Positions 1 to 42,527 of a DNA stretch of 42,527 nt are shown in pieces (position 1 is the first letter of the stretch; each line of letters opens with the position of its first letter). The stretch is from Deltaproteobacteria bacterium. Lineage in GTDB: Bacteria; Desulfobacterota; Syntrophia; Syntrophales; Smithellaceae. Position numbers and translations under genes: made by a program. The stretch spans positions 1 through 42,527 of the forward strand of contig JAKLDS010000018.1 of NCBI GenBank assembly GCA_022703375.1, written 5' to 3'. Under the pieces are notes generated by a model, which saw only the letters and a list, made by a program, of their open reading frames with translations, ran no database searches and was not told the DNA's origin.

Positions 1-45
1 TGCTCTCTTGTTCCGTGAAGAGTTGACACTAAGGAGCGCAATACC

Positions 46-1356
46 ATGACCGGTTCTGATATTCTGGTGGTGGTGCCGCACAGCGGCGTTGCGATTCCGC
101 CGGAGATTTCTCTGGAGGATCTTGCGGATGAATTTTCCGCGCTGGTCAGGAATGTGGACTGGTACACGCAGTGGCTGTATGATTTTCGCGACATCCTCGC
201 CAACCGGCAGATAGTTTTTCCTTATTGCAGCATCCTGCTGGAAGCGAACCGCGATCCGGCCGACATCGAAGAGTGCGTGCCGGTGAGAGATATTCACGGA
301 AGTTCCGTTTACCGGGAAGGCTGCGAGCCTTCCCCGTCAATGCGGGCAGCCTGGTCCGAAAAATACCTCAAACCTTTTCATCTCAATATCGAGGAAAATA
401 TCTCCGCCGGCGCGGGGCTGCTCTTCGACGGCCATTCGACGGTGACCGCCCGCGGCGTGGCCGCCAATCAAATCGAACTGATGAATTGGCAGCATACCAG
501 CCGTGATGAGAAGCCTCTCTATTATTGTCCGGACACAATCGTCGAAACATACGCGGAAGAGCTGCGCAGCCGCCTGCCCGACATCCTGATTACCGTAAAC
601 GCTTCGGATTACTACCGGGTGTACGGCCATGTCTGCGCGGCGCATTCGGTCAATGCGCTGAAACGAGTCGGGTCGCGCGCTCCGGCGTTTATCCAGGAAA
701 CCAACGAGCGCCTGTTCAAAAATGAAGACGGCACACCGAATGTCGCAAAAATAAACCGGCTGCGGCGCGCGTTTGCCGAATCGCTTGTTCAGACTCTCCA
801 GTCACTGCAGAAATCACAACGGATGTCAATGATTGATCTGCACATCGGCAAACAAACTTATGATTACGACTGCGGCGCGCAGGCTCTCCAGACTGTGCTG
901 CAATACTACGGAGCCGATGTCCGCGGCGACGCACTGATGGAAGCGCTCGGCACATCCGAGGAAGGAACGCCGCCTCAGGCGCTCATCCGGGTTGCGGAAA
1001 GTTACGGCTTCCAGGTTAAATCCGGCACACACTGGTCGCTCAATCAGGTCAAACAATATGTGGATGACGGAACGCCGGTTATCGTACTCCTGCAGGCGTG
1101 GGCAGACCGCTACATGACGCTCGATGACTGGCGCCGCGACTGGGACGACGGCCACTACGCGATTATCATCGGCCTCAACAAGGATGTTCTGCTGTTTGAA
1201 GACCCGGCGACCATCCGGCGCACCTGGCTCCGGGAAAGAGAATTTATGGCGCGCTGGCATGACATGGACCCGAAGACCGGCGAGAAATACGAGCATTTCG
1301 GCATGGTTCTCCTGGGGAAGCAGCCCGCCAAATTATCTCTGGAACATATGGATTGA
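46..1356 (+). CDS. N-formylglutamate amidohydrolase-like domain fused to a C39-type cysteine peptidase domain
   Basis: A 436-aa protein with two catalytic modules. Residues ~5-255 resemble the N-formylglutamate amidohydrolase family (zinc amidohydrolases that release formate from N-formylglutamate): PHSG at 11-14, NRDPAD near 68 and DGHS at 128-131 fit the usual metal-ligand regions. Residues ~262-425 look like a peptidase C39/papain-fold domain, with a DYDCGAQ motif (Cys276), a DDGHYAI motif (His370) and an EDP motif (Asp386) in the order expected for a Cys-His-Asp triad. There is no signal peptide, so it is probably cytosolic. The start has AAGGAG 10 nt upstream. The open frame runs through the junction with no sign of frameshift. 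Both domain assignments rest on motifs; the substrate and the reason for the fusion are unknown. It converges on lon. Confidence 0.75.
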   Translation: MTGSDILVVVPHSGVAIPPEISLEDLADEFSALVRNVDWYTQWLYDFRDILANRQIVFPYCSILLEANRDPADIEECVPVRDIHGSSVYREGCEPSPSMRAAWSEKYLKPFHLNIEENISAGAGLLFDGHSTVTARGVAANQIELMNWQHTSRDEKPLYYCPDTIVETYAEELRSRLPDILITVNASDYYRVYGHVCAAHSVNALKRVGSRAPAFIQETNERLFKNEDGTPNVAKINRLRRAFAESLVQTLQSLQKSQRMSMIDLHIGKQTYDYDCGAQALQTVLQYYGADVRGDALMEALGTSEEGTPPQALIRVAESYGFQVKSGTHWSLNQVKQYVDDGTPVIVLLQAWADRYMTLDDWRRDWDDGHYAIIIGLNKDVLLFEDPATIRRTWLREREFMARWHDMDPKTGEKYEHFGMVLLGKQPAKLSLEHMD

Positions 1357-1406
1357 GGCCGCCCAGCCCGGCTCTGAAGGAGATTAATCAGCATCCCCTG
1401 CCGTCA

Positions 1407-3773
<2,367 letters not shown>

Positions 3774-3801
3774 TAAAACCTCCAAGTCCTTTATGGTACC
3801 C

Positions 3802-4239
3802 TTATCCTGTTTTGACGGAAATCCGGTGCGCTTTACCGGCCGGTATTTTGTTGATTCGAACCATCAGAATGCCGTCGGCGTAAGAAGCGGACGCCTTTTC
3901 CGCATCCACGAGAGCAGGCAACGGAATGCTTCTTTCAAAATAGCCGTGCGGAATTTCCGCAAGGCAGTAGCGGAAATCCGCGACAACGGAGACCATTTTC
4001 CGGATTCCGGAAATCTTAATGCGCTTGCTGCTGAGCTCGATATGCAGCTCTTCCTTATTGATACCCGCCAAATCGGCCAGCACAATAATTTCATCGCCCA
4101 ATTCGCAAACATCCACTGGCGGCCGCCAGACACATTCGTATTGCTTGAATACAGGGCTGACCAGGTGAAACACTTCGTCAACCGCCTTTTGAAATTCATC
4201 TTCAAAATTATTGCCGAACTTGATTTTAATAAAATTCAT
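3802..4239 (-). CDS. hsp20: Hsp20/alpha-crystallin family small heat-shock protein
   Basis: A 145-aa ATP-independent holdase chaperone. The alpha-crystallin domain spans about residues 38-135: PPVDVCELGDEIIVLADLAG, the EELHIELSSKRIKISG strands, and a GYFERSIPLP stretch before the YADGILMVRI strand. The ATG at 4239 is preceded by GGTGA five bases away. A GTG three codons upstream (4248) is possible but has no ribosome-binding site. It is followed by lon after 28 bp, so clients and protease are probably co-expressed. Its upstream region is interrupted 26 bp before the start by an inverted-repeat element (4266-4540), so the promoter is either inside or beyond that element. No CIRCE-like operator was seen. 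Confidence 0.9.
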   Translation of the reverse strand: MNFIKIKFGNNFEDEFQKAVDEVFHLVSPVFKQYECVWRPPVDVCELGDEIIVLADLAGINKEELHIELSSKRIKISGIRKMVSVVADFRYCLAEIPHGYFERSIPLPALVDAEKASASYADGILMVRINKIPAGKAHRISVKTG

Positions 4240-4265
4240 TTTCGTCACCCGTTGTTATGGTTTTT

Positions 4266-4540
4266 ATTACTCAGGCAATTAAACATGTACCCTTGTTAAT
4301 GGTATTGCACCCCAACATCTTCTCGCCGCCGGAAACATTTTGGAACAAATCTAAGACTTGCTCCAGGCGATTCCAAAACTCGTCCACCTTTAGCGGACTC
4401 AAACGCTGGGAATCGTTGATCTTCCGCTTCGTCTTTATTTGTTTGCCAAAATATTCCCTGATTGGCTGCTCAACGCTGTATGGTCGCAAATTAATTCCGG
4501 TCAATTCATTATAAGTTAACTGTTTAATTGCCGGAATAAT
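4266..4540 (-). repeat. MITE-like element, copy A, with 20-bp terminal inverted repeats
   Basis: A 275-bp element. Its left end ATTACTCAGGCAATTAAACA (4266-4285) and the complement of its right end ATTATTCCGGCAATTAAACA (4521-4540) match at 18 of 20 positions. The interior is homologous to 32184-32459 (same strand sense when read on minus) and to 25476-25711. The shared core includes GGGAATATTTTGGCAAACAA and CCAAAATGTTTCCGGCGGCG. A 77-codon reading frame crosses it, but the reading frames of the other copies do not conserve it, so it is not called as a gene. It carries no transposase and would need one in trans. Confidence 0.8.
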
Positions 4541-4636
4541 AATTTAAGAAGAAATATCTGAAAATATAACGATTGGGCATTGATTTGTAAAGGCCGTTAA
4601 TGCTGTTTCCGGAGAAAGGCCGCCACAAGAAAAGGC

Positions 4637-4665
4637 TTGTCAAAACAGGGTCTCTTTGCTATGGA
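4637..4665 (+). promoter_or_regulatory. Possible sigma70 promoter of typA
   Basis: TTGTCA (4637-4642) and TATGGA (4660-4665) are 17 bp apart. The -35 match is good and the -10 match weak. It is the best candidate in the 240-bp gap between the inverted-repeat element and typA; nothing else was recognised there. Confidence 0.3.
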
Positions 4666-4779
4666 AGAGTCCGGTTTTACTAAATTAGAGAAAGTTATGG
4701 ACATCAGAAGTTGCCTTTTTGCCTTATTTCCCCTGCGTAAAGAAGCTCGCCCGGATGACCTGATAAATTAAAAAAGATT

Positions 4780-6603
4780 ATGAAAAAAGAACACTTAAGG
4801 AATGTTGCCGTCATCGCGCACGTTGACCACGGCAAGACAACGCTGCTCAATGCCCTGCTCAAACAGACGGGAGTTTTTCGCGCCAACCAGGCGGTGGAAG
4901 ATCGCGTCATGGACTCGATGGATCTGGAAAAGGAGCGCGGTATCACGATTACCGCGAAAAACACGGCGGTAGATTACAACGGCGTCAAAATTAATATCGT
5001 GGATACGCCCGGCCATGCCGATTTCGGCGGCGAGGTGGAACGCTCACTCAATATGGTGGACGGCGCGATGCTGCTGGTGGATGCCAGCGAAGGCCCGCTG
5101 CCGCAGACCAGATTCGTTTTGAAAAAGGCCCTCGCGCTGCATCTGCCGATTATTCTGGTGATTAACAAGATTGACCGCAGCGATGCGCGCATTGAAGAAG
5201 TTATTAACGATACCTACGATTTGTTCATTGATTTGGGAGCGGAAGAACACCAGATTGAATTTCCCATTCTTTATACGAACGCCAAAACCGGTGAAAGCCA
5301 TGTCAAGCCCGGCGATTCTTCCACTGACATGCAGCCGCTGCTGCAAACAATTATTGACTGCATTCCGGCGCCGGAAGCCAGCGATGATGACATCCCCCGC
5401 CTGCTCATCACCAATCTGGATTATGATTCTTATGTCGGCCAGATTGCCATCGGCCGGCTGCAAAGCGGTCGGCTGGAAATGAACAGTAATTACAGCCTTT
5501 GCACGGAAGAAAAAACGATTACCGGAATCCGGTTCAGCGCGCTGTATACCTTTTACGGCCTCACCAAGAAAGCGGCAACCGGCGTGGAAGCCGGAGACAT
5601 AATCGCCCTGTCCGGAGTGGACAATGTCTCCATCGGCGATACAATTACCTCTTTTACCGATCCGCAGCCGCTGCCCCGCCTGAAAGTTGATGAACCGACA
5701 GTCTCCATGATGTTTTATGTCAATAACGGCCCTTTTGCCGGTACGGAAGGCAAATATCTGACTTCCCGGCATTTGCTCGAACGGCTGGAAAAAGAGGCGC
5801 TGAGAAATGTCGCTATTAAAATCAAGAGACTGGACCGGCCGGATGCTTTTGAAGTCTGCGGCCGCGGTGAATTGCAGATGGCGGTACTGATTGAAACCAT
5901 GCGCCGGGAGGGATATGAACTGATGGTCTCCCGTCCGCAGGTTATCACCAAAAACGAAGGAGGCAGGACTTTGGAGCCTCTGGAGCGGCTTTTTCTCGAC
6001 ATTCCCGAAGCGTTTGTCGGCCGTATCACCGAAAAAATATCGGCAAGAAAAGGGCGGCTGGAGAGCCTGGTAAACAAGGGCAGCGGCCGGGTCAGCATGG
6101 AATTTTTAATTCCTTCGCGGGGACTCATCGGTTTCCGCAGCCAGTTTTTGACCGATACCAAGGGCGGCGGTGTGATGAATACCCTGCTGGAAGATTATAC
6201 CCCCTGGTGCGGCCCCATTCCCCAGCGGACAACGGGTGTGCTGGTGGCCGACCGCCCCGGCCGGGTGACGACTTACGCCAGTTACGCCATGGAAGATCGC
6301 GGTGAAATGATTGTGGAAGTGGGCACGCAGGTTTATGCCGGCATGGTAGTGGGCGAACGCAACCGGGTGGGCGATATGAATGTGAACATTATCAAGGAAA
6401 AAAAGCTTACCAACATGCGCGCCTCAACCTCGGATACGACGATAATTTTGAGGCCGCCGCGGCTGTTATCGCTGGATCAGGCCATTGAGTTTATCGCTGA
6501 AGATGAACTGGTGGAAGTAACTCCGCAAAGTGTGCGTCTCAGGAAAATGGAACTGGACGCTCAGCGGCGGGCGACTCTGCATAAGGCCAACAGGGATAGT
6601 TAA
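4780..6603 (+). CDS. typA: Translational GTPase TypA/BipA
   Basis: A 607-aa ribosome-binding GTPase of the EF-G superfamily, implicated in stress adaptation and in 50S assembly at low temperature. G-domain motifs are clear: G1 [10 protein letters not shown] at residues ~13-22, G2 in [12 protein letters not shown]3 [11 protein letters not shown] and G4 NKIDRSD. Domains II, III and V and the BipA-specific C-terminal domain follow ([18 protein letters not shown] near 365; the [15 protein letters not shown] region near 450). Length is normal. The ribosome-binding site is weak (AAAAAAGATT). The next gene starts 4 bp after the stop, so the two are probably co-transcribed. Confidence 0.97.
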
Positions 6604-6607
6604 AAAA

Positions 6608-7594
6608 ATGAGCGCCGAAAAAACATTAATCAATAAGATAAACGATGATTTTTACCGCATCACACTGCCCATGCCCTTCCGCCTGCGGCATGTCCATGTT
6701 TACGCTCTCGTTTGCGGCGGCGATATCGCTCTTTTTGATACCGGATTCAACACCAGTGATTCTTTCGCCAGACTGGAGAGCGCTCTTGGCAGCATCGGCC
6801 TCGGCATAAAATCAATCCGGCAGATTTATCTCACGCATGTTCACGCCGACCATTGCGGCATGGCAGGCCTGATTAAGGAAAAATCAGGCGCAACAATTAA
6901 TCTTTCCCGCGCCGGCGACGAGTCCAATCAGAATTATTACAATACGGATTTGCTGGCCCATCGGATGAGAAAGTTCTATGTGCGTCACGGCATGACGGAA
7001 ACGGAAGTGGAAAACCTGATTGTCCTGTTTGGCGGCCTGCGCCATGTTATTTCCGAATTTAAAGGCGATTATCTTTTAAAACATGCCGAGATTTGCCAAT
7101 TCGGCAAATGGCGATTTCAGGCAATTTTTACTCCCGGACATTCCAACGGGCATATGTGTTTCTTTTTCCCGGAGGGCGAATTCCTGATTTCCGGCGATAC
7201 TGTCCTGCCGCAGATAACGCCTAACTTAAGCCCGGATATTGTCGTTGAAGATTTCCGGCCGCTCCATAGTTTTTTGGCCTCGCTAGACGAAGTTGATAAA
7301 CTGCCTGTGGCCAATATCTATCCCGGTCACGGCAATCCTTTTGGCAATTTACGGGAGCGCACCGCGGAAATGCGTTTGCACCACGAGCAAAGAGCCGCCA
7401 TTGTTCTTGGCTCCGTCAACAAGAAACCAAAAACCGCTTATTTAATAGCAAAAGAAGTATTCGGAGAAGACCTCCAGGAATTTGACCGTTTCCTGGCATT
7501 AAACGAAACTTATGTCCATCTGCTGGAGTTGAAAATAAAAGGCGCAGTTAAAGAAGAAACCAGCGGCGCCAATCAGGTTTATCGGACATCCTGA
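6608..7594 (+). CDS. MBL-fold metallo-hydrolase
   Basis: A 328-aa metallo-beta-lactamase-fold hydrolase. The zinc motif THVHADHCG (HxHxDH) lies near residue 80, followed by the downstream ligands in TPGHSNGHM, ISGDTVLP and YPGHGNP. The C-terminal ~70 residues (AYLIAKEVFGEDLQEF) look like the small winged-helix extension of the LACTB2/glyoxalase-II-like branch. The frame stays open upstream into typA, but the ATG at 6608 is the only start that respects the typA stop; it has no clear SD and may rely on translational coupling. The substrate cannot be read from the sequence; thioester or phosphodiester substrates are both known in this family. Confidence 0.85.
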   Translation: MSAEKTLINKINDDFYRITLPMPFRLRHVHVYALVCGGDIALFDTGFNTSDSFARLESALGSIGLGIKSIRQIYLTHVHADHCGMAGLIKEKSGATINLSRAGDESNQNYYNTDLLAHRMRKFYVRHGMTETEVENLIVLFGGLRHVISEFKGDYLLKHAEICQFGKWRFQAIFTPGHSNGHMCFFFPEGEFLISGDTVLPQITPNLSPDIVVEDFRPLHSFLASLDEVDKLPVANIYPGHGNPFGNLRERTAEMRLHHEQRAAIVLGSVNKKPKTAYLIAKEVFGEDLQEFDRFLALNETYVHLLELKIKGAVKEETSGANQVYRTS

Positions 7595-7681
7595 GCAGGC
7601 CTTCTTTTCCCCAATCATTCCCATTGACGTTGAATTTTTATTCAGCTATATTTCTGCAAGCTGACATTTATTGTGAAACTC

Positions 7682-7904
7682 CAATTCCGTGTGCGCAGCA
7701 CTACGGGATTGATAAGTTGTAATGAATCTCAAATTTCAGGAGTGAAGTGACCTGAAATTTGTAAGATGAATTATCCAATGCCGACATATCGGCATTGGGA
7801 ACAATCCCGCGCAGCGGAGGGCACCCCGCAGCAAATAGTGAGACTTAGATTTCAGAAACACAGTGCACTGAAATCTGTAAGTCGAACTATCCCTCAAAGC
7901 AGGG
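7682..7904. repeat. Hairpin array 1: successive inverted repeats joined by linkers
   Basis: Five consecutive inverted repeats fill most of the 380-bp gap before the kinase gene. They are CAATTCCGT/ACGGGATTG (7682-7690/7703-7711, one G-T pair), CAAATTTCAGG/CCTGAAATTTG (7730-7740/7751-7761, perfect), CCAATGCCGA/TCGGCATTGG (7775-7784/7789-7798, perfect, 4-nt loop), AGATTTCAG/CTGAAATCT (7847-7855/7868-7876, perfect) and CCCT/AGGG (7891-7894/7901-7904). On the minus strand the linkers ATAGTTCGACTTAC, ATAATTCATCTTA and TTCATTACAACTT, and the loop TGCACTGTGTTT, resemble those of the array at 29341-29488, whereas the stems do not. No gene was recognised here. Confidence 0.7.
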
Positions 7905-7976
7905 GCTTGCGATACAGTTTCCAAAGCTTGCTTTTGTGTTTTTGCCCGTGATTGAAAATTCGATGAGGCTTTTATT

Positions 7977-10961
7977 ATGAAAGATAAAGCCGGCAGCATC
8001 CCCGTCAAAAGCGGTATCATTAATACATCATTCGTTCTTTTTCTGATAGCATCCGCAATTATCATTGCCGTATGTTATTATTTATATGCCGGCGAAAAAA
8101 AGCAAATCCGGCAGAATTACGAAAACAGTTTAACCATCATTGCCAAATTCAAGCAGCAGCAAATCAGCAACTGGCGCAAGGAAAGGCTGTCCAATGTGAT
8201 GGCGATTAAGGAAAGCCCGATTATTTTGGACAATTACGAGCAATGGTTGAAGAAAGGGCGAAAGGATGAACAGTTAAAAGGTTCCCTTCTCAAACTGATG
8301 CGTAACTGGAAAAATAACTATGATTATGAAGCTGTTATTCTGGACAAAAACGGCAATGTCGAACTCTCCCTGGATTATTCGAATGCCGCTTATCAGCTTC
8401 CGGATTTGCTTAAGGAAAGAATAAAAAAGGTGGCTAAGACAGGCAAGATGTTTTTCGGCGATTTTTATTTCTCAGAAACCAGAAAGAGAGTGCTGATTGA
8501 CATTGCGGCGCCGCTGCATGACAAAAACATCAATAAACTGCTGGGCATTCTGCTTTTTAGAATTGACCCGCGGGATAATCTGCTGCCTATTGTTCTGAGC
8601 TGGCCCGCCGCGAGCGCAACGTCAGAAGCCCTGCTGCTGCGCCGTGAAGGCGATACTATTTTTTACCTTCACAAACTGCGGCATAACAATGAAGCGGTGC
8701 TGTCCCTGAAACAGCCCCCGGAAACCGTAAACCTGCCGGCGGCGTTTGCCGTCAAAGGAGAAGAAGGAATATTTCATGGCTTCGATTATCGTGGTGTCAG
8801 TGTTGTTGCTGCAGTGAAAAGTATTCCCGATTCTCCCTGGTATCTGGTTGTCAAGACGGACTCCGCGGAGGTCTTTTCCCCAGTCTATGCCAATCTTATC
8901 CGCTATGTTGTAATAGGCTTTTCCTTAATCGCGCTGGCCTTTGCGCTGATCTGGATTTTTTCCGCAAGGCAGGAAAAAAATTATTACAAAAAACTTTATA
9001 TCGCGGAAAAAGAACGCCAGCGGGCGGAAGACGCCCTTCAGGAAAGCGAATTCAAGTATCGCAGTTTTTTTGAATTGTCTCATGAGAGCATGACTATCTT
9101 CCATAATAAAGAAATCATCAGCGCCAATGAAGCGGCAACAGCAATGTTCCGGATCCCTGGGGATAATATTATCGGCAAGCATTTCTGGGATTTTCTGCCC
9201 GAATACCAGCCGGACGGCACTTCTTCCATCGCTGCCGGCAAAGATGCTGTGCGCCGGCTGCTGAAAAACGACATCCACAATTCCTCAATTTTTTTCCGGC
9301 GCGCGGACGGAACAGAATTCGAAGGCGAAGTTACGATTAACAGTATTGTCTTAAACGGCGAACGTTATTACCAATCAATCATCAGAGACATCACCGAACG
9401 AAAACAGGCTGAAAAAGCTTTGCGCCAATCGGAAGAAAAATACCGTTCCCTGCTCAACAACGCCAGCGATCCGATATTGCTGGCCGATACGGAGGGGAAT
9501 ATCGTCGAGGCCAACCGAAAAGCGGAAGAGCTGTTCGGCTATTCCCTGCCGGAATTAATTGATTTGAATGTTACCCAGCTTCATCCGCCGGAGGCGCTGC
9601 CCGGCATCAGCGAAGTTTTCAAAATAATTGTCGAGCAGGGTTCCGGAGCATTCAGCGATTCTTTTATCAGGAAAAAAAGCGGCGCTCTTGTGCCCGTTGA
9701 TATAACCGGCAGCACTATCGAATACGGACAATTAAAAATTGTTCAGGGCATCTTCCGGGATATCTCGGAACGAAAAAAAGCGGAAGAAGAATACGGCCGC
9801 CTGGAGGAACGCCTGCAACGTTCGGAAAAAATGGACGCGCTGGGAATGCTGGCGGGCGGCGTCGCCCACGATTTAAACAATGTTCTGGGAGTAATTGTCG
9901 GCTATGCGGAATTACTGATGCATGAGCTGCCGGCGCAAACATCAACGGGGAAACGCATCCAAAATATCATGAATTCCGCGGAGCGGGCCACGGCAATCGT
10001 GCAGGATCTCCTGACTCTGGCCAGACGGGGGGTCCAGAACAGAAAAGTCGTCAATCTCAACAGCATGATTAACGATTATCTGAAATCTCCCGAATTCCGG
10101 AAGCTCTCTTCCTATCATCTTCACGTCCGGGTTAAAACCAGCCTGGAAGCAAATCTGCTTAATACTTCCCTCTCTCCCATTCATCTGACAAAAACACTGA
10201 TGAATCTGATTTCCAATGCCGCCGAAGCCATGCCTGATGGCGGCCTGATAACTGTGCGTACGGAAAACCGCTACATTGACCTTCCAATCGAAGGCTATGA
10301 CGAAGTAAAACCGAGCGATTATGTGGTATTGACCGTCGCCGACAACGGAGAAGGTATTTCTCCGGAGGATAAAAAACGGATTTTCGAGCCTTTTTACACC
10401 AAAAAAATCATGGGACGCAGCGGCACGGGGCTGGGGCTCTCCGTCGTCTGGGGAACGGTTAAGGATTCCCACGGTTATATAGATGTGCAAAGCGAATCCG
10501 GCCGGGGCACTTCCTTTATCCTTTATTTTCCGGTGACAAGAGAAGAAATCTCTCTGCACAAGTCATCCCTGGATAAATCAGAATATATGGGCCGGGGAGA
10601 AACAATTCTCGTTGTGGACGACGTTCAGGAACAGCGGGAACTGGCCACCCAGATGCTGACCGAACTTAATTACCGCGTTGCATCGGCAGCCAGCGGTGAA
10701 AAGGCCTTGTCCTATCTGCGTAATCATCATGCCGACATTGTTGTTCTGGACATGATTATGGAGCCCGGCATGGACGGGCTGGCAACTTTTACCGAGATTC
10801 GCAGGCTTCGCCCGCAGCAGAAAGCAATCATTGTCAGCGGCTTTTCGGAAACAGACCGCGTGCAGAAAGCGCAGGCCGCGGGCGCGGGCGACTATGTTAA
10901 AAAACCTTACATTCAATCACAACTGGGACTGGCTGTAAGAAGGGAACTGGACAAAAAATGA
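7977..10961 (+). CDS. Membrane-bound hybrid sensor histidine kinase (Cache-like sensor, two PAS, HisKA, HATPase, receiver)
   Basis: A 994-aa hybrid kinase. Transmembrane segments at about residues 15-37 and 307-330 enclose a ~270-residue periplasmic region that looks Cache-like (DSPWYLVVKTDSAEVF just before the second segment). Two PAS domains follow (~350-475 and ~480-600, each starting with an ESE-KYRS-type motif). The dimerisation/phosphoacceptor domain has GGVAHDLNN with His631. The HK ATPase domain has NLISNAAEAM, VADNGEGI and GTGLGLS. A C-terminal receiver begins LVVDDV and carries Asp925 in VVLDMIMEPGMDG and the KKPY lysine motif. The ATG has GAGG nine bases upstream. The 5' region is the hairpin array. 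No partner output gene is adjacent; ligand and output are unknown. Confidence 0.9.
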   Translation: MKDKAGSIPVKSGIINTSFVLFLIASAIIIAVCYYLYAGEKKQIRQNYENSLTIIAKFKQQQISNWRKERLSNVMAIKESPIILDNYEQWLKKGRKDEQLKGSLLKLMRNWKNNYDYEAVILDKNGNVELSLDYSNAAYQLPDLLKERIKKVAKTGKMFFGDFYFSETRKRVLIDIAAPLHDKNINKLLGILLFRIDPRDNLLPIVLSWPAASATSEALLLRREGDTIFYLHKLRHNNEAVLSLKQPPETVNLPAAFAVKGEEGIFHGFDYRGVSVVAAVKSIPDSPWYLVVKTDSAEVFSPVYANLIRYVVIGFSLIALAFALIWIFSARQEKNYYKKLYIAEKERQRAEDALQESEFKYRSFFELSHESMTIFHNKEIISANEAATAMFRIPGDNIIGKHFWDFLPEYQPDGTSSIAAGKDAVRRLLKNDIHNSSIFFRRADGTEFEGEVTINSIVLNGERYYQSIIRDITERKQAEKALRQSEEKYRSLLNNASDPILLADTEGNIVEANRKAEELFGYSLPELIDLNVTQLHPPEALPGISEVFKIIVEQGSGAFSDSFIRKKSGALVPVDITGSTIEYGQLKIVQGIFRDISERKKAEEEYGRLEERLQRSEKMDALGMLAGGVAHDLNNVLGVIVGYAELLMHELPAQTSTGKRIQNIMNSAERATAIVQDLLTLARRGVQNRKVVNLNSMINDYLKSPEFRKLSSYHLHVRVKTSLEANLLNTSLSPIHLTKTLMNLISNAAEAMPDGGLITVRTENRYIDLPIEGYDEVKPSDYVVLTVADNGEGISPEDKKRIFEPFYTKKIMGRSGTGLGLSVVWGTVKDSHGYIDVQSESGRGTSFILYFPVTREEISLHKSSLDKSEYMGRGETILVVDDVQEQRELATQMLTELNYRVASAASGEKALSYLRNHHADIVVLDMIMEPGMDGLATFTEIRRLRPQQKAIIVSGFSETDRVQKAQAAGAGDYVKKPYIQSQLGLAVRRELDKK

Positions 10962-10981
10962 CGAACCCGGAGAAAACCCCA

Positions 10982-11389
10982 CTAAAGGGCATCGTAGATA
11001 TTACCCGCCACCTCCGCCCTGTTTTTCCAGCCGTAAGGCAGCAAATAATTATAATTAATCTGATCCTTCTCGCCGTATTCGGCAATCCATGACCCTTCGC
11101 TATCCACCCAGTGCACAACATAGTCTCTTTCATCGAGGTCGTGATAGCCGCACTTCGGACATTTATCATTGCTGTAAGTAACATGAATGATGTCGCCTTC
11201 CCAGATATCCAGACCGTTTTTATCCTGCAGGCCGGTGAATTGCATCAGTTCGAAGCAGCAGCCATACTCGCTTTCGTATTCAAATAGTTCCTGAAAAAAA
11301 TCACGAAGTGATTTTTTTTCCTGATAGACAAACCCGGTAAAAAGGCCAGTTTGGTTTTTATCCCATGCCCGATATTTTATTTCTCTCAT
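10982..11389 (-). CDS. YopX family phage-type protein
   Basis: A 135-aa protein beginning with MREIKYRAWDK, the signature start of YopX proteins, which occur in phages and prophages and have no settled biochemical role. The family core is also visible: FTGLQDKNGLDIWEGDII and a later VAGNIYD motif. A CPKC pair followed by GYHD suggests a small metal site. The frame extends 23 codons further upstream, but the promoter at 11450-11477 would start transcription inside that extension and a G-rich SD-like stretch precedes 11389, so the shorter start is used. It stands alone, convergent with one kinase gene and divergent from the next, with no other phage gene beside it. Confidence 0.85.
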   Translation of the reverse strand: MREIKYRAWDKNQTGLFTGFVYQEKKSLRDFFQELFEYESEYGCCFELMQFTGLQDKNGLDIWEGDIIHVTYSNDKCPKCGYHDLDERDYVVHWVDSEGSWIAEYGEKDQINYNYLLPYGWKNRAEVAGNIYDAL

Positions 11390-11449
11390 TCCCGCCCCCC
11401 CATTTGCCGCTGCTCCCACCCCCCAGCGGTTCTTTTGAGTGTTGTCTTC

Positions 11450-11477
11450 ATAATACACATATTTTTATTTCTTTCAA
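11450..11477 (-). promoter_or_regulatory. Sigma70-type promoter of the YopX gene
   Basis: Read on the minus strand, TTGAAA (11472-11477) and TATTAT (11450-11455) are separated by 16 bp; each matches consensus at five of six positions. The expected start near 11443 gives a leader of about 55 nt. Confidence 0.55.
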
Positions 11478-11512
11478 GTGTGCCGCCGGGGCGGTGGACG
11501 GACATTATTTCA

Positions 11513-11541
11513 TTGACACAAAAGACCGTCCTTCGTATACT
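11513..11541 (+). promoter_or_regulatory. Sigma70 promoter of the triple-GAF kinase gene
   Basis: A perfect -35 TTGACA (11513-11518) and TATACT (11536-11541) are 17 bp apart. Transcription would begin near 11548, about 77 nt before the kinase ATG. It is back to back with the YopX promoter, with 35 bp between the two -35 boxes. Confidence 0.7.
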
Positions 11542-11624
11542 TCGCCGTCAAAGAAAAATCTCGGGAAAAAATACCATCGGGAAAATGCCATTATGGAAAA
11601 AGCAGCAGAACGGTGGACAACAGG

Positions 11625-14600
11625 ATGACTTCGGACAAAACCAAAAGCAGACACCGGCGGGAAGAAGCCGGAGAAAAAAGCGCAGCGGGAGGAAATTCTC
11701 TCAACGCTTTAAAGGTAATTTCCGATGCCGTCTATAATGCCCTTGATTTCCATACGCTTATCAAAGAAGCCTCCCGCGCCATGGAAAAGCTGTTTGGCGT
11801 TCCCCTGATTGCGGTTTCCGTTCTGGATGATTCGGAGAAGAATCTGGATTTGCTTTACTCCACCTCGCTCGACCTTGTTTCCGCCAGACAAGCCCGACAT
11901 TTACCGCTGCAAAACAGCCTGACCGGAATAACTATTGCGTGCCGGGATGTAATAATCAGCGACAATATTGCCCATGATGAACGCATCAATCCCGCAGTCA
12001 GAGAAAGCCTGAAACGGGAAGGCTGGCAAAGCGTTGTTTCGCTGCCGCTGCTGTTTCACAATCAGGTTCTGGGCGCCATGAACCTGTTTTTTTCGCAAAA
12101 GAGGAGTTTTCGGAAAAGCGAACGCGAAACATTTCTGCTGATTGGCAAAATAATCGGTCTGGCCATGGCTGACGCGCGCCATATCAGCCAGATTGAGACG
12201 GACATTTCCAGCATTGTAATGACCGAAGAAGCATTGCGTCAGAGCAACTCCTCGCTTGCGGCCATCAATACTATTTCCGACGTCGTACACCGCTCCCTGG
12301 ATTTCAATACGGTTCTCTCCAACGCGGCCAGAGCCATGGATAAATTATTCAAGGCTCCCTCCGTCAATATTTTCCTTATCAACCAAGAAGAAAATTGTCT
12401 GGAGTTAGTCCATAACAGCGTGCCTGATGCGGAGGAAGGCCTGCGGGCTACAGCCAGACTGCCGCTGACGGGGAATTTTACTTCTCTGGCCGTTTTGCAA
12501 AAAGAAGTCGTCATCTGCGAAGATATTTCAATCAATGAATGCCTGGTGCCGGAAGCCCGGGAAGCTCTTTTAAGGTGGGGCAGAAAAAGCTGTCTCTCCC
12601 TGCCGCTGTTGTTTCACAATCAGGTTCTGGGCGCGATGAATCTGTTCTTTCAGGAGAAACGGACTTTTACACAAAGCGAGCGCGAAACATTCCTTTCCAT
12701 CGGCAAAACCATCGGGCTCGCGCTGGCTAACGCCCGGCACGCAAGCCGGATTGAAGCGGAGATTGCCGAGAAAAAAAGAGTGGACGAAGTCCTGCGCCAG
12801 AGCAACGATTCGCTGAAAACCATTAACCTGATTTCCGACGCCGTATATCATTCGCTTGATTTTGATACTGTTGTAAAAAAAGCGGCCGCAGCGATGGATG
12901 AATTTTTCCATGCGCCTTCGGTCAGTGTTTTTATGCTCAACGAAAAGCGGCAATGCCTGGAACAGGTATTTGCCAGCAATCCCAATCTGGAAGCAGCGCG
13001 CCTCATCAGGACATTGCCTGTTTCCGGAGGAAGCATTACCGCTTTAACCGTCGCCGGCAAAGAAGTTGTTGTCTGCGAAGATGTGGCAAAAGATGAACAG
13101 ATGCGTCCGGAAGTGCGGAAGGCTATCCTTAAATGGGGACGCCGGAGCATTATATCGCTGCCGCTGTTGTTTCACAATCAGGTGCTGGGCGCGATGAATC
13201 TGTTCTTTCAGGAGAAACGGACTTTTACGCAAAGCGAGCGCGAAACATTCCTTTCCATCGGCAAAACCATCGGGCTCGCGATGGCTAACGCCCGGCATGT
13301 TAATCGCATTGAGGCGGAAATCGCCGAACGGCAAAGGGCGGAAGAAGCTCTCCGCGAAAGCGAAGCCAAATACCGCGGCATCTTCGATAATGCGGCGGAA
13401 GGCATCTTCCAGAGCACGCTTGAGGGAAGGTTTATCACAGTCAATCCTGCCCTGGTCCGGATACTGGGTTACGATTCGGTGGCGGACCTGTTAAACGGCA
13501 TTAATTCTCTGCCGGATCAATTTTATGTAAATCCGGCGCAGAGAAATGAATTTTTAAAGCTGATGTCCCGGCAGGGTTTTGTAAAAGATTTTGAATCAAT
13601 GGCCTGGCGTAAAGATAAGACAGTCATCGCAATCAGCATCAACGCTCATGCCGTTCTTGATGAAAGGGGAAAGCTGCTGCATTACGAAGGCATTCTTTCG
13701 GATGTTACGGAAAAGAAACGCATCGGGGAACTGCAACGGGCCAAAGAAGTAGCCGAAGCCGCGACCAGAGCGAAAAGCGAATTTCTGGCCAATATGAGCC
13801 ATGAAATCCGCACACCGATGAACGCAGTTATCGGTTTTTCCGGATTGGCCCTGCAGCTCAGCCTTCCCTCTCAATTGCGCGATTACCTGAAGAAAATAGA
13901 CAGCGCGGCCAGGCTGCTCCTGGGACTGCTCAATGATATTCTCGATTTCTCCAAGATTGAGGCGGGCAAACTTCAGCTGGAAAATCTGCCTTTCCGTCTT
14001 GATGAATTAATGAATAACATTATGGGCATGATATCCATCAGGGCGCTGGAAAAAAGAATCGGGCTGTATTACAAAGCCGACGACAACGTGCCCAATGCTC
14101 TAATCGGCGATTCCCTGCGGCTGGGACAGGTTTTGCTCAATCTGGCCAACAACGCCGTCAAGTTCACCCGGGAAGGACACGTATTGATAAACGTACACCT
14201 GGTGAAGGAAGAAGTATCCCGCTGCAAATTGAATTTTGTCATCAGGGATACCGGCATAGGAATATCAGACGAAAATATGGGTAATCTTTTTTTGCCTTTC
14301 GGTCAGGCTGACACTTCCATTACCCGCAATTTCGGAGGCACGGGCCTCGGTCTGGTCATCTGCAAACGCCTGGTGGAAATGATGGACGGAGAAGTGCGGG
14401 TGCAGAGCGAACCGGGCAAAGGCAGCAGCTTTTCCTTTACGGCATTCTTCGGCCTGCCTGCTGAGTCGGAGAATGATTTGCCGTCAGTGCGCGCCGGAAG
14501 CAAGGCACGGCAAAGCAGGGAACAACGCGACAGCAAAAAGAAACTGGCCGGGGCCAAAATCCTGCTTGTCGAAGATAATGTCATCAACCAGGAGGTGGCT

Positions 14601-15593
14601 GCCGGCATTCTGGCGGGCGCCGGACTGATTATTGATGTGGCCGGCAATGGCAGTGAAGCTGTGGCCGCCGTCCAAAAATCATCTTACGATATAGTCCTCA
14701 TGGACGTTCAAATGCCGGTCATGAGCGGCTATGAGGCAACCGGCCTGATTCGCCGGGATGCGCGCTTCCAGGATCTGCCGGTCATCGCCATGACCGCCCA
14801 CGCCGGCAGCACGGCCAAAACAGCATGTCTCGCCGCCGGCATGAATGATTACATCAGTAAACCGATAGAACCGGAACAATTATTCAAAGTTCTTTCCCGC
14901 TGGATAAGACCGGATTTTTCCGGTCGGAAAAGCAGCCCGGCAACAAAAAAATTTAAACGCGCCGGGAGCGCCCTTCCCGGCAAGCTGCCGGGAATTGATA
15001 TAACCTCGGCATTACGACGGCTGGGAGGAAACGAAGATTTACTGATAAGATTATTGCGGACTTTTTTGCGTAATCAAAAAGAAACAGGCGCCGCCCTTAA
15101 AAAAGCTCTGAATGCCAATGACTATAAAACGGCGCGGCGGCTGGCTCATACCGTCAAAGGTGTGGCGGGCAATCTGTCGGCAATGAAATTGTTTGAGGCG
15201 GCGGGCCGGCTGGAAGAGCTTATCAGCAGGGGGAAGGCGGCGCACCCGGCAAAACTGCTGCCCCTATTCAATGATGCCATGGCTGAGGTTTTCAGTTCCA
15301 TAACAATCATGGAGAAAAAACAAAAAAAGGGTGGAAAAGAACAAACCGGCAAAAAGGCCGGCAATAAAAAAGCGGCGGCGCTGCTGCTGACAAAACTGAA
15401 TAATCTGCTGGCGCAGAACAATCTGGAAGCGACTGTTGTTTTTAAATCGCTGACTCCCTTTATTGACACCGGAGCATACGGCGATGACTGGCGAAAAATT
15501 GAAGAGCGCATTGACGAACTGGACTTTGCCGGAGCGCAAAAAGCGCTGAGACGAATAGCATTAAAAACGGGATTGGCAGGTGGAGGCAAATAG
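11625..15593 (+). CDS. Cytosolic phosphorelay hybrid histidine kinase: GAF-GAF-GAF-PAS-HisKA-HATPase-REC-HPt
   Basis: A 1322-aa unorthodox kinase without transmembrane segments. Three GAF domains (~30-190, 211-370, 395-555) are clear paralogues; each contains [21 protein letters not shown] domain (~575-700) follows. The H-box [19 protein letters not shown] carries His726, and the ATPase domain has [15 protein letters not shown] and FGGTGLGL. The receiver starts ILLVEDN and carries Asp1027 in [12 protein letters not shown]. An HPt domain has His1175 in [13 protein letters not shown], giving a His-Asp-His relay. A ~100-residue lysine-rich tail ([19 protein letters not shown]) ends it. The ATG at 11625 was preferred to a GTG at 11613, with GGTGG eight bases upstream. 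A response regulator starts one base after the stop and is the obvious downstream partner. The stimulus is unknown. Confidence 0.92.
12601..12739 (+). repeat. Intragenic near-identical block, GAF2 copy
   Basis: This 139-bp block encodes the end of the second GAF domain. By eye it differs from 13159-13297 at three positions only, while the flanking parts of the same domains are clearly diverged. This suggests recent duplication or gene conversion inside the kinase gene. Confidence 0.85.
13159..13297 (+). repeat. Intragenic near-identical block, GAF3 copy
   Basis: Partner of 12601-12739, lying 558 bp downstream in the same frame. The encoded residues differ by a single Leu/Met exchange. The first GAF domain has the homologous but more diverged stretch at about 12047-12180. 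Confidence 0.85.
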
Positions 15594-15594
15594 G

Positions 15595-16074
15595 ATGAAT
15601 GGTGAAAAAATGACACAGACGATTTTGATTATTGATGATGAAGTCACTAACATCAACATTCTCAATGAAGTTCTCAAGCCTGATTATAAAGTCGTATTTG
15701 CCAAAGACGGGGAGAAGGGAATGAAAATCGCCCGCTCGGAGACGCCGCCTGATTTGATTCTGCTGGATATCATGATGCCCGGCCTCGATGGCTATGAAGT
15801 ATGCGAGATTCTGAAAAAAGATAAGCGCGTTAAAAATATACCAGTAATCTTTATCACCATCAAAGCCAGTGAGGAACACGAAACCAGGGGATTTGAACTG
15901 GGCGCGGTGGATTACATAACGAAGCCGTTCAATCCGGTTGTCGTACGGGCCAGAGTAAAGGCCCACCTGGAGCTGAAAAAGCACAGGGATTTTCTGGAAT
16001 GGATGCTGAAGGAAAGAACCAAGGAATTGCAGCAGATGGAAAAGGAATACGCCTATCTCTTTTTCCGCAAATGA
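15595..16074 (+). CDS. Single-domain response regulator with C-terminal coiled coil
   Basis: A 159-aa protein. It is a CheY-like receiver: acidic pair Asp14/Asp15 in LIIDDE, phosphoacceptor Asp58 in LILLDIMMPG, a switch Thr in VIFITIK and the conserved Lys in DYITKPF. After it, residues ~125-159 form a charged helix (LEWMLKERTKELQQMEKE) where related proteins would continue into an HD-GYP, GGDEF or kinase domain, so no output domain is present. The ATG at 15595 has GGAGG eight bases upstream and lies one base after the preceding kinase stop. It is probably the target of that kinase's HPt domain, acting through protein contact. Confidence 0.9.
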   Translation: MNGEKMTQTILIIDDEVTNINILNEVLKPDYKVVFAKDGEKGMKIARSETPPDLILLDIMMPGLDGYEVCEILKKDKRVKNIPVIFITIKASEEHETRGFELGAVDYITKPFNPVVVRARVKAHLELKKHRDFLEWMLKERTKELQQMEKEYAYLFFRK

Positions 16075-16088
16075 ACCGGTGGAGATTT

Positions 16089-18836
16089 TTATACCGGGGT
16101 TACCTGCCCGCGGCTCTTTTCATCGAAAATCCAGGCGCCGTCCCAGTCATCCGGCGGCGCGTTTTTAATTAAATTGCGGCAGCGGTTGAGGAATATCCGG
16201 CAGAGGTTGTCGGCGGGGCAGCCTTCCGCAAAGGCGCGGGCGGCCCCGGTAAAATCTTTCCGGCGGTAGAGAACAAGCCCGCGGCTGAAGCATTCTTCTG
16301 CGCCGGTAAGTTCACGGCGCCCCTCGCTTAACACCTCATAAATATAGACAGGATTTTTCTTACCCTTGAGATGGGCCAGATCTATCGGCCGGATAGTGAA
16401 ACTGTTCTTAACCTGATTCACAATTTCTCCGCCAATCAGAATTTCCAGGCCGTAATAGCCGGATAGTTTTTCCAGCCTGGCGGCGATATTGACTTCATTG
16501 CCGATGACGGTGTAATCCATCCTTTTTTCCGACCCGATATTGCCCGAGACTACTTCGCCCGAGCATAACCCCATCCCCATCCTAATCGGTTCGAGTCCGG
16601 CCGCTGTTCTGCCGGAATTGATGGACGCCAGTGAATTACGCATTTGCAGAGCCGTCCGCAAAGCGCGTTCCGGATCATTTTCGTGCGCATAAGGCACTCC
16701 GAAAACCGCCATAATCCCATCGCCGATATATTTATCCAGAACGCCGCCGTTGGCAAAGATTACATCCGCCATAACGCTGAAATACTGGTTTAAAAATTCC
16801 ACCGTTTTTTCCGCGCTCAGGCTCTCGGCAATACCGGTAAAGCCACGGATATCCGTAAACATGATAGTGGCTTTGCTCCTGATGCCTCCCAGAGTCTGGC
16901 GCTGCGGATCGTTAAGAATTCGTTCCACTATGTCCCTGGACATATAACGGGTCAGAGTTGATTTGAGTCTTTTTTCCTGAGACACGTCTTCGAACACCAG
17001 AACCACGCCTTTTCTCTGTTCATGGGAATCCGTGAGGGAAAAGAAATTGACATTAACGGTATGATGCCTGCCGTCGTGCAATACCAAATCCAAATCGTAA
17101 TCGGCAAGCGGCCGCCCATCCAGCCGCACCTGCCGCAGATGCTCCAGCATTTTTTCGTTGCCCCGCCCCAGCAGCTCCGTAAATTCAATTTTGCCGGCGC
17201 TGTCCGAACTCCAGTCGAAGAGGGAAGCCGCCGCACGGTTAGCCGTCACGACACGGCTTTGTTCATCCAGAGTGACGATGGAATTACTGATGCTGTCCTG
17301 AACGCTCGCCAGATAATTTTTCAAACTAAGAGCGCGGTGATAAAGTTCCGCGTTGTCCAGGGCGATTACAATTTGCGAGGTCAGGGCTTTGAGCAAACGG
17401 ATGTCGCTCTCGGCAAAATGCCCTTTTTTCTTGTTGATGATTTCCGTAACGCCGATGATTTTGCCGTCCCGGTTGACAACGGGCATGCACAAAACGTTGC
17501 GCGTTTGAAAACCGGTATTTTTATCAACTAGCGGATTGAAGCGCTCGTCCCGATAGGCGTCTTCGATGTTCAGAACCTCGCCTGTTTGCACCACATGCCC
17601 CGCCAGGCCGCTCAAGGCGGGAACACGGATTTCCTTCATGCCTTTTCCCAGCGCCACTTTCGACCACAGTTCGTTTTTCTCCTCATCGAGCAGGAACAGA
17701 GTGCCGCGCTCGGCTTCCAGAATTTCACAAATCTTGCTGACAACTGTGATAATCAGGGCGTCGCGATCCAGAATCCGGGAAACGGCGTTGTTCACATCCA
17801 GCATAATCGCCATTTGCTGATGGCTGTTGACGAGCCTGCGGTAGAGATAAAAATTTTCCAGAGCAACGGCGGTCTGATAGGTAAAGGCCTTGAATAAAGA
17901 CTGTTCACGTTCGCCGTAATTACAGGTAGCCTTGTTGATGACTTCAATAATTCCGACAATTTCGCCCTTCAGATTTTTTATCGGGCCGCAGAGAATGTTT
18001 TTTGTTTTGAAACCGGTTTTGCCGTCCACTGATTTATCGAAGCGCTCATCCTGATAGGCGTCGGGAATATTAACGACTTCGCCGTGAGCCGCCACCCAGC
18101 CGACAATTCCCTGATTCAGGGGTATTCTTATTTCCCGGTAACCCATGCCCTCGGCTACCTTTGACCACAATTCTCCCGCCGCCATATCCACCAGGAAAAG
18201 GGATACTCTTTCGGCTTCCATGACTTTGCGGGCGGTCAGAACAATCCTTTCAATCAAGCCGTCAATCCCCGAACTGAGAGCGGCAATCTCGGACATATCC
18301 AGAAAACGGTTTAAGCTGTCCAGGTTTCTCTCCGCCAGACGGCCCTTTTCCGTGGTTTCCTGAAAACGCAAATTGGTGCGCCGAAGCCGGCCGGTAATCA
18401 TATCCAGAAAATTTCTGGCCAGCACGGGGGCTTCCCGAAACATGCTGTCGAGATTCTGGTAGCTGATTTGCAGCAGTTCGCATTTTTCTCTGGCATAAAC
18501 GGAAGCGGTGCGCCAACCGTCGGAAAAATAGCCCATCTCGCCGAATGTTTCACCCTGCTCCAGCATCGCCAGCGTAATTTTTTCGCCGTAGTCGCCATTG
18601 CGGCAGACTTCAGCCTGGCCGCTGACCAGAATAAAAAAATAATCGCCGGCGGTGTCCTGCCGAATTATTTCTTCTCCGGCCGGGATGGTTTTTTCTTTGA
18701 CCAGGTGCAGAATTCTCTTTAGCTGTTTTGCCGGAATATCACGGAAGATGCGGCAGGACTTAAGACTGGCAAATCGTTGTTTTAACAACGACTCATTGAT
18801 TTCTTCTGCGGTAAAAGGCTTTTCTTGCACCTGCAT
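16089..18836 (-). CDS. CRP-like cNMP-binding / GAF / GAF / PAS / class III nucleotidyl cyclase
   Basis: A 915-aa soluble protein. An N-terminal cyclic-nucleotide-binding domain (~30-150) carries GDYFFILVSGQAEV and GETFGEMGYF. Tandem GAF domains (~180-330 and ~350-500) follow, both with a DAY-DERF stretch; the second keeps a near-complete NKFDE signature (NKKKGHFAESD), and the first is more degenerate. A PAS domain (~505-620) precedes the cyclase catalytic domain (~645-830). That domain has metal Asp residues in FTDIRGFT and YIGDGIMAVFG, and its Lys (LDKYIGD) and Asp (MDYTVIG) indicate ATP rather than GTP. The C-terminal end holds one TPR-like helix pair. The order resembles the cAMP-activated CyaB cyclases of Anabaena with a CRP-like domain added. 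A G-rich SD precedes the ATG. It lies 37 bp after thrC. Confidence 0.88.
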   Translation of the reverse strand: MQVQEKPFTAEEINESLLKQRFASLKSCRIFRDIPAKQLKRILHLVKEKTIPAGEEIIRQDTAGDYFFILVSGQAEVCRNGDYGEKITLAMLEQGETFGEMGYFSDGWRTASVYAREKCELLQISYQNLDSMFREAPVLARNFLDMITGRLRRTNLRFQETTEKGRLAERNLDSLNRFLDMSEIAALSSGIDGLIERIVLTARKVMEAERVSLFLVDMAAGELWSKVAEGMGYREIRIPLNQGIVGWVAAHGEVVNIPDAYQDERFDKSVDGKTGFKTKNILCGPIKNLKGEIVGIIEVINKATCNYGEREQSLFKAFTYQTAVALENFYLYRRLVNSHQQMAIMLDVNNAVSRILDRDALIITVVSKICEILEAERGTLFLLDEEKNELWSKVALGKGMKEIRVPALSGLAGHVVQTGEVLNIEDAYRDERFNPLVDKNTGFQTRNVLCMPVVNRDGKIIGVTEIINKKKGHFAESDIRLLKALTSQIVIALDNAELYHRALSLKNYLASVQDSISNSIVTLDEQSRVVTANRAAASLFDWSSDSAGKIEFTELLGRGNEKMLEHLRQVRLDGRPLADYDLDLVLHDGRHHTVNVNFFSLTDSHEQRKGVVLVFEDVSQEKRLKSTLTRYMSRDIVERILNDPQRQTLGGIRSKATIMFTDIRGFTGIAESLSAEKTVEFLNQYFSVMADVIFANGGVLDKYIGDGIMAVFGVPYAHENDPERALRTALQMRNSLASINSGRTAAGLEPIRMGMGLCSGEVVSGNIGSEKRMDYTVIGNEVNIAARLEKLSGYYGLEILIGGEIVNQVKNSFTIRPIDLAHLKGKKNPVYIYEVLSEGRRELTGAEECFSRGLVLYRRKDFTGAARAFAEGCPADNLCRIFLNRCRNLIKNAPPDDWDGAWIFDEKSRGQVTPV

Positions 18837-18873
18837 TCCCCCCTGTTTTACTGCCCGGGTTGTCTACTATTTA

Positions 18874-20259
18874 TCATTCTTTTACCTGCAAATTACCCTG
18901 CAGATATTTCTTAAAGCCTTCGTAATTATTTGCCAGTGGCAGCGCTTCGCCTGTTCTGCTGTCAATCCCCCGCATACTGGGGGGCAGCGACGGTACAAAG
19001 CCCAGCAACTTTTTAATTTCATCGGGGAATTTGGCCGGATGCGCCGTCTCCAGACAGACAGCCAGTGTGCCGTCTTCATTTTCCCGCCAGTAGGCCTCCA
19101 GACCGGCCCAGCCGACGGCGCCGTGCTGTTCGAACACCACGCCATAGTTTTTATAAAGGTTTTTTATTGTTTTTCTGGTCTCGTTATCGGTAACGCTGAC
19201 GGAAAAAATGCGGCGCCGCATCTCGGCAATATCAGGATAACGGTGCACCACTCCCGCACGGTCAACCGTCCCGCCGTATAAATCAAAGAAACGGGCAAGA
19301 TTGCTGGGATGGCCAACATTCATTGCGTTGGAAATGCAGGCGCGCGAGGGCGAAACTTTTTGATATCTGCCCTTTTGCAGGAAATCGGGGAATTCATCGT
19401 TCTCATTGGTCGGCATAACAAGTTTTTTCACCGGCAGCCCCATGCGTCTGGCATACTCGCAACCCAGGGCATCACCGAAATTGCCCGAGGGCACGGAAAA
19501 TATTATTTCTTCTCCTTCTTTGGCCAGTTGACTGTAAGCATAGATATAATAAATAATCTGCGGCAGAATCCGGCCGAAATTAATCGAGTTGGCCGATGTC
19601 AGATTAAAATGCCGCAGTTCCAAATCGGAAAAAGCCTGTTTGACCAGATTCTGGCAATCGTCAAACTTGCCCGCCACGCAAAGCGCCCGGACGTTATCGC
19701 CTATCGTATCAAGCTGTTTTTTCTGCATCCCGCTGACTTCCGCCGCCGGGTATAAAATAGTAACATCAATTCCCCGGACCCGGTGAAAAGCGTAACCGAC
19801 GGCGCTGCCGGTATCTCCGGAGGTAGCCACCAGTACATTGAGCCTTTCGCCCGGCGGGCGGCAGTTGCTCATCAGTCGCGCCATCAGCCTTGCCGCAAAA
19901 TCCTTGAAGGAGGCCGTCGGCCCCTGATCCAGCCGCATGACAAAAGCGTTTTCTTTGACCTTTTCCAGGAGAACAGGAAAATTGTAAGAATCCGTGACGG
20001 CAAAATCAAGGATATCCGGCGCAAACTCATCCGCCAGAAATAATCCGGCCGCCAGACGCGCCGCCTCGCTGTAAGGCTTGCCCTTGAGCCGGGAAATCAG
20101 TCCCGGCGGCAGCTGCGGAATCGCATCGGGCATGAAAAGCCCTTCATCCGGCGCCTGTCCCGTGAGCAGTGCTTCCCGAAAGGAAACGCTGCCCGTAAAA
20201 GGAGTTACGCCATCAACACTTTTCAGATGACGGTTGGTGCTGTAGTATTTAATCGGCAT
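18874..20259 (-). CDS. thrC: Threonine synthase
   Basis: A 461-aa PLP enzyme converting O-phosphohomoserine to threonine. The N-terminal YYSTNRHLKSV is typical of the long (E. coli/yeast-like) class. The PLP lysine is Lys119 in DQGPTASFKDFAAR; the phosphate-binding stretch VATSGDTGSA and the SGNFGDALGCEYARRMG loop are intact. AAGGAA precedes the ATG. The cyclase gene follows at short distance on the same strand and may be read through. No other threonine-pathway gene is in the window. Confidence 0.96.
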   Translation of the reverse strand: MPIKYYSTNRHLKSVDGVTPFTGSVSFREALLTGQAPDEGLFMPDAIPQLPPGLISRLKGKPYSEAARLAAGLFLADEFAPDILDFAVTDSYNFPVLLEKVKENAFVMRLDQGPTASFKDFAARLMARLMSNCRPPGERLNVLVATSGDTGSAVGYAFHRVRGIDVTILYPAAEVSGMQKKQLDTIGDNVRALCVAGKFDDCQNLVKQAFSDLELRHFNLTSANSINFGRILPQIIYYIYAYSQLAKEGEEIIFSVPSGNFGDALGCEYARRMGLPVKKLVMPTNENDEFPDFLQKGRYQKVSPSRACISNAMNVGHPSNLARFFDLYGGTVDRAGVVHRYPDIAEMRRRIFSVSVTDNETRKTIKNLYKNYGVVFEQHGAVGWAGLEAYWRENEDGTLAVCLETAHPAKFPDEIKKLLGFVPSLPPSMRGIDSRTGEALPLANNYEGFKKYLQGNLQVKE

Positions 20260-20440
20260 TTTCTTTCCTTAATTGTCTGTTGTTATTCTTTAAACTCATT
20301 GCCGCAAATAAATCAATAAAAAATCGCGGCGGCCGGCCGCTGATATTTCGCAAAAGAGAGACGTTCATTTCTGTTGGCAATTATAAGTTAATATGTTAAA
20401 TTTTACTCGTGAACACGTGAACAGCCAATTGAGGAACATT

Positions 20441-21493
20441 ATGAAAAAAGAAGAAAATGTCCGCCTCACCACAATGGTGAAAAGCGCCGGTTGAGCCTGC
20501 AAGATAGGTCCGGGCGACCTGAAAGAGGCTTTGCGCGATTTGCCGCTGATTGAAGATCCCAGTCTCCTGACGGGATTTGAACATGCGGAAGACGCAGGGG
20601 TGTATAAACTAAGCCCGGAGCTGGCACTCGTGCAGACGGTTGATTTTTTCACACCCACGGTTGACGATCCCTACACTTTCGGTCTGATTGCCGCGACCAA
20701 CGCACTCAATGATGTTTACGCCATGGGCGGCCGGCCGCTGACGGCAATGAATATCATCTGTTTCCCAATTAAGAAACTGGCAGTGGAAGTATTGCGGGAA
20801 ATTCTGCGCGGCGGCCTCGACAAGATGCGCGAAGCAGGAGTTCTGCTTATCGGCGGCCACAGCGTGGAGGATGATGAAATAAAATACGGGCTTTCCGTAA
20901 CCGGAACAATTCATCCGGACAAAGTTCTCTATAATCGCGGCGCGAAACCGGGAGATTGCCTGATTCTGACGAAGCCGCTGGGCACCGGAATTATCAGTAC
21001 GGCTCTCAAAGCCGGCGATATTGACCAGGTGCTGCTCGCCCGGTCGGTGGCGACCATGACGCAGCTTAACAAAAAGGCGGCTGAATTAATGGCAGATGAA
21101 GGGGGCGTCAACGCCTGCACCGATATTACCGGCTTCGGCTTACTGGGCCATGCCTGTGAAATGATTGAAGGGAGCGAAGCAGGTTTGCGCATCAATTCCG
21201 CAGCCGTCCCCGTTTTTCCGGGCATCCGGGAACTGGTGGAAAGCGGTTTTGTCCCCGGCGGATTATACCGCAATAAAGATTTCCGCATCTCGCAAATTGA
21301 CGCGGCCGCCGGCTGTCCCGGCTGGCTTTTGGATGTTTTTTTTGATCCGCAGACAGCGGGAGGACTTTTAATAAGTATGCCGCGGGAAAAAGCGTTAAGG
21401 CTCAACGGGAAAATGCACCGGGAGGGAATCGTTGCCGCCGCAATTATCGGTGAAGTTGTCGCCGAAAATGCCGGTCGGATTTTTGTTTATTGA
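20441..21493 (+). CDS. selD: Selenide, water dikinase (selenophosphate synthase), selenocysteine-containing
   Basis: A 350-aa enzyme making selenophosphate from selenide and ATP for Sec-tRNA and selenouridine synthesis. Codon 18 is an in-frame TGA (20492-20494) in the context S-A-G-[TGA]-A-C-K, exactly at the catalytic Cys/Sec position of SelD, so the gene reads through as selenocysteine rather than being a pseudogene. The catalytic Lys follows (ACKIG). Other family landmarks are TPTVDDPYTFG, AATNALNDVYAMGG, GGHSVEDDE and DITGFGLLGHACEM. The ATG has GAGGA seven bases upstream. A gene finder without Sec would start it 90 bp too late. Possible weak promoter: TTGGCA at 20374 with TAAATT 17 bp on. 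Confidence 0.95.
20492..20529 (+). promoter_or_regulatory. Bacterial SECIS-type hairpin following the Sec UGA
   Basis: Directly after the TGA, GCCT (20495-20498) pairs with AGGC (20526-20529), and an apical stem AGGTC/GACCT (20506-20510/20516-20520) closes a five-base CGGGC loop. The loop lies 17-21 nt after the UGA, within the distance used by bacterial SelB-binding SECIS elements. The structure was drawn by eye. Confidence 0.65.
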
Positions 21494-21505
21494 CGGGGAT
21501 GAAGC

Positions 21506-22576
21506 ATGAAAATAAAATCAATCCTCATCAAGCCCGAGACGGAAAATAATCTGGCCAGACTGCTTAATATGGTCGAGCCCGATGATTCGCTCGCCATTCT
21601 TATTCACGGCAGCCCTGATCCCGACGCGATTGCCTGCGGCATGGCTTTGCGCGAAATTCTGCGGCAGACAAAGGGTCTTTCCCGCTGCGCTTTCGTTTCA
21701 ACGGATCCGACAATCCGGCAGCAGAATATCGAACTGACCTTTGCCATGCATATCAACATCCAGTTAATTGATAAAATAGACATCAATAGCTTCCGTCTGC
21801 TGGCGCTGGTGGATGCTCAGCCTTCCTTCCTGCGCGGCGCTTTGAGCAGCCTGCGCCCGCACATGGTGTTTGATCATCATCCGCGGGGTGAGGAATGGAG
21901 CGCGCTGCTGGAAGACGTGCGGCCTTCCTACGGCGCCCTCTCCACAGTGCTGACCGAATATCTGCTTTGTGCCCGGGTGAAGATACCGCGCAACCTGCAT
22001 ACCGCGCTGCTTTACGGAATCAAAACGGACACCAGCAATTTTGACCGGGCCACAACAATGGAAGATATCAGTTCCTATACCTATCATACCCGCTATGCCA
22101 ATATGCAGCTTATCCGGCGTATCGAGCTTAATCAAACTCCCGTGCGCTTCCTGAAGTATTTCGATCACGCCTTTCACCACATGAAAAATTACCGCGGCCG
22201 CCGGACATGTTTTCTGGGGCAGGTCGAAAGCGCCGATGCCTGTGTGCAGGTGGCTGATTTCTTTTTGCGCATCATCGGCACATACTATGTAGTAATTGCC
22301 GGGCTGGTGGAAGAAAAACTATGTGTTATTTTTCGCGGCGACGGCTACCGGCAGGATTGCGGCAGCATCGCCAAGAAAGCTTTCGGCAGTTTCGGCAAAG
22401 GCGGCGGACATCGCAGCGCCGCCCGGATGGAAATTCCCATAGCTGTGTTAAAACAGCTTGCGGGAGACAGTTTATCCCAGCAGAGTATTGATGAATTTCT
22501 TTTTGCGCGCCTGAAGAGGGATTACCGGCACGGCAGCAGGCAGGGTGAACAAACCCCTGCCGGAGAAAATATTTAA
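21506..22576 (+). CDS. DHH/DHHA1 phosphoesterase (NrnA-like oligoribonuclease / pAp phosphatase)
   Basis: A 356-aa cytosolic Mn-dependent phosphoesterase. DHH-domain motifs are present: HGSPDPDA at residues 34-41 (the canonical HxxPDxDA), a VDAQP stretch near 95 and VFDHHPRG near 122. The C-terminal DHHA1 domain holds the GGGHRSAARM substrate motif near 300. The family degrades short oligonucleotides and 3'-phosphoadenosine 5'-phosphate, or cyclic dinucleotide products such as pApA and pGpG; which of these applies here cannot be told. It starts 12 bp after selD with a GGGGATGA SD region, so the two are probably co-transcribed. Confidence 0.85.
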   Translation: MKIKSILIKPETENNLARLLNMVEPDDSLAILIHGSPDPDAIACGMALREILRQTKGLSRCAFVSTDPTIRQQNIELTFAMHINIQLIDKIDINSFRLLALVDAQPSFLRGALSSLRPHMVFDHHPRGEEWSALLEDVRPSYGALSTVLTEYLLCARVKIPRNLHTALLYGIKTDTSNFDRATTMEDISSYTYHTRYANMQLIRRIELNQTPVRFLKYFDHAFHHMKNYRGRRTCFLGQVESADACVQVADFFLRIIGTYYVVIAGLVEEKLCVIFRGDGYRQDCGSIAKKAFGSFGKGGGHRSAARMEIPIAVLKQLAGDSLSQQSIDEFLFARLKRDYRHGSRQGEQTPAGENI

Positions 22577-22590
22577 TTTTGGCGGATTGG

Positions 22591-22608
22591 TAAAACCGGT
22601 TCTACCGG
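22591..22608 (-). terminator. Possible terminator of the fmdB-type gene
   Basis: Read on the minus strand, a short CCGGT-AGA-ACCGG hairpin (22596-22608) is followed by TTTTA. It lies just after the stop of the zinc-ribbon gene. The stem is short, so this is tentative. Confidence 0.35.
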
Positions 22609-22615
22609 AAAAAAC

Positions 22616-22900
22616 TTAATCTTCCCCGGCACAGGTTGTTGTTTCACATTTGCTGCATGATGTTTCCGCCGCAGCGTTGCTTGTTTTTTCCGATGATTCC
22701 GTCTTGGCCATACATGGTTTCTTGCCCGCGTAATCAGTCGCATACCAACCGCTGCCCTTCAAGCTGAAAGAAGACATGGACATCAGTTTCTTGACGGAAC
22801 CTTTGCAAAACCGGCAGCTTGTCAATTCCGGATCAGTAATTCCCTGAAATGCTTCAAATTGCTTGCCGCACTTCTGACATTGATATTCATAAATCGGCAT
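22616..22900 (-). CDS. FmdB family zinc-ribbon protein
   Basis: A 94-aa small protein with the typical start MPIYEYQCQKCG. Cys8/Cys11 and Cys29/Cys32 (SCRFC) form a zinc ribbon over residues 1-40. The ~45-residue tail is low-complexity and has more cysteines (SCSKCETTTC). FmdB-type proteins are named from a putative regulator of formamidase/amidase genes; the molecular role is not established. GGAGG lies 10 bases upstream. It follows the HExxH gene by 39 bp on the same strand. Confidence 0.9.
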   Translation of the reverse strand: MPIYEYQCQKCGKQFEAFQGITDPELTSCRFCKGSVKKLMSMSSFSLKGSGWYATDYAGKKPCMAKTESSEKTSNAAAETSCSKCETTTCAGED

Positions 22901-22939
22901 ATATCAACAACCTCCTGCTATCAATCATACCTTGCGGTA

Positions 22940-23479
22940 TCAGTTAATAAATAAATCGCAAATCTGAAAACGGCTGCTGAAACAGTCCAGCACAATATTC
23001 AAATCATGGTATTTGACTGTTTGCAAGGCGTTTCTCGTCAAATTGTGGACGGTTTCCTCTTCCCGTCTCTTTTCTTTCTCCGGAGCGTCAAAATCAATTT
23101 CACCACGCTCAAAACGCAAAACATGAATCAATTCATGTACCGCGATGTAAAACAGCAGCGGCGCCAATTTGATAAACGGATTGGCTCTTTCCACTGCCTG
23201 TAAAATTATATTATCCTGCAGGCATATCCGGTAAAATTCAAAACTGCTTTTGCCATCCGGGATGAGAGCGCCCGGCTTCTCGTAGGAGTATTTGCAAAGA
23301 TGAGCAAAAGCGCCTTCCCTTATTTCATGTTTGTCCAGATAGGCCAGCGTTTTTACATCATATTTATTTTTTTTAAGCTGCTCTTCCCTGATGTCGAAAT
23401 GATTCGTCACGAGCTTTTCCGCATCGCTAAATGCTTTATTTGCCAAAGGTATTTGCGCCGCTGTGAAATATTGAGGCAT
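22940..23479 (-). CDS. Uncharacterised protein with HExxH metallopeptidase motif
   Basis: A 179-aa protein. The hydrophobic helix LAPLLFYIAVHELIHVLRFE carries HELIH (His115-Glu116-His119), the classic zincin site, and a downstream EEETVH segment (~141-145) could supply the third ligand, as in glu-zincins. No signal peptide or transmembrane segment is evident, so a cytosolic location is likely. I do not recognise a named family. GGTGA is close upstream of the ATG, and the zinc-ribbon gene follows at 39 bp, so the two may form a unit. Proteolytic activity is inference from the motif only. Confidence 0.75.
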   Translation of the reverse strand: MPQYFTAAQIPLANKAFSDAEKLVTNHFDIREEQLKKNKYDVKTLAYLDKHEIREGAFAHLCKYSYEKPGALIPDGKSSFEFYRICLQDNIILQAVERANPFIKLAPLLFYIAVHELIHVLRFERGEIDFDAPEKEKRREEETVHNLTRNALQTVKYHDLNIVLDCFSSRFQICDLFIN

Positions 23480-23584
23480 CAGATCACCATTTTTTTAATT
23501 TCGTCTGTAAGATATGCATTTTCCCGGATGCTGTCAATATTCAAAATGCATCATCAGCCTTATCATTTTTTTAAGCAGGTTTTT

Positions 23585-23614
23585 TTGACTCTGCCGTTAA
23601 TCATATGATAAAAT
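23585..23614 (+). promoter_or_regulatory. Sigma70 promoter of the DJ-1/PfpI gene
   Basis: TTGACT (23585-23590) and TAAAAT (23609-23614) are 18 bp apart, each matching five of six consensus bases. The leader would be about 30 nt and includes GGGAGA. Confidence 0.55.
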
Positions 23615-23651
23615 GAAGAAAAATATTAAATAATACGGGAGACAATAATTT

Positions 23652-24284
23652 ATGAACTTCGGTTTTTTGATTTTTCCGGACGCGGAAGAGCTTGATTTCA
23701 TCGGCCCCTGGGAGATGATTGCCATGTGGAGCAAATTTGCCCACGGCCCGGAACACCGTCTGATTGTCGCCGCATCCCCGGATAAAGTCGTTTGCGCCAA
23801 AGGCCTGTCCGTCAATCCTCATGCCACCTTCAACACCTGCCCTGCCCTGGATTATTTACTGGTCCCCGGCGGCCAGGGAACAAGAACCGAAGTTAATAAC
23901 GCGCGGCTGATTGATTTTGTTTCCGATCAGGCCATCAACTGCAAAGCCGTTCTTTCCGTCTGCACCGGCGCTTTTATTTTACACCGCGCCGGCCTGCTTT
24001 ACGGCCGCCGCGCCACAACACACTGGAATTCCCTGCAAAGATTGAGGGATTTGGGCGATGTGGAAGTGGTGGAAGAAAGAATTGTCCGGGATGGTATTAT
24101 CTGGACTGCCGCGGGAGTTTCTGCAGGCATTGATCTGGCGCTGGCTTTTATCGCCAATGAGGCCGGAGAAAAAGCGGCGGCCATCGCCCAGTTCAGCGCT
24201 GAATATTATCCGGCGCAGGTCAATTACGGCGATTTGCATAAATCGGAACAGGCCCCGGAATATATAAAAAATCACGGGCATTAA
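23652..24284 (+). CDS. DJ-1/PfpI family protein (class I GATase-like)
   Basis: A 210-aa protein of the DJ-1/ThiJ/PfpI superfamily. The nucleophile elbow SVCTGAF places the reactive cysteine at Cys104, with the N-terminal FPDAEELDFIGPWE segment and YLLVPGGQGTR loop typical of the isonitrile hydratase/transcription-regulator-like branch (TTHWN shortly after the Cys). No DNA-binding domain is attached. Family members include hydratases, glyoxalases and deglycase-like enzymes; the activity here is not predictable. A GGGAGA SD is present. It is divergent from the HExxH gene. Confidence 0.88.
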   Translation: MNFGFLIFPDAEELDFIGPWEMIAMWSKFAHGPEHRLIVAASPDKVVCAKGLSVNPHATFNTCPALDYLLVPGGQGTRTEVNNARLIDFVSDQAINCKAVLSVCTGAFILHRAGLLYGRRATTHWNSLQRLRDLGDVEVVEERIVRDGIIWTAAGVSAGIDLALAFIANEAGEKAAAIAQFSAEYYPAQVNYGDLHKSEQAPEYIKNHGH

Positions 24285-24292
24285 TCCCCAAG

Positions 24293-24416
24293 CAAATCCG
24301 AAAATTATCTGATTTGGAAACTATTCGCGAACTCGCTGCGCTTTTGTTTGCAAAAGGCAAATCTCCATGACAGCTTACCAACGTTGTCCCAGTTGCCTCG
24401 CGTAACCTTCAGGTTA
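24293..24416. repeat. Possible degenerate hairpin array
   Basis: The 240-bp gap holds CAAATC/GATTTG (24293-24298/24311-24316), CTTTTG/CAAAAG (24341-24346/24351-24356) and TAACC/GGTTA (24403-24407/24412-24416). The stretches CTATTCGCGAACTCGC and TCTCCATGACAGCTTACC between them loosely resemble the linkers of the arrays at 7.7 and 29.4 kb. The relationship is uncertain. Confidence 0.35.
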
Positions 24417-24491
24417 TTATGCTATACACTTCGCTCACAAAAACGGAGTTTCACAAATAAATTGGGTGTTATTATTCTCCTAATATTTATC

Positions 24492-24519
24492 TTGCTAAAT
24501 ATATAAAAACTTATATAAT
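24492..24519 (+). promoter_or_regulatory. Promoter of the toxin-antitoxin operon
   Basis: A perfect TATAAT (24514-24519) lies 16 bp after TTGCTA (24492-24497). Transcription would start at about 24526, only 0-6 nt before the first codon, so the toxin mRNA looks leaderless. Confidence 0.55.
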
Positions 24520-24531
24520 ATAGCCGTGGCT

Positions 24532-24846
24532 ATGAAACCCTTAAAATTCGTCGGCTCCAGCTTGGATGATTTGCGGGATTTCCCCGAAGAAGCGCGTCGC
24601 GCTGCCGGTTTTGAACTTCGCGCACTCCAGGATGGATTCGAACCACGTGATTGGAAGCCAGTTGGTTCTGTCGGGCATGGTGCAAAAGAAATCAGAATTC
24701 ATGTGTTGGGCGAGTGGCGAGTTATTTATGTCGCTCAGATTCGTAATGCTATCTATATCCTGCATGCATTTCAAAAAAAGACCCGGAAGACGAGCCAACG
24801 GGATATCGCTTTGGCTCATAAAAGGTACAAGCAAATTGGAGATTAA
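24532..24846 (+). CDS. HigB/Gp49-type toxin (RelE-like family)
   Basis: A 104-aa basic protein of the phage Gp49-like/HigB family. These are RelE-fold ribosome-associated mRNA interferases. Recognisable stretches are DDLRDFPEEARRAAGFELR, KEIRIHVLGEWRVIYVA and the ILHAFQKKTRKT strand-loop followed by DIALAHKRYK. An XRE-type antitoxin gene starts 3 bp after the stop, the usual toxin-first order of higBA. A GTG two codons upstream (24526) is an alternative start. There is no SD, and the TATAAT box places the transcript start at or next to the start codon. Toxicity is inferred from the family. Confidence 0.85.
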   Translation: MKPLKFVGSSLDDLRDFPEEARRAAGFELRALQDGFEPRDWKPVGSVGHGAKEIRIHVLGEWRVIYVAQIRNAIYILHAFQKKTRKTSQRDIALAHKRYKQIGD

Positions 24847-24849
24847 ATT

Positions 24850-25134
24850 ATGAAAAAAACGACTACGACATCATCGGGAAATATATTTGTTGATTTGGGA
24901 TATTCGCCGGACGAGGCCGCCATCTTACAAATGAGAGCCGATTTGATGGCTGATCTCAGGAAGTTCATTAAAGTTAGGAAACTTACCCAGGCCGCCGCGG
25001 CAAAGATTCTCGGCGTCAGTCAATCGCGGGTTTCCGATTTGATTACAGGTAAATGGGAAAGATTCAGTCTGGAAATGTTAATCACACTTGTGACGAAAAC
25101 AGGTATGAACGTTAAGCTGAAGATAGCGGCCTAA
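24850..25134 (+). CDS. XRE-family antitoxin (HigA-like)
   Basis: A 94-aa protein with a helix-turn-helix over residues ~35-75 (LTQAAAAKILGVSQSRVSDL, then ITGKWERFSLEMLITLV). It is of the compact XRE type that pairs with Gp49/HigB toxins, neutralises the partner and represses the shared promoter. It is separated from the toxin by 3 bp, and a strong terminator follows, so the pair is a self-contained two-gene unit. Confidence 0.87.
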   Translation: MKKTTTTSSGNIFVDLGYSPDEAAILQMRADLMADLRKFIKVRKLTQAAAAKILGVSQSRVSDLITGKWERFSLEMLITLVTKTGMNVKLKIAA

Positions 25135-25142
25135 AGACTGAA

Positions 25143-25180
25143 AAGGGGTCAACGGCAGACCCGACCCCTTGTTTTTTCTT
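25143..25180 (+). terminator. Rho-independent terminator of the toxin-antitoxin operon
   Basis: AAGGGGTC (25143-25150) pairs perfectly with GACCCCTT (25163-25170), followed by GTTTTTTCTTT. Confidence 0.8.
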
Positions 25181-25265
25181 TAAAAAACAAAATCTGAGCG
25201 GTTATTGTTTTTTCTGACAGGCAGCCCCAGCCAGGCCAGCGGGTAATCATTTTTCACCTCACCTG

Positions 25266-25451
25266 TTAAGAAAAAACACAGTCGTCACTGCCATATTCGA
25301 GGTGAATGCCAATTCCCTTTTTGCGAAAATTAATGTATGTCACACCCTGTGCACGAAAGGCTTCTGCGCCATTCTCTCGCACCTTCATAATCTTCCATCC
25401 CTCGCTTTGCAGAAAATTTTTAACCACATCCAATTCTTTCATTTCGTCCAT
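25266..25451 (-). CDS. Small hypothetical protein
   Basis: A 61-aa soluble protein with a mixed helix/strand pattern (an amphipathic VVKNFLQSEGWKIMKVREN segment, then VTYINFRKKGIGIHLEYG). It is not recognised. It looks real because AGAGGCG lies at SD distance before the ATG and its composition is protein-like. A start three codons downstream is also possible. The truncated end of the inverted-repeat element copy B lies about 25 bp upstream, so that element may have separated it from its original promoter. Confidence 0.5.
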   Translation of the reverse strand: MDEMKELDVVKNFLQSEGWKIMKVRENGAEAFRAQGVTYINFRKKGIGIHLEYGSDDCVFS

Positions 25452-25475
25452 TTTATCGCCTCTTTGATCTTATTT

Positions 25476-25711
25476 AAAAGTGGCCTTGCGCCAAATCCCT
25501 TTTCGCTGCCGGAAACATTTTGGATCAAATCTAAGGCTCGCTTCAGGCGATTCCAAAACTCGCCCGCGGCTCAAACATTTGGAATCGCTTACCTTCAGCT
25601 TCGCCTTGCTTTGTTTGCCAAAATATTCCCTGATTGGCCGCTCAAAGAATATTGGCGCAGATTAATTCATTGCAATTTAATTATTATTTAAATGTTTGCT
25701 GCCGGAGTAAT
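25476..25711 (-). repeat. MITE-like element, copy B (one end degenerate)
   Basis: About 236 bp homologous to the elements at 4266-4540 and 32184-32459, read on minus. Its right end (25693-25711) keeps the terminal repeat in slightly altered form, and the left end lacks it, so it is probably truncated. The inner arms GCGATTCCAA and TTGGAATCGC form a 10-bp inverted repeat shared with copy C. The rest of the gap up to 25791 is AT-rich and holds nothing recognisable. Confidence 0.75.
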
Positions 25712-25791
25712 AGCTCTTTTACTGCTTTCATTTTAAATTACGGTTCTGAGATTTTTCATTTAAAGAATCTTCTAGTCAATGGCATTCGCCT

Positions 25792-26043
25792 TCATTCATG
25801 CTTTTTTAATTCACATAAAAGAGCATATATCAACTTGGATGTTTTTCCCCTTTCGCTTTTTACATCCATACAGTATGCATGCCCGTAAATTTCGATGTAT
25901 TTTTCAAACAGGGCAATTAATTTTTCCGGATAATTATTTTCAGCTATTTGAGGATTTCTTTTTTTGAAAAGGATTATTCGCCTTTTTAATAAGGCTTTTT
26001 CATATTCATAATAGGATTCGTAATCTTTTCGGGATATTTTCAT
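25792..26043 (-). CDS. Hypothetical 83-aa protein coupled to the HNH nuclease
   Basis: A small, charged, probably all-helical protein (YESYYEYEKALLKRRIILFKK, then YPEKLIALFEKYIEIYG). Its start overlaps the nuclease stop by 4 bases (26040-26043), so translation is coupled. I do not recognise the family. It has no transmembrane segment or metal motif. The fixed pairing suggests an accessory, specificity or neutralising role for the nuclease; this is inference from position only. Confidence 0.6.
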   Translation of the reverse strand: MKISRKDYESYYEYEKALLKRRIILFKKRNPQIAENNYPEKLIALFEKYIEIYGHAYCMDVKSERGKTSKLIYALLCELKKHE

Positions 26044-26630
26044 ATTCGACGCCTCACTTCGTTATGCAATAATTTTTCTATGGAATTTTTCGTTCTTGCA
26101 TCACCATAATGAGCCATTTTGTGGTGATGAGCACAGAGCACTGACAAATTCCATATTCCATCTTCTCCGCCTCTGCACAACGGTATTATGTGATGCACTT
26201 CTATATAACGAGTCCCGTCTTCTCTGAAAAAAGTATTAGTACAATTATTATACAGGCACATATCTCCCAATATTTCTTTTGCCTGTTTTGACCAGGCAAC
26301 ATTTCGCACGTACGTTTCGACAATATATTCTCTTTTTTCCGGAATTTCTTTGGATAAATCTATGGTTTTGGTTTCTTCGGCTTCCGGCGCGAGCAAATCT
26401 ATTCCACGCAATGTGTAGTGTCCGGAGTTATCCAGGAAACTTATCAGCTTGTCGTCTCTTAAAAATTGCAGTTGCTGGCGCACCTTGGCTTCGATATGTT
26501 TATTGTCGGGGCGGAAGTTCAGAAATATTTGTAACTTTGCTCTGAGAAATTCTTGCAGGGAAAATGTTCTTGAGCCGGAATTATTACAATGATCAATTAC
26601 TTGTTGATAAACAAAATCTTTCCATTTCAT
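26040..26630 (-). CDS. HNH endonuclease with N-terminal DpnI-C-like winged helix
   Basis: A 196-aa protein. Residues ~1-76 resemble the winged-helix domain found at the C-terminus of DpnI/Dam-replacing enzymes, with RPDNKHIEAKVRQQLQFLRD then LISFLDNSGHYTLRG. Residues ~115-180 form an HNH/McrA nuclease: IEVHHIIPLCRGGEDG with His146/His147, Asn161 in WNLSVLC and His168-His170 in CAHHHKMAH. Cys125, Cys130 and Cys166 plausibly bind a structural zinc. In DpnI that winged helix reads N6-methyladenine in DNA, so a modification-dependent restriction enzyme is possible. No methyltransferase is nearby. GGTGGAG lies 11 bases upstream, and a palindrome sits at 26671-26683. It overlaps the next gene by 4 bp. 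Confidence 0.82.
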   Translation of the reverse strand: MKWKDFVYQQVIDHCNNSGSRTFSLQEFLRAKLQIFLNFRPDNKHIEAKVRQQLQFLRDDKLISFLDNSGHYTLRGIDLLAPEAEETKTIDLSKEIPEKREYIVETYVRNVAWSKQAKEILGDMCLYNNCTNTFFREDGTRYIEVHHIIPLCRGGEDGIWNLSVLCAHHHKMAHYGDARTKNSIEKLLHNEVRRRI

Positions 26631-26670
26631 CTTTCAACAGCTCCACCGTTAATTGAAATCCTTTTTATTT

Positions 26671-26683
26671 GTAATCGCATTAC
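26671..26683. promoter_or_regulatory. Palindrome upstream of the HNH gene
   Basis: GTAATCGCATTAC is a perfect 5-3-5 inverted repeat centred about 47 bp upstream of the nuclease start. Its position suits an operator, but no clear -35/-10 pair was found beside it. Confidence 0.35.
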
Positions 26684-26749
26684 GATGTTCTCTTACGCTA
26701 TGGAGTGTTGAAAAATAAATTTATGGAACTGTTCAAAAATGCTCAGATG

Positions 26750-26835
26750 CAAGGCGCGCATGGTTCGCAGTTCGACTGGCTCACTGTGACAAATAATCAG
26801 TATAGAGCCTGCCCTGAGTTCGCCGAAGGGCCGCA
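26750..26835. repeat. Direct repeat D, left copy (downstream of mlaD)
   Basis: This 86-bp sequence recurs in the same orientation at 28409-28524. It contains one copy of the 15-bp unit TGGCTCACTGTGACA (with its TTCGAC lead-in) and ends CTGAGTTCGCCGAAGG, a motif like the REP-type intergenic repeats of many deltaproteobacteria. mlaD lies exactly between the two copies. Confidence 0.85.
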
Positions 26836-26893
26836 CAAACAATCCCGATGATTGACGAAGCCAGGGCGGAAAAGAACCCTTTCCGAACGGAAA

Positions 26894-28300
26894 TTATTTT
26901 GGTATCGGCGTCGTCGTCATCAAATACTTCAAATCATCATCTTCAAAGCGTATCGAAATGCCCGCGAAGGGCGAAGAGTTGCCCTGATTGCTGATAAAAT
27001 CATCCCAGCCGCCGGACAGATAAATGTATTTGAAAATCTGAAATTCGGCCATGCCCTTTAAATGAGCTCTTCTATCCGAACTGAAATCAAAAGCATCAAA
27101 ACTCAGCCGCAGTTTATCGTTAAAAGCGAAATACTCAAGACCCACACCGCCGGTAGATTCCATAATTCCGCCGCGAATTGCAATATCTTTAAAACGCTTG
27201 CCGATTTGCGCGTTAAAGAGAAAACCGCTCTTATCGTATTCTTCCACACGGGTGGTCACGCCTCCCGTCGTGTAGTCGCGGAGCGTTCTTCTGCCGCGGG
27301 GATCAGTCACTACGCCGAGCAGATAAAATTTATCAGGATTGGGCTGAATCCGGACGTCGAGATAGCTCTTGGCGTTGCTGGTATCAAAAAGATATTCGCC
27401 GTGATAGCTGAGATAGGTTCTGTATTGCTCGGCTTTGTTGACGTAACGGTTAATCCCGGCAAGACTGTCGCTCAGATTTTTCGCCGTCTCTTCATCATTG
27501 ACCAGCTTGCCGAAAGTTCCCTTGCCCGTTGATATCTTCTCGGTAACATCCTGCAGCGAAGAGATTGTTTTGCTCAGTTTCTCGCCGGTTTCTTTATCCC
27601 TCAACAATTGTCCCAGCGTGCCCTCTCCTTTCTTGAGGCCCTGCGCCACTTGATTGAGCGCGATAAATGTCCCTTCCATTTCTTTGGAGGCGCTTTTGAG
27701 ATTTTCCACTACATCGGCAATTTTATCGTCATTACGGGCAACAACCGTGTTGATGCTGCGTGTTAATTCGCGCATATTTGTAAGAATTTCCCTGATGGAC
27801 GATTCACCGGCTTCGCCGCCCAGAACATTCCGCAGCGAACTGGTAACAGCCCTGATATCTTCCGTAATCAGGGCAAACTGCGAAAGCATCCTGTCAATAT
27901 CCGCCGGACGATTCACCTGTTCAATCGCCCCGCCGTCGGGAATGAAAGCCGTTTTTATCGTTCCCGGTGTTATTTCCACATATTTGTCGCCGAGAATGCC
28001 ATGTGTTCTAATCGCGGCGGATACATCCTTTTCCAGTTGAATATCCGGTTTAATGCGCAGCACCACCAGCGCCTTGCCGTTTTTCAGAGAAATTGATTCC
28101 ACGCGGCCCACTTCCACACCGGCAATCTGTACGGAGGCGTCTTTATCCAGTCCGGTGGCATTATCAAATACAGTCTCCACCAGATAGCCACGTTTAAAAG
28201 AAAAACCGTGCTGGCCCACCTGAAAAGACATGTAACCGAGAATTATTAAGGCGACAAGAACGAACAAGCCGACTTTCGCCTCTGAACTCAATGAAAACAT
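26894..28300 (-). CDS. mlaD: MCE-family substrate-binding protein MlaD with long C-terminal extension
   Basis: A 468-aa inner-membrane-anchored periplasmic protein of the Mla phospholipid transporter. One N-terminal transmembrane helix (~7-27, VGLFVLVALIILGYMSF) is followed by the MCE domain (~33-115, with VQIAGVEVGRVESI and ILGDKYVEITPG). A helical/coiled region (~135-280) follows; two GKGTFGKLV/GEGTLGQLL-type repeats are visible. The last ~180 residues are rich in alternating strands (YLDVRIQPNPDKFYLLGV, GGVGLEYFAFNDKLRLSF), resembling a beta-barrel-like domain not found in E. coli MlaD (183 aa). ATG 28300 was chosen because GGGAGG precedes it. It is last in the mlaE-mlaF-mlaD order; mlaC and mlaB are absent here. 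Confidence 0.9.
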   Translation of the reverse strand: MFSLSSEAKVGLFVLVALIILGYMSFQVGQHGFSFKRGYLVETVFDNATGLDKDASVQIAGVEVGRVESISLKNGKALVVLRIKPDIQLEKDVSAAIRTHGILGDKYVEITPGTIKTAFIPDGGAIEQVNRPADIDRMLSQFALITEDIRAVTSSLRNVLGGEAGESSIREILTNMRELTRSINTVVARNDDKIADVVENLKSASKEMEGTFIALNQVAQGLKKGEGTLGQLLRDKETGEKLSKTISSLQDVTEKISTGKGTFGKLVNDEETAKNLSDSLAGINRYVNKAEQYRTYLSYHGEYLFDTSNAKSYLDVRIQPNPDKFYLLGVVTDPRGRRTLRDYTTGGVTTRVEEYDKSGFLFNAQIGKRFKDIAIRGGIMESTGGVGLEYFAFNDKLRLSFDAFDFSSDRRAHLKGMAEFQIFKYIYLSGGWDDFISNQGNSSPFAGISIRFEDDDLKYLMTTTPIPK

Positions 28301-28380
28301 CCAACCTCCCAATAACTAATGAACTATTTAAAAGCAAAACCGGAAAAAAGCAATCAATAAATGCCACCGGCTTTGTAAAA

Positions 28381-28524
28381 TACCCTGAAGGGTACGCGAG
28401 CTCGCAGGCAAGGCGCGCATGGTTCGCAGTTCGACTGGCTCACTGTGACATGGCTCACTGTGACATGGCTCACCATGACAAATAATCAGTATAGAGCCTG
28501 CCCTGAGTTCGCCGAAGGGCCGCA
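28381..28524. repeat. Direct repeat D, right copy, with expanded 15-bp tandem unit
   Basis: 28409-28524 matches 26750-26835 but holds three tandem copies of the 15-bp unit (TGGCTCACTGTGACA twice, TGGCTCACCATGACA once) instead of one. Immediately before it are the palindromes TACCCTGAAGGGTA (28381-28394) and GCGAGCTCGC. It fills the gap between mlaF and mlaD. A reading frame across it is just translated repeat and was not called. Confidence 0.85.
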
Positions 28525-28550
28525 ACAACGAAGCAGGCAGCGCAAGGCCG

Positions 28551-29297
28551 TCAAATAATTTTGATTGGCCCCTCAATACTTCCTGTCAAAAATTGCCGCA
28601 ACACCGGATTCGTTGTCGCTCTAATTTCCGCAGGCGTGCCCGCCTCAATAATTTTTCCTTCGTAAAGCATGGCGATTCTATCGCCGATTTTAAAAATTGA
28701 TTCAATATCATGGCTGATAACAACGCAGGTTAAATTGAAATTGCGCTGCGTCTCTTTAATCAATTGATTGATTGCCTCCGCCATGACAGGATCAAGCCCG
28801 GAAGTCGGCTCGTCAAACAGCACTATCTCCGGCAGAAGCGCAATCGCCCGCGCCAGACCGACACGTTTGCGCATGCCGCCGGATAATTCGGAAGACATCT
28901 TGCTTTCCACTCCGGCAAGCCCCACCGCTGCCAGTCTTTCCGCAACTGTCTTGCGGATTTCTTCCTTTGTCATTTTGGAATGCTCCTTCAGGGGAAAGGC
29001 GACATTCTCACCGACATCCATGGAATCGAAAAGCGCCGCTTCCTGAAAAAGCATGCCGAACTTCCGGCGGATATCATTCAGCTCCCTGTCGTTCATTCTG
29101 GCGATATCTTCTCCGTCAACCAGCACCGAACCGCTGTCCGGCTTTATCAAGCCGATAATGTGCTTGAGCAGAACGCTTTTTCCTCCGCCGCTGCGTCCGA
29201 TGATAACGGTGGTCTTATTGCTCTCAATCTCTAAATTAAGGTTATCGAGAACTTTTTGTTTGCCGAAGGATTTGTTTAGACCTATCAATTTAATCAT
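28551..29297 (-). CDS. mlaF: ABC transporter ATP-binding protein MlaF
   Basis: A 248-aa cytosolic ATPase of the Mla lipid transporter. Walker A is GRSGGGKSVLLKH near residue 36, the Q-loop is in FGMLFQEAALFDS, the signature is LSGGMRKRVGLARA, Walker B is VLFDEPTSGLDP and the H-loop is VVISHD. The frame is open 50 codons further upstream, but that part is the translated hairpin array; ATG 29297 has AGAGG at SD distance and begins with the family-typical IKLIGLNKSFG. The product energises MlaE and works with MlaD. Confidence 0.95.
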   Translation of the reverse strand: MIKLIGLNKSFGKQKVLDNLNLEIESNKTTVIIGRSGGGKSVLLKHIIGLIKPDSGSVLVDGEDIARMNDRELNDIRRKFGMLFQEAALFDSMDVGENVAFPLKEHSKMTKEEIRKTVAERLAAVGLAGVESKMSSELSGGMRKRVGLARAIALLPEIVLFDEPTSGLDPVMAEAINQLIKETQRNFNLTCVVISHDIESIFKIGDRIAMLYEGKIIEAGTPAEIRATTNPVLRQFLTGSIEGPIKII

Positions 29298-29340
29298 AAA
29301 ACAACCTCTCCGCCAAATGACGGAACTTCTACTGTATATG

Positions 29341-29488
29341 TCCCGATACGCTTCGTTATCGGGATAATTCCCAATTCCTATGCAATGGAATTGGATAATT
29401 CGAACTACCCATTCCAATACGCTGTGCTTTTGGAATGGGGTTCTCATTACGACTTGCGAATTCCTCTGTACTGCGATTCTGGAATTCG
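29341..29488. repeat. Hairpin array 2: successive inverted repeats between mlaE and mlaF
   Basis: Four consecutive perfect inverted repeats: TCCCGATA/TATCGGGA (29341-29348/29357-29364), CCAATTCC/GGAATTGG (29371-29378/29387-29394), CCCATTCCAA/TTGGAATGGG (29408-29417/29430-29439) and CGAATTCC/GGAATTCG (29457-29464/29481-29488). Linkers are ATAATTCGAACTAC (29395-29408) and GTTCTCATTACGACTTG (29440-29456); the third loop is TACGCTGTGCTT. Linkers and this loop correspond to those of array 1 read on the opposite strand, while the stems differ. It lies inside the mla operon, so the complement is transcribed. Confidence 0.75.
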
Positions 29489-29495
29489 AGTCTTA

Positions 29496-30269
29496 TTAAA
29501 ACATCAGCGCTGTCAGGAAATAATCGCTGACCAGTATTGTTATGGAAGCCAGCACAACCGCTTCCGTTGTCGCGCGCCCCACTCCCTCAGCGCCGCCGCG
29601 CGTATTGAAGCCCTTGTAACAGCCGATGAGAGATAGAATCAAACCGAAAACAGCGGCCTTGATTAAACCGTTGAAAATATCATCCAGCACCACCAGCTTG
29701 TTGATGTTTTTCATGAAGGTTCCCGCATTAATGCCCAGAATGGACACCCCGACAAAATAGCTGCCCACGACGCCGACAAAATCCGCGACCACGGTTAAAA
29801 TCGGCATCATAATAATGCTCGCGATAACGCGGGGCACAATCAAGTATTTAACGGGATTGGTTGCCATGACATAAAGAGCGTCAATTTGTTCGGTGACACG
29901 CATCGTGCCCAGTTCAGCAGCCATGGCGGAGCCGGCGCGCGCCGTAACCATCAGCGAAGACAAGACAGGCCCCAGTTCGCGAGTCATGGCCAGAGCCACT
30001 GTCGAGCCGACGAGGCTCTCCGCGGAAAAAAGCCGAAAGCCGTGAAAGAGCTGCAGGGTCATGACCATGCCGGTAAACGTGCCGGTGAGAACTACGACGA
30101 AGATTGATTTAACTCCGACAAATTCCATCTGCTTGATAATAAGATGGAATCGCCAGGGCGGCCGCACTGCCCACGCCACAGCCGAAAGAAAAAGCATCAT
30201 AATCTTTCCGGCTTCTTCCAAACTGTACAACACCAGTCGGCCTAATTTTTCCAGCCCGCCTAAGACCAT
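29496..30269 (-). CDS. mlaE: ABC transporter permease MlaE
   Basis: A 257-aa inner-membrane permease of the Mla phospholipid transport system, with about five to six hydrophobic segments. The MlaE hallmark is present: MTRELGPVLSSLMVTARAGS followed by AMAAELGTMRVTEQIDAL. The C-terminal GGAEGVGRATTEAVV loop before the last helix is also typical. No strong SD is seen before the ATG. It is first in the mlaE-mlaF-mlaD operon, about 180 nt downstream of a good promoter. The gap to mlaF (198 bp) holds hairpin array 2. Confidence 0.95.
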   Translation of the reverse strand: MVLGGLEKLGRLVLYSLEEAGKIMMLFLSAVAWAVRPPWRFHLIIKQMEFVGVKSIFVVVLTGTFTGMVMTLQLFHGFRLFSAESLVGSTVALAMTRELGPVLSSLMVTARAGSAMAAELGTMRVTEQIDALYVMATNPVKYLIVPRVIASIIMMPILTVVADFVGVVGSYFVGVSILGINAGTFMKNINKLVVLDDIFNGLIKAAVFGLILSLIGCYKGFNTRGGAEGVGRATTEAVVLASITILVSDYFLTALMF

Positions 30270-30455
30270 TCCGATAAATGTCCCGTCTGCTTTCTTTATA
30301 GTTACTTTTTACCCCGCCTCAGAACGCCCGGATTCACGCCTTTTGACAAAAGAGTCCTGTTTGCCGCGGGATGTTTGTCAGGGGAAGAGAAGCATCCGGC
30401 CAATACCGGATTTGCTTTCTCATAAAATATTATTGCCCCGGTTATAACTCGATAA

Positions 30456-30484
30456 AATATAGTTTTATTTTGCTGTTTTGTAAA
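30456..30484 (-). promoter_or_regulatory. Sigma70 promoter of the mlaEFD operon
   Basis: Read on minus, TTTACA (30479-30484) and TATATT (30456-30461) are 17 bp apart, each five of six matches. The ~180-nt leader holds ATCCGG/CCGGAT and TGACAAA/TTTGTCA inverted repeats, but no riboswitch class was recognised in it. Confidence 0.6.
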
Positions 30485-30542
30485 GCTGTTTTCCAGATTG
30501 ACAGTTGGCTCATTATTAGTTAAGAAGAGCCGCAAAAAAGCA

Positions 30543-30567
30543 GGGGCGTAAGCCCTCTTTTTATTTT
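30543..30567 (+). terminator. Terminator-like hairpin in front of prfC
   Basis: GGGC (30544-30547) and GCCC (30552-30555) close a GTAA tetraloop (GNRA type), with a flanking G-T pair, followed by CTTTTTATTTT. It ends about 27 nt before the prfC start codon. On the minus strand the same hairpin is followed by TGCTTTTTT, so it may act in both directions. Confidence 0.5.
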
Positions 30568-30593
30568 AATCATTTTTAAAGAACGAGGCCGCT

Positions 30594-32180
30594 TTGAGCA
30601 AACAACTGCAAAAGGAAATTGAACGACGCCGGACTTTCGGTATTATCAGCCATCCGGATGCCGGCAAAACCACGCTGACGGAGAAACTGCTGCTGTTCGG
30701 CGGGGCTATTCAAATGGCCGGCGCGGTAAAAGCCCGCAAAGCATCCAAACATGCCTTAAGCGACTGGATGGCGATTGAAAAAGAACGCGGCATTTCCGTT
30801 TCCTCGTCGGTGATGAAGTTCGAATATGCGGACTGCGAAATCAACCTGCTCGACACGCCCGGCCATCAGGACTTTTCCGAAGACACCTACCGCGTGCTGA
30901 CAGCCGTGGACAGCGCCCTGATGGTCATTGACGGAGCCAGGGGCGTGGAAACTCAGACCCAAAAACTGATGGATGTCTGCCGCCTGCGCAATACGCCGAT
31001 TATCACTTTTATCAATAAACTGGATCGCGATTGCCTCGCCCCGCTGGATATTCTGGCGGATATTGAAGACAAACTGCAGATTGAGTGTTCTCCCTTATCG
31101 TGGCCTGTCGGCATGGGTAAGCGTTTCCGGGGTGTTTATAATCTCTACAATAAAACACTTCACCTGTTTACTTCCGGCAAAAGCCGCCGCACCGATGAGG
31201 GATTTGTTATTGAAAATTTATCCGACCCGCTGCTGGACGAGCTTTTGGACAGCCAGGCTAAAGAATTGCGGGAAGAAATCGAACTGCTGGAAGGAGCTGC
31301 CAATCCCTTCGACCATAAAGAATATTTGAAAGCCGGACAGACGCCGGTTTTTTTCGGCAGCGCCATCAATAATTTCGGCGTCAGGGAACTGCTCGATGCG
31401 TTTGTCGAAATAGCCCCTCCTCCCCTGCCGCGGCCCGCCGTCACCAGAATGGTTGCCCCCGATGAAGATGATTTCTCCGGCTTTGTTTTTAAAATACAGG
31501 CCAATATGGACCCGGCGCATCGCGACCGTATCGCATTCTTACGGATTTGTTCGGGAAAATTCCAGCGCGGGATGAAGGTGCAGCAGCACCGCATCGGCAA
31601 GGAAGTGAACCTGTCCAATGCCACAATTTTCATGGCACAGGACCGTACCAATATTGAAGAGGCCTATCCGGGAGACATTATCGGCCTTCACAATCACGGC
31701 ACCATCAAAATCGGCGACACCTTTTCGCAAAAAGAGCCTCTTAAATTTACCGGCATTCCGCATTTTGCGCCGGAGCATTTCTGCCGCGTGCGCCTCAAAG
31801 ACCCGCTGCGCATCAAACATCTGCAAAAGGGTTTGATTCAGCTTTCCGAAGAAGGCGCAATTCAGGTTTTCAAACCTGTGTGGGGTTCGGAAAATATTCT
31901 GGGAGCGGTCGGCGCACTGCAGTTTGATGTTACAATGGCGCGGCTGAAAGATGAATACAGCGTCTATGCCGATTATGAAAAAACCGATTATGCAGCCGCC
32001 CGCTGGGTGACCTCTGATGATGTAAGAAAGCTGGAGGATTTTCAAAAGAAAAATCATGCCAATCTGGCCACCGATACGGAAGGCAATCTCGTCTATCTGG
32101 CGCTCAGTGATTGGCGACTGGCTCACACCATGGAAGAATGGCCGCAAATCAAATTTCTGAAAACGATGGAAAAAAGCTGA
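30594..32180 (+). CDS. prfC: Peptide chain release factor 3
   Basis: A 528-aa GTPase that recycles RF1/RF2 from the ribosome after termination. G1 is [15 protein letters not shown] near residue 19, preceded by the RF3-typical ERRRTFGII; the [14 protein letters not shown] switch-I region, G3 [16 protein letters not shown] and G4 FINKLDRD are all intact, and the C-terminal domains run to full length. The start is TTG at 30594, with GAGG six to seven bases upstream. A weak TTGACA box lies at 30498. An inverted-repeat element begins three bases after the stop codon. Confidence 0.96.
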
Positions 32181-32183
32181 AAT

Positions 32184-32459
32184 ATTACTCCGGCAATTCA
32201 ACACCCAACTTAACAAGTACATTAAAGTGAATCAATTTGCGCCCGAATTTCTTTGAGCAGCCAATTAGGGAATATTTTGGCAAACAAAGCAAGGCGAAGC
32301 GTAAGATAAGCGATTCCAATTGTTTGAGCCGCAGGCGAGTTTTGGAATCGCCTGAAGCGAGCCTTAGATTTGATCCAAAATGTTTCCGGCGGCGAGAAGA
32401 ATTCTGGCGCAAGGCCATTTTTCGTATATAATTTTTAGATGTTTAATTGACGGAGTAAT
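32184..32459 (+). repeat. MITE-like element, copy C (complete)
   Basis: A 276-bp element with terminal repeats ATTACTCCGGCAATTCAACA (32184-32203) and, complemented, ATTACTCCGTCAATTAAACA (32440-32459), matching 18 of 20. The outer flanks are symmetrical as well (AAAT/ATTT). An internal 10-bp inverted repeat is GCGATTCCAA (32310-32319) with TTGGAATCGC (32342-32351). It exactly fills the space between the convergent prfC and radC genes. Confidence 0.85.
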
Positions 32460-32471
32460 ATTTATTGATAA

Positions 32472-33185
32472 TTATAAACTTTTCCAGGCAATCAATCCTT
32501 CATCGGCAAAGCTGAAGTAGTTATCATCACCGATAATTATGTGATCCAGAACCCTGACTCCCAGGAGCCCGCCTGCGGCCGCCAGTTCCTTGGTAAAATT
32601 TTTATCTTCCGCGCTGGGCGTAATATTGGCGCTGGGATGATTGTGGACGCAAATGATGGCTGCCGCATATTTTTGCAGAGCGCTGTGGATGATTTCCCGG
32701 ACGATGGGGACGGCATGATCCACTGTGCCGCAGGCGGCATCGCTGACCTCGATGATGCGATTGTTGGTGTTGAGATAAACAACCTTGAAAACTTCCGTCT
32801 TGAGGTCGCGCAGTTGCGGCATCATTAGTGCGACAACATCGCCCGCAGCGGCAATTTTTTGTTTGCCGCCGATAACTTCATCTTCCCGGAATCTTCTGCC
32901 GATTTCCAGCGCCGCCTTGATTTGCGCCATCTTCGCCGGCCCCAAACCTTTGAATTCCTGCCAGTCGCGCTCATCGGTCTGGCTCATATTGCGGAAGGTA
33001 CCGAACTTTCCCAGAACCCGGCGCGCCAGATCAATCGCGCTTGCGCCCCTGACACCGGTGCGCAGGAGAATCGCCAGCAGCTCCGAATTGCTCAAAGAAC
33101 GCGCTCCTTTTTTCAACAGCTTTTCGCGCGGCCGGTCGTCCTGCGGCCAGGCTCTGATTCCCTTTGTTTCATTTTTCGGCTGCAT
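32472..33185 (-). CDS. radC: RadC/JAB-domain DNA repair protein
   Basis: A 237-aa protein. A helix-hairpin-helix-like region lies at residues ~74-95 (FKGLGPAKMAQIKAALEIG). The JAMM/MPN+ domain starts at ~115, with Glu131, His181/His183 in HNHPSANITPSAED and Asp194 as metal ligands. The usual HNHPSG reads HNHPSA here. The historic link to recombinational repair is disputed for this family, so the symbol reflects family membership. It lies 89 bp downstream of the exporter operon on the same strand, with only 12 bp between its stop and the inverted-repeat element. Confidence 0.92.
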   Translation of the reverse strand: MQPKNETKGIRAWPQDDRPREKLLKKGARSLSNSELLAILLRTGVRGASAIDLARRVLGKFGTFRNMSQTDERDWQEFKGLGPAKMAQIKAALEIGRRFREDEVIGGKQKIAAAGDVVALMMPQLRDLKTEVFKVVYLNTNNRIIEVSDAACGTVDHAVPIVREIIHSALQKYAAAIICVHNHPSANITPSAEDKNFTKELAAAGGLLGVRVLDHIIIGDDNYFSFADEGLIAWKSL

Positions 33186-33274
33186 ATTTTTTTCATTCCT
33201 GCCAGTGATTCAGCATGACAATTACACCATGAACACTAGAGCATTGGCCGGCTAAAATCAAGCATTCAGCACGT

Positions 33275-34396
33275 TTAATCCAGCCGTTTCCGGAACCGGG
33301 AAATAGCGCCGGTAAAAACAAAAAGACCCAGAATAAACAAGGCCAGATATTGCGGCCAGAGAATTTCCAGGCCGACACCTTTCAAAAATATACCGCGGAC
33401 AATCACAAGAAAGAAACGCAAGGGGTTCAGATAAGTGAGCCACTGCACAACCTGCGGCATATTGGCAATGGGAAAAATAAAACCGCTCAGCATCAGGAAG
33501 GGCATCAGAAAAAAGAAAGTGGTCATCATCGCCTGCTGCTTGGTGGCGGAAATGGTCGAAATAAAAAGCCCGATGCCCAGCGTGCTCATCAGGAAAAGAC
33601 AGGTGGCGAAAAACAGCAGGGGAATGCTGCCCATCAAAGGTATTTCAAACCAGAAGATAGCCACTATAATTATCGCCGACATCTGTACAAGAGATATAAT
33701 GATATAAGGAATTGTTTTGCCGGTAATAAATTCATAGGATTTCAGCGGCGTGACAATTAACTGCTCCATGGTGCCGTCTTCTTTTTCCCGGATGACGGCA
33801 ATGGAAGTCAAAAGCAGGGAAATCAGCATGACCAGAAAAGCGACAATGCCCGGCACGAAGAAATACTGGCTGTCCAGATTGGGGTTGTACCAGGTGCGAA
33901 TCCGGGCATCTATTTTGCCGTAGCTCATATGCCGGGGATAAAGCTCCCGCAGAGTTTCGCGGTTATATCTGTCAAGCACGGTGGCGGTGTAGGCCATTCT
34001 CAGGGCCGCCATGTTGCTCATGGAGCCGTCGGCGATAATTTGAATTGCCGCAGTCCGGCCTTCTCTTATCAGGGAGGCGAAATCCGGGGCGATTTTAACG
34101 GCCATATCCACTTTGCCTTTCAACAGAGCTTCTTCCATCCGGCGGTCATCGGGAACATAATAAGTAATATGAAATATATCGCTGCCGGTGAAGGCATCGG
34201 CCAGCTTCCGGCTCTCCTGCGTGCGCGAATTATCCAGCAGCGCGACGCGGATATTGCGGATATCATAATTGACGACATAACCGAAAACAAGCATCTGGAT
34301 AAACGGCGCCACAAAGAGAATCAGGCGGTTACGCGGATCGCGCAGCAGCTGAATAAATTCCTTACGCACCAGTTCGCGAATCCGCATCCAGCTCAT
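33275..34396 (-). CDS. ABC-2 type transporter permease (YbhR/YhhJ-like), second permease
   Basis: A 373-aa inner-membrane permease. One N-terminal helix (~25-43, NRLILFVAPFIQMLVFGYVV) is followed by a large periplasmic domain (~45-175) and five clustered helices from ~178 on (FFVPGIVAFLVMLISLLL, ending YLALFILGLFVFTGAI). EKEDGTMEQLIVTPLKSYEF is the conserved cytosolic coupling segment. It starts inside the stop region of the preceding permease (4-base overlap) and ends the exporter operon. Together with the adhesin-like HlyD protein and ATPases it should form a drug/metabolite exporter; the substrate is unknown. Confidence 0.92.
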   Translation of the reverse strand: MSWMRIRELVRKEFIQLLRDPRNRLILFVAPFIQMLVFGYVVNYDIRNIRVALLDNSRTQESRKLADAFTGSDIFHITYYVPDDRRMEEALLKGKVDMAVKIAPDFASLIREGRTAAIQIIADGSMSNMAALRMAYTATVLDRYNRETLRELYPRHMSYGKIDARIRTWYNPNLDSQYFFVPGIVAFLVMLISLLLTSIAVIREKEDGTMEQLIVTPLKSYEFITGKTIPYIIISLVQMSAIIIVAIFWFEIPLMGSIPLLFFATCLFLMSTLGIGLFISTISATKQQAMMTTFFFLMPFLMLSGFIFPIANMPQVVQWLTYLNPLRFFLVIVRGIFLKGVGLEILWPQYLALFILGLFVFTGAISRFRKRLD

Positions 34397-35526
34397 AGGC
34401 CTTCCTTTTTCAGGAAAAGATAATTAATCGCCGTCAGAATTGTGAAAAGCAGCGACAATATCAGCAGGGAGGGCCAGAGATGAGCCATCCCCAGATTGCG
34501 CAAATAGATGCCGCTCAAGATATCGATAAAATATGTCGCTGGTACAACATAAGTTATCGCCTGCAAAAACAGCGGCATATTGATTACGGGAAAAACGAAG
34601 TTGGACAGCAAAAGCGACGGCAGATAGGTAATCAGAATTGCCATCTGGTTGGCGATAAGCTGTGACTTGGTGACGTTGGAAATCAGCAAACCCAGAGAAA
34701 GCGCCACACCGAGATACAGCGAACTGGCGACTATCATCAGCCAAAAGTTTCCCTTCATAACCACGCCGAATAATAACTGTCCCAACAGCACGGCGACCAG
34801 AACATCGGTAAGGCCGATAACGAAATAGGGCAGCGCCTTGCCCAGCAGGAATTCTCCCGCCCGGACCGGCAGTGATTTGATTGTTTCCATCGTGCCCTGT
34901 TCATATTCGCGGGCGATGATCAGGGAGGTCATCAGCGCTCCGACAATCATGATAATGATGGCGATTATTCCCGGAATGATGAAATTGCGGCTTTCCAGGT
35001 CTTCATTAAACCAGATGCGGATTCTTCCATCCACCGGCGGCCTTATTTTTTCCATGCCCTGGCGGTTGAGATAACTGAAAAGCAGCTTCTGATTATACTG
35101 CTCGGTAAAAGTTGTAAGATAGCCGCGAATCATGCCGGCGAAATTGGGGTCGGAGCCGTCCATAATGATTTGCAGCGGCGTTTCCCTGTCGGCGCGCAGG
35201 TTACGGGTAAAGTTCGCCGGAACAACGAGAACAACTTTGGCCATTTCATTATCGAGATAAGCGATTGCCTCTTTCGCATCGGCAAGTTGCGCCGTAATCT
35301 GGAAATAGGGGGAAGCCGCGAGCCTGCGGATAAAATCACGGCTTAAATCCGTCTGATCATAATCCACAATTACCGTATCAACATTTTCCACATCGAGACT
35401 CAGGGCATAGCCGAATAGTACAATCAGAATCAGAGGCACGGCAAAAGCCAGATAGAGGCTGCGGTAATCACGGATTAAGTGATAAAATTCTTTGCGGATA
35501 ATGGCTTTGAGCCTTAAAAAATTCAT
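34393..35526 (-). CDS. ABC-2 type transporter permease (YbhS-like), first permease
   Basis: A 377-aa paralogue of the following permease with the same plan: N-terminal helix (~23-42, LYLAFAVPLILIVLFGYAL), periplasmic domain, then five helices from ~188 (FIIPGIIAIIIMIVGALMTS). The coupling segment is REYEQGTMETIKSLPVRAGEF. Two distinct permease genes imply a heterodimeric transmembrane core. Its start is 122 bp after the upstream ATPase stop, and that gap holds a REP-like inverted pair rather than a gene. Confidence 0.92.
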   Translation of the reverse strand: MNFLRLKAIIRKEFYHLIRDYRSLYLAFAVPLILIVLFGYALSLDVENVDTVIVDYDQTDLSRDFIRRLAASPYFQITAQLADAKEAIAYLDNEMAKVVLVVPANFTRNLRADRETPLQIIMDGSDPNFAGMIRGYLTTFTEQYNQKLLFSYLNRQGMEKIRPPVDGRIRIWFNEDLESRNFIIPGIIAIIIMIVGALMTSLIIAREYEQGTMETIKSLPVRAGEFLLGKALPYFVIGLTDVLVAVLLGQLLFGVVMKGNFWLMIVASSLYLGVALSLGLLISNVTKSQLIANQMAILITYLPSLLLSNFVFPVINMPLFLQAITYVVPATYFIDILSGIYLRNLGMAHLWPSLLILSLLFTILTAINYLFLKKEGL

Positions 35527-35547
35527 GTGTCAGTCCTAATTTACGAC

Positions 35548-35640
35548 GTCATTCCGGCGGAGGCCGTAATCCAGTTCTGCCAAAACCGTGTGTGGCCTTT
35601 GCTTTATGTATTTCTGGACACCGTTTTGCACCGGTGTGAC
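35548..35640. repeat. Head-to-head pair of 27-bp REP-like sequences
   Basis: 35548-35574 and the complement of 35614-35640 are both 27 bp, begin GTCA, share CCGG at the same position and end TCCAG, but differ in the inner stem; the second forms ACACCG/CGGTGT. The first resembles the widespread REP motif GTCATTCCCGCGAA. They lie 39 bp apart, like a BIME, inside the exporter operon between ATPase and permease genes. Confidence 0.6.
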
Positions 35641-35648
35641 AACATTTT

Positions 35649-36407
35649 TTATTTTTCAGCAGTTCTGGCCATTAAAGTTATAAAAGCATCATTTAAATCG
35701 GCAGCGGCATTTTCCGGGCAGGTATCGGCAATTATTTCCGCGGCGCTGCCGGAAGCAACTATGATACCCTGTTTAATCATGACAATCCGTTCACAGAAGC
35801 GCGCTTCATCCATGTAGTGTGTGGTGACAAAAATGGTCATGTCGTCCGCGGCGAGTTGCCGGATAAAGTTCCAGAAGTGCCGGCGCGTAATCGGATCAAC
35901 GCCGGAAGTCGGTTCATCCAGAAAAAGGATGGACGGCTGATGCAAAAGCGAACAGCCCAAAGCCAGACGCTGGCGCCAGCCGGGCGGCAATTCGCGCGTC
36001 AGGCGGTGGCGGACATCCTGCAGACGCGCCATATTCAGCACCCAGTCAATCCGCTCCGGCCATTGTTCCTCGGGCACGCTGTAAACGCCGAGATAGAAAC
36101 GCAGATTTTCGTAAGGTGTTAAATCCTCATAGAGAGAAAACTTCTGCGACATATAGCCGATGGCATGCTTGATTTCTTCGGGCTCGGTCATGATATCGTA
36201 TCCGGCGACGGAACCCCGGCCGGATGTGGGCGAGATAATGCCGCAGAGCATCCGGATGGTCGTTGATTTTCCCGAACCGTTGGCGCCCAGGAATCCGAAG
36301 ATTTCCCCTTTGCGCACGGAGAAGGATATTTTGTTGACGGCGATAAAATCACCGAACTTTTTTTCCAGACGGGAAACGGCTATGGACTCAGAGCCGGAAA
36401 GTGTCAT
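35649..36407 (-). CDS. ABC transporter ATP-binding protein (second ATPase of the exporter)
   Basis: A 252-aa ATPase. Walker A is GANGSGKSTTIRM near residue 40, the Q-loop GYMSQKFSLYEDLT, Walker B ILFLDEPTSGVDP and the H-loop FVTTHYMDEARFC. The signature region reads LPPGWRQRLALG instead of LSGGxxQR, as in the second half of YbhF-type exporters. It overlaps the preceding ATPase gene by 20 bp and has AGGAG at SD distance. In E. coli the equivalent ATPases are fused in one YbhF polypeptide. Confidence 0.93.
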   Translation of the reverse strand: MTLSGSESIAVSRLEKKFGDFIAVNKISFSVRKGEIFGFLGANGSGKSTTIRMLCGIISPTSGRGSVAGYDIMTEPEEIKHAIGYMSQKFSLYEDLTPYENLRFYLGVYSVPEEQWPERIDWVLNMARLQDVRHRLTRELPPGWRQRLALGCSLLHQPSILFLDEPTSGVDPITRRHFWNFIRQLAADDMTIFVTTHYMDEARFCERIVMIKQGIIVASGSAAEIIADTCPENAAADLNDAFITLMARTAEK

Positions 36408-37161
36408 TAGTGAGCTCCTTATCCACTTCTTTGATTCGCTCCACTATCGCGTCTTCCAGCGTGTCGAAACTGCCGCGAATTGCCGCCGGCGCTGCCTTGG
36501 TGAGTAAAACGGCGTTGTGCATTAATCCGAGTTCGTCGCAGCGTTCCCCTTCATCCAGATAGGCGGTGGAAACAAGAATGGTCATGCCCTCCCGTTTCAT
36601 ACTGCCCAATATTTCCCAGAACTCATGCCGGGAAACAGGGTCAACACCGTTCGTCGGTTCATCCAGAATCAGCAGGCGCGGTTCATGCACCAGCACGCAG
36701 GCCAGCCCGAGTTTTTGTTTCATACCGCCGGAAAGATTGCCCGCCAATCTATCCGTAAAAGGCAGCAGATTGGAAAATCCCAGATATTTTTCTTTGCGCT
36801 TTTGTTTTTCGGCTTTAGGAATGTTGAAAATATCCAGAAAAAAGTTGATGTTTTCTTCAACCGTCAAATCCTGATACAGTCCGAAACGCTGCGGCATGTA
36901 ACCGATAATTTTTTTTATTTTCCGTCTTTCTCTGACAACATTCAGGCTGCTGATATTGATATCGCCCGCTGACGGGGGAATCATTGTGGCAATCATCCGC
37001 AGGAGCGTTGATTTTCCGGCGCCGTCGGAGCCGACCAATCCGAAGATATTGCCTTCGGACACACAGAAAGAAACGTCCCTGACGGCTTCCACGGCAGAGA
37101 AGTGCAGGGAAACATTTTTTACCTCTACCAACGGCTGGTTATATACGGCGGGCATGACCAT
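36388..37161 (-). CDS. ABC transporter ATP-binding protein (first ATPase of the exporter)
   Basis: A 257-aa ATPase. Walker A is GSDGAGKSTLLRM near residue 41, Q-loop GYMPQRFGLYQDLT, a canonical signature NLSGGMKQKLGLACVL, Walker B LLILDEPTNGVDP, and a LVSTAYLDEGERC H-loop region in which Ala replaces the usual His. The neighbouring ATPase has the complementary pattern (degenerate signature, intact H-loop), so the pair may be asymmetric. ATG 37161 has GGAG seven bases upstream; the HlyD gene ends 13 bp before it. Confidence 0.93.
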   Translation of the reverse strand: MVMPAVYNQPLVEVKNVSLHFSAVEAVRDVSFCVSEGNIFGLVGSDGAGKSTLLRMIATMIPPSAGDINISSLNVVRERRKIKKIIGYMPQRFGLYQDLTVEENINFFLDIFNIPKAEKQKRKEKYLGFSNLLPFTDRLAGNLSGGMKQKLGLACVLVHEPRLLILDEPTNGVDPVSRHEFWEILGSMKREGMTILVSTAYLDEGERCDELGLMHNAVLLTKAAPAAIRGSFDTLEDAIVERIKEVDKELTNDTFRL

Positions 37162-37174
37162 CGTATTCTCCGTT

Positions 37175-38185
37175 TTATCTCAACCAGGCATCCGCGGGCA
37201 TTCCGGATTTGAGTTCGTGCCCGGAGTTGGCAATAGCTACCTTGACCAGATAAACCAGCTTGACCCGTTCTTTTTTCGTCTGGATTATTTTCGGCGTGAA
37301 TTCACCTTCCGGTGAAACAAAAGCAACGGAACCGCGATAAATTTTGCCGGGAAAAGTATCTACCTTCACATCCACCGGCTGGTTAAGCCGGACAAGACCG
37401 ATCTGTGTTTCATCAACGAAAATTTTCAAATCAACTCGAGAGAGGTCGGCCACGGTTATTACTTCGCGTCCGGGCGTTACATTTTCTCCCGGCTCAATGT
37501 TGCGGCTGGTAACGATTCCGTTTTGCGGCGATTTTAACTGCGTATAACCGAGCTGAATGGCGGCCTGCTCGACTGCAGCTTTTGCCGCATCTATTTGCGT
37601 GACGGCGGTATCAATATCCCGCCGGGCCGCTTCTGTTTTAGCGAGATTACCCTGAGCCAGCTTCAGGATGGATTCACTTTCGGCCAGTCGGGAGCGGGAG
37701 ACATCATAAGCAAGTTTAACGGTGTCCCTTTCCTTTTCCGTGACAACGCCTTTCCGGAAGAGTTCTGCGAAACGCCGGTAATTCTTTTCCGCATCATTCA
37801 GAGTGTCTTTAGCACTTTTCCTGTTAGCCGCCGCCCGCGCCTCTTCGGCAGGCAAAGTATTTTTATAAATATTCAGGACTGTTTCCAGTTGCAGTTTTGC
37901 TTTTTTTGCCCGTTCCAGATTAGCCTGCGCCTGCACCAGACGCGATTCGAACTCGCGGCGATCCAGTTCCGCGATTATCTGGTCCTTCGTTACCGACTGT
38001 CCTTCCTGAACATTTACTGCGGCCACCCGGCCGGCCACCTGAAAAGACAAATTAGCCTGCGTAGCCTCAATCGTACCGGAATAGGAAAGTTCCTTATCTT
38101 TGCTGCTTTTTTGCCCGAAATAAACAAAAAGGCTGACGCCCGCAAAAAGAATCAGGAAAACGATGATGATGACTCTCTTCTTCAA
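37175..38185 (-). CDS. HlyD-family periplasmic adaptor (membrane fusion protein)
   Basis: A 336-aa protein with an N-terminal signal/anchor helix (KKRVIIIVFLILFAGVSLFV). The biotinyl-lipoyl half-motifs are split around a long alpha-hairpin: AGRVAAVNVQEGQSV near 52-66 and LKSPQNGIVTSRNIEPGENV near 218-237, with the coiled coil (~75-205) between. A beta-barrel domain follows (DLKIFVDETQIGLV, KTYRG-like segment, KERVKLVYLVKV). The start codon is TTG at 38185 with GGAGG seven bases before it. It is first in the operon HlyD-ATPase-ATPase-permease-permease and would link the inner-membrane exporter to an outer-membrane channel encoded elsewhere. Confidence 0.93.
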   Translation of the reverse strand: MKKRVIIIVFLILFAGVSLFVYFGQKSSKDKELSYSGTIEATQANLSFQVAGRVAAVNVQEGQSVTKDQIIAELDRREFESRLVQAQANLERAKKAKLQLETVLNIYKNTLPAEEARAAANRKSAKDTLNDAEKNYRRFAELFRKGVVTEKERDTVKLAYDVSRSRLAESESILKLAQGNLAKTEAARRDIDTAVTQIDAAKAAVEQAAIQLGYTQLKSPQNGIVTSRNIEPGENVTPGREVITVADLSRVDLKIFVDETQIGLVRLNQPVDVKVDTFPGKIYRGSVAFVSPEGEFTPKIIQTKKERVKLVYLVKVAIANSGHELKSGMPADAWLR

Positions 38186-38409
38186 TTTAATTCCTCCGCT
38201 TTAAGAATACAATTTCCTGACCGCTCTCAATATTAATTTGGCTGCTTCACCGGCAATGTGGGCATTATTTTTCCCGTCGCGGTTGCGAATTGCCGCGAAT
38301 GCTCCATTTTGCACAGGCCTGCGGAAAATCTACATTAACACCTGCCAGACAGTCCGCGCCACTGGCGTGCTTCATCATAAATCCCTCGGTTTAAGCAGCC
38401 TGCTCTCTT

Positions 38410-38760
38410 TCAGAGCTCCGGCGCCTGGGAAGGAACAATGCAGACGACTTTCAATAAATCCGTTCCCGTATTCTTTATCTGGTGTTCCTCGTTGGCGGGC
38501 ATGAAAATAACAGAACCGGTCGCGACGGAATGCCACCTTCCCTGACCGTAAATTTCGCCCGCGCCGGCGTGAATGAACATTTCATGCTCCCAGTTGTGAG
38601 TATGCCTGGGGGTATAACCGCCCGGGGCAATTTCGAAAATGCGCATGCAAAAATTATCGGCGCCGTCGCTTTTGCCGACAAGAACACGTCCGGCAACTCC
38701 TCTGGCCACATCATTATCAACATGAGTCGCTTTAATTTCAGAATAAGGCATTATTTTCAT
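38410..38760 (-). CDS. Cupin-domain protein
   Basis: A 116-aa single-domain cupin. Motif 1 is HTHNWEHEMFIHAGAGEIYG (metal ligands His58/His60, Glu64 and a later His), and motif 2 is PANEEHQIKNTG, giving a standard mononuclear metal site. The function is not predictable; small cupins of this type include isomerases, dioxygenases and regulators. GGAGG lies six bases before the ATG. It follows the acyl-CoA synthetase by 24 bp on the same strand and is probably co-transcribed with it. The ~220 bp after it, up to the HlyD gene, hold nothing recognised. Confidence 0.9.
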   Translation of the reverse strand: MKIMPYSEIKATHVDNDVARGVAGRVLVGKSDGADNFCMRIFEIAPGGYTPRHTHNWEHEMFIHAGAGEIYGQGRWHSVATGSVIFMPANEEHQIKNTGTDLLKVVCIVPSQAPEL

Positions 38761-38784
38761 ATCATTCCTCCTGTTTTTTCCGCC

Positions 38785-40491
38785 TCAGGCATCCCATTTG
38801 CCTGCGGCGCGCAGCTTTTTGGCTATTTCCAGACCTTTTTCCCGCAAAATAACGTAATCGGTTTTAGCAACGCGGTTCAGCGGCAGGGTTCCCGGCGGGA
38901 TTAATTCATAATGGCTGGGCCTCTTGTAGGCGGCCATCTCACCTGCAACCGCTTCCAGTTCCGCAATCGTGACATCAACTATCGGCGATAGCTCGACAAA
39001 AGCCATGATGCCTTCGGTAAAGACCTCATGCGGCACGCCGACTAAGGCAATTCCGGCAATCTTGCTTTTTAAGCGCTGCTCAAAAAAATCTTCCACCTCG
39101 GTCGGATATACCTGATAGCCCTTGGGTTTGATTATCAGTTTGCTGCGTCCCGCAAAATGCAATCCCTTTTCATCGTAAAAACCCACATCTCCGGTATAAC
39201 AGATTCCGTCTCGAGAGATGGTCTTGCGGGTATTTTCCTCATCATTCAAATAACCGAGAAACACCTGCGGCCCGGAAAAACAAATATCGCCAATTTCCCC
39301 TTTTGGCTTTTCCGCTCCGGCCAGACCATCATCCGTCATCCTGTTCCGGATGGAGATAGGGCATAACGGCATATCATAACCGACGCTGGCCATGATGTCG
39401 TCAACTGTACCGTCAACAGGCGTATAGGTTACGAAACCGGCCGTCTCGGTAAGGCCCAGCCCCGTACCGAAGCGGGGGGCCATTGTGGAGAGTTTTTCCA
39501 GAAACTGACGGGTAACCGCCTGCCCGCCGTAAAGCGCAAAACGCAGACTTGACAAATCATACTTGTCATAGTCGGGCAGCCTCCATTCCATGGAAAACAA
39601 CGCCGGAATCTGGCCGAAAGTCGTTACTTTATATTTTTGAATCGCCTCCAGTGATTTTTTCGGATCGAAAATATGCAGCAGGACACTTGTGCCGCCGCCG
39701 TAGATTGTCGTGGCCAGCTGTTCCGTGACGCAGCCGACATGGCTGGGCGGCAGATTAACCAGCATCACATCGTCAGGCTTCATCCCGAAGCCGACGGTCA
39801 GGCCGATGTTTTGAATCAGGATGTTTTCATGACAAATCAACGCCGGTTTCGGTTTTCCTGTGGAACCAGTCGTGAAAACAATCAGGCAGGGATCACGTTT
39901 GTCCACATGTTTTTGCGCCTTCTTCACCCTGCCCAGAATCAATCCATTGATGATGAAGGTTTTCTTGATATCGGCCGCCCATTTACCAACGCTTTGCGCG
40001 CCGGGAATAATCAGGTCTTCCTCTTTTTGAAACTGAATCCAGTGCCGGCAAACATCCTGGTGCTTCTTCCTGATTTCCTCGACCATCGGACGGAAATCCA
40101 CCAGTGGTGTTTTGCCGAGAAAAAAATAAGCAACCGGTTTGGCCTGGGTAAAGCACTGATCAATCTCGTGCGCTTTCAAACGGGGGTCCAGGGGGGCAAT
40201 GATTGCTCCGATGCGATAACAGGCATACATCAAGAAAACATGCTCTTTAAGCAGCACTAAAGTTGTGGCGACGACGTCTCCTTTTTTGATTCCCATAGCC
40301 AGCAGCTTGGCGGCCATGGCCCGGGAGCCAAGAGCAAACTCCTTCCAGGTAACCTGCGCTCCTGTATCATATTCGATAAGGGCAATGGCATTCGGCTTTT
40401 CGCTGGCCCATTTGTCAACATAATCGAACATATGCGGCAGCATTTGCCCGTACAGCCTTTTACATTCTTCGTCTTTCGTCTTGTCTTTCAT
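38785..40491 (-). CDS. AMP-forming acyl-CoA synthetase / ligase
   Basis: A 568-aa enzyme of the ANL superfamily that activates a carboxylate with ATP to the acyl-adenylate and transfers it to CoA. The P-loop is IVFTTGSTGKPKPALI near residue 210; the adenylate motif is GLGLTETAGFVTYTP and the hinge YTGDVGFYDEKGLHFAGRSK. The C-terminal catalytic Lys region reads PLNRVAKTDYV, with Lys at the usual place. Acyl specificity cannot be read. AAGGA precedes the ATG, and a strong promoter lies at 40558-40586. It is followed by the cupin, with a family III CoA-transferase divergent beyond a small gene. Confidence 0.93.
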   Translation of the reverse strand: MKDKTKDEECKRLYGQMLPHMFDYVDKWASEKPNAIALIEYDTGAQVTWKEFALGSRAMAAKLLAMGIKKGDVVATTLVLLKEHVFLMYACYRIGAIIAPLDPRLKAHEIDQCFTQAKPVAYFFLGKTPLVDFRPMVEEIRKKHQDVCRHWIQFQKEEDLIIPGAQSVGKWAADIKKTFIINGLILGRVKKAQKHVDKRDPCLIVFTTGSTGKPKPALICHENILIQNIGLTVGFGMKPDDVMLVNLPPSHVGCVTEQLATTIYGGGTSVLLHIFDPKKSLEAIQKYKVTTFGQIPALFSMEWRLPDYDKYDLSSLRFALYGGQAVTRQFLEKLSTMAPRFGTGLGLTETAGFVTYTPVDGTVDDIMASVGYDMPLCPISIRNRMTDDGLAGAEKPKGEIGDICFSGPQVFLGYLNDEENTRKTISRDGICYTGDVGFYDEKGLHFAGRSKLIIKPKGYQVYPTEVEDFFEQRLKSKIAGIALVGVPHEVFTEGIMAFVELSPIVDVTIAELEAVAGEMAAYKRPSHYELIPPGTLPLNRVAKTDYVILREKGLEIAKKLRAAGKWDA

Positions 40492-40557
40492 GGCGTATCC
40501 TTATCGGTTATCAACCCTGCCTTTTAATTATCCTCCGCCTTTGCCATAGCGCGAGAA

Positions 40558-40586
40558 AGTATAGCAGAGTCAACGCTTTGCGTCAA
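40558..40586 (-). promoter_or_regulatory. Sigma70 promoter of the acyl-CoA synthetase-cupin operon
   Basis: Read on minus, TTGACG (40581-40586) and TATACT (40558-40563) are 17 bp apart. The spacer contains the inverted repeat ACGC-TTT-GCGT (40573-40583), well placed for a repressor site. Confidence 0.65.
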
Positions 40587-40633
40587 TGAAAAATGTTACA
40601 CGGTTATATTAATCGGCGGCGTGGCTGCCGCCT

Positions 40634-40948
40634 TTATTCTTTAAATAATCCTTCCAGTTTATCCTGAGCTGCGGCGCTTTTATTTTCGTTTTTTCCCTCG
40701 CTGTCTTTAAAAGTAAAATAATCGCAGAAGTTGGCAGCCTGTTTATCCAGAACTCTTTCCGCCTGCGGTTCGCGGCAATCATTGTAGGCACCCGGTTCAT
40801 AAAAAAGGCAATTCCGGCAGCAATGCAGATAAGCGCCGCAACAAGGACAGAGTTCCTGGCGGCCCGTAGTTCGCGGAATATCGCCTTGGCGCGGGGAGCT
40901 TTTATCTCCGGTAAGAGGAGTTTTGCACTTATGACAAATTTTCATCAT
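40634..40948 (-). CDS. Small cysteine-rich protein, probable metal binder
   Basis: A 104-aa protein with ten cysteines in the first 75 residues: CHKC (5, 8), CPCC (34, 36, 37), HCCRNC (43, 44, 47), Cys58 and Cys75. The pattern suggests a double zinc ribbon or a treble-clef-like fold. The C-terminal ~30 residues are charged and low-complexity. I do not recognise a named family. Two ATG codons in tandem open the frame (40948, 40945). A TTGACT (40976-40981) with a weak TATTTA 17 bp on could start a nearly leaderless message. Confidence 0.7.
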   Translation of the reverse strand: MMKICHKCKTPLTGDKSSPRQGDIPRTTGRQELCPCCGAYLHCCRNCLFYEPGAYNDCREPQAERVLDKQAANFCDYFTFKDSEGKNENKSAAAQDKLEGLFKE

Positions 40949-41010
40949 CTTTAAATATTGATTTCATTGCCTATAGTCAAGATAAATCCTTTTCCATTTC
41001 CGATTGCCGC

Positions 41011-41038
41011 CAATCTGCATTCTTTACACCGCAGATTG
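41011..41038. promoter_or_regulatory. Inverted repeat upstream of the CoA-transferase promoter
   Basis: CAATCTGC (41011-41018) and GCAGATTG (41031-41038) are a perfect 8-bp inverted repeat with a 12-bp spacer. A direct repeat TACACCG (41025-41031 and 41039-41045, 14 bp apart) overlaps it. Both lie just upstream of the proposed -35 box, as expected for an operator or activator site. Confidence 0.5.
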
Positions 41039-41046
41039 TACACCGT

Positions 41047-41075
41047 TTGTTAATAATTCCAATATCTGCTATAGA
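41047..41075 (+). promoter_or_regulatory. Possible sigma70 promoter of the CoA-transferase gene
   Basis: TTGTTA (41047-41052) and TATAGA (41070-41075) are 17 bp apart, each four of six matches. The leader would be about 85 nt. Confidence 0.4.
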
Positions 41076-41166
41076 TGAAGCGTATTTAAGATAAAACCTT
41101 TTACCGTGAGGCGCAACAGGTTTTTTGACCGAATGTATCCGCACTTTTGCTTACAGGAGTTGATTA

Positions 41167-42354
41167 ATGACTTTACCTCTCGACGATTTGAAGATTCTCG
41201 ATTTTTCGGGGCACCTGCCTGCGCCCTTTGCCACTTTATACATGGCCGATCTGGGCGCGGATATCCTTAAAATTACTTCCAGCACCCGTCCCGATCCCAT
41301 ATCGCTGCTGCCCCCGTTTTTGCCCGGTTCGCAGATGTCCTCCGTTCACGCCTATGTGGGGCGCAATAAACGCAGTATGGCGCTCAATCTAAAAGATTCG
41401 CGTTCCCGGGAAATCGTGCACAGGCTGATTGGCGAGTACGATATTGTGATTGAACAATTCCGGCCGGGAGTCATGGCCAGATTAGGCCTGGATTATGAAA
41501 ACCTGAAAAAAGTCAATCCCGCACTAATTTACTGCTCTGTCTCCAGTTACGGTCAGACCGGACAGAAATCTTTTAAAGGCGGGCACGATTTGAATTTCGT
41601 TGCCCGCTCGGGAATGCTCTCTTATACGGGCAGAAAAGATTCCCGTCCCGCTCCCTGCGGCGCTCCCGTTGCTGATTTGGCAGGCGGCACGCTCAGTGTT
41701 ATAACCGGAGTGCTCTCTGCGGTAATCGCCCGCATTAAAACCGGCGAGGGCCAGTATATTGATATTTCTCTCACCGACGGCAGTGTGGTGGCGCTCAACA
41801 GTTTTTCTATTGCTGAATATCTGGCCTGCGGTTCAATACCCGGCTATGAAAGCAATTTGTTCAACGGCGGCTCCCTCTATGATATCTATGAAACAAAAGA
41901 CGGCAGGTACATGAGTTTTTGCGCTCTGGAACCGCATTTTTTTTCCGCTTTCTGCAGGACAATAGGCCGGCCGGATTTAGCATACGAACAGGGAATGGCG
42001 CCGCAGAATCCGGATGAAGTAAAAAAAATAATCACTGCCGTCTTTAAAACGAAAACAATGAAAGAATGGGAGGAAATATTCCGCGATGTTGATGCCTGCG
42101 TGGAGCCTGTTTATAATATCGCCGAGGCTCTGGATAATGAGCAAAGCGCCGGACGGGGCCTTGTTGTGGAAGTTGACTTGCCCGAAGGCGGACGTGTCAG
42201 GCAGCCGGCTTTACCCATTATTTTTTCCACATACCGACCGCAATACCGGCACAGCGGTGTGCCGGCCGGTGCTCATACGAAAGAAGTGTTGCAAAAGCTG
42301 GGTTATACATCCGAACAAATAGAAGAATTTGCCAGAACTGGTCTGCTTAATTAA
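41167..42354 (+). CDS. Family III CoA-transferase (CaiB/BaiF type)
   Basis: A 395-aa enzyme that moves CoA between carboxylic acids. The N-terminal LPLDDLKILDFSGHLPAPFA and the GRNKRSMALNLK and IEQFRPGVMARLGLDYE stretches are family hallmarks. The nucleophilic aspartate is Asp141 in GGHDLNFVARSGML, and the ISLTDGSVVALNSF region follows. Length is normal for formyl-CoA/carnitine/racemase-type members; alpha-methylacyl-CoA racemase is a close alternative. AGGAG precedes the ATG by seven bases. An acyl-CoA ligase is encoded nearby on the other strand, suggesting carboxylate metabolism in common; the substrate is unknown. Confidence 0.92.
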   Translation: MTLPLDDLKILDFSGHLPAPFATLYMADLGADILKITSSTRPDPISLLPPFLPGSQMSSVHAYVGRNKRSMALNLKDSRSREIVHRLIGEYDIVIEQFRPGVMARLGLDYENLKKVNPALIYCSVSSYGQTGQKSFKGGHDLNFVARSGMLSYTGRKDSRPAPCGAPVADLAGGTLSVITGVLSAVIARIKTGEGQYIDISLTDGSVVALNSFSIAEYLACGSIPGYESNLFNGGSLYDIYETKDGRYMSFCALEPHFFSAFCRTIGRPDLAYEQGMAPQNPDEVKKIITAVFKTKTMKEWEEIFRDVDACVEPVYNIAEALDNEQSAGRGLVVEVDLPEGGRVRQPALPIIFSTYRPQYRHSGVPAGAHTKEVLQKLGYTSEQIEEFARTGLLN

Positions 42355-42409
42355 TTGTGCAATTCTCCCGGAAAATGTGCTATTAATCGCTTGTTAAAAG
42401 GGGTCAGGG

Positions 42410-42527
42410 TGAACCTCCCCCAGATTAACGGACACTTCAAAAAGTATACAGAAGAGTATACAATGAAAGAGAAAGGAGTGTCCAATGAGAGGAGAAAGAC
42501 AGATATTTAGCCGGGAGTTTAAGCTGG
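42410..42527 (+). mobile_element. Left end of a probable IS3-type insertion sequence (cut by the window)
   Basis: From about 42410 the sequence TGAACCTCCCCCAGATTAAC looks like an IS3-family terminus, followed by GTATAC twice (42444-42449, 42456-42461) and a transposase start. The right end is outside the window, so the boundary is tentative. Confidence 0.5.
42485..42527 (+). CDS. Transposase N-terminus (partial)
   Basis: Fourteen codons reading MRGERQIFSREFKL, which matches the style of IS3/IS911 OrfA helix-turn-helix proteins (FSREFKL). AAAGGAG precedes the ATG at SD distance. The gene runs off the window. Confidence 0.6.
   Translation, partial: MRGERQIFSREFKL

Follow-up and report, generated by a model that had tools for sequence, protein, structure and literature searches.

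A 42,527-nt stretch of contig JAKLDS010000018.1 (positions 1 to 42,527) of a Deltaproteobacteria bacterium (Syntrophales, Smithellaceae; GenBank assembly GCA_022703375.1), referred to below as the window, encodes a 196-aa protein that, judged by its sequence, is a compact member of the known wH-HNH kind of type IV (modification-dependent) endonucleases. This placement follows from its alignment with the enzyme HHPV4I, together with the retained residues of its winged helix (wH) and its HNH triad. In our assessment, the protein probably acts as a stand-alone, NTP-independent modification-dependent endonuclease, in which a G6mATC-reading wH domain would be joined to an HNH cutter, and for which the 83-aa product of an overlapping ORF would not be required. 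The wH and HNH architecture is not a new combination, since it has been published already (HHPV4I in 2023; SruGXI and others in 2024). Tests of 6mA-dependent wH-HNH restriction have so far dealt mainly with haloarchaea and a single archaeal virus; our analysis would add a bacterial clade of compact proteins (~196 aa), found in about ten phyla.

Domain architecture of the nuclease

The nuclease gene occupies positions 26040..26630 on the minus strand, as supported by its ORF, by Pfam matches to DpnI_C and HNH, by full-length relatives, and by homology to HHPV4I over both domains. The N-terminal part of the protein matched PF17726 (DpnI_C; E = 4e-12, 46.4 bits against a Pfam cut-off of 23 bits), and the winged-helix domain spans residues ~12 to 73 (26412..26597, minus strand), with K49, R51, Q52, and Q55 as reader residues. 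The C-terminal part matched PF01844 (HNH; E = 3e-6, above the Pfam cut-off), and this domain covers residues ~129 to 175 (26106..26246, minus strand), including the catalytic residues H147, N161, and H170, which are invariant in all 26 rows of the alignment. Conserved residues of the HNH part, encoded on the same strand, suggest zinc binding, the putative ligands being C130, C166, and H169, together with C125 just upstream of the domain. The AlphaFold model of the nuclease (mean pLDDT 91.7; 26-sequence alignment) was compared with solved structures by means of Foldseek, in which the wH part matched DpnI (4esj; 54 columns, rmsd 1.3 Å) and the HNH part matched EcoKMcrA (6ghc). Pfam, AlphaFold, and Foldseek all place a DpnI_C-type winged helix N-terminal to an HNH domain, and PADLOC assigned the two halves of the protein to type IV and DpnI-type restriction models. 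The PD-(D/E)XK domain that is catalytic in DpnI (PF06044) had no match in the protein in the Pfam search, with HNH there instead. These Pfam and Foldseek matches bear out the original prediction of a DpnI-like winged helix combined with HNH rather than PD-(D/E)XK.

Similarity to known modification-dependent nucleases

Among characterized proteins whose sequences were in the searched collections, HHPV4I came closest. A tblastn search of phage records retrieved ORF 6 of Haloarcula virus HHPV4 (381 aa, annotated as an HNH endonuclease), which is the gene described in Lu et al. 2023 (PMC10101028). Pairwise BLAST aligned HHPV4I with the 196-aa nuclease over residues ~3 to 170 (30% identity, E = 2e-18), pairing the helix PDNKHIEAKVRQQLQFLRD of the window nuclease with PDNNHIRAKIRQQLQRLRD. 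HHPV4I (or HhiV4I, of Haloarcula hispanica pleomorphic virus 4) has been experimentally proven to be a G6mATC-dependent endonuclease, and it is crippled by mutation of K197, R199, Q200, H296, N310, and H319 (PMC10101028). In the alignment, the first three of these residues correspond to K49, R51, and Q52 of the window nuclease and the last three to H147, N161, and H170, all six positions being kept. Both proteins are stand-alone and have the wH followed by the HNH domain, with the reader K-x-R-Q and the catalytic H-N-H. HHPV4I differs, apart from the identity of only about 30%, in its additional N-terminal PUA/SRA-like domain, which is dispensable for Gm6ATC-dependent cutting, this requiring the wH and HNH domains (Lu et al. 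2023, PMC10101028).

According to Helbrecht et al. 2024 (PMC11037411), stand-alone wH-HNH proteins are type IV systems with dam+-dependent toxicity. SruGXI, HspR68I, HpaD253I, and the other wH-HNH type IV enzymes in that study resemble the window nuclease, by description, in being stand-alone two-domain proteins without PUA; the tested ones are haloarchaeal and 224 to 283 aa long, whereas the window clade is bacterial, ~196 aa long, and has invariant putative zinc ligands. DpnI carries its wH domain at the C terminus, with a nearly identical recognition helix (KIRQQLQILRD versus KVRQQLQFLRD) and with K229, R231, and Q235 aligning to K49, R51, and Q55 of the window nuclease. This domain recognizes fully methylated ApT in duplex DNA (PMC4117772, PMC11037411). 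DpnI differs in its reversed domain order and in its PD-(D/E)XK catalytic domain, which is itself G6mATC-specific and cuts inside the site. The HNH domain of EcoKMcrA was the best solved-structure match (E = 1e-9 with a single sequence and 2e-13 with a profile) as well as the best Foldseek match, but its reader is an NEco domain for 5mC/5hmC and not a wH.

From HHPV4I and DpnI, we infer for the window nuclease 6mA reading, the GATC context, cutting at a distance, and a metal preference. The N-terminal winged helix would bind double-stranded DNA containing N6-methyladenine without base flipping, fully methylated G6mATC being the most likely mark. Cleavage would fall to the C-terminal HNH domain (beta-beta-alpha-metal, zinc-supported), which would nick or cut both strands at a distance of a few to about twenty bases. 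For this, the enzyme probably forms a dimer between two modified sites, and Mn or Co are probably its preferred metals. Invading DNA with methylated adenine is the probable target. As the host is proposed not to make the target mark, the nuclease would need no cognate methyltransferase.

Distribution of the nuclease family

One genome scan yielded 25 further intact full-length relatives of the nuclease (42 to 72% identity in the alignment), distributed over about ten phyla, including Sumerlaeota, Planctomycetota, Lentisphaerota, Verrucomicrobiota, Pseudomonadota, Ignavibacteriota, Nitrospinota, Zixiibacteriota, Cloacimonadota, and Fidelibacterota. Among 297 genomes from the phylum to which the window belongs, only one has the family. 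Phylum labels are scattered over the nuclease tree, counts alone being no proof of transfer. The spread across about ten phyla and the near absence from the own phylum suggest that the nuclease travels horizontally, and the gene may have been gained in this way as a small accessory gene. No full-length relative was found in the viral contigs searched.

One relative (L034:132-1136) is an in-frame fusion of 334 aa, with a DUF5655 domain ahead of the wH and HNH domains, an architecture that the accessible text of Helbrecht et al. 2024 (PMC11037411) does not mention. Genomes of the window's family also carry a wH-AAA (McrB-like) fusion (L002:556-2616) and a canonical DpnI (L004:907-1677), indicating that 6mA-reading defence recurs in this family.

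Methyltransferases and alternative explanations

No methyltransferase was found near the nuclease in the window, as had been noted, and the genome itself (95% complete) gave 0 matches to PF01555, PF02086, and PF00145 (N6/N4 beta-class, Dam-type, and C5 methyltransferases). It does encode type I-like N6-adenine methyltransferases (matches to PF02384 and PF07669), which means that the nuclease cannot target every 6mA context.

Three loci of relatives could be taken to mean that the protein once belonged to a classical type II restriction-modification system and was orphaned when the methyltransferase was lost: in L010, a 3'-truncated methyltransferase, of which the N-terminal half is left, lies 23 bp ahead of the nuclease start; L031 has a weakly methyltransferase-like fragment; and L032 encodes an N6_N4 methyltransferase some 1 kb downstream of the nuclease. 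The remnant in L010, however, is part of a distinct methyltransferase-PD-(D/E)XK pair. It shares 51% identity with the second methyltransferase encoded on plasmid pSRQ700, the genes of which run in the order Dam-type methylase, second methyltransferase, type II endonuclease; we take this row to have the DpnII/LlaDCHI (GATC) layout, the two-methyltransferase set presumably being LlaDCHI with GATC specificity. In Neisseria (L083), the gene of a homologous methyltransferase, its frame broken in that record, lies immediately ahead of a PD-(D/E)XK gene. The same PD-(D/E)XK gene, cut at its N terminus, comes after wH-HNH and a small ORF (X) in L010:4450-6229, L014:334-1615, and L036:1-1040. The simplest reading, we suggest, is that a unit of wH-HNH and small ORF replaced the inner part of a GATC-type restriction-modification operon, thereby removing the conflicting methylase, and the L010 nuclease, sitting on the remains of a DpnA-like (probably GATC) methyltransferase, looks like a case of avoided genome conflict. 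Furthermore, a methylation-sensitive nuclease would kill a cell devoid of the methyltransferase, yet intact solitary copies are common; an intact methyltransferase adjoins the nuclease gene in none of the full-length relatives, and the type II classes tested are missing from the window's own genome. Upstream of the window nuclease, we saw only a dispersed repeat and no methyltransferase remnant, and this region had no similarity at a credible E-value to the methyltransferase sequences of L010, L031, and L032. An orphaned type II nuclease is thus exceedingly improbable.

We also deem it unlikely that the protein, though a modification-dependent endonuclease of this build, reads a different mark or context, be it 6mA in sequences other than GATC or a hypermodified base of phages. 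Helbrecht et al. 2024 (PMC11037411) put the share of wH fusions with the full GATC motif at only about 10%, the rest being of unclear specificity. The reader helix has diverged in several relatives, with the strict K-x-R-Q motif lost in L019-L022, L029, L030, L033, and L035, so that a single mark for the whole family need not be assumed. In addition, the host genome of L024, a relative with the strict reader motif, encodes a D12 methyltransferase that shares 46% identity with the DpnM-like enzyme of pSRQ700, which represents a possible Dam-like conflict with G6mATC reading and a counter-example to strict avoidance. The window protein, in contrast, retains the whole helix K-x-R-Q-Q-L-Q that is seen in DpnI and HHPV4I, which favors G6mATC as its mark. 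Because the family includes both intact and diverged reader helices, it forms a natural series in which to ask which residues set the methylated sequence that is read.

The 83-aa ORF and other small companions

The nuclease gene shares the four bases ATGA with an ORF of 83 aa (25792..26043, minus strand), the coordinates and overlap being as originally described. The encoded protein is basic (pI 9.3), predicted to be helical, and an ORFan. Given the base composition, the chance of this frame being open is ~0.0007; an SD-like GAGG lies eight bases before its ATG; and its codon score (0.126) is lower than that of native genes, as is that of the certain nuclease gene (0.08). The ORF is probably a real gene, which homology cannot confirm. 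The overlap suggests that it is co-transcribed with the nuclease, and it may be translationally coupled, without being a required partner. We detected no credible homologue of the 83-aa protein in Pfam, PADLOC, NCBIfam, PHROGs, the PDB, plasmids, or IMG/VR, nor in 59 relatives or 24 host genomes, the best E-value (~0.05) covering parts of larger unrelated frames; likewise, none was present at the loci of the 25 relatives, the nearest included. An AF2 single-sequence model was helical and of modest confidence (pLDDT 73.5), and it gave no Foldseek match below E 3.

The original prediction had coupled the two genes in a two-component, modification-dependent restriction system. Its restriction part is well supported by the DpnI-like wH joined to HNH, whereas the coupling is not, because the small gene is not co-conserved with the nuclease, an outcome that the prediction itself had named as its refutation; with no detectable homologue in anything searched, the 83-aa protein is not a conserved partner. 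That this protein regulates or neutralizes the nuclease is very improbable to us, even though the 4-bp overlap and the SD-like site would suit such a role and tightly linked small ORFs recur in other subclades. ORF X is found in L010, L014, L023, and L036, and it seems to move with the nuclease, since its site in L023 differs from that in the other three. ORF Y (conserved, ~65 aa) overlaps the 3' end of the wH-HNH gene, always by 13 bp, at four loci in three phyla (L013:5579-5779, L029:796-993, L030:5579-5773, and L039:251-454), which fall on two distant branches of the nuclease tree. ORF Z is linked to the nuclease in L017 and L018. Profile comparison, however, found no pair related among the 83-aa protein, X, Y, and Z, and many relatives have no small gene, including the closest one (L009, 72% identity). 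As other relatives carry small downstream ORFs of three families (X, Y, and Z) with no sequence relationship, a variable companion is conceivable: the compact bacterial wH-HNH might be a two-gene unit of constant nuclease and swapped overlapping small gene (at least four unrelated kinds), the latter modulating toxicity or range, a proposal we hold to be decidedly unlikely. The accessible text of Helbrecht et al. 2024 (PMC11037411) makes no mention of a small partner, controller, or operon. Our preferred reading remains that of a nuclease acting alone.

Genomic context

The nuclease lies in a 3.4-kb accessory pocket (23480..26893, unstranded) between mlaD and a conserved 179-aa gene, delimited by synteny with the related genomes L095 and L101. 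In L095, mlaD and the 179-aa gene are one gene apart, and in L101, an mlaD remnant adjoins the 179-aa gene; the intervening stretch is therefore accessory, and the toxin-antitoxin-bearing pocket that had been proposed is real. Apart from the wH-HNH and 83-aa genes, it contains a 61-aa ORF, a DJ-1/PfpI protein, and, facing the nuclease, a HigBA-type toxin-antitoxin module of a Gp49-like protein (PF05973) and an HTH_37 antitoxin (24526-25134). The GC content is 0.396 over positions 25135-26893 and 0.389 in the nuclease gene, versus 0.493 for the window.

The 61-aa ORF (25266-25451, minus strand) shows native-like codon use (score 0.315) and had no convincing family match; a weak resemblance to Endonuc-BglII (E = 0.15) probably arose by chance. 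A dispersed repeat occupies the gaps on both sides of mlaD (26700-26850 and 28430-28530) and contains the palindrome GCCCTGAGTTCGCCGAAGGGC at 26811 and 28500. A 15-bp tandem repeat, TGGCTCACTGTGACA, is located at 28436-28473 in the gap beside mlaD.
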